Notes under the pieces: generated by a model
The model's input: the letters and a program-made list of their open reading frames with translations, nothing else
Database searches by the model: none
What the model was told of the DNA's origin: nothing
Translations under genes and position numbers: made by a program
Assembly: GCA_021733925.1 (NCBI GenBank)
Contig: JAIPJY010000028.1
Coordinates: 1-64,000, forward strand
Source of the DNA: Prosthecobacter sp.
Lineage (GTDB): Bacteria; Verrucomicrobiota; Verrucomicrobiia; Verrucomicrobiales; Verrucomicrobiaceae
Length of the DNA stretch: 64,000 nucleotides
Direction: 5' to 3'
Part shown: positions 1 through 64,000 of the stretch, in pieces
Layout: every line of letters starts with the position of its first letter
Numbering within the stretch: position 1 is the first letter of the stretch

Positions 1-1
1 C

Positions 2-1408
2 GCCTACCACGCCAAGAAAAATCTCGCCCGCCTCGACCGCGGCGAAAAACTCCCCACCCATCTCCCTTACCTCGTCCAACGCTGGGGCTTCGGCAACGAC
101 ATGGCCATGGTCTTCCTCCCTGGCGGAATCACCGTCGATTACTCCCTCCGCATCAAGCGCGAATTCGACCGCACCCGCCTCTGGGTCAACGGCTACTCCA
201 ACGACGTCCCCTGCTACGTCCCCTCCCGCCGTGTCCTCGAAGAAGGCGGCTACGAAGGCGCCGGAGCCATGGTCTACTACGACCGCCCCACCAAGTTCGC
301 CCCCGATGTCGAAGACCGCATCATGACCGCCGTGCATGCCGTCACTCCCAAAGAATTCCTCACACGCCCCGACCAAATCAAACCCGCCGAAGCACCCACA
401 GCCATCCCTTACCCCGACCACTCCAACCTCCTCATCCTTCGCGACTCCAAAGGCACCGAGCGCCCCGTCCAAACCGCCGCCGATTGGGCCGAACGCGTCA
501 CTCACATCAAAGCCAGCATGCAGCAAGTCATGGGCCCCCTCCACGACACCTCCCGATGGACTCCCTTGGATGTAAAAATCATCTCCGAAGAAAAAACTGC
601 CAAATACCTCCGCCGCAAAATCCACTTCACCCCCGAAGTCGGCGACCACGTCCCCGCATGGCTCCTCATCCCAAACGAACTGCCTGCCAGCGGCAAAGCC
701 CCCGCCATGCTCTGCCTCCATCAAACCACCCAGATCGGCAAAGACGAACCCGCCGGCCTCGGCGGCAAACCCTCCCTCCACTACGCCCACGAACTCGCCG
801 AACGCGGCTACATCTGCCTCGTTCCGGACTATCCCTCCTTCGGCGAATACCCCTACGACTTCAAAACCCAGGGCGCTCACCGCGCCAGCGGCACCATGAA
901 AGCCATCTGGAACAACATGCGCGCCGTCGATCTCCTGCAATCACTTCCCCAGGTAAACAAAGACCGCATCGGCGTCATCGGCCACTCCCTCGGCGGCCAC
1001 AACTCCCTCTTCACCGCCGTCTTCGACGACCGCCTCAAAGCCGTCGTCACCAGCTGCGGCTTCACCCCCTTCCACGACTACTACGGCGGCAAAGTCGCCG
1101 GCTGGACCAGCGACCGCTACATGCCCCGCATTCGCGATCTCTACGAAAACAACGCCGACAAAATCCCCTTCGACTTCTACGAAATCCTCGCCGCCATCGC
1201 CCCCCGCGCCGTCTTCTCCAACTCACCAATCAAAGACAGCAACTTCGACATCACCGGCGTCCGCAAAGCCTTCACCAAAGCCGGCGAAGTTTATGACCTC
1301 CTCAAAGCCAAAAAAAACCTCACCCTCGTCACCCCCGACGCCCCCCACGACTTCCCCGAAGCCGAACGCAAAGCCGCATACGAATGGCTCGATCAAATCC
1401 TAAAGTGA
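2..1408 (+). CDS. Ceramidase-like C-terminal region fused to alpha/beta hydrolase (5' partial)
   Basis: The reading frame is open from the first codon in the window, so the gene starts upstream. The first ~110 visible residues match the C-terminal part of neutral/alkaline-ceramidase-like proteins of PVC bacteria (WVNGYSNDVPCYVPSRR, then EGGYEGAGAMVYY). The rest is an alpha/beta hydrolase of the dienelactone hydrolase/acetyl-xylan esterase type. It has the nucleophile elbow GHSLGG, with the serine codon at 986-988, and a C-terminal PHDFP carrying the probable catalytic His. Two hydrolase modules on one chain suggest coupled hydrolysis of an extracellular ester or amide substrate, but the substrate is unknown. 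The stop is TGA at 1406-1408. The domain calls are solid; the physiological role is inferred. Confidence 0.8.
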   Translation, partial: AYHAKKNLARLDRGEKLPTHLPYLVQRWGFGNDMAMVFLPGGITVDYSLRIKREFDRTRLWVNGYSNDVPCYVPSRRVLEEGGYEGAGAMVYYDRPTKFAPDVEDRIMTAVHAVTPKEFLTRPDQIKPAEAPTAIPYPDHSNLLILRDSKGTERPVQTAADWAERVTHIKASMQQVMGPLHDTSRWTPLDVKIISEEKTAKYLRRKIHFTPEVGDHVPAWLLIPNELPASGKAPAMLCLHQTTQIGKDEPAGLGGKPSLHYAHELAERGYICLVPDYPSFGEYPYDFKTQGAHRASGTMKAIWNNMRAVDLLQSLPQVNKDRIGVIGHSLGGHNSLFTAVFDDRLKAVVTSCGFTPFHDYYGGKVAGWTSDRYMPRIRDLYENNADKIPFDFYEILAAIAPRAVFSNSPIKDSNFDITGVRKAFTKAGEVYDLLKAKKNLTLVTPDAPHDFPEAERKAAYEWLDQILK

Positions 1409-1483
1409 TGCCAGCCACGAATGGCACTCAGTTAAAAGCCATCATCCCGAATGGAGCACCGCAGTCCAAAGAGCCCCAGGAGC

Positions 1484-1500
1484 GCGGACTTCCAGTCCGC
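1484..1500. repeat. REP-like small palindrome in intergenic spacer
   Basis: GCGGAC at 1484-1489 and GTCCGC at 1495-1500 form a perfect 6-bp stem around the loop TTCCA. It lies in the 163-bp spacer between two convergent genes. A short GC palindrome in a non-coding spacer resembles dispersed REP-type elements. I saw only this one copy here, and no T-run follows it, so a terminator role is not supported. Confidence 0.4.
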
Positions 1501-1571
1501 AGCACTCCGCATGCACCCACGTCTCCGCACGTCTCCTCATCATCTCAACCTCCAGCGTGCCATCTTGCCCG

Positions 1572-2840
1572 TCACTTCTTCACCAGCGTCGGCTCCGCCC
1601 AGATCGCATAGTTGCTCTTTGAATCAACACCGCGTGAAGTAAGCGCAAGCTGAAGCTCCGTCACCCCCGTGACATCACACTCCATCAACTTCGCCGGATC
1701 AGTCCCATTCAGAATAACCGTCGTCAGCACTTTCCCATCCCCGCTGATCCCAAATTCAACGCGCCCTTTGGCCCCTAATTCCGGATGCAATCCCGCTAGC
1801 ACCGTGAAGCGCGCATAAACATCTTTCGGCAGCAAAAAAGTCAGCGGCTTTCCCATGCCCGCGCTAATCCCATTTTCGAACACCTGATTGCCGGATCCGA
1901 CACAAAGTTTGAGCGGCATGTCCGTGTTGCCACCCGCCAAAATCACCCCGCTCCGCGCATGCCCCCAGTTCGGCGAACTGAAAAACTGCGACTGCGGATA
2001 GTAGCAACTGGCAGCCTCCAATGGAAAGAAACCGCCAATCTGCACCTCTTTGAGCGCCTTCTGCTCAGGATCTGCATACTTCTGCATCCCAAGGCACAGA
2101 ATGGTATGCATCGCATCCGCCACCACCTGCGCATCCATCACCGCCGCCCGCATCTGGTGCTTCACCACGCTCTCCTGATCCTCTCGATACAGCGCTTGGA
2201 TGATGGGCACCGTCGTGCTGCGCGCATTGAGAATCTCCTCATGCACCCTGTGCATGAGCCTCCATGCAGCTTCATTCACCGTGGTGCCAAGCAGCCTGGG
2301 CTTGTACCCCTCGATGCTCACCTTGAAGTCCCCGTTCTCAATCGGCCCATGCATGAGCTGGCCCTTCATCGCCTCCGTAGGCGGCAGGAACTGCTGCAGC
2401 AGTGTGAACATGTTGTCTCCAGGCACCGTGTGCGACGGGCTGCCGTAATCTTCAATCTGATGGCACACAGTTCCCATGTAACGCGCTGCATCGCCAATCT
2501 TCCCGTTGCGCAGCGATGCAACCGCCTGCTCCATGAAGTAATGCATCACCTCAAGATATTCCGGCTGCTGGGTCGGCAGGTGAAGGATTTTCAAATACAC
2601 TTCATTGGGCACTGACTCCATTTTGGCATATTTGGCGTTTTCCTTGTCCGTGAAAACATGATCCGGGATCATGCAGTAATTGTCGCCCAGTTGCGTCAAT
2701 TCACCACCCAGCACCTCCTTTTGCCATGCCGGCAGCACCTCAAGCGCCGCACGTGTGATGGCATGATGAGGCTCTCCCCAGCCTAAAACCAAGGATGGCG
2801 TCGTGAACGCAAGAAGGGTGGCTAAAGCAAGCTGTCTCAT
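1572..2840 (-). CDS. Secreted zinc phospholipase C/S1-P1 nuclease-like protein with NPCBM-like C-terminus
   Basis: About 422 residues from the chosen start. The signal peptide (MRQLALATLLAFTTPSLVLG) ends just before Trp21, as in zinc phospholipase C and S1/P1 nucleases, where the mature N-terminal Trp is a zinc ligand. Other candidate ligands are His25, Asp60, His100 and the HxxxDxxxxxH cluster at about 127-137 (HQIEDYGSPSH). The C-terminal ~120 residues resemble an NPCBM/NEW2 carbohydrate-binding domain. The open frame extends upstream to 2990, but the signal peptide decides the start at 2840. The likely role is hydrolysis of a phosphoester outside the cytoplasm; whether the substrate is lipid or nucleic acid cannot be told. 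It is divergent from the next gene across 68 bp. Confidence 0.72.
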   Translation of the reverse strand: MRQLALATLLAFTTPSLVLGWGEPHHAITRAALEVLPAWQKEVLGGELTQLGDNYCMIPDHVFTDKENAKYAKMESVPNEVYLKILHLPTQQPEYLEVMHYFMEQAVASLRNGKIGDAARYMGTVCHQIEDYGSPSHTVPGDNMFTLLQQFLPPTEAMKGQLMHGPIENGDFKVSIEGYKPRLLGTTVNEAAWRLMHRVHEEILNARSTTVPIIQALYREDQESVVKHQMRAAVMDAQVVADAMHTILCLGMQKYADPEQKALKEVQIGGFFPLEAASCYYPQSQFFSSPNWGHARSGVILAGGNTDMPLKLCVGSGNQVFENGISAGMGKPLTFLLPKDVYARFTVLAGLHPELGAKGRVEFGISGDGKVLTTVILNGTDPAKLMECDVTGVTELQLALTSRGVDSKSNYAIWAEPTLVKK

Positions 2841-2908
2841 TGTGATTGAAGGTAATACTAAAGTTATACATTGCGAAAAAGGGCGGCCATAAGCCGTAGG
2901 TTTATACA

Positions 2909-5119
2909 ATGCCAAATAGAGCTCTTCTGAAAGCATGGATGTTTTTGACGTTTGCTGGAACAAGTTTTTCAGCAGAATCATCGCGTCCACTGAGCTTTGT
3001 AAATGACATACAGCCCATCCTCACCAAGGCGGGCTGCAATGCAGGCGCGTGTCATGCCAAAGCGATCACGGGACAGCGCGGCTTCCGGCTGAGCGTGCTG
3101 GGGTTTGAGCCCGAAGAGGATTACGAGGCCATCGTGAAACAGGGGAAGGGGCGGCGTGTATTCCCACCGGCACCGGAGGAAAGCCTGCTCATCACCAAGG
3201 GAGCCGCCATCGTCCCCCACACAGGGGGAAAACACCTGGAGCCGGGCTCAGAAGACTACAAGTTGCTCGTACGCTGGATCGCCGAGGGCATGAATTACGC
3301 GCAAAAAGATGAAGCGAAGCTCAGCAGCATCTCTGTCGAGCCAGGACGTGTGACCATGAAGGTTAAAACCACGCAGCAGCTTAAAGTGACGGCGAGCTAC
3401 TCCGATGGCAGCACCCGAGATGTGACCAAACTCGCGCTTTTTGAAGCAAATGAACGCGCCATGGCAGCGGCTGACGAGCAGGGGCTGGTGAAGACCTTTG
3501 ATCTTCCCGGCAACGTGGCTGTGATGGTGCGCTTCGGGGGCCGTGTGTCCGTTTGCAGCGTCTCGATTCCACTCGGTGCGCCAGTTGATTCGCTGCCACC
3601 GGTGAAGAATTTCATCGATCAGCATGTCTTTGCCAATTTGAAGCAAATTGGCGTGCCACCTTCTCCAATCTGCGATGATGCGACCTTCCTGCGCCGCATC
3701 TCCCTCGACATCGGCGGCCGCCTGCCCACGGCGGAGGAGACAAAGGACTTCCTGGCAAGCCGTGAGCCAGACAAGCGCGACCGCGCCATCGAAGCGCTGC
3801 TCAACAGCCCGGACTACGCAGATTACTTCGCCAACAAATGGACTGCTCTGCTCAAAAACACGCGTTCGGACGCTGCGGACATCACTTCGAACTTCGCCTT
3901 TCATGCCTGGATGCGCGACAGCCTGCTGGCGAATACCAAATACGACCAGATCGTGCGCCAGATCCTTGGCTCGACGGGAACCATCGTTTCAAATCCACCC
4001 GTGGCATGGTACAAGCGCGTGAAGGAGCCCACGACGCAGCTCGAAGACGTGGCTCAACTCTTCCTCGGCGTGCGCATGCAGTGTGCTCAGTGCCATCATC
4101 ACCCTTTCGAGCGCTGGACGCAGGCGGAGTACTACAGTCTCGCCGCGTTCTTCAGTCAGATCGGCCGCAAACCGACCGCCATCGCTGGTGAAGACCTCAT
4201 TTTCCACAAGCGAGGCATCGCACAGACGGAGCATCGCAAAACCCGCGTGATGCTAAAGCCCGCAGGTCTTGGCGAGCCTGAGCTAGACATCGCCCCCGAT
4301 GATGACCCACGCCTCGCGCTGGTCGACTGGATGAGCAAGAAGGACAATCCCTTCTTCGCCAAGTCACTCGTGAACCGCTACTGGAAGCATTTTTTCAAAC
4401 GCGGCCTCGTCGAGCCCGAAGATGATTTGCGCGACACGAATCCGCCGACCAACCCTGACCTGTTCGATGCGCTGGCCAAGAGCTTCACGGACAGCGGTTA
4501 TGATCTGAAAGCACTCGTGCGCACCCTGACGCAGAGCCATGCCTATCAGCTCAGCTCCACGCCGAACGAATACAATGCCGTCGATCGTCAGGCCTACTCC
4601 CATTATTACCCGAGACGCATGACCGCCGAAGTCATGCTCGACAGCATCGACATGGTCACCGGCTCAAAAACCGACTTCGCAGATCTGCCAGCCGGAACGC
4701 GTGCCATTTCACTGCCGGACAACAGCTACAACCGTGCTTCTCCTTTTCTGAAGGTCTTCGGACGTCCCGAAGGTGCCAGCGTCTGCGAGTGCGAGCGCGT
4801 GTCGTCCGCCAGCCTTGCGCAAAGCCTGCACCTCATGAACGCCGCTGACGTGAAGGCCAAGCTGGCCGCCAATGGCGGACGTGCCGAATCATTGAGCAAG
4901 GCCGAGATGCCCGAGCCCAAGCGCATCCGCGAACTTTACCTGGCCGCCTTCTCCCGTGAACCCAGCGCCGATGAAGTGCGCATCAGCGAAACCTACGTTG
5001 CAAGGCCACGCACCGACGCCACCGGCAAACCGCTCGATTCCCAGCGTGCGAAACGCAATGGCTACGAAGACCTGCTCTGGGCGCTGCTGAACACGAAGGA
5101 GTTTTTGTACAATCACTAA
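2909..5119 (+). CDS. DUF1549/DUF1553 PVC cytochrome with Ig-like domain
   Basis: 736 residues, exported (hydrophobic N-terminus to about residue 22). It has a CX4CH heme-type motif (CNAGACH, residues 43-49) in a planctomycete-cytochrome domain, then a Big2-like Ig domain (about 104-190). DUF1549 follows (about 205-415), containing a second heme-type CxxCH (C392-H396, context QCAQCHHHPF). DUF1553 comes last, with KSLVNRYWKHFFKRGLVEP near residue 490. These proteins are a hallmark of Planctomycetota and Verrucomicrobiota and often sit beside DUF1501 genes, as here. Their biochemical role is unsettled; electron transfer linked to polysaccharide or surface processing has been suggested. It heads a tight plus-strand run, with the next gene 3 bp downstream. 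Confidence 0.9.
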   Translation: MPNRALLKAWMFLTFAGTSFSAESSRPLSFVNDIQPILTKAGCNAGACHAKAITGQRGFRLSVLGFEPEEDYEAIVKQGKGRRVFPPAPEESLLITKGAAIVPHTGGKHLEPGSEDYKLLVRWIAEGMNYAQKDEAKLSSISVEPGRVTMKVKTTQQLKVTASYSDGSTRDVTKLALFEANERAMAAADEQGLVKTFDLPGNVAVMVRFGGRVSVCSVSIPLGAPVDSLPPVKNFIDQHVFANLKQIGVPPSPICDDATFLRRISLDIGGRLPTAEETKDFLASREPDKRDRAIEALLNSPDYADYFANKWTALLKNTRSDAADITSNFAFHAWMRDSLLANTKYDQIVRQILGSTGTIVSNPPVAWYKRVKEPTTQLEDVAQLFLGVRMQCAQCHHHPFERWTQAEYYSLAAFFSQIGRKPTAIAGEDLIFHKRGIAQTEHRKTRVMLKPAGLGEPELDIAPDDDPRLALVDWMSKKDNPFFAKSLVNRYWKHFFKRGLVEPEDDLRDTNPPTNPDLFDALAKSFTDSGYDLKALVRTLTQSHAYQLSSTPNEYNAVDRQAYSHYYPRRMTAEVMLDSIDMVTGSKTDFADLPAGTRAISLPDNSYNRASPFLKVFGRPEGASVCECERVSSASLAQSLHLMNAADVKAKLAANGGRAESLSKAEMPEPKRIRELYLAAFSREPSADEVRISETYVARPRTDATGKPLDSQRAKRNGYEDLLWALLNTKEFLYNH

Positions 5120-5122
5120 TTT

Positions 5123-7333
5123 ATGCACGCGAAATACACACTCACACTGGCTGTCTGCACATTGATGGCTGCCTCGGCCCTCGCACAGCAGGTCACTCTG
5201 CCGTTGCCACGCCTGCTCACGGTTATGCCGATGGGCGGACAGGCGGGCACGAAGGTGGAGGTTACGATCACTGGCGATAACACAGAGGATATCAGCGAGT
5301 TGATCTTCTCGACGCCGAAAATCACGGCGCAACCGGTCGCGGGTGCGGAGAAGAAGTTCACGGTGAGCATTGCGCCGGATGCGCCTGTGGGTGTTTATGA
5401 TGCGCGGGTGATGTCGCGACTCGGCGTTTCGTCGGCGCGGGCGTTTTCGGTGAACAAGCTGCCGGAGGTGACGCGCACCAAGGCGAACAACTCGGTGGAG
5501 ACGGCGATGGCGTTGCCACTTGGAACGATCTGCAATGCGACCATGACGAAGCGGGCGGTGGATTTTTATGCATTCCAAGGCGTGAAAGGGAAACGCGTGG
5601 CAGTGGATTGCGCCGCGACGGGAATCGACTCCCGACTGACTCCAGTGGTGATCCTGGCAGATGCCAAGGGAGGTGATCTGAAAGTGAACCGCACAGGAGG
5701 TGTGATCGATTTCACGCCACCTGCAGATGGCACCTACCTGATCAAGGTGAGCGACCTCACCTATCAAGGCGGTGAGCGCCTGTTCTATCGTCTCGCCTTG
5801 CAGGAAGTGCCGGGAACCGGGCCTGCGCCACGCCAACCGCAAACGCAGACAGTCAGCGCGATGTCCTGGCCACCTGCAGGTCTCGCGGCGACCGCGAAGG
5901 CGAACGAAACGGAGCCAAACAACAAGCCTGCCGAGGCGCAGAAGATCACTCTGCCTTGTGACATTGCGGGTGCGTTTTTTCCGGCGGCGGATGTCGATAC
6001 CTTCGAGTTCACGGCCAAGAAAGGCGAGATCTGGTGGGTGGAGGTTGCCTCGGAGCGCCTCGGACTGAACACTGACCCTTTTGTGCTCGTGCAGCAGGTG
6101 AAAGCAACTGGGGGCAAAGAGACGCTGACCGATGTGGCTGAGCTGTATGACATCCTGCCACCGATGAAAGTCACCAGCAACGGTTACTCGTATGACGGCC
6201 CGCCCTATGATGCCGGTTCGCCGGATGTGAACGGCAAATTTGAGATCAAGGAAGACGGCACCTATCGCATGCAGGTGCGGGATTTGTTCGGCGGCACGCG
6301 CAGCGACGCCAACAATGTCTATCGCTTGCTGGTGCGTCAGGCCACGCCTGATTTCTCACTCGCTGCCTGGGCTGTCCATATGACTCTTCGCAACGGTGAC
6401 CGTGCCGCGCTTTCCAAGCCGATGGCGCTGCGTGCGGGTGAGTCGCGTGCCTTTGAGGTCGCGGTGCAGCGTCGTGATGGATTTGATGGCGAGATTGAGA
6501 TAGCCATGGAAAATTTGCCACCGGGCGTGAGCGCAACCGGGTTGAAGATTGCGAAGGGCAAACCCTATGGTCATCTGATCCTCACCGCTTCGGGTGATGC
6601 AAAAGCAGGCTTCTCGCTGGCCCAGATCATCGGCAAAGCCACGATCAGTGGTGCCGTCGTGACGCGCCCCGTGCGTTTAGCGAGCATGGAGTGGCCGGTG
6701 AAAGATGCGAAGGGTGAGATCCCTGCGCCACGCCTTATGGCCGACGTTCCTGTATCCGTGACCGATTCCGAGCAGGCGCCGTTGTCATTTGGTGCTGCAG
6801 AAAACAAAGTCTTCGAAGCCCAGGCAGGCGGGACGTTGAAAATCCCGCTCAAGCTTACCTGGCGCAACGAGTTCAACGGCACTTCGATCAAGGTGAAGGC
6901 TTATGGTGACGGCTTCAGCGGCATCAAGGAGTTCGACATTCCCATCAAAGCTGCCACGCATGAAGTCGTGATTGATCTTGCTGCGTTGAAGATAGCGCCG
7001 GGAGATTACACTTTTGCCTTCCAGAGCCTCGGCATCTGCAAATACAGCTACAACCCCGATGCGGTACCAATGGCCGAGGCTGAGCAGAAAAAGGCCGAGC
7101 AACTCGCCGCCACGGTGGCTGCCGAAGCCAAGAAGCTCGCAGCCACGGATGCGGAAGCCTCGAAAAAGGCCGCTGAAAAACAAAAGCAGGCCGATGCTGC
7201 CATGGCTGCGGCCACCAGCCGCATGAAAGCCGTCACCACGGCGGCTTCACCCACGGACACGGTGGAAATCCTCATTTCAGAACCGATTCGCGTGTCAGTG
7301 AAACCCGCTTCAGCCACCACCGCCAGCAAGTGA
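5123..7333 (+). CDS. Secreted PPC-domain (pre-peptidase C-terminal) protein
   Basis: 736 residues with a clear signal peptide (MHAKYTLTLAVCTLMAASALA). The N-terminus resembles an IPT/Ig-like fold. It is followed by two regions of pre-peptidase C-terminal type, recognisable by VDFYAFQGVKGKRVAVDC with DGTYLIKVSD, and by DVDTFEFTAKKGEIW with DGTYRMQVRD. The last ~100 residues include an Ala/Lys/Glu-rich coiled coil (about 650-705). No catalytic motif is visible, so it is probably a binding or scaffold partner of the flanking cytochrome proteins. It starts 3 bp after the DUF1549 gene, and its stop overlaps the next start (TGATG), which points to translational coupling. Confidence 0.8.
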   Translation: MHAKYTLTLAVCTLMAASALAQQVTLPLPRLLTVMPMGGQAGTKVEVTITGDNTEDISELIFSTPKITAQPVAGAEKKFTVSIAPDAPVGVYDARVMSRLGVSSARAFSVNKLPEVTRTKANNSVETAMALPLGTICNATMTKRAVDFYAFQGVKGKRVAVDCAATGIDSRLTPVVILADAKGGDLKVNRTGGVIDFTPPADGTYLIKVSDLTYQGGERLFYRLALQEVPGTGPAPRQPQTQTVSAMSWPPAGLAATAKANETEPNNKPAEAQKITLPCDIAGAFFPAADVDTFEFTAKKGEIWWVEVASERLGLNTDPFVLVQQVKATGGKETLTDVAELYDILPPMKVTSNGYSYDGPPYDAGSPDVNGKFEIKEDGTYRMQVRDLFGGTRSDANNVYRLLVRQATPDFSLAAWAVHMTLRNGDRAALSKPMALRAGESRAFEVAVQRRDGFDGEIEIAMENLPPGVSATGLKIAKGKPYGHLILTASGDAKAGFSLAQIIGKATISGAVVTRPVRLASMEWPVKDAKGEIPAPRLMADVPVSVTDSEQAPLSFGAAENKVFEAQAGGTLKIPLKLTWRNEFNGTSIKVKAYGDGFSGIKEFDIPIKAATHEVVIDLAALKIAPGDYTFAFQSLGICKYSYNPDAVPMAEAEQKKAEQLAATVAAEAKKLAATDAEASKKAAEKQKQADAAMAAATSRMKAVTTAASPTDTVEILISEPIRVSVKPASATTASK

Positions 7334-9618
7334 TGAAGCCGCTTTCACTCATTGCCCTTTGGTGCACCGCGACCTCCGTTCTGGCGGCCGATCTCGACTA
7401 CTATCGAGACGTTTATCCCTTCCTGAAAGCGAACTGCATTTCGTGCCACAACAAGACGACGACGAAAGCCGATCTGAACATGGAGACGCCGGAGTTGATG
7501 ATCAAAGGCGGCGAAAGCGGGCCTTCGATCATTCCGGGGAAGGGTGCCGAGAGTCTGATCGTGACGGCGTCGCTGCATACGAAGGACATGGAGATGCCGC
7601 CGCCGAACAACAAATCCGGCGCGGTGAATCTCATCCCAGAGCAGATCGCCACTTTGAAGCAGTGGATTGATCAGGGCGCGAAGGGTTCGGTGATGGTGGA
7701 ACGTGCGGTGGTGATGCAGGCCTTTTCCGCCAGCATCGATCCGATCTATAGCGTGGCGATGACGAAGGATGGTCGCTACGTGGCCTGCGGGCGGTCAAAC
7801 CACATCTATGTTTATGACATGGCCACGCGGCAGTTCGTCGCGCAGATCAGCGATCCGGCGGAGAAAAACGGCGCAGCGCACCGCGCGCTGGTGCAGTCGC
7901 TGGCGTTCAGTCCGGACGGCACGCGTCTCGCGAGCGGCAGTTTCCGTGAGGTGAAGATTTGGAAGCTGGCAGACGGCAAACCGGTGGCAGGAGCTGCAAA
8001 ATCGTCCTCGGTTCCTGCGAGGGCCGAGTTGATCAAGAAGATTGCCACCACCGGCAAAGTGACCGTGGTTAGCAGTGCGATGTCTGCCGATGGCAAACAG
8101 GTCGTCACAGGGTGTGAGGATGGTTCGGTGCGCGTGTGGGATGCGGCGACAGCGAAGCCAGTCATCGAGCTGCGCGGCAGCGTGGCAGCGACGAAGAAGA
8201 TGGCGGAACTGGACTGGACCATCGCGGCACAGACCTTGGAACAGGCCTTTCAAAAAAGTGAAATCACCCGCATTGAAGCGCAGGACAAGGCGCTGGATGT
8301 GCTGCTGGGCAAAGCCAAAGAGGCCATCGTGGCGATGAACAAGGTGCTGCCGGAAAAACAGAAGGCTGTGCCTCCGACTGCCGAGGCCAAAACGGCGGCA
8401 CAGAAAGCCGTCGACGAAGTGGCCGAAAAAATCAAAGCAGTTCCCGGCGGCAAAGCGGATGCTGCGCTCGACAAGGAGTTTAAATCCGCACAGGACAAGC
8501 TCATCACCGCGAAGATGACGGAAGTTTCCGCGCTCGCCGCCGTCTCAGCTGCGCAGAGCAACGTGAAGGACGCCGAGGACGACGTGAAGCGCATCACCGA
8601 CTCGAAAGCGGCCAATGCCAAGACTCTTGCTGCTGCGAATGCCTTCATCGCTGCTGCGAAAGCTGTGCAGGACAAGGCCACGGCAGATCTGGCCGCTGCG
8701 AAGCTGGCATTGACCAAGACCGCGGTGAAACCCATCGCCGTCTCATTCTCCGCTGATGCGGCGCGGGTGGCTTCGATGTTTGATGATGGCACGCTGCGCG
8801 TGTGGGGGGCTGCCACTGGAACGCCGATTGAAGAGAGCGCAGGCTCTGCTGCCGCGATCACGACGATCACCTCCGCGCCGGATGGTTCCTTTGTGGCCAC
8901 CAAAGCCGTCACGCAATCGGTGGGAAGTTCGCCAAGCTGGGTGTTGGAGCGCAAGGTCGATCAGAAGGGACTGTTTGCCGACCGGGTGAATGCCGTTCGT
9001 TTCAGTCCCGATGGTAAAACACTCGCCACCGGGGGCGGCGAGCTGTCACGCAGCGGCGACATTGTGTTTTTTGACGTCAGCACGGGCAAGGCCACGCAGA
9101 CATGGAAGGAAAAGCACGCCGACACGGTGCTCTGCCTTGATTACTCGCCCGATGGCAAGCGTCTTGCCTCCGGCGGAGCTGACAAAATTGCGCGAGTCAC
9201 TGACATCGCCACTGGCAAACAGTTGAACGTGTTTGAAGGCCACACCCACCACGTCATGGGCATTGCCTTTCGCAATGATGGTCGCGTCCTTGCCACGGCA
9301 GGTGCGGAAGGCACCGTAGTGACTTGGGACATGATCAGCGGCGAGCGGAAGAGAAAGATCGAAGGCTGGACCAAGGAGGTCACTTCGCTGCAGTTCATCG
9401 GCGCCACGAATCAGATCGTCACCTCCGCAGGTGACAACCGCATCCGCATTGTCACCGATGATGGCACTGAAGTGCGCGCGATGGCAAATCTGCCTGACTA
9501 CATGCAGGCCGCTGTCAGCGCCCCCAATGGCAGCGCTATCATCGGTGGCGGTGAAGACAGCATGCTGCGCATCTGGGACGGGGCGGGGAAGGAGCTCGCC
9601 GTGTTTGGCGCGAAGTAG
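7333..9618 (+). CDS. Planctomycete-type cytochrome c fused to WD40 propeller with coiled-coil insertion
   Basis: 761 residues from the ATG that overlaps the preceding TGA; an in-frame GTG one codon earlier is possible. It has a signal peptide, then a PSCyt1-type c-heme domain (C35-I-S-C38-H39, with MEMPPP downstream). WD40 repeats begin at about residue 130. The propeller is interrupted at about 290-460 by an Ala/Lys-rich predicted coiled coil, then resumes with repeats such as RFSPDGKTLATGGGE and DYSPDGKRLASGG. The layout suggests an exported heme protein with a protein-interaction platform, working with the neighbouring DUF1549 and DUF1501 products. Function beyond that is unknown. Confidence 0.87.
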   Translation: MKPLSLIALWCTATSVLAADLDYYRDVYPFLKANCISCHNKTTTKADLNMETPELMIKGGESGPSIIPGKGAESLIVTASLHTKDMEMPPPNNKSGAVNLIPEQIATLKQWIDQGAKGSVMVERAVVMQAFSASIDPIYSVAMTKDGRYVACGRSNHIYVYDMATRQFVAQISDPAEKNGAAHRALVQSLAFSPDGTRLASGSFREVKIWKLADGKPVAGAAKSSSVPARAELIKKIATTGKVTVVSSAMSADGKQVVTGCEDGSVRVWDAATAKPVIELRGSVAATKKMAELDWTIAAQTLEQAFQKSEITRIEAQDKALDVLLGKAKEAIVAMNKVLPEKQKAVPPTAEAKTAAQKAVDEVAEKIKAVPGGKADAALDKEFKSAQDKLITAKMTEVSALAAVSAAQSNVKDAEDDVKRITDSKAANAKTLAAANAFIAAAKAVQDKATADLAAAKLALTKTAVKPIAVSFSADAARVASMFDDGTLRVWGAATGTPIEESAGSAAAITTITSAPDGSFVATKAVTQSVGSSPSWVLERKVDQKGLFADRVNAVRFSPDGKTLATGGGELSRSGDIVFFDVSTGKATQTWKEKHADTVLCLDYSPDGKRLASGGADKIARVTDIATGKQLNVFEGHTHHVMGIAFRNDGRVLATAGAEGTVVTWDMISGERKRKIEGWTKEVTSLQFIGATNQIVTSAGDNRIRIVTDDGTEVRAMANLPDYMQAAVSAPNGSAIIGGGEDSMLRIWDGAGKELAVFGAK

Positions 9619-9653
9619 CTCGGTCAATGGGATGAAACATCACACTTCATCTC

Positions 9654-11078
9654 ATGTCCTCCATCGTTCAGCCTCCATCTCTCGTTCGTTGCGCCGGTCC
9701 CATGCCGCGTCGCGCTTTCATGCAGTTTGGTTTGACCGGCATGGCGACGCTGAGCTGGCCGAGTCTGCTCAAACTACGTGCGGCGAACGCGGCCCTGCCG
9801 AAGAGCGAGCGGAAATCCATCATCATGGTCTGGCTGCCAGGCGGGCAGTCGCACATCGACACCTACGATCCGAAGCCGGAGGCCAGCAGCGAGTACCGCG
9901 GGCCGTTCAAGACCATTTCCACAAAGATCCCGGGCACGCATTTCACGGAATTGATGCCGTTGCAGGCGAAGATTGCGGACAAGTTCACTGTGCTGCGCTC
10001 GATGAATCAAACGGCGGGTGGTCATCCGGCGGGAACGCTGCAAATGCTCTCGGGCGATCCCGATACGCGCGACAAACCGGTGCCGCGTTTGCCGGACTGG
10101 ATGTCAGTGGCGCATTACCTGCGCTCCAAAGATCCGCAGCGCCCGCAGGCGTTGCCAAACTATGTCAGCGTCAATCCGATCAACGCGTCCTACTGCGGAC
10201 CGGCGTATCTGGGCGCATCTTATGCGCCGTTCTCGGTGAGCGAGGATCCGAATCGCCCGAGTTTTGAGGTGCCGAACATTGGCCTGCCGGATGAGGCGGA
10301 GACGCGTCGGCTCAGCGATCGGGTCGCGCTTCGTCGCAGCCTCGACAAGATGGAACGGGCGTTTGATCGCGAGGGTGAACTCGGCGCGCTCGATCAGTTT
10401 GAGTCCCAGGCGATGTCCCTGCTGACGAATTCACAGACGCGTGATGCTTTTGATCTGAGCAAGGAGGACGCCCGGACACGGGATCGCTATGGGCGCAATC
10501 GCTGGGGGCAGCAACTGCTGCTCGCGCGTCGTCTGGTGGAGGCGGGCGTGGAGATCATCACCAGCAGCCTGCATGGCCCTCTGTGCGGCCGCACGCAGGT
10601 TTGGGACGACCATGCTGTGGACCACCACATCTTTGAGGCGCTGCGATTCCGCATGGGAAACTATGATCAGGCGGTGTCCGCGCTGATCGAGGACATTTAT
10701 GCACGTGGTCTCGATAAACGCGTGCTCGTGGTCGTCACGGGTGAGTTTGGACGCACACCGAAAATCACTTTTGACCGCAGCACGGGCGCGGGAGATGCCA
10801 GCGGACCTGCGGGCACGCTGCAACCGGGCCGCGACCACTGGCCGCGGGCTTTTTCCAACATCTGGGCCGGCGGTGGCATCCAGACTGGTGCGGTCATCGG
10901 TGCCACGGACAAACGCGGCGAGGACGTGATCGAGCGGCCGTGCAGTGCGGGGGATTTTCTTGCGACGATCTATCACCATCTGGGCATCGATGCCTCCAAG
11001 GTCACGATCAAGGACTTCAATGGCCGCCCGACGCCCATTGTTGATCATGGCCGGCCGATTCCAGAGTTGATGGCGTGA
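9654..11078 (+). CDS. DUF1501 Tat-exported protein, copy 1
   Basis: 474 residues. The N-terminus has a twin-arginine-like signal (PRRAFMQFGLTGMATLSW). The body is DUF1501, an alkaline-phosphatase/sulfatase-superfamily relative: IIMVWLPGGQSHIDTYDPKP near residue 58, SMNQTAGGHPAGT, VVVTGEFGRTP and GRDHWPRAFS. The Asp, His and Glu residues in these motifs are the likely metal site. DUF1501 genes are typically paired with DUF1549/DUF1553 cytochromes, as seen just upstream. The reaction is not established. It follows the cytochrome-WD40 gene by 35 bp and is followed by a close paralog. Confidence 0.9.
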   Translation: MSSIVQPPSLVRCAGPMPRRAFMQFGLTGMATLSWPSLLKLRAANAALPKSERKSIIMVWLPGGQSHIDTYDPKPEASSEYRGPFKTISTKIPGTHFTELMPLQAKIADKFTVLRSMNQTAGGHPAGTLQMLSGDPDTRDKPVPRLPDWMSVAHYLRSKDPQRPQALPNYVSVNPINASYCGPAYLGASYAPFSVSEDPNRPSFEVPNIGLPDEAETRRLSDRVALRRSLDKMERAFDREGELGALDQFESQAMSLLTNSQTRDAFDLSKEDARTRDRYGRNRWGQQLLLARRLVEAGVEIITSSLHGPLCGRTQVWDDHAVDHHIFEALRFRMGNYDQAVSALIEDIYARGLDKRVLVVVTGEFGRTPKITFDRSTGAGDASGPAGTLQPGRDHWPRAFSNIWAGGGIQTGAVIGATDKRGEDVIERPCSAGDFLATIYHHLGIDASKVTIKDFNGRPTPIVDHGRPIPELMA

Positions 11079-11135
11079 GTTTTACCGAAGCATTGCCCGA
11101 TAAACATCGGCATCGCCGAGCGTAGGTTTCAGTGC

Positions 11136-12560
11136 ATGTCATCCATCATTCAGCCTCCTTCTCTTGTTCGTTGCGCCGGTCCCCTGTCGCGTCGCGGTTT
11201 CATGCAGTTTGGATTGTCAGGAATGGCGACGCTGAGCTGGCCTGGGCTGCTCAAGCTGCGCGCTGAGAATGCGGCGAAGCCGAAGGGTGAGCGAAAATCC
11301 ATCATCATGGTGTGGCTGCCGGGCGGGCAGTCGCACATCGATACCTACGATCCAAAGCCGGAGGCCAGCAGCGAGTATCGCGGGCCGTTCAAGACGATCA
11401 GCACCAAGGTTCCGGGCACGCATTTCACGGAGATGCTGCCGATGAATGCCAAGATCGCGGACAAGTTCACCCTCGTGCGTTCCATGAATCAATCGGCGGG
11501 CGGACATCCGGCGGGGACGATGCAGATGTTCTCCGGCGACAGCGATACACGTGACAAACCCAAACCACGTCTGCCGGACTGGATGTCGGTGGCGCATTAC
11601 CTGCGCGCCAAGGAGGGTGGTCGCACGAATCCGCTGCCAAACTACATCGGCGTGCCTGCGGCATCTTCTGAGTACTCGAGTCCTGCGTATCTCGGTGACG
11701 CGTATGCGCCTTTCGCGGTGAGCGATGATCCGAACCGCCCGAATTTTCAGGTGCCGAACATTGGCCTGGCTGACGAATCGGAAAATCGCCGCCTGAGTGA
11801 CCGCATCGTGTTGCGCAAGAGTCTGGACAAGATGGAGCGTGCCTTTGATCGCGAGGGCGAACTTGGTGCGCTGGATGAATTTGAAGCCCAGGCAGCCACA
11901 CTGCTGACGAACCCGAAAACACGTGACGCCTTTGACCTGAGCAAAGAGGATGCCGCCATCCGTGATCGCTACGGACGCAATCGCTGGGGGCAGCAGCTCC
12001 TGCTGGCGCGTCGCCTCGTCGAGTCGGGCGTGGAAATCGTCACCAGCAGTCTCAGCGGGCCTTTGTGCGGCCGCGTGAACAACTGGGACGACCACGCGGT
12101 GAACCAGCATCAGTTTGAAGCGCTTCGCTTCCGCATGCCGACTTACGATCGTGCGGTGTCCGCACTCATCGAGGACATTTATGCGCGCGGTCTCGACAAA
12201 CGCGTGCTCGTTGTCGTCACGGGCGAGTTTGGCCGAACGCCGAAGATCAGCTTTGACCGCAGCACCGGCGCGGGTGATGCCAGCGGCCCTACGGGTACGC
12301 TGCAGCCGGGTCGTGACCACTGGCCGCGTGCTTTCACCAATGTCTGGGCCGGCGGCGGCATCCAGACGGGCGGTGTCATCGGAGCCAGTGACAAGCGTGG
12401 TGAAGATGTGGTCGAGCGTCCCTGCAACGCGAGCGACTTCCTCGCCACGATTTATCACCATCTCGGCATCGACTACTCCAAGGTCACGCTCAACGATCTC
12501 AATGGCCGCCCCGTGCATATTGTGGAAAATGGAAAGCCGATTGCGGAGCTGATCGCGTGA
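11136..12560 (+). CDS. DUF1501 Tat-exported protein, copy 2
   Basis: 474 residues, exactly the length of the upstream copy, with most motifs identical (MVWLPGGQSHIDTYDPKP, VVVTGEFGRTPKISFDRS, GRDHWPRAFTN). It keeps the twin-arginine-like start (SRRGFMQFGLSGMATLSW). The variable part is about residues 155-200, where copy 1 has NYVSVNPINASYCG and copy 2 has NYIGVPAASSEYSS. This is a tandem gene duplication, 57 bp apart. Divergence in that loop could mean different substrates or partners. Both copies look intact. Confidence 0.9.
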   Translation: MSSIIQPPSLVRCAGPLSRRGFMQFGLSGMATLSWPGLLKLRAENAAKPKGERKSIIMVWLPGGQSHIDTYDPKPEASSEYRGPFKTISTKVPGTHFTEMLPMNAKIADKFTLVRSMNQSAGGHPAGTMQMFSGDSDTRDKPKPRLPDWMSVAHYLRAKEGGRTNPLPNYIGVPAASSEYSSPAYLGDAYAPFAVSDDPNRPNFQVPNIGLADESENRRLSDRIVLRKSLDKMERAFDREGELGALDEFEAQAATLLTNPKTRDAFDLSKEDAAIRDRYGRNRWGQQLLLARRLVESGVEIVTSSLSGPLCGRVNNWDDHAVNQHQFEALRFRMPTYDRAVSALIEDIYARGLDKRVLVVVTGEFGRTPKISFDRSTGAGDASGPTGTLQPGRDHWPRAFTNVWAGGGIQTGGVIGASDKRGEDVVERPCNASDFLATIYHHLGIDYSKVTLNDLNGRPVHIVENGKPIAELIA

Positions 12561-12593
12561 TGAGTTGGAGCGTTTGAAAGCGTAGAAGAGAGC

Positions 12594-13967
12594 ATGCATC
12601 TCCGTCCGGCACTTCTTCTTGGTGGTTTCTTCATTCTTTCCAGCGCGTTCGCGCAGGAAATCATGGATGGAAAGTTTCCCGTCACCTCGAATCTCAAAGC
12701 CGGAGTGGCCAAGATCGACATCACCCCGCCTGATGCGACGGAAATCAAAATAGTCGGGCATGTGCGTCAGGTCAGCGGTGTGCGTGATCCGCTGTGCGCA
12801 GGGATTTTGATCCTGGATGATGGCGAAACGAAGGCTGCCATCGTCACGATGGACACCATTGGTGCGTGGGATGACATGGTGCGGGATGCGCGTGTGCGGA
12901 TCGAGGCGGAAACAGGCGTTCCCGCCGCGAACATCCTCATCGCCGCCTCACACAATCATTCCGGTCCGGGCTACATGGAAAACATGCGGTGGGCGGCCGG
13001 GTTGATCCAAAAACTTGGTCTGGCTGCCAAGGAAGCCGCCGCCAGCATGAAGACTGTGAACATCGGCTATGGCGAGGATCGCATCAGCTTTGGCATCAAC
13101 CGCCGAAAGACGTATGATGGCCGGGCGGTGGTGAGTTTGAACCCCGACGGGCCAAATGACCCGCGAGTTAAGGTGCTGCGCTTTGACGATGGCAGCACGC
13201 TGACTCCGCTGGCGGTCATCATGCACGCGGTCTGTCATCCGTGCTTTTTCACCTGGGGCGACAAAGGCACGCCGCCCTATCCGAAGGGATATCCGCGAAT
13301 GAGCGCTGACTTCCCAGGTGAGGCGCAGACGTTTGTCGAGATGTGCTACGCGCAAAAAACCAGTGCCATGTTCATGCAAGGCTGCGCGGGGGACATCCGG
13401 CCCAATCTGCCCGGTTATCCGTATCGCTGCGCTGACGAAGCGGACATCCAGTGGGCAGGCCGCGATCTCGGTGGCGCGGTGGCGCGTGCGGCGGCGTTCG
13501 GTGTGACACGCGAGCAATTGCGCAAACGCGAGACCTTTTACCAAATCCGTGTCGCCAGTGAGGTGGTGGAACTTCCAGGCAAAGAGCAGCCGGTGCGCGC
13601 TGAATTGATGGCCATGAAGATCGGCCCCTTTCTTCTTCTCACCATGCCTGGTGAACCGATGGTTGAGTACGGTTTTAAACTTGAGCAGGCCATCGCCAAT
13701 CGGGCCACGCCCATCATTGTCGGTTACGCGAACGGAAACATCGGCTACATCGCCACCGCAGATGCCCACAAGGTGGGTGGTTACGAGCCGAACTTGTCGA
13801 AACTCAAACCCGAAGCCGAGCCGGTACTTTTGAAGAAACTTGGCGAACTGGCGGACCGTGTGGTTGGGGATGTGTTTGCTAGTTTTTCGAAACACCCCAA
13901 GGACATGCTGAAGCGCGAAGCCGAGGAAAAGGCCCGTCTGCAGTCCACGCCAGCCGTCAAACCCTGA
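12594..13967 (+). CDS. Neutral ceramidase-like secreted protein
   Basis: 457 residues with signal peptide MHLRPALLLGGFFILSSAFA. The body matches the N-terminal domain of neutral/alkaline non-lysosomal ceramidase: GVAKIDITPP, then an AASHNHSGPG segment whose His residues would bind metal, and MHAVCHPCFF. Related PVC proteins are very common and their substrates are mostly unknown, so ceramide hydrolysis should not be assumed. It lies 33 bp after the second DUF1501 gene and 13 bp before a RidA gene, so it is probably co-transcribed. A second, diverged paralog lies at 18911-20323. Confidence 0.82.
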   Translation: MHLRPALLLGGFFILSSAFAQEIMDGKFPVTSNLKAGVAKIDITPPDATEIKIVGHVRQVSGVRDPLCAGILILDDGETKAAIVTMDTIGAWDDMVRDARVRIEAETGVPAANILIAASHNHSGPGYMENMRWAAGLIQKLGLAAKEAAASMKTVNIGYGEDRISFGINRRKTYDGRAVVSLNPDGPNDPRVKVLRFDDGSTLTPLAVIMHAVCHPCFFTWGDKGTPPYPKGYPRMSADFPGEAQTFVEMCYAQKTSAMFMQGCAGDIRPNLPGYPYRCADEADIQWAGRDLGGAVARAAAFGVTREQLRKRETFYQIRVASEVVELPGKEQPVRAELMAMKIGPFLLLTMPGEPMVEYGFKLEQAIANRATPIIVGYANGNIGYIATADAHKVGGYEPNLSKLKPEAEPVLLKKLGELADRVVGDVFASFSKHPKDMLKREAEEKARLQSTPAVKP

Positions 13968-13980
13968 TCCCGACTTCAGC

Positions 13981-14373
13981 ATGACTCATCCGCTTGTCTC
14001 CTATCCGCAGCTTCCCGACACGCCCACATCACATCTGCCCTTCAGCCCCTGCGTGGTGGTGGGTGATTTGATTTTCGTCTCAGGCCAGGCCTCCGTCGAT
14101 CAGGAGGGAAATATCGTCAGCGATACCTTCGAAGGCGAGTTTCGCCGCAGCATTGAAAACGTGCGCAAGGTGCTGGAAGCCGCAGGCAGCGATCTCGCTC
14201 ACGTGGTGCAGACACGGAACTACGTCCGCGATGCGGAAGACGTGCCGCTCTACAACCAGCTCTACCGCGAATACTTCCCGCAGCCATCGCCTGCGCGCAC
14301 CACGATCACGAACTGCCTGCCGCCGACGCTTCGCTATGAGGTGGAGGCCGTCGCAGTGCGCAAAACCAACTGA
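13981..14373 (+). CDS. RidA/YjgF-family protein
   Basis: 130 residues, the usual length of the family. Recognisable parts are VVVGDLIFVSGQASVD near the N-terminus, NVRKVLEAAGSDLAHVVQTRNYVRD in the middle, and PARTTITNCLPP near the C-terminus, where the Arg that binds the substrate carboxylate sits. Canonical RidA hydrolyses reactive 2-aminoacrylate-type enamines/imines in the cytosol. Members of other Rid subgroups have different substrates, so the reaction here is only likely. It lies directly upstream of the VanX-type dipeptidase gene (7 bp). Confidence 0.88.
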   Translation: MTHPLVSYPQLPDTPTSHLPFSPCVVVGDLIFVSGQASVDQEGNIVSDTFEGEFRRSIENVRKVLEAAGSDLAHVVQTRNYVRDAEDVPLYNQLYREYFPQPSPARTTITNCLPPTLRYEVEAVAVRKTN

Positions 14374-14380
14374 AAATCCC

Positions 14381-15226
14381 ATGAGCAACGACGAACCGGC
14401 GCGCCGTGCCTACTGGACGGATCAAATGGAGCAAGGCTACGCGATTGTGCAGAAGCTCATCACGTTTCCGGTCAATGAATGCGGCGAGCGTTTTGCCTCG
14501 ATCCCTGATGCCGCCGCCGCAGCGAATGTGGAGATGCTTTTTTCCACCAGCAAGATCGCAGGGGATCTGGACCGCGTCTTTTTCCTGCGAGAGAGCCTCG
14601 TGCGTGATGTCATCACCATCGGGCGTGAGATGAATGAGCGTGGCTGGATTTTGAAGATTGAGGACGGCTTTCGCTCGCTGGACATGCAGCGGCAGCTTGT
14701 ACGCAAGCCGTCGGTGTTTGACGCGATCTTGAAGAAGTGCATCTGGGAACTCGGGGGAAAGATCCCGACCCCGGAGATGATGTTCCGACGTGCCATCGTG
14801 CTGACTGCCAACATGCCCAAGATCGGTGCGCACATGTCGGGATCGGCCATCGACATTTCGGTTTTTCGTCGGGACGATGGCACTGAGGTCTGGCGCGGCT
14901 ATCCGTACCTCGAAATGAGCGAATGCACGCCGATGAGGTCGCCCTTCGTCGCTCCCGAGCATGTCGCCACACGGCTTGAGATCGCTGCGATGATGGAAAA
15001 GCACGGCTTCATTCATTTTCCGTTCGAGTTCTGGCACTTCGACAAAGACGACGCCGGGATGCACATCCTCACCGGGAATCCCGCGCCCTGCCGCTTTGGC
15101 CCGGTGAACTGGGATGCACGCACCAACGAAGTCACGCCCGTGTCTGATCCACTCGCCCTGCTCAATCCGCTGCCGGTCATCGAAAAAGAAATCGCCGCAG
15201 CCTTGGAACGTGCTCACACCGCATAA
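14381..15226 (+). CDS. VanX/DdpX-type D-Ala-D-Ala dipeptidase (peptidase family M15D)
   Basis: 281 residues from the ATG at 14381; the frame is open further upstream but overlaps ridA. The zinc site is readable: HMSGSAIDIS gives His151 and Asp158, and FEFWHF gives Glu216 and His219. Arg98 (EDGFRS) matches the conserved Arg of VanX. VanX-family enzymes hydrolyse D-Ala-D-Ala dipeptide. No signal peptide is visible, which fits a cytoplasmic role in recycling peptidoglycan dipeptides. Vancomycin resistance is not implied because no vanH or vanA is nearby. A ddl gene occurs elsewhere in the window at 46865-47788. Confidence 0.82.
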   Translation: MSNDEPARRAYWTDQMEQGYAIVQKLITFPVNECGERFASIPDAAAAANVEMLFSTSKIAGDLDRVFFLRESLVRDVITIGREMNERGWILKIEDGFRSLDMQRQLVRKPSVFDAILKKCIWELGGKIPTPEMMFRRAIVLTANMPKIGAHMSGSAIDISVFRRDDGTEVWRGYPYLEMSECTPMRSPFVAPEHVATRLEIAAMMEKHGFIHFPFEFWHFDKDDAGMHILTGNPAPCRFGPVNWDARTNEVTPVSDPLALLNPLPVIEKEIAAALERAHTA

Positions 15227-15230
15227 TCAC

Positions 15231-17702
15231 ATGAAACCACTCCTCTGTCTGTTCCTGCTGCCAGCTTTTGCTGTACTCGGTGCCCCTCGCAGTGCGCCTA
15301 CCAAATCGCCGGAGGTTCCGGCGCAATTGCCACCGCAGATCGAAACACTGCAGCCGGGTGTCAAACTCACCTTGCTCGCCGAGCATCCCGATCTGGTTAC
15401 ACCGACGGGCATCGCCGTGGATAAAAATGGGAACATTTATTCGATCTCCTGCCACACGCATTTCCGACCGGATGAATACGACGGGCCGGTGCATGATGAG
15501 GTGCTGGTCTTCGATGCGAACGGGAAGAACCGCCGGGTGTTTTACAACAAGACCGACGCAACCATGCATGTGGAGATCGGGCCGGACGGCTGGATCTACC
15601 TCGCGGAGCGGGATCGTGTGCTGCGGGTGAGGGACACTGACGGCGATGGTGTGGGAGATGTGGAGGAAAACCTCGCGACGCTCGATTCCGTGGCGGATTA
15701 TCCGCACAACGGTCTCAGTGGCATGGCCTGGCATCCGGATGGTGGGCTTGTCTTCTCGCTTGGTGAGAATTTCGGCAAAGACTGGACGCTCACGGCCAAA
15801 GATGGCTCCAAGGTCAGCGGACGCGGTGAAGGCGGCGTGTTTCGCTGCACGGCGGAGGGTGCGCAGATGCGCCGCATCGCCCGTGGTTTTTGGAATCCGT
15901 TTGGGCTGCTCGTGCGCAAGGACGGAGAGATCTTCGCTGCAGAAAATGATCCAGGGAGCCGCCCACCGTGCCGGTTGTTGTATGTCGTGGAAGGCGCGGA
16001 CTACGGTTTCCAGTGGGTGTATGGCAGCGCGCCGGTGCATCCTTTCGTGGCATGGAACGGCGAACTGCGGGGTACGCTTGGCATGGTGCATCCTTCTGGC
16101 GAAGGCCCCTGTGCCATCATGGAACTCGGCGGCGGTGTATTGATCCCGAGCTGGAGCGATCACAGCATTGATTACTTTCCACTGACACGAAAAGGTGCAG
16201 GCTACAAGTCTGATCGCATCCCGCTCGTCAAAGGCAGCGACTTCTTCCGTCCCACCTGCATGGCGGTCGGTCCCGATGGTTCCTATTATCTCAATGACTG
16301 GGTGTTCAGCTCCTATCCCATTCACAAACGCGGGCGTCTCTGGAAGCTGGAGATTGATCCGGTGAAAGCGCCATGGATGAAGGCCAAGCCCGATGCGCTG
16401 AACGACGACGCACGTCTGGCCGATGATCTGCGCACTGGCAAAGCCACGCTCGGCAGGAACAAGCTGCTCCAGCTTGCGCGTGGCAGTGACGCGTATCTAG
16501 CCGATGCTGCTTTGACCGCACTGGCGCGTGTGAAGTGGACAGTTTCGGAGTTGCAAAAGCTGCCGGCGCAAGATCGCGTCTGGGCCTTCGTCGCGCTGCG
16601 GCGGGTTGATTTGAACGAGGAGAAATGGGCGAGCACCTTTTTGGGTGATGCCGACCCTGAAATGCGCTTCGAGTGTCTCCGCTGGATTGCCGATGGGGTT
16701 TTGACCAAGTTTACGCCGCAGGTTGAAGAGATGCTCTCGGACCCGACGCTTGACTATCATCTGTTTGAGGCCGTTCTGGCCACCTGGAACACGCTGCGTG
16801 GTGATCCTGCCGCAGGCGTGACGAATCCCGAGGTGCTCGTTGAGCGCATCATCAATCCCAAGACGCCCGCACGCCTCAAAGGCTATGCGCTCCGCCTCGC
16901 GCCCGCCACGCACAAGAAGCTCACGGTGCCGCTGCTGCGTGAACTTTTTGCCGCAGGTGATGCCGAGCTGTCGCAGGAAGTCGTGCGCACACTGGCCGCA
17001 CGCAATGCCGATGATGCCCGTGCCGTGCTGGCGGAGATCGCCGCAGATGAATCGCAAAAGACAGCGCTGCGTGCGGATTCCATTGCGGGGCTCGCCAGTT
17101 CAACCAAGCCGGAAGAACAGGCCCTGTTGGCGAAACTGGCCGCAGGCAAGGATGGCAGCCTGCGCGATGAGGCGCGGCGCGCACTGCGCTACACCGACAA
17201 GGACAAGTCATTTGTGATGAGCACGACCCGCCCTGTGTTTGCTGACACTGCTGCCTGGCTGAAGCTGCTGGATGCGCTGCCCGGCAAGGCCGATGTGGAA
17301 GCAGGCCGCCGCATCTTCTTCCACTCCAAGGTCGGTCTTTGCGCCACCTGCCATCGGCACAGCGGACGGGGCAATGTGGTTGGTCCTGACTTGAGTCTCG
17401 TCGCGCAGCAGGGGGATCGCGCTGCGATTCTGAGCTCCATTCTTGAGCCCAGCCGTGAGGTGGCTCCGCAGTTCTACCCTTCGCAGGTCAAGCTCAAGGA
17501 CGGCAGCGAGTTTGTCGGCATCATGTTGCGCTCATCCAATACGGAGGTCTTTCGTGATATTACAGGCAAGGAGCGGTCCTTTCCGCAGACGGACATCGTC
17601 AAACGCACTGAGCTGAAAACATCGCTCATGCCGCAGGGACTTGTGATGTCGCTGACGGATGAAGAATTGCGCGATTTGCTGGCCTTCCTCACCGTTCAGT
17701 AG
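15231..17702 (+). CDS. PVC-type heme-binding CxxCH protein with glucose/sorbosone dehydrogenase-like propeller and HEAT repeats
   Basis: 823 residues. The signal peptide MKPLLCLFLLPAFAVLG sets the start at 15231. Residues ~40-380 form a soluble-quinoprotein/sugar dehydrogenase-like beta propeller (PTGIAVDKNGNIY, DGWIYLAERDRVLRV, FWNPFGLLVRKDGEIFAAEND). Residues ~400-660 are helical HEAT-like repeats. The C-terminus is a cytochrome c domain with C704-A-T-C707-H708 and the family-typical ILEPSREVAPQFY. This architecture is widespread in Planctomycetota and Verrucomicrobiota and probably couples oxidation of a sugar-like substrate to electron transfer. It begins 4 bp after the dipeptidase gene. 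Confidence 0.9.
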   Translation: MKPLLCLFLLPAFAVLGAPRSAPTKSPEVPAQLPPQIETLQPGVKLTLLAEHPDLVTPTGIAVDKNGNIYSISCHTHFRPDEYDGPVHDEVLVFDANGKNRRVFYNKTDATMHVEIGPDGWIYLAERDRVLRVRDTDGDGVGDVEENLATLDSVADYPHNGLSGMAWHPDGGLVFSLGENFGKDWTLTAKDGSKVSGRGEGGVFRCTAEGAQMRRIARGFWNPFGLLVRKDGEIFAAENDPGSRPPCRLLYVVEGADYGFQWVYGSAPVHPFVAWNGELRGTLGMVHPSGEGPCAIMELGGGVLIPSWSDHSIDYFPLTRKGAGYKSDRIPLVKGSDFFRPTCMAVGPDGSYYLNDWVFSSYPIHKRGRLWKLEIDPVKAPWMKAKPDALNDDARLADDLRTGKATLGRNKLLQLARGSDAYLADAALTALARVKWTVSELQKLPAQDRVWAFVALRRVDLNEEKWASTFLGDADPEMRFECLRWIADGVLTKFTPQVEEMLSDPTLDYHLFEAVLATWNTLRGDPAAGVTNPEVLVERIINPKTPARLKGYALRLAPATHKKLTVPLLRELFAAGDAELSQEVVRTLAARNADDARAVLAEIAADESQKTALRADSIAGLASSTKPEEQALLAKLAAGKDGSLRDEARRALRYTDKDKSFVMSTTRPVFADTAAWLKLLDALPGKADVEAGRRIFFHSKVGLCATCHRHSGRGNVVGPDLSLVAQQGDRAAILSSILEPSREVAPQFYPSQVKLKDGSEFVGIMLRSSNTEVFRDITGKERSFPQTDIVKRTELKTSLMPQGLVMSLTDEELRDLLAFLTVQ

Positions 17703-17706
17703 GGGC

Positions 17707-18894
17707 ATGCGCCCCAACTTGCTTCTAGCTGCCCTGAGTTTCACCGTCTCGGTGATGGCTGACGATTCGGTGATCCTGGCACCCGGGGCAGCTTGGCCTC
17801 GTCATACCATCGACAACACTTCACGTGGGGCTGACGGAGTGAAACTGGGGGATCTAAACAAGGATGGACTGCCGGACATCGTGACCGGCTGGGAAGAGGG
17901 TGGTGTGGTACGGGTGTATTTGAATCCGGGCGCGGCGAAAGCGCGTGAGGCGTGGCCGCAGATCACGGTGGGTGAGGTGAAGAATGTCGAGGAGGCGATT
18001 TTCACGGATCTGGATGGTGACGGAGATCTGGAAGTCGTCAGCGGTACGGAAGGCAAGACTTGCACGCTGTACTGGCACCGGCGGGTGGATGGTGCGTGGA
18101 CGACGCAGGCTTTTCTAGTAGCGACGAATACGCAGATGTGGATGCAGGCGGTGGCGCTCGATCTCGACGGGCAGCATGGATCTGATCTGCTGGTCGCTTC
18201 GAAAAACAAAGGTGCTGCCGTGAGCTGGATGCAGGCACCGCAGAAAGCGGATGATCTCCCGGACTGGTCGCTGCACAAGCTGCGTGATGCAGGCTGGGTC
18301 ATGTCGCTCGCGACGCAGGATATGGATGGTGATGGGGAGGTGGATGCTGTGTTCAGTGATCGCAAAGGCGAGCGCACGGGTGTGTTTTGGCTCGAAAATC
18401 CTGGTGCTGCGGCGAACCGCGAGCATGCAGCATGGAAAGAGCACGCCATCGGCGGTCTGGGAAAGCAGGTCATGTTTGCCGATCTCGGAGATGTGAATGG
18501 TGACGGCTTGGTGGATGTCGCAGTGGCGGTCAAACCGGTGGAAATCGTAGTTTGTTTGCGCCATGCCGAGGGTGGCTGGCGGGAGCATGTGCTGAAGCTG
18601 GAGAGTGCCAACCTGGGCGATGCGAAGGCAGTCAAGGTTGCGGATGTGAATGGGGACAAGCTGCCGGATCTCCTGTTCACCTGTGAGAATGCCAAGGGTA
18701 AACTCGAAGGCATCGTGTGGCTGGAGCAGCAGCGCGACGGCCCATGGAAGCAGCACACACTGGGCGGACCCGAGGGCTTGAAGTATGATCTCATGCAGAC
18801 GCTTGATCTCGATGGTGATGGAGATCTTGATGTCATCACCTGTGAGGAGCGTGATAAGCTGGGTGTTTTTTGGTATGAGAATCCGCACAAGTAA
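17707..18894 (+). CDS. Secreted FG-GAP/VCBS-repeat beta-propeller protein
   Basis: 395 residues from the ATG 4 bp after the preceding stop. The signal peptide is MRPNLLLAALSFTVSVMA. At least six FG-GAP/VCBS repeats carry calcium-loop patterns: DLNKDGLPD, DLDGDGDLE, DMDGDGEVD, DVNGDGLVD, DVNGDKLPD and DLDGDGDLD. The protein is a calcium-binding propeller without a visible catalytic motif, so a binding role outside the cytoplasm is likely. Its position right after the CxxCH propeller protein suggests they act together. The stop is 16 bp before the next gene. Confidence 0.87.
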   Translation: MRPNLLLAALSFTVSVMADDSVILAPGAAWPRHTIDNTSRGADGVKLGDLNKDGLPDIVTGWEEGGVVRVYLNPGAAKAREAWPQITVGEVKNVEEAIFTDLDGDGDLEVVSGTEGKTCTLYWHRRVDGAWTTQAFLVATNTQMWMQAVALDLDGQHGSDLLVASKNKGAAVSWMQAPQKADDLPDWSLHKLRDAGWVMSLATQDMDGDGEVDAVFSDRKGERTGVFWLENPGAAANREHAAWKEHAIGGLGKQVMFADLGDVNGDGLVDVAVAVKPVEIVVCLRHAEGGWREHVLKLESANLGDAKAVKVADVNGDKLPDLLFTCENAKGKLEGIVWLEQQRDGPWKQHTLGGPEGLKYDLMQTLDLDGDGDLDVITCEERDKLGVFWYENPHK

Positions 18895-18910
18895 GACGTA
18901 TGGAAGAGCC

Positions 18911-20323
18911 ATGAAAATCGTCGTCTTCGCGCTGCTGATTCTTGCGCCCTCACTTTTTGCTCAAACGAAAACGCTGCGTGCCGGAGCGGCGGCGGTGGAC
19001 ATCACTCCCACCGAGTTTCCCATGAACATGCCGGGAGGATTCAGTGCGAATGCGGCGAACAAGGCGCATGATCCGTTTCATGCCCGTGCTCTGGTGCTCG
19101 ATGATGGAACAACGACGCTAGCGATGGTGGTGGTGGACGTTCTGGGTGCGGGTCCGGATGTGCTCGATGAAGCGAAGGCCATCGCAGCGGCAAAGACAGG
19201 GATGTCGGCGGACAAAATGCTCATCAGCTCCACGCATACGCACAGCGGGCCTTCAGTGAACACACGCAGCGAAGTGGCGGCGCGTTATTACAAACGGTTT
19301 GTCGAGGGAATCGCCGAGTCGATCATCCAGGCGCATGCAGCCTTGCGACCAGCGTCTGTTGGTGCTGCGGCGCATCCGCTTCCTGATGAAGTTTTCAATC
19401 GGCGCTGGTATCTGAAGCCGGGGAAAATGCCGCTGAATCCGTTTGGTCGCATGGACAAGGTGAAGATGAATCCGGGCACCAGTCCAGATGTGATTGATCA
19501 TCCTGCCGGCCCCACAGACCCCGACATCACGATCATTTCGGTGCAGGATGCCAAGCGGAAGCCTATCGCCCTGTATGCGAACTACTCGCTACATTACGTC
19601 GGGGGCGCGCCCAAAGGCGAGATGTCGGCGGATTACTTCGGTGAATTTGCCCGTGTCATGCCTTCGCGAGTGCGTGGTGATGAAAACTTCGTGGCCATGA
19701 TGTCCAACGGTACCTCCGGGGACATCAACAACATCCCCTTTGGCGTGACGCGTCCGCCGCGTGAGTCGTTTGAGCAGATTCGCATCGTGGCGCAAAAGGC
19801 TGCGGACACGGCTTGGTTTGCACAGCAGAAAATTGAAAAACATCGGGGTGATGTGACGCTGGGCATGCTGCAGCGCGAGATCACGTTGAAATATCGCCGT
19901 CCATCGGAACAGGATGTTGCGGAGGCGAGGGCGGTGCTCGCTGTGAAAGACAAGGAGGCTATCGAGAAAATGCCGCGTCTGGCGAAAAATTACGCGGGCA
20001 GTGTTGTCGCTGCGGCGGATCGCCAAGAGGAAACGATTACGGTGCAGATTCAAGCCATTCGCATCGGTGACATTGCTGTGTGCGGCATTCCATTTGAGAC
20101 CTTTGTCGAAATCGGTCTCGATTTGAAAAAGCGCAGTCCGTTTCCGCAGACGATGGTCGTCGGTCTGGCGAATGGCCGCCACGGCTATCTGCCTACTTTT
20201 GAGCAGCACAAGCTCGGAGGCTACGAGACCTGGCTCGGCACGAACAAAGTCCAGGAAGACACCAGTGTCATTCTCACGGACAACCTGCTGGAGATGATGG
20301 CGGAATTGAAGAAGGCGGAGTGA
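18911..20323 (+). CDS. Neutral ceramidase-like secreted protein, second paralog
   Basis: 470 residues from the ATG at 18911, preceded by GGAAGAG as a ribosome binding site. The signal peptide is MKIVVFALLILAPSLFA. Ceramidase-type motifs are AAAVDITP, ISSTHTHSGPSVN, ANYSLHYVG, SNGTSGDINN and GLANGRHGYLPT. It keeps the His residues of the expected metal site. It differs clearly from the copy at 12594, so this is not a recent duplication. It is last in the plus-strand run and converges on the histidine kinase gene with only 6 bp between them. Confidence 0.83.
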   Translation: MKIVVFALLILAPSLFAQTKTLRAGAAAVDITPTEFPMNMPGGFSANAANKAHDPFHARALVLDDGTTTLAMVVVDVLGAGPDVLDEAKAIAAAKTGMSADKMLISSTHTHSGPSVNTRSEVAARYYKRFVEGIAESIIQAHAALRPASVGAAAHPLPDEVFNRRWYLKPGKMPLNPFGRMDKVKMNPGTSPDVIDHPAGPTDPDITIISVQDAKRKPIALYANYSLHYVGGAPKGEMSADYFGEFARVMPSRVRGDENFVAMMSNGTSGDINNIPFGVTRPPRESFEQIRIVAQKAADTAWFAQQKIEKHRGDVTLGMLQREITLKYRRPSEQDVAEARAVLAVKDKEAIEKMPRLAKNYAGSVVAAADRQEETITVQIQAIRIGDIAVCGIPFETFVEIGLDLKKRSPFPQTMVVGLANGRHGYLPTFEQHKLGGYETWLGTNKVQEDTSVILTDNLLEMMAELKKAE

Positions 20324-20329
20324 AGGGTG

Positions 20330-21769
20330 CTAAGCCGCAGGCAGGAAAATGATGATTTCGAGGCCGGTCGGCTCGCACAAGCGAGCGGTCACGGTGCCAC
20401 GGCAGGCTTCAATGCAGCGCTTGGTGATGGCTAGGCCGAGGCCGCTGCCGCCGGTGGAGCGGCGGCGTGCAGCCTCCGGGCGATAGAACGGCTCGAACAA
20501 ACGTGGCAAGGTTTCTGGTGGCACGCCGGGGCCTTGATCGGAGATGAGGATGATGATGTTGCCGTCCTGTTGATTGGCACAAATTTGAACGGGACCGGCT
20601 TCAGCGGCGTAGCGGGCGGCATTGCGCAGGATGTTGCCGATGGCGCGGTCGAGTGCGTCGCGCAGCGAATGCACCTGCAGCCCATTGGGCACGTTGAGTT
20701 GAACATCTGCTTCAGGCGCTTCACGAGCGATGACGGAGACGATCAGTTCATGCAAGTTGATGTCCTCGGCGGTTTCGCGTTCGGGCAGTGTCTCGGATTT
20801 GGAGAAGACGAGCACCTCTTCGACCAGCCTTGCCATGTGCTGGAGTTCGGCGTCGAGTTTTTGCAGGTAACCCGACTGTTCCGGCGTGCTGCGTTGTTCC
20901 ACCACACCAAGCGCCATCTGCATGCGCGCAATCGGTGAGCAGAGCTCATGCGCCACGTCTGCGGTGATGCGCCGCTGCTGCGCGACGTATTCGCCGAGCT
21001 GCGCGGCCATGGTGTTTACGGAGGATGAGAGCTCGCCCAACTCGTCGTTGCGGCTGCGCGAGACACGTTCCCCGAAGTTTCCCTGAGCGATGCGACCTGC
21101 GGCCTGGTTGAGCTTTCCGATGAAACCGGTGATGCCGCGAACGAAGGGCATCCAGACGAGTGCGGAGAGCAGCAGCGCTGCAGTGGCGAGTCCGAGCCAG
21201 GGCCATAGATCAAAGAACAGGCCGCCGCCGGTAATGGTGTTTGATACCATGAGCAGGGTCAGCGGGCGGTGGTCGCTCTGCTGGGTAAGGTCGAGATGAA
21301 CACCGGCCCAGTAATGTGCGGGATCGCCGGCGCGCAGCAAGAAGCGCGGCTTGGGTGGGGCATCGGCGGGTCTTTTTCTGACAACGCCAGGCGGCGGGCG
21401 TCGCGGTGGTGGGCGGTCGTTCGGACTGCGCTTGTCGATGAGCTTCGGCAGCACTTCCGCAGGAACTTGCACGCTGGTGCCCATGACCTGGGTGCCTGCA
21501 CTGCTGAACAAGGCGAATGTCACGTCATACTGTGCTCCGTGCTGGTGCAGGGCAGCAGGCCATTCCTGTTCGGGGAGCTGAGAGAGCTCGTCAGTGAGGC
21601 TGTCGCCGATGGCGGAGACGCGTTCGCCGGCTTCTCCAGAAAGCATCCAGTCCAGGCTCATGCGAAACTGCATGCCTAGGAATCCGAACACGAGCAATGC
21701 CAGCACCAGCAGATTCACCCCGAACCAGAGGAGGATCTTCAGATAGAGAGGCAGGTGCAGGCGGCTCAT
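20330..21769 (-). CDS. Two-component sensor histidine kinase
   Basis: 479 residues. TM1 is at about 12-34, followed by a ~150-residue periplasmic domain with an unusual Pro/Arg-rich stretch (about 118-142). TM2 is at about 188-208, then HAMP. In HisKA the phospho-acceptor is His274 in ADVAHELCSP; the Cys in place of the usual Arg/Lys is uncommon but tolerated. The HATPase domain has NILRNAARYA (N box), DQGPGVP (G1) and GGSGLGLAI (G2). It is transcribed after the response regulator gene, 6 bp downstream of it. The architecture is CpxA/EnvZ-like, but the stimulus cannot be read from the sequence. Confidence 0.92.
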   Translation of the reverse strand: MSRLHLPLYLKILLWFGVNLLVLALLVFGFLGMQFRMSLDWMLSGEAGERVSAIGDSLTDELSQLPEQEWPAALHQHGAQYDVTFALFSSAGTQVMGTSVQVPAEVLPKLIDKRSPNDRPPPRRPPPGVVRKRPADAPPKPRFLLRAGDPAHYWAGVHLDLTQQSDHRPLTLLMVSNTITGGGLFFDLWPWLGLATAALLLSALVWMPFVRGITGFIGKLNQAAGRIAQGNFGERVSRSRNDELGELSSSVNTMAAQLGEYVAQQRRITADVAHELCSPIARMQMALGVVEQRSTPEQSGYLQKLDAELQHMARLVEEVLVFSKSETLPERETAEDINLHELIVSVIAREAPEADVQLNVPNGLQVHSLRDALDRAIGNILRNAARYAAEAGPVQICANQQDGNIIILISDQGPGVPPETLPRLFEPFYRPEAARRRSTGGSGLGLAITKRCIEACRGTVTARLCEPTGLEIIIFLPAA

Positions 21770-21775
21770 GGTTGA

Positions 21776-22486
21776 TCAGCGGCTTGGAGTGACGAGCTGG
21801 TAGCCATAGCCGCGCACGGTTTTGATGAACTGCGGGTTCTTCGGGTCGTCCCCGAGTTTGCGGCGCAGCGTGGAAATGTGCATGTCGATGGCACGGTCAA
21901 ACACATCCCATTCACGGTCGGCGACATCTTCAATGAGCTGCTCACGCGTGCGCACGCGGCCATGGGCTTTTGCCAGCGAGAGAAGCAGGCCAAATTCCGC
22001 CGGAGTGAGTTCTAGAGGGGCATCCCCAAGCACGACCACATGCGAATCCGCATTGATGCGCAACGGGCCGACAATGAGTTCTTTCATAGGTGCCTGCGGA
22101 GAAGTTTCAGCGACCCAACCGGAGCGCCGCAGCACGGCCCGCAGGCGGGCGAGGAGTTCACGCGACGAAAAAGTCTTGGGCAGATAGTCATCTGCACCGA
22201 GTTCGAGACCGACGATGCGGTCCACCTCTTCACCACGGCCTGTGAGCATCACGACCGGCACCTTGGATTTTGTGCGGATGCGGCGCAGCACTTCGAATCC
22301 ATCGCAGCCGGGCATCATCACATCGAGGATAATCGCATGCCAAGTCTCACTAGTGGCGCGCTCGGCTCCGCTGTTTCCCTCGTGTTCGCATGCGACCTCG
22401 AAACCCATCGGCTTCAAGTAATCCGCCACGAGCTGAGAAAGCTCGGTGTCGTCATCAATCACAAGGATGCGCGTGGCGGGTATCAC
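21776..22486 (-). CDS. OmpR-family response regulator
   Basis: 236 residues. The receiver domain has the acidic cluster at 11-13, phospho-acceptor Asp55 (IILDVMMPG), a Thr in MLTGRG and the conserved Lys in DDYLPKTF. The C-terminal winged helix is of OmpR/PhoB type (LTPAEFGLLLSLA, VRTREQLIEDV, IDMHISTLRRKLGDD, TVRGYGYQL). It pairs with the adjacent histidine kinase. The gene is divergent from the kinase-like/vWA/PurA-like unit, and the two share a 253-bp control region. It may therefore regulate both directions, although no direct evidence is seen beyond an inverted repeat in that region. Confidence 0.93.
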   Translation of the reverse strand: MIPATRILVIDDDTELSQLVADYLKPMGFEVACEHEGNSGAERATSETWHAIILDVMMPGCDGFEVLRRIRTKSKVPVVMLTGRGEEVDRIVGLELGADDYLPKTFSSRELLARLRAVLRRSGWVAETSPQAPMKELIVGPLRINADSHVVVLGDAPLELTPAEFGLLLSLAKAHGRVRTREQLIEDVADREWDVFDRAIDMHISTLRRKLGDDPKNPQFIKTVRGYGYQLVTPSR

Positions 22487-22544
22487 GTGATGAATATCGC
22501 CAGCTGACCTGTGAATCGCGAGCTTCTTTACTGTTTGCTGACAA

Positions 22545-22585
22545 AAGAACTCGATCTTTGGAATGATGTTAAGAAATCAGTTCTT
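22545..22585. promoter_or_regulatory. Inverted repeat in divergent control region
   Basis: AAGAACT at 22545-22551 is matched by its reverse complement AGTTCTT at 22579-22585, with 27 bp between. It lies in the 253-bp space between the response regulator start (22486) and the kinase-like gene (22740). It could be a regulator site for either direction. The rest of the spacer shows no convincing -35/-10 pair. Confidence 0.3.
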
Positions 22586-22739
22586 GCCGTATCAGGCTGG
22601 CTTGTCATGCTCGATAAGCAAAGCCAATGAACCGGACAGTGATCCTATCCTACGTTAGAAACTCGTCGCGCCGAGCAGCATCATGCAATGGCTGCAGTGC
22701 TTTGAATCCGGGGCTGCGCTTCGAGGGAGGTCGCTTCTA

Positions 22740-23684
22740 ATGGCCTGGGTTGCAATCACCTGTCCGCAGTGCTCCGCGCCACTCCCGCGAGTGGCCATCT
22801 GGAGAGCCGTGAAATGCCCGTCTTGCGGCGCACTCATCAACCGGACGGAAGCGATGGTGCTGCGCGATTCGTTTCATCAGGCCCTGCTGCGTGCACGCCA
22901 AGGTCAAGGTGGTGCAGGAGCCGATCTTCAATGTGGTGGGGAGAGTTATCATGTGATCCAGACTCTGGGGAGCGGTGGAATATCCCAGGTCTATCTCGCC
23001 AGAAGAATCGGAGAGCAGCCTTTTCTGGCGACCATCAAGGTTTCTTCCTCGCCTGATGCTGCGGCCAGCTACGCCCGTGAGGCCGAAGTATTGCGTGAAC
23101 TGCAGGCATCCCAAAGCGGAGCGGCCAGCATTTATGCTGCCCAACGTCTGCCTGAAGTCATTACGCAAGGTCCGGTGGCGGGAGGTGCCTCCAAGCAGGC
23201 TCTGGTGCTGCGGCATCCCATCGGATACTGGGGAAGTCTGGCTGCATTGAGCGAGCGCTTTTCAAACGGCATCGATCCACGACATGCTGTGTGGATCTGG
23301 CGGCGGCTTCTGGATGTGCTGCATTTTTTGCATGCCCAAGGCTGGTCACATGGTGATGTGCGGCCTGAGCACGCGCTGGTGCATGTACAGGACCATGGCG
23401 TGCGTCTGATAGGATGGGCTTCGGCAAAAAGGAATGCGAGTGAGAGTGACCAATCCACGGATTTGCTGCGCTGCGCAAGGGTGGTGCGGGTTTTGGTGTG
23501 CGGGGCTGGCGGATCCGGCGTGATTCCACATGGAGTGCCCGCCGGCTTGACTGAGCTCTTGATGAGCGCGAGCGAGGACGAGAATTTTTGCCAAACACAG
23601 GGGGCGCATGGTCTGGATGTCTTGCTGCGAACTGCGGCTCAGGAAGCCTTCGGTGCGCCGTCGTTCCTGCCTTTGATCATTTAA
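22740..23684 (+). CDS. Zinc-ribbon protein kinase-like protein (probable pseudokinase)
   Basis: 314 residues. The ATG at 22740 is chosen because GGGAGG lies 9 bases upstream and the zinc ribbon then begins at residue 8; an ATG at 22683 is also in frame. The N-terminal ribbon has C8-x2-C11 and C26-x2-C29. The kinase-like domain starts near 73, with a glycine loop LGSGGISQVYLAR, Lys100 in ATIK and Glu114/116 in the C-helix. The catalytic loop is HGDVRPEH (Asp206 kept, Asn replaced by His). The DFG position reads GWA (LIGWASA), so the magnesium-binding Asp is missing. It probably binds ATP weakly or not at all, and may act as an adaptor. It is first in a three-gene unit. Confidence 0.72.
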   Translation: MAWVAITCPQCSAPLPRVAIWRAVKCPSCGALINRTEAMVLRDSFHQALLRARQGQGGAGADLQCGGESYHVIQTLGSGGISQVYLARRIGEQPFLATIKVSSSPDAAASYAREAEVLRELQASQSGAASIYAAQRLPEVITQGPVAGGASKQALVLRHPIGYWGSLAALSERFSNGIDPRHAVWIWRRLLDVLHFLHAQGWSHGDVRPEHALVHVQDHGVRLIGWASAKRNASESDQSTDLLRCARVVRVLVCGAGGSGVIPHGVPAGLTELLMSASEDENFCQTQGAHGLDVLLRTAAQEAFGAPSFLPLII

Positions 23685-23726
23685 CGTCACGATTCCGCAA
23701 ACAGACAACCTAACCACCAACACACC

Positions 23727-24692
23727 ATGGGATACGGAAACTACTCTTTAGCTGCTCACACCGCACTGATTGCCGGACGTTCGCATCAGGCACGTGCGGA
23801 AGTCTTCAGTCAAACGCAATGCCATGCACTCATGAATCCGAAAGGGCTCAAGGTGCGGGAATGCCGGGACAGCGCGGACCACCCCAATTCGCTGGGCATC
23901 GTCTTTGCCTTGGATGTCACGGGATCGATGGGAGACATCCCGCATCTGCTGGCAAAGCAGGAGCTGCCCAATCTGATGAAACTGCTCAACGCATGCGGAG
24001 AGGCGGACCCGCAGGTGATGTTCATGGCAGTGGGAGATGCCACCTCTGACCATGCCTCCTTGCAGGTGGGGCAGTTTGAAAGCACAGCGGAGCTGATGGA
24101 TCAGTGGCTGACCTGGAGCTATCTGGAAGGCGGTGGAGGTGGCAGCGGCCAGGAAAGTTATGAACTGGCGTTCTACATTGCCGCCCAACACACTGACATG
24201 GACAACTGGGTGAAGCGGAAGAAGAAGGGGTATCTCTTCATGACGGGTGACGAACTGCCTTACCCCGCCGTGTCACGCCATCAGATTGAGGCGCTTGTTG
24301 GTGAAAAGCTTGATGAAGATATTCCGATTGAAGAGGTGATCGCCGCTGCTGCGGAGAGCTACCATCTTTTCTTTCTGATTCCCGATGCGGGGCGGGCAAA
24401 GCGCTGCGGCCCTCGCTGGAGGCAACTTCTTGGAGATCACACCATCATCATGGAATCGCCAAGTGATGCGTGTACCGTGGCGGCTGCCATCGTGGGATTG
24501 ACCGAGGGGCGCATCCCAAGCCTCGAGGCCTTGGCGACAATCTTGTCCAACAATGGATTCAACCGCGATCATGTGGGATCAACCATTCGCGCTGTCCAAC
24601 CCTATGCCGCACTGCTCAACCTGACACCCCTGGCTTCAGCCAGCTCAGGAGCCGCGTCCGGGGATTCGTGGTGGAAGCGTTTGTTTGGGTGA
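23727..24692 (+). CDS. von Willebrand factor A-like domain protein
   Basis: 321 residues without a signal peptide or membrane segment, so cytosolic. The core strand FALDVTGSMGD puts Asp63, Thr65 and Ser67 in a MIDAS-like metal motif (the usual DxSxS with Thr in the second position). Further vWA-like features are VMFMAVGDATSDH, a Gly-rich GGGGGSGQES turn, and YLFMTGDE. The C-terminal ~100 residues are helical and of no family I recognise. It lies 42 bp after the kinase-like gene and 9 bp before the PurA-like gene. Cytosolic vWA proteins often act as metal-dependent scaffolds with ATPases or kinases, which fits its neighbours. Confidence 0.78.
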   Translation: MGYGNYSLAAHTALIAGRSHQARAEVFSQTQCHALMNPKGLKVRECRDSADHPNSLGIVFALDVTGSMGDIPHLLAKQELPNLMKLLNACGEADPQVMFMAVGDATSDHASLQVGQFESTAELMDQWLTWSYLEGGGGGSGQESYELAFYIAAQHTDMDNWVKRKKKGYLFMTGDELPYPAVSRHQIEALVGEKLDEDIPIEEVIAAAAESYHLFFLIPDAGRAKRCGPRWRQLLGDHTIIMESPSDACTVAAAIVGLTEGRIPSLEALATILSNNGFNRDHVGSTIRAVQPYAALLNLTPLASASSGAASGDSWWKRLFG

Positions 24693-24701
24693 TCTTCTCC
24701 T

Positions 24702-26054
24702 GTGAGTGAAACACGCTATGCATCGGTGCTGGGGCTTGGCTTTGGTGACTGCGGAAAGGGGATTTTCGTTGACGCACTGACGCGGCGCTGGCAGGCCCAT
24801 ACCGTTGTTCGTTTCAGCGGCGGAGCGCAGGCCGGGCATAATGTAGTGACCGCTGCAGAAGGCGGGCATTCGACACGGCACCACACGTTTTCACAGTTCG
24901 GCTCGGGGACACTGGAGCCGGGAACGCGCACGGTGCTGCTTGATCCGATGGTGCTGCATCCGACGGCCTTGCTCGTGGAGGCTGAGGCCTTGAGTCGCAT
25001 CGGTGTTCATGATGCACTCTCGCGTCTGATGATTGATGGGCGTTGTCGTATCACGACTCCCTATCATCAGGCAGCGGGAAGGGCGCGCGAGCTCCTGCGA
25101 GGTGAGGCGGTTCATGGAACCTGCGGTGTGGGTGTGGGAGAAACGGTGCGTCACGCGCTGGCTCATCCCGATCAGGCGATGCGGTATGCCGATCTGTCGG
25201 CTGCCAGTGCATCCCAGGTGCGGGTGCAACTCGACAAGCTTAACTCGATTCGAGAGACACTTTTCGCGGAGCTTGCTCTGCTGTGCCCAAGAAACGGGGA
25301 TGAGGCATTGGCGGTGGAGATGCAGACGTTGCAGGATGAGTCATTGGCCGGGAAATGGTTCAATGTGGCAAGAGCGCTGGCGCGCCAATGCGCTCCGGCG
25401 TCCATCGAGATGATGGGTGCTCAATTGAAGCAGCCCGGATGCGTATTGTTTGAGGGCGCGCAAGGCGTGCTCCTCGACGAATGGCGTGGTTTTCATCCCC
25501 ATACGACCTGGAGTTCCATCACCACGGCAGCAGTGGAAGCCGCTACCGCATGTTTTGATCTTGCCGCACCCTTCGAGCACTATGGTGTGCTGAGGTCCTA
25601 CCTCACTCGGCATGGTGCTGGCCCATTGCCGACACACGATGAATCGTTGAATGACTGGCTGCCCGAGCCGCACAACCACTCCGAGGGATGGCAAGGCCGA
25701 TTTAGGCGCGGGCACCCCGATGCCGTGCTTTTGCGCTACGCACTCGAAGTGACGGGTCCGCTGAATGGGCTGCTGGTCAGCCATCTGGATGTGTTTCAAC
25801 GCGGCATGCCGCTCAAGTGGTGTGAGAGTTATTCGACTGACTCATCGCCCTGCATTGAACGACTTCCTATTGGCGCCTGCGGTGACTTGTCACACCAGAG
25901 CATGCTGACCAAACTTCTCGAGAGTGCCCGACCACGGTATTCTTCGGACTCCATCCATTCGGACGGTGACTACCTAGGCCGCATTGCCGGTGTGACTGAG
26001 CTGCCGGTCATGCTGCGCTCCTACGGCAACACCAGCGCGGCTGTCCAGGGGTAG
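24702..26054 (+). CDS. Divergent adenylosuccinate synthetase (PurA)-like enzyme
   Basis: 450 residues from a GTG start 9 bp after the vWA stop; the E. coli enzyme has 432. The PurA fold is recognisable. LGLGFGDCGKGIFVD matches the P-loop-like GDEGKGK motif, keeping the catalytic-base Asp but with Glu to Cys. AGHN keeps the catalytic His, HGTCGVGVGE and FEGAQGVLLD follow, and TTWSS matches the IMP-site segment. The loop that binds aspartate in true PurA (ATTGR) reads GWQGR here. The GTP-specificity motif TKLD reads SHLD, keeping Asp. It is therefore probably not the housekeeping purine enzyme: it may ligate another acid, or act on a different nucleotide. Last gene of the three-gene unit. Confidence 0.8.
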   Translation: MSETRYASVLGLGFGDCGKGIFVDALTRRWQAHTVVRFSGGAQAGHNVVTAAEGGHSTRHHTFSQFGSGTLEPGTRTVLLDPMVLHPTALLVEAEALSRIGVHDALSRLMIDGRCRITTPYHQAAGRARELLRGEAVHGTCGVGVGETVRHALAHPDQAMRYADLSAASASQVRVQLDKLNSIRETLFAELALLCPRNGDEALAVEMQTLQDESLAGKWFNVARALARQCAPASIEMMGAQLKQPGCVLFEGAQGVLLDEWRGFHPHTTWSSITTAAVEAATACFDLAAPFEHYGVLRSYLTRHGAGPLPTHDESLNDWLPEPHNHSEGWQGRFRRGHPDAVLLRYALEVTGPLNGLLVSHLDVFQRGMPLKWCESYSTDSSPCIERLPIGACGDLSHQSMLTKLLESARPRYSSDSIHSDGDYLGRIAGVTELPVMLRSYGNTSAAVQG

Positions 26055-26146
26055 AGATGGTCGTCTGAGTGCGGTCTTGACGCAATCCTGACAAATCTCC
26101 GGCGATTCCTTGAAGCCGTTCTGACGCAGCGAGGGTTAGAGTCAGC

Positions 26147-29100
26147 ATGATGAAAACGATTTTTGCCTTTCTACTGCTCACGACCAGTCTTTCAGCCCAC
26201 ACTTGGAAAGCCGGTGCATCCGCTGACAAAGAGACCCTGCGTCAGCATCTTCTGGTGGAATGGATGCAGCAGCATGCGGTGTCGGCTGAAGGAGAGATCA
26301 AGCCCGTGCAGGTGACTTCGGCGGCATCTACTTTGAATCTCGCTGCGGCAATGGCGGCGAACGCACCTGCGGCGGCAAAGCCATTTCTCGCATTCCAGAG
26401 GCTCGAATTGAAGTGGGACAAGGATTTCTTGTTCGTGGGATCGAACGGGCTGCCGGATCACAACATGATGGTAGGCATCACGGCATGGCAGCAGCAGGTG
26501 CCGTTGCCGCAGAATTACACGGGGGACAATGCATGGCGTATTCCTCTGAATCCGGTGCCTGCGAAAACTCCAGCGGTCGTGGAGGGGCATTTCCTGCGGG
26601 GTGCCATTGCCCTTGGTGTGAACGGCATTCCGATCTTCAATCCGCAGAACAATCGAGGAGAGGTTTCCTATGAGATTGGCGAACTGGATCAGTGGGGGGG
26701 GCACTGCGGGCGGGCGGATGATTATCACTACCACATCGCGCCGTTGCATTTGCAATCGGTGGTGGGGAAGGGGATGCCGATTGCGTATGCGCTGGATGGT
26801 TACCCGATCTATGGGCTCACGGAGCCGGATGGCTCGCCAGTGGGCAAGCTGGACGAATGCCATGGCCATGAGGATGCGAAGGTGGGCTACCACTATCATG
26901 CCTCAACGAAGCGGCCGTATCTTCAGAGCGCTTTTCATGGAGAAGTCGTCGAGGCGGAGGGCCAGGTGGACCCCCAGCCACGTGCGCAGGGTGTGCGCCC
27001 GGATACAGCTCCGCTGCGTGGAGCTGAGATCACCGGCTTTGAGAGCTCGGGATCCAACAGCTACAAGCTGAGCTATCAGGTGGGCGGTGAGACACGCTCG
27101 ATCTCCTACAGCATCAACAGCGATGGTACTTATCCCTTTGAGTTTAACAATGGCCGCGAGGGTGTCGTGAAGGAAGTCTATACGAGCCGGGGTGGTGGTG
27201 GCAAAGGACCCGGCGGAGCTGGAGGAAAAGGCAATGGTTTGGGGAAGGGCAATGGAATGAGGCACGATGACCGTCGGCCCGCTCCTCCAGATGAAGCGCC
27301 GCCTACACCGCAGTCGCAGGCCTCTGGCAGCATGATGGATGTGAATGGCGATGGCTTCGTCACTGCACAAGAGTTTGCCGACAATGTGAAGCGTGAGCTT
27401 GCTGCGAAACGCAGCGGTGGAACGCTGGCAGATGCGCTGGCTAAGGCTCGTGGCGAATTCACTTCGCTGGATCGCAATGGGGATGGCAGACTGGATGTGA
27501 GTGAGATGCAAGCACCAGCGGGGTCGCCTGCCGAACAACCGAGTGGTCGGCGTGGCGGAGCGCCTGCGGCAGCGGGCGGAGGCTTCGTTTTGACCAGTCC
27601 TGAGGTGGAAGATGGTGGAAATTTGCCCGCAGATTACACGGGCGATGGAGGTGGTGCTACGCTGCCCCTTGAATGGAAGGGCGCACCCGCTGGCACGAGG
27701 AGCTATGCGTTGATCATGGATCATCTTGCGCCGAGCAATGAGATGAAGAGCTACTGGGTCATGTGGGACATTCCGGCGAACGTGACGAGCCTGCCGAAGA
27801 ATGTGAAGGGTGTGGGCAGATTGGGAGTCGGCTTCAAAGGCGAAATCGGCTACGAGCCGCCGCATTCGAAGGGGCCGGGGGCGAAGACGTATGTGCTGCA
27901 TGTTTATGCACTTTCTGCTGAGCCGAAAATCGCGAGTGCATCGGGTGTGAATCGTGAAGCGTTACTTGCGGCGATCGAAGGGAAAATTCTCGCCAAAGCC
28001 GATTTGAGTGTGGTTTACTCGCGTGGTGGTGTCGCAAAAGGTGGTCCTGGCGGAAGTCCGCCACCGACGCAGCCCGGGCCACCACCAGATCAGCCGGGAG
28101 AACAGCGCAAACCGTGGATGCAAATACACGGTTCCGAATTGGACGGCAACGGCGATGGCATCGTGACACTGGAAGAGACTCTTGCGGACATGAAGGTTGC
28201 GGCTTCGAAATACGATGCGGATAAAAATGACAGCATAACTTCCGCAGAAATTGATGGGGCTGGAGACATCCGAGCGGGTGCCGCTTTTGCAGGATTCATT
28301 TACCGTCACGCTTTCGAACTCGATGCCAATCAGGACAGTCAGTTGACCACTGCCGAGCTTGAAAAAGCTGCGAAGTATATTTTTGACTCTGCGGATCTCG
28401 ATCATGACGGCAAGCTGAGCGCGGCCGAAGTGCAAAGTGCTCCTAATGCGCCGCTGGGCAATCCGCCTCCGCGTAGCACGGACGAGCCACCTGCGACGCC
28501 TCCGCCTGGTCCCGCTATGAAAGCCACGAGCAGCAGCAGTGCCCTGCTCATGCAGGCTCAAGGCAATCCCGGAGGTGGTAAAAAGAAGAAAGGCGGTGGG
28601 CCGCCCGGACTTATCAAGCCGAGCATCACTGACACGATGAAGCTCAATGTCTATGCGGACAATTGGTTCATGCTTTATGTGAATGGACGTCTCGTTGCTG
28701 TCGATCCCATTCAGTTCACCCCGCACAACGTCGTCAGCGTGGATTTCCTGCCTGAGTATCCGATGACGATTGCGGTGCTCGCGAAGGACAATGCCGATCC
28801 CAAGACCGGTCTCGAATACGGCAGCAGCATTGGTGATGGAGGCTTCGTTTTGAAGTTTGCCGATGGCACCGTGACCAATGCCAGTTGGAAAGCCAAAAGC
28901 TTCTTCCACGGCCCGATCAACGGCGACACTGCAAACCCGCAGGTCAAACAGGAACTGCTGCCGGCCAACTGGTGGGGCGTCGATTTCGATGACAGCACCT
29001 GGAAAAACGCCAAAGAGTACACCGTGGAGGAGGTCGATCCCAAGCAGCCTTATTTCGAGAATGATTTTGAAGGCGCCAAGTTCATCTGGACTGACGACCT

Positions 29101-29209
29101 CGCGCTCGACAACACCATCCTCTTCCGAACCAGGATCGAGAAGTCCGAGTGGAAGCAGCGCTGGAACACGAAGCCTGATCTCGACGTCACCGGAGCACCA
29201 CTGAAATGA
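26147..29209 (+). CDS. Large secreted mosaic: YHYH, EF-hand, PEBP-like and galactose-binding-like domains
   Basis: 1020 residues with a signal peptide cleaved near SLSA-H; an alternative ATG is one codon in. Domains in order: YHYH domain (~100-280: DDYHYHIAP, DECHGHEDAKVGYHYHAS); a Gly/Lys-rich linker; two EF-hand-like calcium loops (DVNGDGFVTAQE, DRNGDGRLDVSE); and a PEBP/YbhB-like domain (~480-635). Four more EF-hand-like loops follow (DGNGDGIVTLEE, DADKNDSITSAE, DANQDSQLTTAE, DLDHDGKLSAAE), then a Pro-rich and a basic linker. The C-terminal ~200 residues are galactose-binding-like. Its stop overlaps the sulfatase start by 4 bp, implying coupled translation. The role is unknown; calcium-dependent binding at the surface is plausible. 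Confidence 0.82.
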   Translation: MMKTIFAFLLLTTSLSAHTWKAGASADKETLRQHLLVEWMQQHAVSAEGEIKPVQVTSAASTLNLAAAMAANAPAAAKPFLAFQRLELKWDKDFLFVGSNGLPDHNMMVGITAWQQQVPLPQNYTGDNAWRIPLNPVPAKTPAVVEGHFLRGAIALGVNGIPIFNPQNNRGEVSYEIGELDQWGGHCGRADDYHYHIAPLHLQSVVGKGMPIAYALDGYPIYGLTEPDGSPVGKLDECHGHEDAKVGYHYHASTKRPYLQSAFHGEVVEAEGQVDPQPRAQGVRPDTAPLRGAEITGFESSGSNSYKLSYQVGGETRSISYSINSDGTYPFEFNNGREGVVKEVYTSRGGGGKGPGGAGGKGNGLGKGNGMRHDDRRPAPPDEAPPTPQSQASGSMMDVNGDGFVTAQEFADNVKRELAAKRSGGTLADALAKARGEFTSLDRNGDGRLDVSEMQAPAGSPAEQPSGRRGGAPAAAGGGFVLTSPEVEDGGNLPADYTGDGGGATLPLEWKGAPAGTRSYALIMDHLAPSNEMKSYWVMWDIPANVTSLPKNVKGVGRLGVGFKGEIGYEPPHSKGPGAKTYVLHVYALSAEPKIASASGVNREALLAAIEGKILAKADLSVVYSRGGVAKGGPGGSPPPTQPGPPPDQPGEQRKPWMQIHGSELDGNGDGIVTLEETLADMKVAASKYDADKNDSITSAEIDGAGDIRAGAAFAGFIYRHAFELDANQDSQLTTAELEKAAKYIFDSADLDHDGKLSAAEVQSAPNAPLGNPPPRSTDEPPATPPPGPAMKATSSSSALLMQAQGNPGGGKKKKGGGPPGLIKPSITDTMKLNVYADNWFMLYVNGRLVAVDPIQFTPHNVVSVDFLPEYPMTIAVLAKDNADPKTGLEYGSSIGDGGFVLKFADGTVTNASWKAKSFFHGPINGDTANPQVKQELLPANWWGVDFDDSTWKNAKEYTVEEVDPKQPYFENDFEGAKFIWTDDLALDNTILFRTRIEKSEWKQRWNTKPDLDVTGAPLK

Positions 29210-30561
29210 AAACACTAATCGCATCAGGCATATGCCTCCTTCTGGCAGCCAGCGCTTTCGCCAAAGGGCCGAACATCCTTTTCATCCTCGCCGATGATCA
29301 ATCTTGGAGCGGCACCTCGGTCCGCATGATGCCCAATGAGCCGGGCAGCGCGAGCCGTGAATTTCACACGCCGAATCTGGAAAAACTTGCTGCGCAAGGG
29401 ATGACGTTTTCGCAGGCCTATGCTGCGCATTGCAAATGCGAGTGCTCACGCGCAGCGATCCAAATGGGGCGCACCACGACTACGCTCAACGCGCCCGACA
29501 AAAATGCACGCAACTGGAGTGCTCCGGTCACGGACTCGCTGGTGAACACGCTCAAGAAGGCGGACCCCAGCTACCTTGCGGCGCATTTCGGCAAATGGCA
29601 GTGGTTTCATACACCGGAGTCGATGGGCTATGATGCCAGTGATGGCATCACGATTAATGAGGACGGCGATACGACCGATCCAGAGGATCCCAAGCAGTCC
29701 TTCAGCATCACCCGCCGGGCGGGGGCGTTCATGGAGTCTGCGGTGAAGGAAGGGCATCCGTTCTTCATTCAGCTCTCCTACTATGCCGTGCATCAGAAAC
29801 CGCAGGCGCTTGCTGCGACGCTCAAAAAATACGAGGGGATGGACAGTGCGGCCAAAGGCGGGCGTGGAGATCGTGCTGTGATGGCTGCCATGACCGAGGA
29901 TTTGGACACCTGCGTGGGCGAGGTTTTGAAAAAGATCGATGACTTGCGAATTGCCGAGAATACCATCGTCATCTACACCTCCGACAATGGTGCCCGCACG
30001 ACGCTTCTTAACGGCGGGAAGGGGGATCTGGGGGAAGGCGGGATTCGTGAGCCTTTGATCATTCGTGGTCCCGGCATCAAGGCAGGTTCCCATTGCACGA
30101 CGCCCGTCATTCTCTACGACCTCATGCCTACCGTGGCGGACTTTGCATCACCGGGCTTCGCCATTCCAAAAGGTGTCGAAGGAGGCAGTTGGAAGCCGCT
30201 GCTGTTAAGCGCGGGCAGCGCGCCGGTGAAGCGACCCATCGGCCGTTTCGTGTGGCATCAGGCGGTCGAGGTCGAGCATCCACAGTCCGCCATCCGTGAA
30301 GGCGATTACAAGCTGCTCTATTTCTGGGATACCAAGGAAGGACTGCTCTTTGATGTGGTGAATGATCTGGGCGAAACGCGTGATCTCGCGAAACAAAAGC
30401 CAGACCTTGCGGCCCGGCTTCTGGCGGAGCTCAAGGCCCACATCCGTGCCGGACTCGGGGAGCAGGCGTCTGCCGCACTTGAGCGCGGCGAATTTCCGCA
30501 GGGACGCGGCCCCGGCAAAGGCAAGGGGCCACGAGGTGGCAAGAAGAAGATGATGAAGTGA
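29206..30561 (+). CDS. Sulfatase-family protein with atypical active-site motifs
   Basis: 451 residues with a signal peptide (MKTLIASGICLLLAASAFA). The alkaline-phosphatase/sulfatase fold is clear: NILFILADDQ gives metal Asp30/31, IYTSDNGA gives the later metal site, and GGKGDLGEGGIREP matches the family. The formylglycine motif CxPxR is instead C78-E-C80-S-R82, so Pro is replaced by Cys. The later GKWH motif reads GKWQ. Both changes are in the sequence as read and the frame is continuous. It may be a phosphonate or phosphodiester hydrolase, an unmatured sulfatase, or inactive. A Gly/Lys-rich basic tail ends the protein. ATGA overlap with the upstream mosaic gene. Confidence 0.83.
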   Translation: MKTLIASGICLLLAASAFAKGPNILFILADDQSWSGTSVRMMPNEPGSASREFHTPNLEKLAAQGMTFSQAYAAHCKCECSRAAIQMGRTTTTLNAPDKNARNWSAPVTDSLVNTLKKADPSYLAAHFGKWQWFHTPESMGYDASDGITINEDGDTTDPEDPKQSFSITRRAGAFMESAVKEGHPFFIQLSYYAVHQKPQALAATLKKYEGMDSAAKGGRGDRAVMAAMTEDLDTCVGEVLKKIDDLRIAENTIVIYTSDNGARTTLLNGGKGDLGEGGIREPLIIRGPGIKAGSHCTTPVILYDLMPTVADFASPGFAIPKGVEGGSWKPLLLSAGSAPVKRPIGRFVWHQAVEVEHPQSAIREGDYKLLYFWDTKEGLLFDVVNDLGETRDLAKQKPDLAARLLAELKAHIRAGLGEQASAALERGEFPQGRGPGKGKGPRGGKKKMMK

Positions 30562-30708
30562 TCTGAAGCCACAGTCAGGTGCATTTCGGTATTTGATGTG
30601 TGGTTGTTGGAAGATTGTAAATCTGGCGTTTACTGCGGATGAAGAAGGTGGGCCGCCAGTGTTGATTTGCCGGCGGTTTGCGTCTTCACTGCCATTCAAT
30701 CACGCCCC

Positions 30709-31869
30709 ATGTCCGAAGCCTTCAATTCCAACTACCCCTCCATCGAACATCTTCGCGAGAGAGCGCGCCAGCGGGTGCCGCGTTTCGCTTTTGAGTATCT
30801 GGAGGGGGGATGTTTTTCGAACATCAATCTTCAGCGCAACACGGATGAGATCCGGCAGGTGCAGTTGCGGCCTTGGTATTTGAGGGACTATCCGGGTTCG
30901 GATCTGAAGACGGAGCTGTTTGGTATTACCTACGATGCGCCGTTTGGGGTTTCGCCCATTGGTCTGCAAGGACTGGTCTGGCCGAAGGCGACGGAGATCA
31001 TCGCGAAGGCGGCGCATCAGCACAACATTCCCTTCACACTCAGCACCGTCGCAACTGCCAGCATCGAAACCGTGGCTGAACTCACGGAGGGGAAGGCTTG
31101 GTTTCAGCTCTACCATCCCGCCGAGGATTCACTGCGCGACAAGCTGCTTGATCGTGCACGGGATGCAGGCTTTCCGGTGCTCGTCATCCTCGCGGATACG
31201 CCAACTTTTGCCTATCGGCCCAAGGAAATCCGCAATGGTTTGTCCATTCCGCCACGCATGTCGGTGCGCAATGTGATCCAGATGATGCTGCATCCTACCT
31301 GGTCGTTCAGCCAGCTCGCGGCAGGGGCACCGGAGTTCAAGACGATGAAGCCTTATTTGCCGAAGGGGCTGAGCATGAAACACCTTGGGCTTTTCATGAA
31401 CAAGACCTTCTCAGGTCGTTTGAATCCGGCCAAGATCAGCGCCATTCGCGAGCGCTGGAAGGGCAAGCTTGTGGTGAAAGGAGTCGTCACCGAGGAGGAT
31501 GCGGAAACGGCGCTCGGGCTCGGCGTGGATGGCTTCATCGTGTCAAACCACGGTGGACGTCAGCTTGATGCGGGACAGTCCACCATCAAACCTCTCACTG
31601 AACTCGCGAAGAAATTTGGCCAGCGCACCACGGTGATGATCGACAGCGGCCTTCGTGCCGGGCCGGATGTGGCTTGTGCGCTCGCCAGCGGTGCAAAGTT
31701 TGCCTTCATGGGTCGGTCCTTCATGTATGGCGTCGCGGCACTCGGTAAAGCGGGTGGAGACCACACGATGACGATGCTCAAACGCCAGCTCAAGCAGGTC
31801 ATGGAGCAGGTAGGGTGCGAGCGTGTCGCAGATCTGCCGAAACATCTTGTCAGTGGTCCGCAGGCTTGA
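30709..31869 (+). CDS. FMN-dependent alpha-hydroxy-acid oxidase/dehydrogenase
   Basis: 386 residues from the ATG at 30709; the frame is open upstream but without family similarity. It is a TIM-barrel flavoprotein of the lactate dehydrogenase/glycolate oxidase family. FGVSPIGLQGL is the first FMN segment, KGVVTEEDAETAL holds the conserved Lys, SNHGGRQLD contains the catalytic His and the substrate Arg, and DSGLRAGPDVACALASGA with FMGRSFMYG forms the phosphate site. It oxidises a 2-hydroxy acid to the keto acid, passing electrons to the chain or oxygen. The exact substrate (L-lactate, glycolate or other) is not decidable. It stands alone, with truD starting 2 bp after its stop. Confidence 0.9.
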   Translation: MSEAFNSNYPSIEHLRERARQRVPRFAFEYLEGGCFSNINLQRNTDEIRQVQLRPWYLRDYPGSDLKTELFGITYDAPFGVSPIGLQGLVWPKATEIIAKAAHQHNIPFTLSTVATASIETVAELTEGKAWFQLYHPAEDSLRDKLLDRARDAGFPVLVILADTPTFAYRPKEIRNGLSIPPRMSVRNVIQMMLHPTWSFSQLAAGAPEFKTMKPYLPKGLSMKHLGLFMNKTFSGRLNPAKISAIRERWKGKLVVKGVVTEEDAETALGLGVDGFIVSNHGGRQLDAGQSTIKPLTELAKKFGQRTTVMIDSGLRAGPDVACALASGAKFAFMGRSFMYGVAALGKAGGDHTMTMLKRQLKQVMEQVGCERVADLPKHLVSGPQA

Positions 31870-31871
31870 AC

Positions 31872-32948
31872 ATGACCTTAGATTCGAACGATCTTCCCTT
31901 CCTGCACGGCGGCCCGCTGGGCCGGGCGCGTTTCAAAGTGCAGCCGGAGGATTTTGTGGTGGAGGAGTTGCTGGGGTTTGAACCTTCGGGTGTGGGCGAG
32001 CATTGCCTCGTGTGGGCGGAAAAGCGAAATCTGGACAGCAACACGGCGGCGGCACGACTGGCAGACGCAGTGGGGATTCGGCGGCGGCTGGTCAGTCACT
32101 GCGGATTGAAGGACCGTCATGCGGTCACGCGTCAGTGGTTCAGCCTGCACATGCCGGGGCAGGAGTCGCCGGAACTGGTGGTGTTGGAATCCGAAGGGCT
32201 GCGCGTGCTGCGCATCACCCGCAACACGCGCAAGCTGCGGCGTGGCATTCATCTGGGCAATCGCTTCAACATCCGGCTGCGAGAGCCGAATTTTGATGCG
32301 ACGCTTGCTGCGCAGCGCTGGCAGGCAATCACGGAGAAGGGCGCTCCGAATTTCTTTGGCTCACAACGCTTCGGCAATGAAGGGCAAAACGTGGCGAAGG
32401 CGCAGGCGATGTTTCGCGGCGAATTCACGCCGGGAGATCGCCTGCTGCGTGGCATTCTGCTTTCCGCCGCGCGCAGTCATCTCTTCAATGCCGTGGTGGC
32501 CGGCCGCATGGCACGCGGGAGCTGGGACAAACCGCTGGCAGGTGAAGTCTTCGGCTTCGCCGACAACGGCACAATTCTGCTGCCGGAAAATCAGCGTGGC
32601 GATGAAGTCGCACGATTTGAAAAAGGCATCGTCGAACTCACCGCGCCACTATGGGGCAGTGGTGAACTGCAAAGTGTGGGGGAGGTGCGCAGCCTCGAAC
32701 AGGAACTGCTGGCTGGGTTTCCTGACATCACCGCCGGACTCGAAGCCTTCGGACTGCGGCAGGAGCGCCGCGTGATGCGGCTGCGTCCGCTTGATTCCAC
32801 GTTTGAGGTGCTGGAAAATGGCGACCTAAAAATCTGCTTTGATCTGGCCAAGGGAACGTATGCCACGACCTTGCTGAGTGAACTGGCAGAGCTGGATGAA
32901 TCCGGCGGTGATGCGGAAGCATCGTGTATTCAGCGCAATGAAGGGTGA
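31872..32948 (+). CDS. truD: tRNA pseudouridine(13) synthase TruD
   Basis: 358 residues from the ATG at 31872. TruD motifs are FKVQPEDFVVEE at the N-terminus, CGLKDRHAVTRQWFSL with catalytic Asp81, a later IHLGNRFNI, and NFFGSQRFG in the TRUD domain. The enzyme isomerises U13 of certain tRNAs to pseudouridine in the cytosol. The length fits the bacterial family (349 residues in E. coli). It begins 2 bp after the hydroxyacid oxidase stop, so the two are probably on one transcript. Recognition is confident. Confidence 0.95.
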   Translation: MTLDSNDLPFLHGGPLGRARFKVQPEDFVVEELLGFEPSGVGEHCLVWAEKRNLDSNTAAARLADAVGIRRRLVSHCGLKDRHAVTRQWFSLHMPGQESPELVVLESEGLRVLRITRNTRKLRRGIHLGNRFNIRLREPNFDATLAAQRWQAITEKGAPNFFGSQRFGNEGQNVAKAQAMFRGEFTPGDRLLRGILLSAARSHLFNAVVAGRMARGSWDKPLAGEVFGFADNGTILLPENQRGDEVARFEKGIVELTAPLWGSGELQSVGEVRSLEQELLAGFPDITAGLEAFGLRQERRVMRLRPLDSTFEVLENGDLKICFDLAKGTYATTLLSELAELDESGGDAEASCIQRNEG

Positions 32949-32974
32949 TCAGAGTGCGTAGCTGAAGAATCGCA

Positions 32975-33838
32975 ATGCTCCAGAACCACCGCTCATTCAT
33001 CCTTCGTTTCCTTGCTGTCTGCCTGACCGCTTCGCTGTCTTGTGCTTTTGGGACTGACGCAGTCCCCGGACAGCGGGTCTTCTACACAGGGCACAGCTTT
33101 CACATGTTTGTGCCGGGGATGATCGAATCGATGGTCAAGACCACGGACATTCAAGGCCACAAGCTCGTCGGGCAGCAGGGCATTGGTGGTTCGCGGGTGA
33201 TCCAGCACTGGCAGGTGCCGGATGAAAAGAACAATGCGAAGCAGGCTCTCATGGGGGGGAAGGTCGATGTCTTCACGATGGCGCCGCACCTGCTCATCCC
33301 GGATGAAGGCATCACGAATTTTGTAAGGCTTGGTTTGGAGCACAACGCCAACATGCGCTTCCTCGTGCAGGCCTCATGGTATCCCTTTGACCTGCCTGCA
33401 CCTGTGCAGGGGCAGACGGACCGGCGCATCAAGGACAATGCCCAGCGTGACAACGCGAAAATTGAGGATCTGCAAGCTGCCGTCGATGGCTGGCGCACCC
33501 AGCTCGAAGCGCAGGCCGCTGCGCTCAATCAGCAGCACGGCAAGGCGTGTGTGTTCATTGTTCCTGTGGGTGATGCGGTGGTGAAACTGCGTGCCATGGT
33601 TGTGGCGGGCGAGTTTCCGGGGATCACCAAACAATCCGCGCTCTTCCGCGATCCCATCGGGCATGGTCAGGGGCAAATCATGGCTCTGGCAGCCTACTGC
33701 AACTTTGCCGCGATCTATCGCATGAGTCCGGTGGGACACATCGCTCCGGAGCGCAGCATCAATGCGGCGCAGCATGCCATTCTTCAGAAGATCGCGTGGG
33801 ACATCGTGTCAAAGTATCCACAGGCGGGAGTGAAGTGA
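32975..33838 (+). CDS. Secreted SGNH-hydrolase-like protein
   Basis: 287 residues with a signal peptide ending near SCAFG. The first conserved block, VFYTGHSFHMF, resembles block I of SGNH/GDSL hydrolases with Ser as possible nucleophile. A C-terminal DPIGHGQ could supply the Asp-His pair. Between them is a helical segment (about 150-190) rich in Gln and Ala. I do not recognise a named family, so an esterase role is a guess from the block pattern. It follows truD by 26 bp, on the same strand, and ends 4 bp before a convergent gene. Confidence 0.6.
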   Translation: MLQNHRSFILRFLAVCLTASLSCAFGTDAVPGQRVFYTGHSFHMFVPGMIESMVKTTDIQGHKLVGQQGIGGSRVIQHWQVPDEKNNAKQALMGGKVDVFTMAPHLLIPDEGITNFVRLGLEHNANMRFLVQASWYPFDLPAPVQGQTDRRIKDNAQRDNAKIEDLQAAVDGWRTQLEAQAAALNQQHGKACVFIVPVGDAVVKLRAMVVAGEFPGITKQSALFRDPIGHGQGQIMALAAYCNFAAIYRMSPVGHIAPERSINAAQHAILQKIAWDIVSKYPQAGVK

Positions 33839-33842
33839 GAGA

Positions 33843-34454
33843 TCAGCGCACGAGTTCGAGCACTCCGAATGAAGCGGGCACATGAAAGTCTGGGCGCTCC
33901 GTCTGCGGATTCATCCAGGGCATCCAGCCGGAGTGAACGGTGCCATCGGACCGGTGATGAAACTCGGCGCGGTAGAGGCCGGCGAAGAACTCGGCTGAGC
34001 CGGGCTTGAGCACCTGCAAAGCACGCAGCGTGTCGAGCGGCAGGCTGCCGGTGACGGTGTAGCGATTGCCTTCGATGTGGGCGGTGAGTTCCATGCCTTC
34101 GCAATGCCAGTCCCAGTTCATTTCGCGATAGAAACTCGCCTCGTAGGCCAGCACGTCTCCACGCGGGGACATTTCGAGACAGTAGTAGGGCTTCAGGCTC
34201 AGATCAGGGGCGAAGAAGATTTCGACGCGGTCGGAGCCGAGCACGCGATCTTTGGCGGTTGGACCGTCGGGCAGCACGAGATCGTCATCGATGCAGTCGA
34301 AGCGGAAATGAAGATGTGTTTCATCCCAGAGGGCGCGGAACTCGGTGAGCGGAGCGGTGCGCTCTTCCCAAGGAAAGGTGAAGTCGGTCAAAGGCTCGGC
34401 CACGGACCAATCCAAGGGAGATGTGGAGGTGTGGCGGACTGGGTAGCGTTTCAT
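33843..34454 (-). CDS. CBM9-like carbohydrate-binding protein
   Basis: 203 residues, without a signal peptide. The pattern of the family-9-like carbohydrate-binding beta sandwich is visible: LWDETHLHFRFDCIDDDL, SDRVEIFFAPD, YYCLEMSPRGDVLAYE, and FFAGLYRAEF near the end. This is the single-domain type found widely in Planctomycetota and Verrucomicrobiota, often near sugar-utilisation genes. It is convergent with the SGNH-like gene and divergent from the PHP protein. The absence of an export signal is odd for a polysaccharide-binding protein; it could act on intracellular sugars or have been miscalled at the N-terminus. Confidence 0.7.
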   Translation of the reverse strand: MKRYPVRHTSTSPLDWSVAEPLTDFTFPWEERTAPLTEFRALWDETHLHFRFDCIDDDLVLPDGPTAKDRVLGSDRVEIFFAPDLSLKPYYCLEMSPRGDVLAYEASFYREMNWDWHCEGMELTAHIEGNRYTVTGSLPLDTLRALQVLKPGSAEFFAGLYRAEFHHRSDGTVHSGWMPWMNPQTERPDFHVPASFGVLELVR

Positions 34455-34528
34455 GCGGCAGCATTGGCAAGACTGGGCGTCAATTCAACGGCGGGTGGAT
34501 AGTTGTCTGCATGCAGGATCGTTCGATC

Positions 34529-36466
34529 ATGATGAAATGGATTTTGCTTTGCCTGCCAGCGCTGACTTTGATGGCGGAGGATTTGACCGTGGAAGCCAGA
34601 CGGCTGCATCTGGGAAAGGCGGGGCAGTTTGAATGGGAAGCATTCAAGGATCGAGCAGTCGATGCGGAGCGTCTGGAGAGGCGGTTTGAAGCGAAGGTGA
34701 ATGCCACGGAGCAGACGCTGCGGCTCTGGCAGCGCGATGTGAAACTGACATGGCCGGTGCTGTTGAACGGGCGCAAGCTGGGAACGCTGGTGACGGCGGA
34801 AACGGCGATGGAGAGCCTGCTGACGATCCCGGCGGGGGGGTTGCGTGACGGGGAAAATGTTCTGACCATCGAAGCGCCGCCAAGCCTGGACGACATCGAG
34901 GTGGGACCGGTGTTCATCGCAGCGAAGCCGATGACGGAGGTGGTGAGCGGTGCGCAGGTGGAAGTGTCGGTGACGGATGGCGAAATGGGCGGCGGACTGC
35001 CGTGCCGGCTGACCTTGACGCGAATGGACGGGACATTGCAGCCGCTGCGAGCAGAACCCGCAGGCGAGGTGGCGGTGCGCATTGGCGTGGTTTACACACG
35101 GAATGGCAAGGCCATGCTGTCGCTCCCGCCGGGTGACTACATCCTGCACGCAGGACGTGGTTTTGAATGGAGCGTAGAGAGATCGGAGATTTCGGTGCGT
35201 GCGGGCGAGACGAAGCAGGTGGCGCAGCAACTGCGGCGTGAGGTGCCGACGGCGGGCTGGATCGCGGTAGACAGCCACATTCACACGCTGACTCACAGCG
35301 GGCATGGCGATGCAAAGATCGAGGAACGCATGCTGACGATTGCGGGGGAGGGGATCGAACTGGCGATAGCCACAGATCACAACCATCACACGGACTATGC
35401 GCCCAGCGCGGCGAGCATGGGCGTGGCGGAGCGGTTCACGCCGGTGATCGGCAATGAGGTGACGACGAAGCACGGGCACTTCAATGCGTTCCCGATTGAT
35501 CCGGGTGCGCGGGTGGTGAATCACCAGCAGGAGGACTGGGCGAAGCTGCTGCCAGAGATCCGTGCGACACCGGGCGTGAAGGTGATCACGCTGAATCATC
35601 CACGGGACCTGCACAGCGGCTTCATTCCGCTCGGCGGCATGCAGTTCAATGCGAAGACGGGCAGGCATCGTCATGCGGACGCGCTGGACATTGATGCGAT
35701 GGAGGTGATCACCTCGGCGGCGATGCAGTCGGACATTCATCTGCTCTATCGGGACTGGTTTGCTTTGTTGAACCGCGGGCATCGCATTGCGGCGGTTGCA
35801 TCGAGCGACAGTCATGATGTGAACCGCTTCATCCTGGGACAGGGGCGCACGTATGTGGCGGCGAAGGATGCGGATCCGGCGAACCTCGATCTCGACGAAG
35901 TCTGGCGCAGCTACAAAGAGGGGCGGCTGCTGGTGAGCCTGGGACTGCTGGCGCAGCTGAAGGTGAATGACAAGTTCACGGTCGGCGATCTAGCCATAGG
36001 GCTGGCGGAAAGCATCCAGGTGGAGGCCACCGTCTTTGGTCCGGGGTGGACGCAGGCGGATCGGATTGAACTTTTCGCTAACGGGATTTTGATTCGCGAG
36101 CAGAAGATCGAGGACAACCATCGTGCGGGTGAAAAGGCGCGCATCGTCTGGCAGTTGCCGAAACCGGCGCATGATGTGAATCTGGTGGTGATCGCAACGG
36201 GGCCGGGCGTCACTGAGCCGTTCTGGGAGATTCCGCGTCCGTATCAACCGAGCAGCAAGGCCTTCGTGCCGCGTGTAGTGGGCTCCACGAATCCCGTCTG
36301 GCTGGATGCGGATGGTGACGGCCGGTTTGAGCCGGCGGTTGCCATTGCCCGGCGATTGATTCAGGAAAGCGGGGGAGATCGCGTGAAGTTGCAGGATGCC
36401 TTGAAGCGTTGCGATGAGGCCGTGGCGGTGCAGGTGGAGTCGCTGATGGTGAAAAGTGAACAATGA
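34529..36466 (+). CDS. Secreted CehA/McbA-family PHP-type metallohydrolase
   Basis: 645 residues from ATG 34529, chosen because the signal peptide MMKWILLCLPALTLMA starts there; an in-frame ATG at 34511 is an alternative. The first ~240 residues are beta-rich, probably Ig- or carbohydrate-binding-like. The PHP domain begins with DSHIHTLTHSGHG (His250 and His252), then EGIELAIATDHNHHTDY, NEVTTKHGHFNAFP, LNHPRD and SSDSHDVN, which supply the metal ligands. CehA and McbA (1-naphthyl carbamate hydrolase, marinacarboline synthesis) share this domain, but the substrate here is unknown. The frame is continuous to TGA at 36464-36466. Confidence 0.8.
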   Translation: MMKWILLCLPALTLMAEDLTVEARRLHLGKAGQFEWEAFKDRAVDAERLERRFEAKVNATEQTLRLWQRDVKLTWPVLLNGRKLGTLVTAETAMESLLTIPAGGLRDGENVLTIEAPPSLDDIEVGPVFIAAKPMTEVVSGAQVEVSVTDGEMGGGLPCRLTLTRMDGTLQPLRAEPAGEVAVRIGVVYTRNGKAMLSLPPGDYILHAGRGFEWSVERSEISVRAGETKQVAQQLRREVPTAGWIAVDSHIHTLTHSGHGDAKIEERMLTIAGEGIELAIATDHNHHTDYAPSAASMGVAERFTPVIGNEVTTKHGHFNAFPIDPGARVVNHQQEDWAKLLPEIRATPGVKVITLNHPRDLHSGFIPLGGMQFNAKTGRHRHADALDIDAMEVITSAAMQSDIHLLYRDWFALLNRGHRIAAVASSDSHDVNRFILGQGRTYVAAKDADPANLDLDEVWRSYKEGRLLVSLGLLAQLKVNDKFTVGDLAIGLAESIQVEATVFGPGWTQADRIELFANGILIREQKIEDNHRAGEKARIVWQLPKPAHDVNLVVIATGPGVTEPFWEIPRPYQPSSKAFVPRVVGSTNPVWLDADGDGRFEPAVAIARRLIQESGGDRVKLQDALKRCDEAVAVQVESLMVKSEQ

Positions 36467-36506
36467 TCTTGTCCAAATCTGCCTTTCATCTGACTTCTAT
36501 ACCATC

Positions 36507-37928
36507 ATGAGCACTCCCAGCCCTTCCCCTGACCTCAAACGCCGTTCCTTCCTGCGCGCCGCATTCTCCGGTGCACTTGTCACCCCTGGAGTCATGAACG
36601 CGGCAGAGGTGGAGAAGGCGATTGCAGGGAAGTTTCATGAGCCTGCGCAGGATCTGCCGCTGGCGGAGGATGCGGACGTCATTGTGTGCGGTGCCGGACC
36701 TGCGGGCATTGCGGCGGCGATCACTGCAGCGCGCGCGGGTGCCAAGGTGCGGGTGTTTGAATGGCGGGGCTGCCTCGGTGGCGTGTGGACGGCCGGATTG
36801 CTGGGTTACCTGCTGGATTTCGACAAGCCCGGCTTCAACCAAGAACTGCTGAAGCGGTTGGAGGAACGCGACATCCGCCGTGGCACGAACAAAAAGAGCG
36901 TGGTTTACGAGCCGGAGGGCATGAAACTACTGCTGGAGGAAATGTTCGTGGAAGCGGGAATCAAGTTCCAACTCCATACGAAGGTCTGCGCGGCGTATCG
37001 CGAAGGGAAACGGCTCACGACGATTGTGACCGAGTCGAAGTCAGGGCGTCAGGCTTGGAAAGCGCCCGTGTTTATTGACACGACGGGTGATGGAGATCTC
37101 GGTGCGCTGGCAGGTTGTGCTTTTGAATACGGTGAAGCAGATTCGTGCCCCTGCCAGCCGATGTCGCTTAATGCGCTGCTGGTTTGCAAAGACGCGGCGG
37201 CATTGAAGGATTACATTCACGGTTCAGATCCGAGCAAGACGGATGGCACGTCAAAAGACGCGTTTCTCACGGAGATCAAACGCACCGATCATTTCCCCTC
37301 GTATGCGAAGCCGACGCTATGGCAGGTGCGGGATAATCTGCTGCTGGTGATGATGAACCACCAGTACGGCGTGCCGTGTTTTGATGCGGCGAAGATCACC
37401 GAGGCCACCGTGCACGCGCGGGCGGAAATGAACAAAATCGTGAACGGCCTGCGCAAGCTCGGCGGACCGTGGGAGGGGCTGCAAATCGCCGCGACGGCGG
37501 AGCAGATTGGTGTGCGCGACGGGCGGCGCATTGCTGGGCGCTACACGGTGAGCAAGGAAGATGTGATCGCCGGGGCGCGCTATGATGATGCTGTGGTGAG
37601 GCCCACGTTCAGTGTGGATATTCATGCGCTGAGCGCAGACATGAACAAGAAGTCGGCCTATAGCAATGCGGGCATCAAGGTGAAACCGTATGACATTCCG
37701 CTGCGGGCGTTGATTGCGAAAGACGTGGACGGTCTGATGATGGCCGGGCGCAACATCAGCGGAGATTTCATCGCGCACGCGAGCTATCGGGTGACAGGAA
37801 ATTCCGTGGCGATGGGCGAAGCTGCGGGTGTGACTGCTGCGCTGGCTGCGACGACAAAGCGTCTGCCGCATGACATTCCCTGGAGCGAAGCCGAGGCCAA
37901 GCTGAAAGCGCTGGGGCAGCGGGTGTAG
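36507..37928 (+). CDS. Tat-exported FAD-dependent oxidoreductase
   Basis: 473 residues from the ATG at 36507. A twin-arginine motif (KRRSFLRAAFSG) leads the protein. The Rossmann FAD fingerprint GAGPAG is at 62-67 (VIVCGAGPAGIAAA), with acidic Glu at the end of the second strand. WRGCLGGVWTAGLLGY and FIDTTGDGDLGALAGC are typical of the FAD-dependent oxidoreductase family common in Planctomycetota and Verrucomicrobiota, where many members sit in sugar-degradation clusters. The closing segment VTGNSVAMGEAAGVTAALAA binds FAD. The substrate is unknown. It ends at 37928, immediately adjacent to the convergent next gene. Confidence 0.86.
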   Translation: MSTPSPSPDLKRRSFLRAAFSGALVTPGVMNAAEVEKAIAGKFHEPAQDLPLAEDADVIVCGAGPAGIAAAITAARAGAKVRVFEWRGCLGGVWTAGLLGYLLDFDKPGFNQELLKRLEERDIRRGTNKKSVVYEPEGMKLLLEEMFVEAGIKFQLHTKVCAAYREGKRLTTIVTESKSGRQAWKAPVFIDTTGDGDLGALAGCAFEYGEADSCPCQPMSLNALLVCKDAAALKDYIHGSDPSKTDGTSKDAFLTEIKRTDHFPSYAKPTLWQVRDNLLLVMMNHQYGVPCFDAAKITEATVHARAEMNKIVNGLRKLGGPWEGLQIAATAEQIGVRDGRRIAGRYTVSKEDVIAGARYDDAVVRPTFSVDIHALSADMNKKSAYSNAGIKVKPYDIPLRALIAKDVDGLMMAGRNISGDFIAHASYRVTGNSVAMGEAAGVTAALAATTKRLPHDIPWSEAEAKLKALGQRV

Positions 37929-38261
37929 TTATTTACCGGTGCGCTTGCGTTTTGCTTCCTGTTTGAGGAAGAGCGGCTCAAGAGTTTCGCGAATCCATGC
38001 GAAGGCGGGTTCCAGACCTTCGCGCTGATAGATGACGCCGATGTCGGCTTCGACGGCGGTTGGATTGCCGGTGCAGGAGAGGAACTGATTGCAGGTGAAG
38101 CGTGTTTTCATCTCGGCATCCACCTTGCCCTGCTGCTTCAGGATGAGGCTGCGGACGTAGAGTTCGAGAACGGCATCGCCTATCCAGGCGTTTTCGCGCA
38201 GGCGCTGGGTGAGATCGAGGTCGGGTGGGGATGCCATGAGCGTGGCATCCAGAGCGAGCAT
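37929..38261 (-). CDS. Mini-RNase III-like protein (RNase III domain only)
   Basis: 110 residues; an internal ATG at 38237 is also possible. It has a single RNase III-like domain and no dsRNA-binding domain. ENAWIGDAVLELYVRSLIL matches the Mini-III/RNase III signature with the metal Asp. VEADIGVIYQREGLEPAFAWI matches the second metal motif, with Glu as ligand. Mini-III in Bacillus trims 23S rRNA ends. It is shorter than typical Mini-III (about 130-140 residues), so a changed role or processing of a different RNA is possible. It is not part of a clear operon. Confidence 0.68.
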   Translation of the reverse strand: MLALDATLMASPPDLDLTQRLRENAWIGDAVLELYVRSLILKQQGKVDAEMKTRFTCNQFLSCTGNPTAVEADIGVIYQREGLEPAFAWIRETLEPLFLKQEAKRKRTGK

Positions 38262-38282
38262 TGATCCAAGTTCAACCGGGGA

Positions 38283-41200
38283 TCACTTGGTTTTGGCGGG
38301 CGGCGCTGAACTGCTCAGCCCTTGGAAATAGGCACTGACCCAGGTGTGCTGCAGGCGGGTGGCCTTAACAGAGACTGAGTTCTGTTCTTTTTTGAAGCTC
38401 ATGCTGGGCTGAGGTGCGTCTGCAACAGGCTTGGTTTCGCCACCCTCAATGACCGTGCTGATGTCCTTGAGAATGGTTTCGATGCTGGCCTGTGTTTTTG
38501 GCAGGGCATATACTTTCGTGACCAGGGCGGTATCGTCGGCGGCACGGATGAACCACCTGTTCTGGTCAAGTGCGAGCACCAAACCGTTTGCGCGACAAAG
38601 AGTCTCAAGGACCTCAAACGGGCTGCTGTTGATACTGAAAGTCACCAACTTTTGATTGATGGGATTGTCGTCCGGCAGTGAGATGAAATTGATGCTGGCA
38701 TCGGTGGCAAGAAAACGCAGCACATCGCCGAGGTTCGCCTTGGCGAAGTCGTACTGTTGTGGGCGGGCTTTGCGCAGCTCCGCCGCCCTGGCCTCGGCGG
38801 CATTTGGTGAAGTCTGTGAAGCAGGGCTGGAAGCCTGATCTTTGGTGGCCGGCGCTTCTGCGGAAACAGGTGTGAGGAAAAAGGACTGGGCGTCGGAGGT
38901 GAGCTTGTGATTTGCGAGCTCCGCGCAGTAGTGCAAGGCTTCGGAGAGCGGAACGTCCTTGAGTGACAGGGTGATTCGTGCCGATGCATCTCCGCCGGGC
39001 TTGACGATGATGTTGACTCCTTTTTTATCGGGGTCGAGGTCTCGGGCCTTGATGCGAATGAAGTCGATGCACTCCGTGAGTGTGGCATCGCGGAATTCGA
39101 CGCTGGGAATGAGGATTTTGGCGGCCGGAGCTGGAATGACAATCTCACCGAGTTTGCCGGATGGGTCGGGCACAACAGGCGCAGTTGCGGATTTCGCAAA
39201 CACGGGGTCATCAGCAGGGCCGATGAGAACCGCGTATGGCTGAATGATCATCTTGAGGCTGGCCAGTTCCACGACATAGCGCAGGGCTTCACCCAGAGGC
39301 ACGTCTTTGAGCTCCATGGAGATGGCGGCCTTTGAGGGTGGATTGCCTTGTCTATAGATGATGCTTACTCCTGGTGCCTTGGGGCCAGGGCTGAGCTCAC
39401 GGCTTTTGACGCGGAGGTATTCGATGGCTTCTTCCACCGAGGCACCCTGAAACTGAACGCTGGGGATGATGATCTCGTTGAGCTTGGTTTTGATGAAATC
39501 AGTCGATGCTGCTGCTTTCGTCTGAGCGGATGAGGTCATGTAACTCAGATCAAGCGCCCGGGACTTGGCGGCTTCGGCCTCAGTGCCGAAGTAGATGCCG
39601 CCGAATGGCTTACGTGTGAGGGTGTCGTAGAAAGTAATGTGTGGCAGCCCTTGCGAGGGAGTGGGTAGATGCAGGACGAAGCTGCCCCTGCCTCGTTTCA
39701 AAAGTACCTGCTGCCTTGCATCAATTGCGGATGCCTTGTTATCGGCGGTGGAAGTGATGTACAGGGCTGCAGTTGCTTCATCTGCGCTGCCGAGTTCATA
39801 ATCCACCCCGACCGTGAGCATCTCGGCTGAGCGCGTCATGGAGGTAATGACCATGGAGTCGCGAGGACGAAAGGCGGATTTCCCGACGGCGAAGTCGCTG
39901 GGGGTGGCTGCCGGAAGACCGCCCTTCTTGGGATCGATCACATGGGGGGTGATGATATAAAGCACGGGACGTTTGCTTTGAGGCTTGCCGTCATGCCAAC
40001 CTGCGATCACGCAGGATTGTCCGGTCTGCATTTGTTGAATGGCCTTGTAAACCCGGCTGCGGGCGTTCGCATAGTCGCCTTTGAACTCGGAGATCACCGC
40101 ACCTGTTGCTGGATCAAAGAGATCCGAGTCGGTGATATCAATGCCGAGGTTGACCGCATCACCACTCACGGTGGGCGTGAACTTGCAGACGAGGCCGATT
40201 GGCACATAAACAACTTTGCCGTCCTTGTCTTTGCTGGGCTGGTTCACGATGCTTTTAATCACGACTTCCTTCTCGTTGGAGGTGACTATGCGTGGGTAGG
40301 AGGTGACATTGGTTCTGTCATTCCTCAGCAGTTCCCGCAGTTGAACGGCGAACTCGTCGGGGGACAACAGTGCCGGGAGAAAAGACTGTGTTTCTTCGGC
40401 TGGCAGCCTGCCGTCAAAATTCCAGTCGGTGGCTTTCTTGAATTCAACGATTTTCACTTCGATCGCGATGAGCGGCGCATCCTCAGCGGGTTTCGGCTGC
40501 TGAGCACGAGTGACGCCGAAAAAGGTCATGAGCACGATACACATGGTGATCAGGGCCTTCATAACAGGATGAGGCGCACGATGTTTGGCAATGGACTGGA
40601 TGCGGGAACGCAAGGCGGCGCCCCGCTGGAAGATGCCTACAAAGCCGAGGCTCAAGCCGCGAGGGGAGAAGGCGGTTTCGACTTTGAGGAGGGCATGGCC
40701 GTAGGCGATGCGGTGGTCATGGGTGGCATCCTGGAGCACCTGGGCATCGCAGGCGGCTTCGCGGTCGGTACGGATTTTGAAGAACGCGATCCAGAGCAGG
40801 GGATTGAACCAATGCAGCGCCATCAGCACGCACATGAGGGCATTGAGCGGGAGATCGCCCCTCTTGAGGTGCATGAGTTCGTGCTTGAGGACGAGTCTTG
40901 CCTCGGCTGGCGTGAACTCGCGGTCGAACTCTGCGGGCAGCAGCAGGGTGGGGCGCAGGAGACCGGTGACGGCAGGGCTGCTGACACTGGAGGCGATCAA
41001 AACTCGCGGGACGTAGCGCAAGTGCATTTCGCTGGCGATTTGGGCGAGCGTGGCGAGAAGCTCGTCGCTGGCGGGATGGCGGGCGTGTTTGAAACGGCGC
41101 AGGGTGAGCATGAAGGAGACGCTGCCGAAGACGAGCATGCCTGCGGAGACGCCGAGCCAGGAAAGAAGGAGCACGTGCTGCCAGTTGGCGGGTTCGGGCA

Positions 41201-41498
41201 TCGGGGCCGGTGCCTCGAAAACAACCGGGGCCGCTTCCACCATCAAAGGAGAGACGGCTGAGGGAGTTGGTAGTGCTGGCTGGGGTGAAGCTTGAAAGAC
41301 GTGCTCGATGCTCCAACGGCTTTGTGGCAACACAGGCATGAGGAGAACGACAAGCACGGGCAGCCAGAGGGCATAGCGCATGCGGGCGGTGAGATGCCGA
41401 CGAAAAGCCGCCTGAACGAGCAACGTGGCCAGCGTGAGAAGCGACGCACGAAGACTGGCTGCGAGGAGCCAGTCGAAGATTTGGGTGAGCGTGTTCAT
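38283..41498 (-). CDS. M56/BlaR1-family membrane metallopeptidase fused to secretin-like and STN-like domains
   Basis: 1071 residues. The N-terminal ~330 residues are a BlaR1-type M56 protease: several TM helices, HELMH (His206, Glu207, His210), TDREAACD (Glu247) and a last TM at about 313-329. BlaR1 has a penicillin-binding sensor after this; here residues ~340-520 resemble a secretin domain (NVTSYPRIVTSNEKEVVI). Three STN-like modules follow (about 685-775, 820-905, 945-1015), each starting like IIPSVQFQGASVEEAIEYL. The module probably senses an envelope signal by another mechanism than acylation, then cleaves the BlaI-like repressor encoded 6 bp upstream. This pairing with blaI is typical of the family; the domain order is unusual. 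Confidence 0.85.
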   Translation of the reverse strand: MNTLTQIFDWLLAASLRASLLTLATLLVQAAFRRHLTARMRYALWLPVLVVLLMPVLPQSRWSIEHVFQASPQPALPTPSAVSPLMVEAAPVVFEAPAPMPEPANWQHVLLLSWLGVSAGMLVFGSVSFMLTLRRFKHARHPASDELLATLAQIASEMHLRYVPRVLIASSVSSPAVTGLLRPTLLLPAEFDREFTPAEARLVLKHELMHLKRGDLPLNALMCVLMALHWFNPLLWIAFFKIRTDREAACDAQVLQDATHDHRIAYGHALLKVETAFSPRGLSLGFVGIFQRGAALRSRIQSIAKHRAPHPVMKALITMCIVLMTFFGVTRAQQPKPAEDAPLIAIEVKIVEFKKATDWNFDGRLPAEETQSFLPALLSPDEFAVQLRELLRNDRTNVTSYPRIVTSNEKEVVIKSIVNQPSKDKDGKVVYVPIGLVCKFTPTVSGDAVNLGIDITDSDLFDPATGAVISEFKGDYANARSRVYKAIQQMQTGQSCVIAGWHDGKPQSKRPVLYIITPHVIDPKKGGLPAATPSDFAVGKSAFRPRDSMVITSMTRSAEMLTVGVDYELGSADEATAALYITSTADNKASAIDARQQVLLKRGRGSFVLHLPTPSQGLPHITFYDTLTRKPFGGIYFGTEAEAAKSRALDLSYMTSSAQTKAAASTDFIKTKLNEIIIPSVQFQGASVEEAIEYLRVKSRELSPGPKAPGVSIIYRQGNPPSKAAISMELKDVPLGEALRYVVELASLKMIIQPYAVLIGPADDPVFAKSATAPVVPDPSGKLGEIVIPAPAAKILIPSVEFRDATLTECIDFIRIKARDLDPDKKGVNIIVKPGGDASARITLSLKDVPLSEALHYCAELANHKLTSDAQSFFLTPVSAEAPATKDQASSPASQTSPNAAEARAAELRKARPQQYDFAKANLGDVLRFLATDASINFISLPDDNPINQKLVTFSINSSPFEVLETLCRANGLVLALDQNRWFIRAADDTALVTKVYALPKTQASIETILKDISTVIEGGETKPVADAPQPSMSFKKEQNSVSVKATRLQHTWVSAYFQGLSSSAPPAKTK

Positions 41499-41504
41499 GG
41501 GTGG

Positions 41505-41885
41505 TTAGGAGTTGAGATTTTGGTCGAGCAGCCTTTTGAGCTCCTTCACCTCTTCCGCAGTGAGCTTGCTGTTTTGGGCGAAGTGGACGAGCAGGGGCTT
41601 GGCCGCGCCGCCGAAGATGCGCTGCATGAAGGACTCGCCCTCGGCGCGCACGCAGGCCTCGCGTTTCACGGCGGGGAGGAAGGTGCGGGTGCCGCTGGCG
41701 TTCTCGTCGGTCTTGAGCGCGCCTTTTTCAACGAGGCGCATGAGCAGGGTTCGGACGGTGTTTTCCGCCCAGTTCATGGTGGGGCGCAGTGCCTTGGTGA
41801 CTTCAGAGGCGGTCTGTGGGGAAGACTCCCAAAGAGCCTCCATGACGGACCATTCGGATTCGGCGATGTCGGGTGCGGTTGGCAT
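41505..41885 (-). CDS. BlaI/MecI/CopY-family transcriptional repressor
   Basis: 126 residues. The N-terminal winged helix is visible (DIAESEWSVMEALWE, NTVRTLLMRLVEKGALK) and the C-terminal dimerisation helices contain ELKRLLDQ. BlaI binds TACA-N2-TGTA operators and is cleaved by the adjacent M56 protease upon signalling. It begins upstream of the protease gene, and the stop is 6 bp before the protease start, so they form an operon. Two dyads of the expected type lie 26-61 bp upstream, which supports autoregulation. Confidence 0.93.
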   Translation of the reverse strand: MPTAPDIAESEWSVMEALWESSPQTASEVTKALRPTMNWAENTVRTLLMRLVEKGALKTDENASGTRTFLPAVKREACVRAEGESFMQRIFGGAAKPLLVHFAQNSKLTAEEVKELKRLLDQNLNS

Positions 41886-41911
41886 GATTTATTGGAATTA
41901 AAATCATTTCA

Positions 41912-41923
41912 CTACATTTGTCG
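41912..41923. promoter_or_regulatory. Probable BlaI-type operator, proximal
   Basis: CTACATTTGTCG fits the BlaI/MecI dyad pattern TACA-N2-TGTA, with one mismatch in the right half (TGTC). It is 27 bp upstream of the repressor start codon and 23 bp centre-to-centre from a second, better dyad. Paired dyads at this spacing are usual for this regulator family. Confidence 0.6.
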
Positions 41924-41934
41924 TGAACAGGCAA

Positions 41935-41946
41935 CTACAAATGTAG
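41935..41946. promoter_or_regulatory. Probable BlaI-type operator, distal
   Basis: CTACAAATGTAG has perfect 5-bp half sites CTACA and TGTAG around a 2-bp centre, the canonical BlaI/MecI operator form. It lies upstream of the repressor gene and downstream of the convergent end of the STN-like gene, so it most likely controls the blaI-M56 transcript. Confidence 0.68.
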
Positions 41947-42001
41947 TGATCATGGAGCGGTGTATGCCCAATGTCACGAAAAAGGCGGCACGGCGTCAGA
42001 G

Positions 42002-43513
42002 CTAGGTGCGGGGGTGCAAGGTGATGGTGGTGTCGTCTGCTTCGATCCTGTGACCACTAAGCCGGGCGCAATGTTTGAGCGCTTCATCTGCGGGAAGGCC
42101 GTGAGTGAACAGGGTGATGAGGGTCTCCTCCATGCTCCCTGGCGTGATGGAGATTTTCAGATTCCTGACCGGCGGATCGGCTTTTGCCGCAGCCTCCTGG
42201 ATGGCTTTCACGGCCTCGCTCAGGCTGGCCCTGCGCAGGTCGAGCTGTGGCAGGATGATTTTTCCGGCTTTGGCAAGAGCCGCCGGCAGAGGGGCTGCGG
42301 GCTGCGGTGGTTCATCCAGTAGTCTTTGGTCGGTGAGCCATTTTTCGGCCAGAATGAAATGTTCGGGCGGCTGCCTGCAAGCCAAGGTGAGACGCTTGCG
42401 ATCTAGGGTGAATCCGCTCCCGTCGTAAAAGGGGATATTCGAGGATCTGGCAGCCGCATTGATGGCTGCATTATCCTGAAATCGTGTCAGGAACTGGGGC
42501 TTCACCTGAAACAGCCGCCTCCTAAACTCTCCCGGAGAGCACTCATTGTCGCTCGAGATAACATGAAAAACCAGCGCATGATCTTCAATCCCCTGGCTCA
42601 TCTGTGAGAGCTCGGTCAGATACATCAGGGCATTCCGAAGCGTCATGCCCTTCTCAATGAAAAGCGAGACACTGGCCCCCGATGAAGTGTGTCGCACATC
42701 TTCGGCCGTTTCCCGCAGCCAGACCACATTGATTCCGTGGCCCGATGAGCCTTTGGATTTCTTGTCCAGTTCGCGGCTCTGTGCCACCAGCCATTCAAGG
42801 GTCTCAAGCGAGGTCCGTGCGTCAATAAGGGTCTCAGGAAGTTTGAGGCGTTGCAACTTGTCGCGGGTCAGTGTCACAGCATCTTTCCCGGGTATTCCGT
42901 AATGGATTTCTTCCAGCAAGATGAGGGTATGGTGCAGCACGTCGCCTTTGGCTTCGGTGCGACAGAGCAGGCAGGATGCATCCTCGGATGACCAAGTCCG
43001 CGCTTGAATTTTCAGCAAGGGATTTACCACACGAGATGGATCTGGAAACGAGACCAGAAGGTCGATCTCGTCATACAGGCGGCATTTCAAAGCCGTCAGG
43101 ACATGCATTTCGAGCTTCTCGGCTGCAAAAGGGATCGTGAAGGTCACCGTAGCACCGACAGGCACAGTTTTGGAGTCCAGCGGGTGATTTTTGGCAGCGA
43201 ATTCTGTTTCGAGCGCGCGCAGGGTCTTCAAGGCTTCGGACGTTGGGAGAATGACCGGCAATGTCATCATACCTGGCAGCATTGGCTGAGGGGACGGCAC
43301 TTGCTGCAAGGTGGGCGGATGGGGCGGGAAGTGACTGGCCAGTGGGGCGATTTCCTTCAGCGGCAGCGCAGAGTCAAGCTCCCAGACACGGGCCGAAACC
43401 TGCACCATGCCATGGTTCTCCCCAGCAGCAGGGAGACAGAGCGTGGTGGCAAGAAGGCCGAGGAGACAAGGGAACAGCACCGAGAGGCATGAATTCTGAC
43501 TCATGCCCCCCAT
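42002..43513 (-). CDS. Secreted protein with STN-like C-terminal module, partner of the M56 fusion
   Basis: 503 residues; the first Met at 43513 is used, and MSQN at 43504 is an alternative. A signal peptide is visible (LSVLFPCLLGLLATTLCLPA). Most of the protein matches no family I know. The C-terminal ~100 residues (IILPQLDLRRASLSEAVKAI, then GLPADEALKHCARLSGHRI) match the repeat module of the M56 fusion protein at 38283. The two genes flank blaI on the same strand, with a 116-bp gap holding the operators. A ligand-binding or receptor-partner role in the same signalling locus is inferred. Confidence 0.68.
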   Translation of the reverse strand: MGGMSQNSCLSVLFPCLLGLLATTLCLPAAGENHGMVQVSARVWELDSALPLKEIAPLASHFPPHPPTLQQVPSPQPMLPGMMTLPVILPTSEALKTLRALETEFAAKNHPLDSKTVPVGATVTFTIPFAAEKLEMHVLTALKCRLYDEIDLLVSFPDPSRVVNPLLKIQARTWSSEDASCLLCRTEAKGDVLHHTLILLEEIHYGIPGKDAVTLTRDKLQRLKLPETLIDARTSLETLEWLVAQSRELDKKSKGSSGHGINVVWLRETAEDVRHTSSGASVSLFIEKGMTLRNALMYLTELSQMSQGIEDHALVFHVISSDNECSPGEFRRRLFQVKPQFLTRFQDNAAINAAARSSNIPFYDGSGFTLDRKRLTLACRQPPEHFILAEKWLTDQRLLDEPPQPAAPLPAALAKAGKIILPQLDLRRASLSEAVKAIQEAAAKADPPVRNLKISITPGSMEETLITLFTHGLPADEALKHCARLSGHRIEADDTTITLHPRT

Positions 43514-43574
43514 AGTAGCCGTATCGTTGGTATAAACACCAGCTTTCTCGGGCCCGAATCCTGCTCCCTCGCGG

Positions 43575-43603
43575 TTGACACCCCCTCCCCCCGGCAGTAA
43601 TCC
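43575..43603 (+). promoter_or_regulatory. Candidate promoter of gap
   Basis: A consensus -35 (TTGACA, 43575-43580) is followed after 17 bp by TAATCC (43598-43603), a poor match to TATAAT. It lies 37 bp upstream of the gap start codon. The spacer is very C-rich. The -35 is convincing and the -10 is weak. Confidence 0.45.
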
Positions 43604-43606
43604 TGA

Positions 43607-44689
<1,083 letters not shown>

Positions 44690-44722
44690 TCTAAACGAAC
44701 ACAGCAACCTTCAAAGCCTTCG

Positions 44723-44753
44723 ACGGGCCGGCTCACGTGAGCCGGCCCGTTTT
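44723..44753 (+). terminator. Rho-independent terminator after gap
   Basis: A perfect 28-bp palindrome (44723-44750; half site ACGGGCCGGCTCAC) can form a GC-rich stem, ending in TTTT at 44750-44753. It starts 33 bp after the gap stop and is followed by the MFS gene at 44807. This is the strongest terminator in the window. Confidence 0.85.
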
Positions 44754-44806
44754 GCGTACCCGCTCATCTCCCAACTTTCCATGAATCTTATTTTCTCTTT
44801 CCAACC

Positions 44807-45979
44807 ATGTCTCTTTTATCTCAACTGCACCTCCTGCCCAGGCCCTTCTGGGTTCTCGTAGGCGCGACCTTCGTCAACCGGTTCGGCGTTTTCGTCGTGC
44901 CGTTCCTGGCGCTCTTTATCACGCGGAATGGCAATACGGCCACGCAGGCCGGTTACGCCGTGGCTGCGTATTCATTGGGGGGCTTCATTGCCGCCGGGAT
45001 CGGCGGCTGGATGGCGGACCGTCTTGGGCGGAATGTCACCATGGCTGTCTCAGCGCTCGCGGGAGCAGTTTGCATGATCGCCATGTCGCAGGCGGTGGAC
45101 TGGCGGGCGCTGGCTGCCCTGGCCTTCATCACCGGGGCCATCAATGAGGCGGGGAGTCCTGCCAGCGCGGCGCTGGTGCAGGACATCGTTCCGCCTGAGC
45201 ACCGCGTCGTCGCCTATGCAGTGCAGCGGTTTTCGATCAATCTCGCGTGGTCCCTCGGGCCAGCGGCAGCCGGTTTCCTGGCGGAATATTCGTTCTTCTG
45301 GCTGTTCGTGGTCGATGCGGTCACATCGGCGTTCTTTGGCATCATCGCGTGGCTGTTTTTGCCGCGCGGCAGACGCACGGCCCGCGAGCACGCGGGCTGG
45401 GGGCATGCGTGGCAGTCGATCCGTGCCAATCACGCCTTCCTGGCCTTGTTCGGCGCCTGCGTTTGCACGGCATGGATCTTCCGGCAGACGAACACCACCT
45501 TTCCGCTGCACTTTGAGCGCAATGGGCTGCCGCTGCATTACTGCGGTCTCGTGCTCGCTTTGAATGGTGTGATGATCTGCCTCTTCGAAGTGCCGCTGGC
45601 GGTCGGGCTGCGCCTGTTGCCCGTCAAGCAGGTGCTCGCGCTCGGCTACATCCTGATGGGGGCCAGTTTCCTCGCGTTCCTGATCAGTGGATCGCTCACG
45701 GCGTTTGTGCTGATGATGGTGGTGTTCACTGTGGGCGAAATGTCGGCGTTTTCACGGCAGCAGGCCTACTCGGCGAGTCTCTCTCCAGAAGACATGCGGG
45801 GGCGTTACGTCGGCTTTCTAGGTTTCGCATGGTGCACGGGCAACACGGCCAGTTCCGCGCTCGGCATGTCGCTCTATGATCATCATCCCACGGTGCTGTG
45901 GGTGATGAATGCCGTGCTCGGCATTGTCGCGGCACTCCTCATTCTCTACACTCGTAAAACCCAGCTGCATGAATCCTGA
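44807..45979 (+). CDS. MFS transporter
   Basis: 390 residues with about 12 hydrophobic segments. The MFS loop between TM2 and TM3 (GGWMADRLGRNVTM) carries the typical G-x-x-x-D-R-x-G-R motif. The mid-loop of Arg-rich residues (LPRGRRTAREHA) sits between the two halves. The substrate cannot be inferred from the sequence; drug or small-metabolite efflux is typical of this subgroup. Its last 11 bp overlap the start of the next gene, rarD, which suggests co-transcription and coupled translation. Confidence 0.85.
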   Translation: MSLLSQLHLLPRPFWVLVGATFVNRFGVFVVPFLALFITRNGNTATQAGYAVAAYSLGGFIAAGIGGWMADRLGRNVTMAVSALAGAVCMIAMSQAVDWRALAALAFITGAINEAGSPASAALVQDIVPPEHRVVAYAVQRFSINLAWSLGPAAAGFLAEYSFFWLFVVDAVTSAFFGIIAWLFLPRGRRTAREHAGWGHAWQSIRANHAFLALFGACVCTAWIFRQTNTTFPLHFERNGLPLHYCGLVLALNGVMICLFEVPLAVGLRLLPVKQVLALGYILMGASFLAFLISGSLTAFVLMMVVFTVGEMSAFSRQQAYSASLSPEDMRGRYVGFLGFAWCTGNTASSALGMSLYDHHPTVLWVMNAVLGIVAALLILYTRKTQLHES

Positions 45980-46859
45980 AAAATCATCCGCCAATGCAGT
46001 GCTGAGTGCTGTGATCGCCTTTGGCCTGTGGGGCGTGCTTCCAGTGTATTGGAAGCAGATCGGTCATCTCGGCAGCGGCGTTGCCCTGGCGCAGCGTGTG
46101 GTCTGGACCCTGGCCACCGTGCTGCCCCTGCTGATGCTGCGCGGCGAATGGACCGGCTTTCTGCGCTCCATGCGCGACACGCGCCTGCTCAAAGCGCATG
46201 CGTGGTCCGCCTTTTTGCTGGCCATCAACTGGGGCGTCTTCGTGTGGGCCGCACAGCATGGGCGCATCATCGACTGCAGCCTCGGCTACTTCATCAATCC
46301 GCTGCTAAATGTGCTCATCGGCAGCCGGTTGCTGGGCGAGCGGTTGTCGCGATTGCAAAAATTCAGCATCGCCTCCGCTGCATTTGGGGTGTTGACGCAA
46401 CTCATCTTGTTGGGGAGGTTTCCGTGGATTGGCCTGCTGCTGGCTGGGAGCTTTGCGCTCTACGGCCTAGCACGTCGGCGCTCGCCGCTGGGTTCACTGC
46501 CGGGGCTGGCGGTGGAAACCGTGGTCGGCATCCCGGTGGCGGTGCTCTATCTGATCTGGACGCAGCAGAGCGGCATGCCCATCTGGGGCACGGCTTCAGC
46601 ACATGATTTGCTGCTCATCGTCGGTCTCGGCATCATCACCACGATTCCGCTGCTGGGTTTTGCACATGGTGCGCGGCAGCTGCCGTTCGCCCTGCTCGGC
46701 GTGCTGCAGTTCCTCGCGCCCACCGGCCAGTTCATGGTGGGGGCCTTTGTGTATCACGAGCCGGTCAGCACCGCTTCCTTGGTGTCGTTTGGCCTGATCT
46801 GGCTCGGCGTGCTGCTCTTTTGCAGTGACCTGTGGCTGCGCAAGCCCTCCCGGGCCTGA
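45969..46859 (+). CDS. rarD: EamA-family permease RarD
   Basis: 296 residues from the ATG at 45969. The N-terminus AFGLWGVLPVYWKQI, the AINWGVFVWAAQHGRIIDCSLGYFINPL stretch (the most diagnostic of the RarD group) and QFLAPTGQFMVGAFVYHEP are conserved. About 10 TM helices are visible. RarD was first linked to chloramphenicol sensitivity, but its native substrate is not known. It overlaps the end of the upstream MFS gene by 11 bp and is convergent with ddl, 5 bp away. Confidence 0.88.
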   Translation: MNPEKSSANAVLSAVIAFGLWGVLPVYWKQIGHLGSGVALAQRVVWTLATVLPLLMLRGEWTGFLRSMRDTRLLKAHAWSAFLLAINWGVFVWAAQHGRIIDCSLGYFINPLLNVLIGSRLLGERLSRLQKFSIASAAFGVLTQLILLGRFPWIGLLLAGSFALYGLARRRSPLGSLPGLAVETVVGIPVAVLYLIWTQQSGMPIWGTASAHDLLLIVGLGIITTIPLLGFAHGARQLPFALLGVLQFLAPTGQFMVGAFVYHEPVSTASLVSFGLIWLGVLLFCSDLWLRKPSRA

Positions 46860-46864
46860 GCAAC

Positions 46865-47788
46865 TCAGGGTCTGGCAGCAATCGACAGCTCGATGATCTT
46901 TGCGCAGAGATCGGGGAACTCGATGCCGACGGCCTTCGCGGCCTTGGGAAGCAGGCTGCTGCTGGTCATGCCGGGGATGGTGTTCACTTCGAGCACGAAG
47001 GGTGCCTGATCGCTGTCACGCAGCATGACATCCACGCGGCCATAGACTTCGGTGCCGCAGGAGCGGAAAGCTTTCAGCGCGGCGTCCTGCACGGCCTTGG
47101 TGACCTCGGGGCTGAGATCGGCGGGGCAATTGTAGTTCGTTTTGCCGGTGCCGCCCATCCATGGGTACTTGTTGTTGATGTCGTAGAAGCCTTCGACGGG
47201 TTCGATGTGAATGATTGGCAGCACCTGATCGCCGAGAATACCGATCGTCAGTTCTTTGCCTGACACGTAGTCTTCGATCAGGGTGTCATTACCAAACTTT
47301 TTCGCGTCTTCTATGGCGGCATCCAGCTCAGCCTGGTCATGGCAAATGTGGACGCCGACGCTGGAACCTTCACGCGGTGGTTTGACGACGAGTGGCAGGG
47401 AGATCGCCAGCGGCTGGCTGCCATCCAGGGGATAGGTCTGCGAGAGCGGAGTCGGCACACCGGCGGCGATGAAGCGTTCCTTGCTCAGCAATTTGTCGAA
47501 TGCGATGCGGCTGCTGGTCACGCCCGCACCGGTGTAGCGGATGCCGCGTTGTTCCAGGATGGCCTGGATCTGGCCGTCCTCGCCAAAGGTGCCGTGAATC
47601 AGGTTCATCGCGATGAACACATCTCCGGGCACTTCGAAGTCCGGGCCGGTGACATCGACTTCGATGACAATGGCACCCTTGCTGCGCAGCGCCTCGGCGA
47701 CGCTTTCGGCAGTTTTGAGCGAAACTTTGCGTTCGGAGCCGGGGCCACCCATGAGAAGGGCGATTTTCTTGTTCGTGAGGTCGAGCAT
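46865..47788 (-). CDS. ddl: D-alanine--D-alanine ligase
   Basis: 307 residues from ATG 47788; longer starts exist but the Ddl N-terminus (MLDLTNKKIALLMGGPGSER) begins here. ATP-grasp motifs are IHGTFGEDGQIQAIL, RYTGAGVTSSRIAFDK, VVKPPREGSSVGV, and EVNTIPGMTSSSLLP at the metal/substrate end. It joins two D-alanines in ATP-dependent manner for peptidoglycan precursor synthesis in the cytosol. Type B size (E. coli DdlB has 306). It is divergent from the D-aminoacylase-like gene, with 87 bp between starts. Confidence 0.95.
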   Translation of the reverse strand: MLDLTNKKIALLMGGPGSERKVSLKTAESVAEALRSKGAIVIEVDVTGPDFEVPGDVFIAMNLIHGTFGEDGQIQAILEQRGIRYTGAGVTSSRIAFDKLLSKERFIAAGVPTPLSQTYPLDGSQPLAISLPLVVKPPREGSSVGVHICHDQAELDAAIEDAKKFGNDTLIEDYVSGKELTIGILGDQVLPIIHIEPVEGFYDINNKYPWMGGTGKTNYNCPADLSPEVTKAVQDAALKAFRSCGTEVYGRVDVMLRDSDQAPFVLEVNTIPGMTSSSLLPKAAKAVGIEFPDLCAKIIELSIAARP

Positions 47789-47875
47789 GGTGTGCAGATA
47801 TGGAATGCGGAGGCCGGATTGGCAAAAGGAATCCTGGCAATGTCCGTGCCATCCGCGACGTCTTTCCTTGTCACC

Positions 47876-49435
47876 ATGAATCCCGGCCTCCTTTTCGCCT
47901 TTCTGCTCACGGGTTCCGCCTTTGCGGCGGATTTTGATCTGCTCATCACGAATGCGCAGATTGCGGATGGCAGCGGTGGCCCGCTGGTCGAAGGCAGCAT
48001 CGCGGTAAAAGGCGGTCGAATCGTGGAGGTCGGCCAGATCGAAGGTTCGGCCGATGCTGTCATTGATGCCGGTGGCAAAGTGGCCGCGCCGGGATTCATC
48101 GACGTGCACACCCACTCGGAGGACATCTGCCTTATCCCGGCTGCGGAAAATTTTCTGCGCATGGGGGTGACGACCATCATCACCGGCAACTGCGGTCATT
48201 CACGCACCGATGTGGCGAAGTTTTTTCAGGAGATCGAGGAATCGAAAGTTGCCCTCAATGTGGCCACTCTGATCGGTCATGGTTCCGTACGTGAGCAGGG
48301 CATGGGAGGCAGCTTCATCCGTGCGCCGAACGATGAACAGCTCACCATGATGAAAGGCTTGGTCGATCAGGCGATGAAGGATGGAGCGGTCGGCCTGAGC
48401 ACGGGGCTGATCTATGTGCCTGGCTCGTTTGCCAAGACGGACGAGCTCATCGCGCTGGCGAAAGTCGCTGCCACCCATGACGGCATCTATGTCAGCCACA
48501 TGCGTTATGAAACAGTGCGCATTTTTGAGGCGATTGATGAGATCATCCGCATTGCAAGCGATGCGAAGATTCGCGCTGAAGTCTCCCACATCAAACTCTC
48601 CGGACCGACTGCATGGGGCAAGGCCAAACAAGTACTCGCCGTGCTTGATAAGGCACGTGCCGACGGTTTGAAGATCACGCAAGATCAGTACGCCTACACG
48701 GCCTCCAGCACCGGCCTGCGCCAGACCTTGCCGGACAGCGCCCTCGAAGGTGAGCACGCGGACTTCGTCGCGCGGATCTCTGATCCGCAGAAGAAAGCCG
48801 AGATCATCGCCAGCATGGCTGAGATGCGTGCGCGTCAGGGTCGCAAGGACTACAGCCATGCGGTGATCGCCCGCTGCAAGGCCGACCCGTCTCTCAATGG
48901 CAAAACCATTCCCGAAGCAGCGAAGAAGCGGCGTGGCGCAGACACGCTCGACGATCAAATCGAAGTCATCCTTGAGATCGAAGCCAAAGGCGGAGCCAGT
49001 GCCATCTTTCACGGGATGAATGAGGAGGATCTGCAGACCTTCCTGAAGCACCCGCTCACCATGATCGCCAGTGACGGAGGTCCTCGTCGTCTGGGCGAGG
49101 ATGTGCCGCACCCACGCAGCTACGGCAACAATGCGCGGGTGCTGGGACGCTACGTGCGAGAATTGAAATTGCTCACTTTGCCAGAAGCCGTACGCCGCAT
49201 GACTTCACTGCCAGCGCAGACCTTTCACCTCAAAGGTAGAGGCGTGATCAAAGCGGGTGCGCATGCTGACATCGTAATCTTTGATCCTGACAAGGTTACG
49301 GACCCCTCCACCTTCAGCGACCCGCATCATTATGCGGAAGGGTTTGAGCATGTGATCGTGAACGGTGCCGTCACGATTTGGGATGGCAAGCTCACGGAGA
49401 TGCGGAGCGGAGGCCCTTTGCGGATGGGGCAATAG
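47876..49435 (+). CDS. Secreted N-acyl-D-amino-acid deacylase (D-aminoacylase family)
   Basis: 519 residues from ATG 47876, with a signal peptide (MNPGLLFAFLLTGSAFA). It is an amidohydrolase of the D-aminoacylase group: APGFIDVHTHSED (metal HxH), TIITGNCGHS with the zinc-ligand Cys, GLIYVPGSFA, SHMRYE and HIKLSG, and MIASDGGPR with the catalytic Asp. It removes the acyl group from N-acyl-D-amino acids. The signal peptide points to a periplasmic or extracellular role, perhaps in using modified or D-peptides. It is divergent from ddl, so both deal with D-amino acids, although shared control is not shown. Confidence 0.87.
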   Translation: MNPGLLFAFLLTGSAFAADFDLLITNAQIADGSGGPLVEGSIAVKGGRIVEVGQIEGSADAVIDAGGKVAAPGFIDVHTHSEDICLIPAAENFLRMGVTTIITGNCGHSRTDVAKFFQEIEESKVALNVATLIGHGSVREQGMGGSFIRAPNDEQLTMMKGLVDQAMKDGAVGLSTGLIYVPGSFAKTDELIALAKVAATHDGIYVSHMRYETVRIFEAIDEIIRIASDAKIRAEVSHIKLSGPTAWGKAKQVLAVLDKARADGLKITQDQYAYTASSTGLRQTLPDSALEGEHADFVARISDPQKKAEIIASMAEMRARQGRKDYSHAVIARCKADPSLNGKTIPEAAKKRRGADTLDDQIEVILEIEAKGGASAIFHGMNEEDLQTFLKHPLTMIASDGGPRRLGEDVPHPRSYGNNARVLGRYVRELKLLTLPEAVRRMTSLPAQTFHLKGRGVIKAGAHADIVIFDPDKVTDPSTFSDPHHYAEGFEHVIVNGAVTIWDGKLTEMRSGGPLRMGQ

Positions 49436-49511
49436 TTAGAAATGCCGGGATTCGCGCCTGCATGACAACTTCATCATTTGCCGCCGCCGTCAGGCCCGCT
49501 TCCTTGTCCTG

Positions 49512-50186
49512 ATGCACATCCTGATTGTCGAAGATGACCCCAAGACCGCCGCATTGCTTGCCAGCGCGCTGCGGCAGGAGGAATTCGAGGTCAGTCATGT
49601 GGGGGATGGCGAGAGCGGGCTCCAGCGTGCTCTGGGAGGAGCCTTTGACGCCGTGCTGGTGGACATCATGCTGCCGAAACGCGACGGCCTCAGCCTTGTG
49701 CGTGAGCTGCGTCAGCAGGGGCGCACCACGCCTGTCATCATGCTTTCCGCGCGTGGTGAGGTGGAGCAGCGCGTGGAGGGGCTGAACGCCGGTGCGGATG
49801 ATTACCTGCCCAAGCCCTTTGCCATGTCGGAGCTTCTCGCACGGCTGCGTTCGCTGCTACGGCGGAACGTTTCCCTCAAGCCGGCTGTCATCACGATTGC
49901 GGATCTGACTTATGACGCTGGCACCCGCGAGACACGGCGTGCAGGAAAACGCATCGAACTGTCCTCACGCGAGAGTCTGCTGCTGGAGTGCCTGCTTCGC
50001 GCCGAGGGGCGTGTCGTCAGTCGCCGCGAGATCATCGTCAGCGTGTGGGAGTATGACTTTGATCCTGGCACCAATCTTGTGGATGTATATGTGCGGCGTC
50101 TGCGGGAGAAGCTCGACCGAGACCACACGCCCGCGCTCATCCAAACCGTACGCGGTCTCGGCTACGCACTGTGCCTTCAGCCATGA
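49512..50186 (+). CDS. OmpR-family response regulator (metal-type)
   Basis: 224 residues. The receiver has Asp8/Asp9, phospho-acceptor Asp51 (VLVDIMLPKRDG), MLSARGEV and Lys in DDYLPKPF. The winged helix has ELSSRESLLLECLL, VVSRREIIVSVWEYDFDPGTNLVDVYVRRLREKLD and TVRGLGYAL. This resembles CusR/CzcR-type regulators of copper or other metal efflux. Its TGA overlaps the ATG of the sensor gene (ATGA, 4 bp). Together they head an operon that runs into an RND efflux set, so a role in metal response is likely. Confidence 0.92.
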   Translation: MHILIVEDDPKTAALLASALRQEEFEVSHVGDGESGLQRALGGAFDAVLVDIMLPKRDGLSLVRELRQQGRTTPVIMLSARGEVEQRVEGLNAGADDYLPKPFAMSELLARLRSLLRRNVSLKPAVITIADLTYDAGTRETRRAGKRIELSSRESLLLECLLRAEGRVVSRREIIVSVWEYDFDPGTNLVDVYVRRLREKLDRDHTPALIQTVRGLGYALCLQP

Positions 50187-51253
50187 CACTGCGCCGCCGC
50201 ATCCTGTTCTATTATGCCGTCACGCTGAGCGTGTCTCTGGTCATCGTGGCGTTCTGGAGCTGGTTTGAATTCACCGAGCAGCGGGACGCCGCCTTGCGCG
50301 GCGGTGTGGAGGCGGCAAGAAAGCATGACCCCCTGGTGGAAACGGTCGAAATCATTTTGTTTGGCGGCGTGCCTGCGATCCTGCTCGGCATCATTGGCGG
50401 CCGCCTGCTCATGCAGCGCGCCCTGCGTCCCATCGAAGACCTGACTGAGGCTCTCGAAAAAACCACGGAGTCCAATCTTGCCGAACCTGTGGCGCGCAGC
50501 GGCAACGGTGATGAGATTGACCGCATGTCCGCTGTTTTCAACAGCATGAAAGAACGCCTGGGCGCTTCCTTCACCCAGGCGCGTGAGTTCACTCTGCATG
50601 CCTCGCATGAGCTCAAAACGCCGCTCACCATTCTCCACGGAACGCTGGAGCAGATGATCGGGGACGGCACCACTCCGGCGGCGCATCGCGAACGCATCAC
50701 CTCGATGCTTGAGGAGGTGCAGCGCCTTTCGGTCATCGTCGGCCAGCTTGCCTTTCTCGCCAAGGCAGACGCCGGTCTGCTGGAAACCACGCATGGCTCC
50801 GTGGCCTTGCATGAACTCGTGCGTGATCTGGTGGAAGACCTCACGCTGCTGTCTGCGGCACAGAACATTACCGTCACGCTCGCGGCATGTCAATTTGCCG
50901 AGGTGGCGGGAGACCGCATGCGGTTGCGCCAGTTGCTGCTGATCCTGGGTGACAATGCGGTGAAGCATAATCACAAAAATGGCAGCATTGCCTTGGAGCT
51001 TCATCAGGATGAGAAGCAAATCATCTTCCGCATCACCAACACCGGTCCGGTACTTCCCCTCGAACTGCGATCCCGTGTTTTCGAGCGCTTTCTGCGGGGC
51101 GATGCTTCGCATGGCAGCACCACCGAGGGCAGCGGTCTCGGGCTGAGCATCGCGCAATCCATCGCCAGATCGCATCATGGCAGTCTGGTTTTCGAGGTGC
51201 TGGCTGATGATCGCACCCGGCTCACGTTGAGTCTGCCGTCCTGTCTGAAGTGA
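50183..51253 (+). CDS. Sensor histidine kinase with minimal periplasmic loop
   Basis: 356 residues from ATG 50183. TM1 is at about 8-28 and TM2 at about 57-74, leaving only ~28 residues outside, much shorter than the ~120-150 of CusS. HAMP follows, then HisKA with His142 (LHASHELKTPLT). The HATPase domain has LGDNAVKHN, and GSGLGLSIAQSIA near the end. The short loop argues against direct periplasmic metal binding of the CusS type; the signal may be sensed within the membrane or through partner proteins. Translationally coupled to the response regulator. Confidence 0.9.
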   Translation: MTLRRRILFYYAVTLSVSLVIVAFWSWFEFTEQRDAALRGGVEAARKHDPLVETVEIILFGGVPAILLGIIGGRLLMQRALRPIEDLTEALEKTTESNLAEPVARSGNGDEIDRMSAVFNSMKERLGASFTQAREFTLHASHELKTPLTILHGTLEQMIGDGTTPAAHRERITSMLEEVQRLSVIVGQLAFLAKADAGLLETTHGSVALHELVRDLVEDLTLLSAAQNITVTLAACQFAEVAGDRMRLRQLLLILGDNAVKHNHKNGSIALELHQDEKQIIFRITNTGPVLPLELRSRVFERFLRGDASHGSTTEGSGLGLSIAQSIARSHHGSLVFEVLADDRTRLTLSLPSCLK

Positions 51254-51320
51254 CGGTTTTTTAATGACAACCTTTTCACTGGTGGCCGGTTCACGGTGCC
51301 GCTTAGTCAAATGGCATCGC

Positions 51321-52646
51321 ATGAAACATTCCCCGCTCTTATTCATCCTCGCTGCTTCTGCGCTGGCTTCATGCATGAGCTACAAGGCGCATCCGCTTTC
51401 GGCGGAGGCCAGTTCGGCGGCATTTGCAGGTCGTTCATTGAGTGATCCCGGCCTGCGGCAGTTCCTCATCGAACAAAAAGCAGAGCATGGCACCTGGGAG
51501 GTGAATCGTCTGGCGCTGGCCGCAGCGTATTTCCATCCGGATGTAACTTTGGCACGTGCAGAGGCGGATGAGTTGTTGGCGGCCATCAAAACAGCCAAAC
51601 AGCGACCCAATCCTGTATTCACTTTCGGTCCGCAGTACGCCAGCCTCCATCGCACCTCGATCACTCCCTGGTTTCTGGCTGGAAACGTTTTCTATCAAAT
51701 CGAAACCGCCGGCAAACGCACCCGGCGCACGGAGCAGGCGATGGCTGCCGCAGAAGCAGCCAGATGGCGCATATCTGCGCGGGCCTGGGCGGCTCGTTCC
51801 CGCGTGCGTACGGCGATGCTGGAACTGCACAGTGCGCGAGAAAACATCCGACTGCTGGAGACGGAACAGAAACTGCATGATGAGGCGATCAAGAAACTCA
51901 CAGCGCAGATGGAGGCGGGTGATGTGTCGCCGTTTGAGCTGACGCAGGCACGTCTGGCGCTGAACCGCACACGTCTGGCTCTGCAGGATTCCCAACGACT
52001 CGCCGCCACAGGGGAAGCCAAACTCGCCGCTGCAGTGGGTGTGCCCTTGTCGGCCCTGAAGAGCATCGCCCTCGATTTTTCAGGATTCACGCGCCTGCCT
52101 GCCCAGAGCACCAGCAACAGCCGCCGCCTGGCATTGACTCAGCGGGCGGATTTGATGGCGCTGCTGGCGGATTATGCAGCGTCGGAATCCGCGCTGCGGC
52201 TTGAATATGCCAAGCAGTATCCCGATGTGCGACTCGGTCCCGGGTTTGATTACAACCAAGGCCAGAACCGCTGGCAGCTCGGAGTGAGCTTTGAGCTGCC
52301 AGTGAATGGCAATCGGGGGCCCATCGCACAGGCGGAGGCGAAGCGTAAGACCGCAGAGGCACGGTTTCTCGCCCAGCAGGATACGATTCAAGGTGAACTG
52401 AACATCGCGCTGGCTGCCTATGAAGCCTCGCGAAAGAAGTCGCAGACCGCCGCGACGTTGTCGCAGGAGGCTGCGGCGGCCGCTGGCACAACGAAACGCA
52501 TGGTCGATGCCGGAGAGCTTTCACCCCTCGAACTCACCCGCCGTCAGATTGAAGCCAGCACGGCCAATCTCGCACGCATGGCTGCGGACATCGAGGCACA
52601 GACCGCCGCCGGAGCGCTGGAAGATGCCATGCAGGCACGGCTTTGA
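51321..52646 (+). CDS. TolC-family outer-membrane efflux lipoprotein (CusC-like)
   Basis: 441 residues from ATG 51321. The signal MKHSPLLFILAASALASC ends in a lipobox, with Cys18 as the lipid anchor; this decides the start over the longer frame at 51264. Two repeats of coiled-coil and OEP domain type are visible (RLALAAAYFHPDVTLARAEADEL, then TAEARFLAQQDTIQGEL). TolC-family members form the trimeric outer-membrane duct of tripartite pumps. The next genes encode the adaptor and RND pump. Metal ions are the probable substrate, judged by context only. Confidence 0.87.
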   Translation: MKHSPLLFILAASALASCMSYKAHPLSAEASSAAFAGRSLSDPGLRQFLIEQKAEHGTWEVNRLALAAAYFHPDVTLARAEADELLAAIKTAKQRPNPVFTFGPQYASLHRTSITPWFLAGNVFYQIETAGKRTRRTEQAMAAAEAARWRISARAWAARSRVRTAMLELHSARENIRLLETEQKLHDEAIKKLTAQMEAGDVSPFELTQARLALNRTRLALQDSQRLAATGEAKLAAAVGVPLSALKSIALDFSGFTRLPAQSTSNSRRLALTQRADLMALLADYAASESALRLEYAKQYPDVRLGPGFDYNQGQNRWQLGVSFELPVNGNRGPIAQAEAKRKTAEARFLAQQDTIQGELNIALAAYEASRKKSQTAATLSQEAAAAAGTTKRMVDAGELSPLELTRRQIEASTANLARMAADIEAQTAAGALEDAMQARL

Positions 52647-52656
52647 TTTTTCACTT

Positions 52657-53646
52657 ATGCACATCATGAAAACACTCGCTTCTCTTGCTCTCTTGTTTGC
52701 AGTGCCTGCGCTGCATGCCGCCGATTCGGGTGGTTCTGCGCCTGCCGCCGTGACCAAGGAGGGAGACCTCGTGGTGCTCACGCTCAAACCCGATGCTGAG
52801 AAGAGCCTGCGATTGAAAGTTGTTCCGGTGGAAAAGCGCCGAGTTCCAGGTGCACGCCTGTTTTCTGGGGAAGTCGTTTATCCGCTGGCCGGGGAGGGTA
52901 GTGGAGTCGCTCCCGTGCTGGGAGGTACGCTTGATGAGGTACTGCGTCTCGCCGATCTACAGGCAGCCGCCGATGGCCGCATCCTCCAGGCCAAGGTGCA
53001 GATTGATGCGGCAAAAATTGCTGTCGAGCGCGCGCAGAGAGTGCTCAATGCCGAAGCCGGCAGCGTGCGTTCTGTCGATGAAGCCAAAACGGCGCTGTCT
53101 CTTGCCGAAGGCACGCTGGCCACTGCTCAGGCGCAGCGTGCCATCCTGGGCGATCCCGTGGGCAAAGCAGGCGGAAAAAAACGCGCTTGGATCCGGGTGG
53201 CGATTTACAGCGGCGAGCTGTCTTCGCTTGATGCCAAGGCGGCGGCAAGCATTCGCACCCTGGGCTTTGATGCCAAAAGCCAGAGTGCGGAACCCGTGGC
53301 CGGACCACCCACGGCCAATGCACTGACCAATACCGTGGACTGGTATTACCAGCTGCCTGCCACCAGCACCTTGCGTGCGGGAGAGCGTGTTGCCGTCGAA
53401 ATTCCCACGCCTGACAGCCAGGTGGAGCATCTGGTCATTCCTTTCAATGCGGTGCTGTATGACATCAATGGCGGCCAGTGGGTCTATGAGCAGACCGCTG
53501 ACCACGCCTACACACGAAGACGCATTCAGGTCCTGCGCATTGCCGGCGCTGATGCTGTGCTTGCCAGCGGGCCTGCAACCGGCAGCAAAATTGTGACTGA
53601 CGGCGCCACGGAGCTGTTTGGCACGGAATTTATGACTGGGAAATAA
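52657..53646 (+). CDS. RND efflux periplasmic adaptor (membrane fusion protein)
   Basis: 329 residues; start 52657 or 52666, both before the signal peptide [18 protein letters not shown]. Beta-strand-rich N- and C-terminal parts flank a helical hairpin (about 105-170: [20 protein letters not shown], then [20 protein letters not shown]). Unlike the adaptor at 61730 it has no HMBD metal-binding domain and no DUF3347. It bridges the TolC protein and the RND pump. It is preceded by the tolC-like gene (10 bp) and followed by the pump gene (5 bp). Confidence 0.85.
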
Positions 53647-53651
53647 CGGCC

Positions 53652-56600
53652 ATGCTGAACTCCATTGTCACCTGGGCGCTGAACATGCGCGTGCTCGTTG
53701 TCGCAGCGGCGCTGGCACTGCTGCTGGTCGGAATTAATGCGACGAAAAACGCACCGCTGGATGTGTTTCCTGAATTTGCGCCGCCACAGGTGGAGGTGCA
53801 GACGGAGGCCCCGGGGCTTTCCACAGAGGAGGTCGATGCGCTGGTCACCGTGCCGCTGGAAAACTCGCTCAACGGTCTGCCGTTTCTCAAAACGCTGCGC
53901 TCCAAATCGGTTCTGGGCTTGTCCTCGGTGGTGATGATCTTTGATACAGGCACCGACATCCTCAAGGCGAGGCAGCTTGTGCAGGAAAGACTGAATCTCG
54001 CCCAGACCCAGCTGCCCGCCGTGGTGAAGCCGCCGGTGCTCATGTCTCCGCATTCGTCGCTGAGCCGTGTGCTGAAAGTGGGGCTGACGTCGAAGACCTT
54101 GTCGCAGATGGAATTGAGCGAACTGGCGCGCTGGATGATCCGTCCGCGCCTTATGTCCGTGAGTGGCGTCGCCAATGTCGCGATCTGGGGACAGCGCGAC
54201 AAACAATACCAGGTGCTCGTCGATCCCCAGCGCCTGCGTGCCGCTGGTGTGACACTGGATGCGATCACCAAAGCCGCAGGTGATGCCGCATTGATCAGCG
54301 CTGGCGGATTCATCGACACTCCGAATCAGCGGCTCAGCGTGGCGCAACTGGCCTTGATCGTCACGCCGGAGGATCTGGCTCGCACCGTGGTGGAGTTTCG
54401 CAATGGCGCACCGATCCGTCTTGGTGATGTCGCCGAGGTGAAGATCGGACATCCGGCGCCGATTGGAGATGGTGTCATCAATGATGGTCCGGGCATCCTG
54501 CTCATCGTCGAAAAGCAGCCTTGGGGCAATACGCTGGATGTAACTAATGGTGTCGAAAAGATGCTGGAGGAGCTGAAGCCCGGGCTGTCTGGCGTGGAGA
54601 TGGACAGCACCATCTTCCGGCCTGCCACGTTCATTCAGCTTTCCATGGATCACCTCACCGAGGCGCTGTGGCTCGGCTGTCTGCTGGTGGTCATCGTGCT
54701 CGCGCTGTTCCTTGGCGACTGGCGCACCACGGTCATCAGCCTCACGGCCATCCCGCTCTCGCTGGCCATTGCGCTGCTCTTTCTGGCATGGCGTGGTGAA
54801 ACGATCAACACCATGGTCCTCGCGGGTCTGATCATCGCGCTAGGAGAGGTGGTGGATGATGCGATCATCGATGTGGAAAACATCCTGCGTCGCCTGCGCC
54901 AGAACGCTGCGCTCACCGTGCAGAAGTCGAAGCTGCGGGTGGTGCTTGACGCTTCGTTGGAAGTGCGCAGCGCGGTTGTTTATGCCAGCGTCATCATTGT
55001 GCTGGTGTTTATCCCGGTGTTTTTCCTTCCGGGCCTTGCTGGAACGTTTTTCAGGCCGCTGGCATTGTCCTACATTCTCGCCATCAGTGCTTCACTTGTC
55101 GTGGCGCTGACGGTGACACCCGCGCTGAGTTTGATGCTGCTGCGCGTGAATGATGGTCATCATCGCGATGCGTTTGTCGCTCGCGGACTCAAGGCCGCCT
55201 ACCGTGCCGTTCTGCCGGTCTTTGCGCGCAGCCCATGGCTGGCGCTGCTCATTCTGACAGGTGCCTTTGCCGTCACCGGATTCATCTGGCACACGCAGCT
55301 CAAGGAGGAATTTCTGCCGAACTTCAAGGAGCGTGACTTTCTCATGCACTGGCTGGAAAAACCAGGTGCTTCTGTCGAGGCGAGCACGCGCATCACCATT
55401 GCCGCCAGCAAGGACCTGCGCGCGATTCCCGGCGTGCGCAATCTCGGCGCGCACATCGGTCGTGCGGAGGTCGCGGATGAAGTGGTCGGCCCGGACTTCA
55501 CAGAGCTGTGGATCAGCCTCGATCCCAGCGTCGATTACGATGAAACGATCCACAAGGCGCAGGCGGTGGTGGACGGGTATCCGGGGCTTACGCGCGACCT
55601 GCTCACCTTTCTGCGGGAACGTGTGAAGGAAGTGCTCACTGGAGCAAGCGCCAGCATCGTCGTGCGCATTTTCGGCCCGGATCTCGATGTGCTGCGTGAT
55701 CGTGCGGCGGCTGTCGGCGCCACCCTGAAGGATGTGGAGGGGGTGAGCGCCCTGAAGGTGGAATCCCTCACGCTGGTGCCGCAGATCACCGTCAAGCTGC
55801 GTCCCGAATCCGCCGCACTGCATGGCCTCACGGCTGGCATGGTGCGCCAGGCGGTGACCACGCTCATCAGCGGGAGAAAAGTGGGCGAAGTATTCCAGGA
55901 TCAACGCGTGCACGATGTCACGGTCTGGTGCCTGCCCGCCGTGCGCGCTGATTACACCACATTGCGCGAGCTGCTTATCGAAACACCTGCCGGTGGTCAT
56001 GTGCGCCTCGCCGATGTGGCCGATCTCGCCATCGTGCCCACGCCAAACGCGATCAAGCGTGAAGGGGCCTCACGCCGCATCGACGTGACCTGCAACGTCA
56101 CTGGCCGTGCTTTGGGAGAGGTCGCACGCGAGATCGAGGAACGTGTCGGCAAAGTCCAGTTCGCCGCAGGCTATCATCCTGAAATTCTCGGCGAATGGGC
56201 CGAACGCCAGGCGGCGCAGAGTCAACTCGGCTGGCTCGCACTGGCCTCATTTGGTGGAATTCTCGTCCTGCTGCTCGCTGATTTTCAATCGCCACGTCTG
56301 GTGGTGCTGATTACGCTGACGCTGCCCTTTGCACTCATCGGTGGTGTCATGGCGGCGTGGTTGGGAGGTGGCGTGCTGTCACTTGGTTCGCTGGTTGGTT
56401 TTGTGACGGTCCTCGGCATCGCCGCGCGCAATGGCATCCTGCTTGTCAGTCACTACCGCCATTTGCAGACCGACGAAGGCCGCAGTTTCGGACTGGATCT
56501 CGTCTTGGAAGGAAGCGCTGAGCGACTTGTCCCCATCCTCATGACCGCCTCCACCGCCGCGCTCGCGCTGCTGCCGCTCGTGCTCAAAGGCAATGTGCCG

Positions 56601-56738
56601 GGCAATGAAATCGAACGGCCGATGGCGCTCGTCATCCTCGGCGGGCTCGTGACCAGCACGCTGCTGAATTTATTTCTCCTGCCAGCCTTGTATGTGCGGT
56701 TTGGCAAAGTATCGGGCAGTGTGCAAAAGACAGTATGA
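53652..56738 (+). CDS. CzcA/CusA-like RND efflux pump, variant HME signature
   Basis: 1028 residues with the RND fold: a first [24 protein letters not shown] periplasmic segment, two large loops, and 12 TM helices. In HME pumps TM4 has DFGxxVDxxxxxxEN, used for proton coupling. Here it reads [15 protein letters not shown], so the first Asp is Ala while the later Asp and Glu remain. This variant group exists in several phyla, so coupling is probably carried by other acidic residues. The substrate may differ from classical Co/Zn/Cd or Cu. The 3' end overlaps the next gene's start (ATGA). Confidence 0.88.
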
Positions 56739-57919
56739 GCGATTCTAAAGCTCCATCCCTTCGTCCACGCCTGCCTGCCACCGTTTGGGCGCTGGGATGG
56801 GTGAGCTTTTTCACGGATGTCTCCACCGAGATGGTGTACCCGCTGCTGCCGGTGTTTCTCACGACCGTGCTGGGTGCCAGCATGGCGTTTGTGGGATTGG
56901 TCGAGGGCATCGCGGAGTCCACGGCGAGCCTGCTGAAAATCGCCAGCGGCTGGTGGTCGGACCGGGTGCGAAAGCGCAAGCCGCTCATGATTGCGGGCTA
57001 CGGCCTCAGTGCTCTCACTCGGCCGTTGATCGCCATTGCCGCCACAGGTGGGCAGGTGCTGGGCGCACGCTTCATCGACCGCATCGGCAAAGGCATCCGT
57101 ACTTCGCCGCGCGATGCCTTGCTGGCGGCCTCGGTGCCAGCGGAACAACGCGGTGCGGCCTTTGGCGTGCAGCGCGCCATGGACAACGCGGGGGCGGTGT
57201 TCGGCCCCCTGATTGCGTGGATCATGCTCCAATGGTTTACCAGCGATTACCGTGTGCTGTTCTGGATCGCAGTGATTCCCATGGTGGGAGCGATGGGCTG
57301 CCTGATTTTTGGCGCACGGGATCAGGTGCAGCCTGCAACACCGGCAGCAGACAAGCCCCTGGTTCCCTTCAACATCACGCCCGGCTTTAAGAGCTATCTC
57401 GGTGCGGTGCTGTTGTTCACGCTTGGAAATTCAAGCGACGCCTTTCTGCTGCTGCGGGCGCAGGCGGTGGGCATCCCCGTCAGCAGCCTGCCACTGCTGT
57501 GGCTGGCGCTCAGTCTGGTGAAGTCGGTCAGCAGCTATCCTGCTGGCGTGCTGAGTGATCGCATCGGCCGTCGTGGACTCATCATTGGTGGCTGGTGCGT
57601 GTATGCGCTGGTGTATGTCGGTTTCGGTCTTGCGAACCAGCCTTGGCACATCTGGGCCTTGTTTATCGCCTACGGTTTGTTTTACGGCATGACGGAATCG
57701 ACGGAGCGTGCGCTCGTGGCTGATTTTTATCCCGACGCCCAGCGTGGCCGGGCTTTTGGCAGCTTTAATTTCATCACCGGAATTGGTGCTTTGCCAGCGA
57801 GCCTGCTCATGGGCTGGCTATGGACGGCTTTTGGGCCTCTCGTTGCCTTTGGCTCGGGAGGGGCGCTCGCCTTATGTGCGGTGATCTGGTTTGGGTTCAA
57901 AGTCCCGCCCGCACGATGA
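56735..57919 (+). CDS. MFS transporter
   Basis: 394 residues, about 12 TM helices. [21 protein letters not shown] and [22 protein letters not shown] (TM2-3 loop motif) are visible, and a second conserved [16 protein letters not shown] loop separates the later helices. [14 protein letters not shown] is typical of the MFS group that includes many uncharacterised transporters in metal-resistance clusters. It overlaps the RND pump stop by 4 bp, so it belongs to the same operon. The substrate is not known; efflux of the same class of ion is a reasonable guess. Confidence 0.85.
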
Positions 57920-57926
57920 AAACAAA

Positions 57927-57951
57927 GCGGCGTCTGGATCTCAGACGCCGC
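57927..57951 (-). terminator. Terminator between convergent genes
   Basis: GCGGCGTCTG (57927-57936) and CAGACGCCGC (57942-57951) form a perfect 10-bp stem with a 5-base loop. Read on the minus strand, the stem is followed by TTTGTTTTC, which is the expected U-rich tail for the metal-sensing/lipoprotein operon. On the plus strand no T-run follows, so a role for the MFS gene is weaker. Confidence 0.72.
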
Positions 57952-57975
57952 CTCCATGAATGACACGATCACGAA

Positions 57976-58305
57976 TCAATGCATCGTGCAATGATGCATG
58001 GTGCCACCACAGGTCTTGCAGGAGTGTTCAGGCAATTCGCCCTTTTTGCCCCAGGCGACGAGCTTGGTCTGACAATCCGGGCAGCTCATGTGGCTGGAGG
58101 AGCGGAGTGTGACGATGCCTTTGTCACCAGCAGCCGAGGTGACGGAGGGGGATTTGAACGTGACGGTGTGGCATTTGCTGCATGTCACCGCGCTGGTGGG
58201 GCTGTAGCTTGCGGGCTTGGCGGAAGTGGCCTGACAGGAGACGAGAGCCAGGGCGCTGATGGCCATGAGTCCTGTGATGATGGATTTGATGAGTTTCGTT
58301 TTCAT
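57976..58305 (-). CDS. Small Cys/His-rich lipoprotein with CxxCH motif
   Basis: 109 residues. Lipobox ALVSC with lipid-anchor Cys24. It has three CxxC pairs: C42-S-K-C45-H46 (also a heme c-type motif), C75-P-D-C78 and C96-K-T-C99, plus Cys106 and several His near the end (MHHCTMH). This pattern suits a zinc- or copper-binding ribbon or a small cytochrome; one CxxCH cannot decide. It is the last gene downstream of the sigma-factor module, 112 bp from its end, and before the minus-strand terminator. Probably a periplasmic metal-binding or sequestering protein. Not a family I recognise. Confidence 0.7.
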   Translation of the reverse strand: MKTKLIKSIITGLMAISALALVSCQATSAKPASYSPTSAVTCSKCHTVTFKSPSVTSAAGDKGIVTLRSSSHMSCPDCQTKLVAWGKKGELPEHSCKTCGGTMHHCTMH

Positions 58306-58417
58306 GATGTGGTTGTCTTGATGGTTGATGAAGCATCTGCTTCAACGACGACAAACCCCGCTGCTTTGGCAAACCCTTGTGGTGCGCAAGGCGGGCGCAC
58401 TGCATGCCAATGCAGAG

Positions 58418-58990
58418 TCAGTCAGCCTGTGAACCGCCGAGCGCTGCACGCAACATCTGGCGGGCACGGTAGATGCGTGTTTCCACGGCTTTAGCACTGC
58501 AGCCTGCGGCGTTGGCTATTTCAGCGTAGCTCATGTCCTGATAGGTGAAAAGCAGCATGGCCTCGCGCAGATCTGTAGGCAGTGCGGCGAGTGCAGCCTC
58601 TACGCGCTGCATCTGCTCGCTGCGTTCCATCTGCTCATCCGGGCCGGGCTGTGCATCCACGCTCTCGGGCACATGATCGTCCTCGTTGTCGATGGACACT
58701 GTGGGATGTCGCTGCTTCCAGCGTGCATGATTGCGCGCTAAATTGGCGGCGATGCGGAACAGATAGGTGGGAAACGGCGCGGTGGGACGGTAGCGGGCGC
58801 GGCTTTGATACAGCTTCACAAAGGTTTCCTGCGTGAGGTCGGTGGCTGCGGCGGCGTTGCCGGTCATGCGCAGGAGAAAAGCAGCCACCTTGTCTTTCCA
58901 GCATTCCATCAAACTGTTCAGCGCCAGATCATCGCCGGCGGCGAGTCTCTGCATGGCGGCAATGTCGGCGTCGGGAGGCGTGTCGGACAT
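58418..58990 (-). CDS. ECF-type RNA polymerase sigma factor (CnrH-like)
   Basis: 190 residues. Region 2 is visible in TDLTQETFVKLYQSRARY and TYLFRIAANLARNHAR; region 4 in LPTDLREAMLLFTYQDMSYAEIANAAGCSAKAVETRIYRARQMLR. ECF factors direct transcription of a small regulon and are held by an anti-sigma. The two upstream genes on the same strand encode a membrane anti-sigma-like protein and a CnrX-like sensor, so this sigma is probably freed in response to a metal. It starts 9 bp after the sensor gene. Confidence 0.9.
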   Translation of the reverse strand: MSDTPPDADIAAMQRLAAGDDLALNSLMECWKDKVAAFLLRMTGNAAAATDLTQETFVKLYQSRARYRPTAPFPTYLFRIAANLARNHARWKQRHPTVSIDNEDDHVPESVDAQPGPDEQMERSEQMQRVEAALAALPTDLREAMLLFTYQDMSYAEIANAAGCSAKAVETRIYRARQMLRAALGGSQAD

Positions 58991-58999
58991 GCGCGTGAA

Positions 59000-59494
59000 T
59001 CAGTGGGATGCATGGGATGCCGCCGCCGGAGAATGGGCTGGCCCAAGCACATGGGGCAGCACGACCTTCAAGTAGCTGTCCGCCTGCTCCGGTGCCATGC
59101 AGGCGGCGGTGTCATAGACATGCTGCATCATGGCCTGCTGACATTCCAAAGTAAGATCGGCACGTTCGCGCATGAGTTTCAAGACATCCCCTGACACCGT
59201 ACGGCTGCGTGAGGAGGACTCCATCAGCACCTGATCAGAACTTTGCACACGCTTGCACAGCTCCGCGCATCTGGGCTGGTAGGCCAGGTGCAGCGCCCGC
59301 ACCTTTTCAAACTGTGCGTCAGTGAGATGCAGCGAGAGCCGCAGCCATTGGAGCTCGGGAAGCAGGCTGTCGTTTTCGACCGGCATTTGTGTCGCGTCGG
59401 TACAGGCGCAGGGCCTCAGCATTTGTTGCGAGCCAAAGTACATGCCAACCCCGAGCAGAACAGCGACGATGAGGATGATCAATCCGTGTTTCAT
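59000..59494 (-). CDS. CnrX-like periplasmic heavy-metal sensor
   Basis: 164 residues. One N-terminal TM helix (about 4-22: LIILIVAVLLGVGMYFG) anchors a periplasmic helical domain. LRLSLHLTDAQFEKVRALHLAY resembles the helical core of CnrX/CzcE/Spy-like proteins, and His, Met and Cys residues (CACTDATQM near the anchor, MMQHVYDTAACM later) could bind metal. It lies between the anti-sigma and sigma genes, in the order of cnrYXH of Cupriavidus. The exact metal ligands cannot be assigned. Start overlaps the upstream stop (ATGA). Confidence 0.72.
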   Translation of the reverse strand: MKHGLIILIVAVLLGVGMYFGSQQMLRPCACTDATQMPVENDSLLPELQWLRLSLHLTDAQFEKVRALHLAYQPRCAELCKRVQSSDQVLMESSSRSRTVSGDVLKLMRERADLTLECQQAMMQHVYDTAACMAPEQADSYLKVVLPHVLGPAHSPAAASHASH

Positions 59495-59814
59495 GGCGAT
59501 ACTTCGTGTTCCATCTGCAGCATGGGGTTGATGGATTCGACATAGGCCAGTTCACCCTGAACTTGGAAGGACTCACGGTGTTGGACCCAGCCGAAACTGC
59601 CACCCAGCAGCATGCAGATGGCAATGGTGGCAAAAGCAGGCGCAGGCCGTGCCAGTGCGCCCATCCATGCATGCCAGGCCTGTGACAGCGCTGTGCTGAG
59701 AGATGTAGCCTCCTCCGCCTCAATGCGCGCCCAGACTTCCCGTGTGAAGGCGCAGGGGAGAGAAATGGGCGCGGGAGTTTCGCGGAGGAGCTGGTGCAGT
59801 TGATCGTCGTTCAT
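59491..59814 (-). CDS. CnrY-like membrane anti-sigma factor
   Basis: 107 residues. A cytoplasmic N-terminal segment (LPCAFTREVWARIEAEEA, short helices) is followed by one TM helix (about 60-80: PAPAFATIAICMLLGGSFGW) and a ~27-residue periplasmic tail. This is the size and layout of CnrY, which sequesters the ECF sigma at the membrane. It is first in the minus-strand operon: anti-sigma, sensor, sigma, lipoprotein. Sequence similarity is weak, so the role is supported mostly by architecture and order. Confidence 0.62.
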   Translation of the reverse strand: MNDDQLHQLLRETPAPISLPCAFTREVWARIEAEEATSLSTALSQAWHAWMGALARPAPAFATIAICMLLGGSFGWVQHRESFQVQGELAYVESINPMLQMEHEVSP

Positions 59815-59840
59815 GGGCTCAAAAGTGGGGGCTTGGCGGA

Positions 59841-59846
59841 ATTATA
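59841..59846 (-). promoter_or_regulatory. Candidate -10 element in the divergent region upstream of the anti-sigma gene
   Basis: TATAAT on the minus strand is 27 bp upstream of the anti-sigma start codon. No good -35 is seen at 16-18 bp, which would suit activator- or ECF-dependent control. The surrounding 193-bp spacer (59815-60007) also serves the plus-strand Cys-rich gene. Confidence 0.35.
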
Positions 59847-60007
59847 CGCTAACAAGAAAGTGGTACCATGTTTAACACCATGGATCGCCCAAACCCTCGG
59901 GAATACTGTTTTGAAGATTTTTTGAGGGTTTGCGCGGATTGAAGTGTTAGGCTTTGTACAGCCAATTAGTTTACCTTACTGGCCCGTTTCCATCACCACT
60001 TCCCCCC

Positions 60008-60376
60008 ATGAACGCCCGTTTGCTCAGAGCCATGCTCGTTACCACACTGGGTGTGGTGCATTTGCTCGGTGGCATGACTTCCCGCAGCGCTGGAGCGCCG
60101 CAGGTGGAAGCACCGGCTTGTGGGATGGCGTGCTGCGTGAAAGATGTGTGCGAATGCCAGCCGGAGGTGACCGACGGGCCTTCGCGGCAAGTCCCGCTGA
60201 CTCCTGTGGGGCCAAAGCTTGAAACCAAGTTTGTGCCCATGCTGCTCACGATTCTTCCAGCCCCGGAGGTTGGTGGTACGCCGCCCGCCGTCCTGTCAGC
60301 TTCAGCTGATATGACGCGAATTGGCGAGGTTCGCGCGACGCCAATGTTCCGGCTGCATTGCGCCCTGCTCATGTGA
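60008..60376 (+). CDS. Small Cys-rich exported protein upstream of the Cus-like set
   Basis: 122 residues from ATG 60008. A hydrophobic N-terminus (RLLRAMLVTTLGVVHLLGGMT) is a likely signal peptide or anchor. After it comes a dense Cys cluster CGMACCVKDVCEC (Cys38, 42, 43, 48, 50), well suited to bind a soft metal such as Cu+. The remainder is Pro-rich without recognisable domain. It is divergent from the sigma/anti-sigma operon and lies 83 bp before a TolC/CusB/CusA-like set. A metal-sequestering or sensing protein is likely. Confidence 0.6.
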   Translation: MNARLLRAMLVTTLGVVHLLGGMTSRSAGAPQVEAPACGMACCVKDVCECQPEVTDGPSRQVPLTPVGPKLETKFVPMLLTILPAPEVGGTPPAVLSASADMTRIGEVRATPMFRLHCALLM

Positions 60377-60459
60377 AGAGGCTTGTTCCTGACAGTTGAG
60401 GTGTGTCCACGTGTCGTGGCCATCACATTGCTAGAACGAATCCTTTTCCATGAGAACCT

Positions 60460-61725
60460 ATGTACCTTTTCAAAACAACAGCAGCGCTGGTGCTGGCCCT
60501 GGCGGCGGCGAACGCTGCCGACGGCAGCACGGCAGCCAATACCAATTTCATTCATCGCCTCATTGGTGAGGCGGTGACCAAGCACCCCAAGGTCGGCGCA
60601 GCGGATGCGCGGACGCAGGCCGCCGCATCGGCCGCCCGTGGAGTTCGACTGTGGCAGGATCCGCAGGTCGGGCTGGGGATGATGGCGGCCAACAACATGC
60701 GCCGCAGAGTCAGGGGCGACATTCTGGCCAGCATCGACCAACCCTTGCCGCGCCTGAGTTTGTACAAGGCGGAGAAGCGCAAAGCAAACGCGGCCGAACT
60801 GGCGCAGCAGGCCACTCAGCAGCAAACAGCAAATGAACTGGGCCTGTCTGTGGCGCAGGCCGTGCTGGAACTCGCTCTGGCAGATGAAGTGATTCGTCTG
60901 CAGGCGGAGAATCTCGCGTGGCTGGGCACCCTCGTGAAGACCGCCGAAGAGCGTTCCAAGAACCCGAACGCCACAGCCACGGAGACGCTGCGGCTGGAAA
61001 GTGAATTCGCCGTGCGCGCACAGACACTGGCGAGTGCAAAGCGCCAGCGTGCGCAGTTTGCCACCACGCTGAACCTGCTGCTGGTGCGCCCGCCGGAGGC
61101 ACCATGGGCACCGCTGATGCTGCCTGCGCACGCGGAGGAAATTTTCAATTCGATCGTGCTGAAGGTTCGGCTGGAGCGTGACAATCCGCAGCTCGGCGCC
61201 ATGCGGCATATGGTCGAGGGAGCACAGGCGGAAGCGGATGCAGCGCGGGCGCGAAAGAAGCCGGTGTTTTCGGTGGGCACGCAATACTTCACTTACTCAG
61301 GCGGCTCCATCAATGACTCGATGCTGGTGTTCGGTTTCAAAATGACGCTGCCATGGTTCAACAGCAGGGTTTACAAGGCGGACATTGAGCGTGCGGACCA
61401 TCTGCGTGCTGCCTCGCAGCAGGATTTGGATGCGGAGCAGCGTGAGCTCTACACTCAGCTCACAGCTTTGATCACCGAGGCGAAGAACCAGCAGCAGCTT
61501 GCGGAGGCCTACACTGACGAGGTTCTGCCAAAGTCGGAGCAGGCGATCAAGACATTGCAAAACGCGTGGGTGTCCTCCAAGGCCACACTTCTCGAAGTGT
61601 TGGATGCCCAACGCCTGCTGCTTGATGCGCGGCAGGAACAAAAGCGCGCACTCGCCGCGCGGCACGCCGCATCGTATTCGCTCTCGGCCCTGGTCGGCGG
61701 CCTGACCAAAACTCCAATTCGTTAA
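60460..61725 (+). CDS. TolC-family outer-membrane efflux protein (CusC-like), second set
   Basis: 421 residues. The short hydrophobic N-terminus has a likely Sec signal (MYLFKTTAALVLALAAANA), without lipobox, unlike the copy at 51321. Two OEP coiled-coil parts are visible (LIGEAVTKHPKVGAADARTQ, and DAARARKKPVFSVGTQY). The last helices contain TLLEVLDAQRLLLDARQEQ, a typical TolC-family motif. The gene lies 4 bp upstream of the adaptor gene. It provides the outer-membrane duct of a tripartite pump, probably for a soft metal judging by its partner's HMBD. Confidence 0.85.
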   Translation: MYLFKTTAALVLALAAANAADGSTAANTNFIHRLIGEAVTKHPKVGAADARTQAAASAARGVRLWQDPQVGLGMMAANNMRRRVRGDILASIDQPLPRLSLYKAEKRKANAAELAQQATQQQTANELGLSVAQAVLELALADEVIRLQAENLAWLGTLVKTAEERSKNPNATATETLRLESEFAVRAQTLASAKRQRAQFATTLNLLLVRPPEAPWAPLMLPAHAEEIFNSIVLKVRLERDNPQLGAMRHMVEGAQAEADAARARKKPVFSVGTQYFTYSGGSINDSMLVFGFKMTLPWFNSRVYKADIERADHLRAASQQDLDAEQRELYTQLTALITEAKNQQQLAEAYTDEVLPKSEQAIKTLQNAWVSSKATLLEVLDAQRLLLDARQEQKRALAARHAASYSLSALVGGLTKTPIR

Positions 61726-61729
61726 ACCC

Positions 61730-63436
61730 ATGAAAATTTTCCTCACACTCCTCTGCATTGCAGCTGCTCTCGGCGGCGGCTGGTTCCTTCGCGATCACTT
61801 TGGCGGCATGGCCATGGCAACAGCCACTCCGTCTGCTGAACGCAAAGTTCTCTTCTATCAAAGCGCCATGCATCCATGGATCAAAAGCGACAAACCCGGG
61901 CGCTGCACCATCTGCGGCATGGCGCTGACGCCGGTTTATGAAGGAGAGAAGGGGCTCGATGTATCGAGCGGTGGCGACACGGTGGTGCTCACGCAATCGC
62001 AGATCCAGGTGCTGCATGTCGAAACGGCCGAGGCCAAAGTGCAGCCGCTCAGCATGACCTTGCGCGTCGCCGGCAGTCTTGAGGAGGATGCCTCGCGCCA
62101 CCGGATTCTCTCCTCCTACATCGACGGCCGCATTGACAAGCTCTACGTGAACTTCATGGGAGCACAGATCAAGGAAGGGCAGCCGCTGGTGGAGTTTTAC
62201 AGCCCAACACTGCTCCAGGCCGAGCGCGACTATCGGCAGCTCACGGGTGATTTGAAAAAGAACACGGGCTTGCGCCTCCGTCAGATGGGGCTGGCTCCCG
62301 CGCAGATCGCGGCGCTTGAGACCAAGTCTGGTGACGCCCTGACCTCGCAGATTCTCGCCCCAGTCAGCGGTACCGTGGTGGAGCAGAAGGTGTTTGAAGG
62401 GCAGTACGTCAAGGAAGGGGATAAGCTCTTCGAGATCGCCGATTTCTCGACCATGTGGTTTCAGTTCCGCGCGTATGAGCAGGACATGCCATGGATTCAG
62501 ATCGGCCAAAGTGTGACGGTCACCACGCCATCGCTTCCGGGCAAATCCTTTGAAGGCAAGGTCACTTTCATCGATCCGAATTTCGATGATGCGACGCGCT
62601 CCACCAAGGTGCGCGTGGAACTGGCGAATCCGCTCATCAATGATCGCCGCATGCTTCTTTATCGCCTCTATGCGGATGGTGATTTGAAAGTGGATGTTCC
62701 ATCCGTTCTCGCCGTGCCGCGCTCGGCGGTGATTGAGGCCGGTCCGCAGGCTGTGGTCTATGTGGAGCAGGGCGGCGGTGCGTATGCGCGCACGGTGGTG
62801 AAACTGGGACGCCACGGCGACTCGCTGATTGAAATCATGTCCGGCCTCAAGGCGGGTGACCGGGTTGTGACAAACGGTAACCTGCTCATTGACGGGCAGG
62901 CGGAGATGAACCGCTCCTTCATGACCCCGGTGGAGCCTATGAAACCTGCCGCACCTCTTGCAGAGCTGACCGACAAACAAAAGCAGGCAATCGACGCCTT
63001 CATCAAGGTGGCGGATGCGATGGCCAAAGCCCTCGCTGCAGATGATCTGCCCGAGTTCAACAACGCCAGCGAGCCAGCGATGATGCTGACGGGTGACCTG
63101 GTGACCTCGCTGCGCTCACCCGAAGGCATTTCTGAAACACTCGATGCACTCGACAAGGCCCGGCATTTCCATGGCTTCGACGACATCGCCCAGGCACGAA
63201 TGGCTTTCCACAAATTCAGCGTCGCCGCCACCGCCGTACTGGAGCCGCTGCGCATGGCCGAAGGTGTGCCAGCCTTCGATGTGTGGGAATGCTTCATGGT
63301 GCATCAGGCCATTCCCGGTGCGCCGAAGAAGGGGCATTGGCTGCAGGCTCATGGTCGTGCCGGTGAAAATCCGTTCTTTGGCAAAGAGATGCTGAACTGC
63401 GCCAAGGAAATCAAACATGGAGGCGACAAGCCATGA
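61730..63436 (+). CDS. CusB-like efflux adaptor with HMBD metal-binding domain and DUF3347
   Basis: 568 residues. A TM or signal anchor at about 3-19. HMBD follows (FYQSAMHPWIKSDKPGRCTI): Met/His near 47-48 and Cys59-Cys62 with Met64 in CTICGM. The MFP core has lipoyl-like and barrel strands (ILAPVSGTVVEQKV). The C-terminal ~140 residues are DUF3347 (about 420-560), a helical domain often found with copper proteins and in CusB-type adaptors. This organisation is typical of Cu(I)/Ag(I) adaptors, so Cu+ is the best guess. It overlaps cusA's start by 4 bp (ATGA). Confidence 0.9.
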   Translation: MKIFLTLLCIAAALGGGWFLRDHFGGMAMATATPSAERKVLFYQSAMHPWIKSDKPGRCTICGMALTPVYEGEKGLDVSSGGDTVVLTQSQIQVLHVETAEAKVQPLSMTLRVAGSLEEDASRHRILSSYIDGRIDKLYVNFMGAQIKEGQPLVEFYSPTLLQAERDYRQLTGDLKKNTGLRLRQMGLAPAQIAALETKSGDALTSQILAPVSGTVVEQKVFEGQYVKEGDKLFEIADFSTMWFQFRAYEQDMPWIQIGQSVTVTTPSLPGKSFEGKVTFIDPNFDDATRSTKVRVELANPLINDRRMLLYRLYADGDLKVDVPSVLAVPRSAVIEAGPQAVVYVEQGGGAYARTVVKLGRHGDSLIEIMSGLKAGDRVVTNGNLLIDGQAEMNRSFMTPVEPMKPAAPLAELTDKQKQAIDAFIKVADAMAKALAADDLPEFNNASEPAMMLTGDLVTSLRSPEGISETLDALDKARHFHGFDDIAQARMAFHKFSVAATAVLEPLRMAEGVPAFDVWECFMVHQAIPGAPKKGHWLQAHGRAGENPFFGKEMLNCAKEIKHGGDKP

Positions 63437-64000
63437 TCGAGCGCATCATCGACTGGAGTCTGAAGAACCGCTTTCTCGTCGCGTGTGGAGCGCTGCTCAT
63501 CATCGCAATGGGTGTGCGTGCGATTTATCTCACGCCGGTGGATGCGATTCCTGATCTCACGGAGAACCAGGTGCTCGTCTATGCCGACTACATGGGCCGC
63601 AGTCCGCAGGAGGTGGAGGATCAGGTGACTTATCCACTGTCCACCGGCCTGCAGGGCCTCGCGGGTGTGAAGGAGGTGCGTGCGACGTCGATGTTCGGCT
63701 TCTCGCTGCTCACCATCATCTTCGAGGAGCGCATTGATCAATACTTTGCCCGCTCACGTGTGCTGGAGAGGCTGAACTACCTGCAAGGCGCGATGCCCGA
63801 AGGTGTGAAGCCGCAGCTTGGCCCTGATGCCTCGGGGTTGGGCTGGGTGTATCAGTACTATCTCGATGTCGATGCCACAAAGGCTCCGAACGGCGGCTAC
63901 GATCTGGCGGAACTGCGCTCACTGCAGGACTGGTACATCCGCTATCAACTCGCCAGCGTGCAGGGAGTGGCCGAGGTGGCGAGCATCGGCGGCTTTGTGA
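63433..64000 (+). CDS. CusA-like RND efflux pump (3' partial, runs off the window)
   Basis: The first 189 codons are in the window, and the frame is open to the end. The N-terminus is diagnostic: IIDWSLKNRFLVACGALLI (TM1), then PVDAIPDLTENQVLVYADY, RSPQEVEDQVTYPL and SMFGFSLLTIIFEE, as in CusA. The metal-binding and HME residues lie beyond the window. It starts within the adaptor stop (ATGA). Together with the two upstream genes it forms a tripartite pump, probably for Cu(I)/Ag(I). Confidence 0.92.
   Translation, partial: MIERIIDWSLKNRFLVACGALLIIAMGVRAIYLTPVDAIPDLTENQVLVYADYMGRSPQEVEDQVTYPLSTGLQGLAGVKEVRATSMFGFSLLTIIFEERIDQYFARSRVLERLNYLQGAMPEGVKPQLGPDASGLGWVYQYYLDVDATKAPNGGYDLAELRSLQDWYIRYQLASVQGVAEVASIGGFV

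What the first reader, a model, noticed from the sequence alone, without database searches (positions are those of the whole stretch)
22740..26054. Three-gene unit: zinc-ribbon pseudokinase, vWA protein and divergent PurA-like enzyme
Three cytosolic proteins are encoded in a tight plus-strand run (42 bp and 9 bp gaps), and none is a standard partner of the others in the pathways I know. The kinase-like protein has a zinc ribbon and lost the DFG Asp, the vWA protein has a MIDAS-like DVTGSM, and the enzyme is a PurA relative with a changed substrate loop. vWA plus kinase pairs are known in bacterial stress and conflict systems (for example TerY-type modules), but I know none with a PurA-like enzyme. 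A nucleotide-derived signal or modified nucleotide made by the enzyme and controlled by the pseudokinase/vWA pair is a plausible idea. It is not shown.
Basis: partly seen in the sequence, partly recalled or inferred. Interest (0 to 1): 0.85.

Follow-up and report, generated by a model that had tools for sequence, protein, structure and literature searches.

The report
vWA–PurA-like enzyme unit tied to NAD
A small gene unit found in scattered bacteria and many large phages pairs a metal-binding-type protein with a redesigned relative of an AMP-making enzyme, and in several bacteria it sits beside NAD-recycling genes, which points to an unstudied reaction in NAD or ADP-ribose metabolism.

Summary
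The three genes are real and placed as stated. The linkage is not chance: among 176 non-duplicate vWA loci (bacteria, plasmids, phages), 170 carry the PurA-like gene on the same strand, and four of the six misses end within 1 kb of a contig end. The core is vWA + PurA-like. The kinase-like protein is an add-on and a pseudokinase by its residues, with a Zn ribbon in most bacteria and a J domain in phages. The PurA-like protein forms its own clade: it keeps the catalytic and GTP residues, but IMP- and aspartate-site residues are replaced in nearly all of 157 members. All 23 carrier genomes tested also have a normal purA. The new lead is NAD: the unit adjoins NrtR, an ADP-ribose-responsive repressor, in 8 of 12 sampled Pseudomonadota carriers, and continues a PncB-NadE-NadM operon in Rhodocyclaceae and Accumulibacter. 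I propose a GTP-driven ligase of NAD/ADP-ribose metabolism with vWA as partner. The reaction is unknown, and the window copy itself has no NAD gene beside it.

The parts
22740..23684 (+). Kinase-like protein (314 aa), pseudokinase by residues, N-terminal zinc ribbon
22761..22826 (+). Four-cysteine zinc ribbon (C8, C11, C26, C29)
   Evidence: sequence; C 0.99 in 77 bacterial-type rows
23727..24692 (+). vWA-domain protein (321 aa)
23913..23930 (+). Metal-site motif DVTGSM (residues 63-68)
   Evidence: D63 162 of 163, T/S65 162 of 163, S67 162 of 163 rows
24702..26054 (+). PurA-like enzyme (450 aa, GTG start), separate clade of the PurA family
24744..24761 (+). P-loop GDCGKG with the catalytic Asp (residue 16 = E. 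coli D13)
25611..25613 (+). His304, in place of the Val (E. coli V273) shared by PurA and PurZ
   Evidence: His in 157 of 157
25689..25712 (+). Rebuilt aspartate loop WQGRFRRG (residues 330-337), one residue shorter than in PurA

Best explanation
A patchy accessory module whose core is a vWA protein plus a PurA-family enzyme; a pseudokinase with a zinc ribbon or J domain is often added. Proposed mechanism: the PurA-like enzyme still uses GTP to phosphorylate a carbonyl oxygen of a nucleotide and lets a nucleophile displace it, but its nucleotide is not ordinary IMP and its co-substrate is not L-aspartate. The setting is NAD+/ADP-ribose turnover: when NAD+ is broken down, ADP-ribose rises, NrtR lets go of DNA (in carriers where NrtR adjoins the unit), and the unit is made, in some carriers with NAD salvage enzymes, to convert, repair or detoxify an NAD-related nucleotide. 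The vWA protein is probably its metal-dependent partner and the pseudokinase an ATP-sensing or tethering subunit. Shown: linkage, residue changes, clade, NrtR/NAD neighbourhood in some carriers. Inferred: substrate, complex, regulation, and that the window copy shares the role.
Against: The window copy has no NAD gene or notable palindrome upstream (190 of 200 shuffles as good); its genome's one NrtR is on another contig. Only 9 of 79 genome-contig loci carry NrtR/PncB/NadE/NadM (a weak Nudix hit in L064 not counted); the Verrucomicrobia, Variovorax and Myxococcota loci do not. All six unit loci with NrtR in the 1.5-kb comparison are Pseudomonadota. Only 5 of 26 viral records have a NAPRTase, with no control. 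Palindromes beat shuffles clearly in 4 of 11 NrtR-side regions, two of them near-identical. The lost R143 sits in a gappy stretch, and an Arg common at window residue 150 (consensus) could replace it, so a 5'-phosphate is not excluded. The subclade joining bacterial and kinase-bearing viral members has support 83 only. Nothing was assayed.
Confidence: 0.42

Rival explanations
1. A conflict or stress-signalling module: the enzyme makes a modified nucleotide that acts as signal or toxin, and vWA and the pseudokinase sense the trigger.
For: Patchy accessory distribution, presence in phages and bacteria, a pseudokinase fused to Zn ribbon or J domain. Kinase + Zn ribbon + PP2C + vWA sets are described for actinobacterial conflict systems (PMC7159879, passages).
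Against: No PADLOC family matches vWA or PurA-like; no recurrent effector gene beside the unit across phyla; lytic phages of one genus keep it in about 190 records.
Confidence: 0.2
2. A base-modification or purine-analogue enzyme like PurZ: it makes an unusual (deoxy)adenylate for DNA or RNA in phages, and bacteria use it likewise.
For: PurA-family enzyme in large phages; the phage gene is filed as a '2-aminooxy adenylosuccinate synthetase'; Ec V273, near the sugar 2' position (PMC8342488, passages), is His in 157 of 157.
Against: The PurZ mark (Ser at D13) is absent; Asp is kept in 154 of 157. No recurrent modification or polymerase partner in the clusters. NrtR linkage is not expected.
Confidence: 0.15
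3. A regulatory GTP-binding switch: the PurA fold is kept but the protein mainly controls vWA or its target and is not a true ligase.
For: GTP-site residues kept while substrate residues are replaced; obligate vWA neighbour.
Against: Catalytic D13, H41 and Q224 kept in 154-156 of 157, which a switch alone would not need.
Confidence: 0.1
4. An ordinary extra adenylosuccinate synthetase placed by chance or under purine control.
For: Fold and catalytic residues of PurA.
Against: Canonical purA present in 23 of 23 genomes tested; IMP/Asp residues replaced; linkage in 170 of 176.
Confidence: 0.05

Closest known systems
Adenylosuccinate synthetase PurA (PF00709; E. coli PurA)
   Same: Whole fold, P-loop, catalytic D13/H41, guanine-side D333
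   Different: N38, T129, V273, T301, R305 replaced nearly throughout; aspartate loop one residue shorter; an extra copy beside vWA
PurZ / PurZ0 of Z-genome phages (PMC12884076 section 24; PMC8342488 passages)
   Same: A phage-borne PurA relative with changed substrate residues
   Different: PurZ lost D13 and keeps N, T, V in the base pocket; here the reverse
NARP1 (Adps + Namat) NAD+ reconstitution (PMC12774641, passages)
   Same: A module shared by phages and bacterial chromosomes at the NAD+/ADP-ribose interface
   Different: No PRPS-like or Nampt-like enzyme in the unit; the NAD role here rests on neighbourhood only
NrtR regulons of NAD metabolism (PMC6800001, passages)
   Same: NrtR beside NAD genes, often divergent
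   Different: I met no description of a vWA-PurA-like pair as a neighbour (listing: 0 papers with both NrtR and adenylosuccinate)
Kinase/vWA sets of conflict systems (PMC7159879 passages; TerY-P triads recalled)
   Same: Zinc-ribbon kinase-like protein beside a standalone vWA protein
   Different: Third partner is PurA-like, not PP2C; the kinase lacks catalytic residues

Membership tests
PurA, adenylosuccinate synthetase | PurA fold | tested here: met
PurA, adenylosuccinate synthetase | Catalytic D13/H41 and GTP-site residues | tested here: met
   154-156 of 157
PurA, adenylosuccinate synthetase | IMP and L-Asp contact residues (N38, T129, R131, R143, V273, T301, R303, R305) | tested here: not met
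   kept in 1, 2, 0, 5, 0, 0, 27, 0 of 157; canonical 24, 24, 19, 24, 24, 24, 24, 24 of 24 (roles partly recalled, partly PMC8342488)
PurA, adenylosuccinate synthetase | NCBIfam purA cut-off | tested here: not met
   160.6 against 402; 125.2 against 395.55
PurA, adenylosuccinate synthetase | IMP + Asp + GTP activity | not testable with these tools
   needs an enzyme assay
PurZ | Ser in place of D13 | tested here: not met
   rule from PMC12884076 section 24
PurZ | NF038379 cut-off of 300 bits | tested here: not met
   27.6 bits
Active Ser/Thr protein kinase | HRD Asp, loop Asn, DFG Asp together | tested here: not met
   0 of 91 rows; two of three in 3 of 91
vWA domain | Fold and DxSxS-type metal motif | tested here: met
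NrtR regulon, window copy | NrtR or operator-like palindrome beside the unit | tested here: not met
NrtR regulon, relatives | NrtR gene adjoining the unit | tested here: met
   8 of 12 Pseudomonadota carriers sampled
NrtR regulon, relatives | NrtR operator at the unit's promoter | tested here: inconclusive
   clear palindrome in 4 of 11 regions; no known motif used
NARP1 | Adps and Namat homologues | tested here: not met
   no PRPS or Nampt family among the matches of the three proteins
Catalogued anti-phage defence system | PADLOC match of the core proteins | tested here: not met
   0 families for vWA and PurA-like; the kinase has only generic kinase matches
TerY-P triad | PP2C phosphatase and Ter genes nearby | not tested
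   no profile search for them was run on the loci

The most novel reading that the evidence does not exclude
A new GTP-powered step in NAD+/ADP-ribose metabolism: a PurA-family ligase with a vWA partner rebuilds or modifies an NAD-type nucleotide (for example re-aminating a hypoxanthine dinucleotide, or joining a nucleophile to ADP-ribose), induced by ADP-ribose in some bacteria and carried by large phages against NAD+ depletion.
Probability: 0.2. Interest if true: 0.93.

Novelty: categorically new. Interest (0 to 1): 0.78.

Why it matters
A gene pair kept together from soil bacteria to lytic phages of several hosts, with a PurA-family active site rebuilt in the same way in nearly every member, implies a defined reaction that has no name. 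Two published trees of the PurA family separate PurA from PurZ; in the section I read, 767 sequences were placed with 251 in the PurA group and 151 in the PurZ group, and the remaining 365 (my subtraction) were not discussed there. If the NAD link is right, the unit adds a new chemistry to NAD+ repair or ADP-ribose handling, a field that phage-bacteria NAD+ warfare has made active, and it gives a direct test: GTP, NAD-type nucleotides and one or two purified proteins.

Tried and rejected
Plain purA duplicate: rejected, since 22 of 22 genomes tested plus the window genome hold a canonical purA besides. PurZ or DNA 2-aminoadenine enzyme: D13 kept, cut-off missed. Catalogued defence system: no PADLOC match for the core. 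Wider conserved neighbourhood: clustering of genes around the vWA gene found no further partner shared across phyla; a ~122 aa protein precedes vWA in 40-45 viral loci only. Operator search at the window promoter: nothing above shuffles. NAPRTase in viral records: 5 of 26, no control, so given little weight. A solved-structure sequence search with the four-row vWA profile gave nothing significant (best E 0.32). In fold searches the absence of a family was not used as evidence.

Literature searches: adenylosuccinate synthetase with von Willebrand, protein kinase, conflict system: 0 papers; with vWA, kinase, phage: 0; PurA, vWA domain, zinc ribbon, gene neighborhood, three of four: 4 papers, none with both PurA and vWA domain in its counts; PurA-like with mycobacteriophage: 2 genome announcements, seen as listing; 'aminooxy adenylosuccinate synthetase': 0; NrtR and five other terms, four of six: 9 papers, none counting adenylosuccinate; adenylosuccinate, vwa, phage: 2 papers, one opened for passages, where a Vi01-like phage lists the two as separate entries. 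The library holds open-licence papers only and supplements were not available, so prior description elsewhere cannot be excluded.

Rows dropped: 4 PurA-like fragments under 330 aa before the residue count. Seven of 17 genome regions (L219, L225, L226, L228, L230, L231, L233) share the contig length of a genome contigs locus and were not counted again in the 176. Several viral loci are near-copies (for example L088/L089/L090, L118/L120), so the 176 are not independent. L085 and L086, from the viral collection, look bacterial (71-72% identity) and were put with the bacterial rows in residue counts. The kinase residue count covers 91 rows found by blastp; further viral and plasmid kinases found by tblastn are not in it. 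Not done: empty-site comparison, complex prediction, Ter/PP2C profile search.
Full report
Observation. The window holds three plus-strand genes at 22740-23684 (kinase-like, 314 aa), 23727-24692 (vWA, 321 aa) and 24702-26054 (PurA-like, GTG start, 450 aa), with gaps of 42 and 9 bp. Upstream lie a two-component pair on the minus strand (21776-22486 and 20330-21769); downstream a plus-strand gene starts at 26147. A consensus scan found two promoter-like sites (mean of shuffles 1.4) and one terminator-like site (2.9), so no call on transcription is made.

Not the genome's purA. The window's genome has a canonical purA on another contig (598.8 bits) besides the window copy (198.3 bits). In 22 further carrier genomes, all 22 have a canonical match of 522.9-614.3 bits and a PurA-like match of 178.3-232.2 bits; one has a third PF00709 match of 518.5 bits.

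Linkage. I scanned genome contigs and viral contigs with a vWA alignment. The tool kept the best 80 of 557 (79 distinct) and the best 80 of 158 relatives. With tblastn from several members of each family, PurA-like was found in 75 of 79 genome-contig loci, 78 of 80 viral loci, 3 of 3 named phages, 4 of 4 plasmid loci and 17 of 17 regions from whole genomes, always on the vWA strand; the kinase in 75, 25, 1, 4 and 13. Seven of the 17 regions share a contig length with a genome contigs locus, so without them the count is 170 of 176. Of the six misses, L069, L082, L086 and L116 have under 1 kb of contig left; L062 and L076 are real misses. In 160 of the 177 raw cases the two matches lie within 400 bp. 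Near-copies among viral loci make these counts non-independent.

Distribution. The unit is patchy. Counting the carrier at the centre of each sample, it was found in 2 of 194 genomes of the window's phylum, 8 of 59 of its family, 6 of 398 Pseudomonadota genomes and 8 of 145 genomes of one of their families. In the phage collection vWA matches 206 records, 188 of them Mycobacterium phages; PurA-like 226; kinase 190. Mangeria has kinase, vWA, a 90-aa gene and PurA-like in a row. Vibrio phage phiKT1024 and Rhizobium phage TM30 have vWA and PurA-like without a kinase match.

Proteins. Kinase-like: the VAIK Lys and helix-C Glu are mostly kept, but the HRD Asp, the loop Asn and the DFG Asp are never all present (0 of 91; two of three in 3 of 91). 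Bacterial-type rows have the Zn ribbon (Cys 0.99 of 77); the 14 viral rows have an HPD-type J motif there (His 1.00), with weak Pfam DnaJ matches below cut-off in the phage and Acetobacter proteins. vWA: D63, E118, E143, Y145, D175 and E176 are kept in 162-163 of 163 rows. PurA-like: the model (pLDDT 93.6) is a PurA fold.

Active site. In E. coli numbering, over 157 PurA-like rows and 24 canonical PurA rows from window-type and carrier genomes: D13 154, K16 154, H41 156, Q224 156, T239 153, D333 154 kept. N38 kept in 1 (Gln 155), T129 in 2 (Cys 135, Val 20), R131 in 0, R143 in 5, V273 in 0 (His 157), T301 in 0 (Gln 156), R303 in 27, R305 in 0; one loop residue is deleted in 157. Canonical rows keep these in 24 of 24, except R131 in 19. 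PurZ of phiVC8 keeps N, T and V but has Ser at D13. PMC8342488 (passages) puts the equivalent N, T and V in the nucleotide pocket, names an Arg of the other subunit that ion-pairs with the phosphate, and says E. coli R303 contacts aspartate; other residue roles are recalled. Caution: R143 lies in a gappy stretch, and Arg is common at window residue 150 (consensus).

Tree. In a quick tree of 75 chosen rows, all 61 PurA-like rows form one clade (SH-aLRT 98) apart from 13 canonical rows (99) and the one PurZ, whose branch is very long. Inside are two groups: most kinase-less viral rows with alphaproteobacterial-type rows (96), and bacterial, kinase-bearing viral and actinobacterial rows (83, weak).

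NAD link. In L011 (Rhodocyclaceae) the order is NrtR on the minus strand, then a PncA-like gene (weak match, 26.3 bits against a 174 cut-off), PncB (532.3 over 379), NadE (589.9 over 479), NadM/Nudix (325.6, below its 397 cut-off), kinase, vWA and PurA-like, all plus. L032, L042 and L044 (Accumulibacter) have PncB, NadE and NadM before the kinase; L224 (genome G726) has these genes divergent and NrtR next to the kinase. NrtR also adjoins the unit in four Massilia and one Janthinobacterium locus and an Allorhizobium plasmid; in an Acetobacter plasmid two ORF pieces match it. The NrtR calls are below the NCBIfam cut-off of 400 (about 136-162 bits), but the NrtR winged-helix model PF21906 exceeds its cut-off in 28 of 37 genomes. 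In Rhodococcus and Tsukamurella plasmids a Nudix gene follows the trio; its NrtR likeness is weak.

How strong is it? In genomes drawn from the phylum and family without regard to NAD genes there are 12 distinct carriers; NrtR lies within 4 kb in 8; one of the other four (G755) ends 0.4 kb beyond vWA. Four of the 8 lack the kinase and have NrtR divergent from vWA. Of 38 NrtR places in 37 handles (G194 and G231 appear to be one genome), 10 lie within 10 kb of the unit; about 0.1 would be expected by my arithmetic (20 kb over some 7 Mb each). In loci with 1.5 kb flanks, 6 of 25 unit loci have NrtR, all six among 12 Pseudomonadota loci; 0 of 24 canonical purA loci has any NAD-type hit. Against it: only 9 of 79 genome-contig loci show NAD salvage or NrtR genes; palindromes in NrtR-side regions exceed shuffles clearly in 4 of 11 (0, 4, 3 and 4 of 200 shuffles as good), two of these near-identical. 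The window promoter shows none, and the window genome's NrtR lies elsewhere, with two ADP-ribosylglycohydrolase-type genes and an RNA 2'-phosphotransferase. In phages, 5 of 26 records have a NAPRTase, one of them some 7 kb from vWA with a NadM-like gene between; there was no control.

Reading. NrtR is released from DNA by ADP-ribose in M. smegmatis (PMC6800001, passages). A unit placed under NrtR would be made when NAD+ is being cleaved. The kept D13/H41/GTP set argues for GTP-driven phosphorylation of a lactam-like oxygen; the replaced N38, T129, V273, T301, R305 set argues that both the nucleotide and the nucleophile differ from IMP and Asp. I therefore propose a ligase of NAD-type nucleotides, with vWA as partner. 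This is inference: no substrate, complex or regulation was tested. The phage-and-bacterium pattern resembles NARP1 (PMC12774641, passages) in habit, not in parts.

Against what is known. It is a member of the PurA superfamily by fold, not of the PurA or PurZ families by residues and cut-offs. The section of PMC12884076 that I read splits 767 sequences into a PurA group of 251 and a PurZ group of 151 and does not describe the other 365 (my subtraction). PMC7824862, on jumbo phages, has no occurrence of adenylosuccinate or PurA in its main text (word search). I met no description of the pair in the searches listed under Tried and rejected. The rating 'categorically new' refers to the system: no known system has this core pair as far as those searches reach.

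Noticed in passing
L003 5977-7305 and other Bixzunavirus records: The record name '2-aminooxy adenylosuccinate synthetase' suggests PurZ, but D13 is kept, so the name looks unfounded.
   Followed up: partly
L112 5630-5998 and 40-45 viral loci: A ~122 aa coiled-coil-like protein of unknown function directly precedes the kinase-less vWA-PurA-like pair.
   Followed up: partly
L066, L071, L075, L077, L083: Myxococcota/Deltaproteobacteria loci carry two vWA genes of this family, in tandem or on both sides of PurA-like.
   Followed up: no
L063 8942-10648: A long ORF lies between vWA and PurA-like where they are normally adjacent.
   Followed up: no
L227 6927-8048 and L034 5927-7018: In Massilia-type loci an ORF that may be SPFH-like (by eye) lies between NrtR and the kinase; it has no NCBIfam match.
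   Followed up: partly
L005 1942-4269: Rhizobium phage TM30 has a PRTase_3 protein, a HAD hydrolase and a Nudix protein upstream of vWA-PurA-like.
   Followed up: partly
L004 5201-5845, L158 2631-3104, L160 7934-8407: A NADAR-family gene lies near the pair in a Vibrio phage and two viral contigs.
   Followed up: partly
L237 6527-10260 (window genome, contig C89): The genome's own NrtR sits with two ADP-ribosylglycohydrolase-type genes and an RNA 2'-phosphotransferase.
   Followed up: partly
NC_054717.1 151512-152096, NC_054721.1 151842-152426: In some Bixzunavirus records the vWA match covers only residues 1-180 and lies under an HNH endonuclease annotation, as if the gene were interrupted.
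   Followed up: no
L203 8363-12762: Downstream of the Allorhizobium plasmid unit lie a MoxR/GvpN-like AAA ATPase, a DUF5682 and a DUF4132 gene.
   Followed up: no
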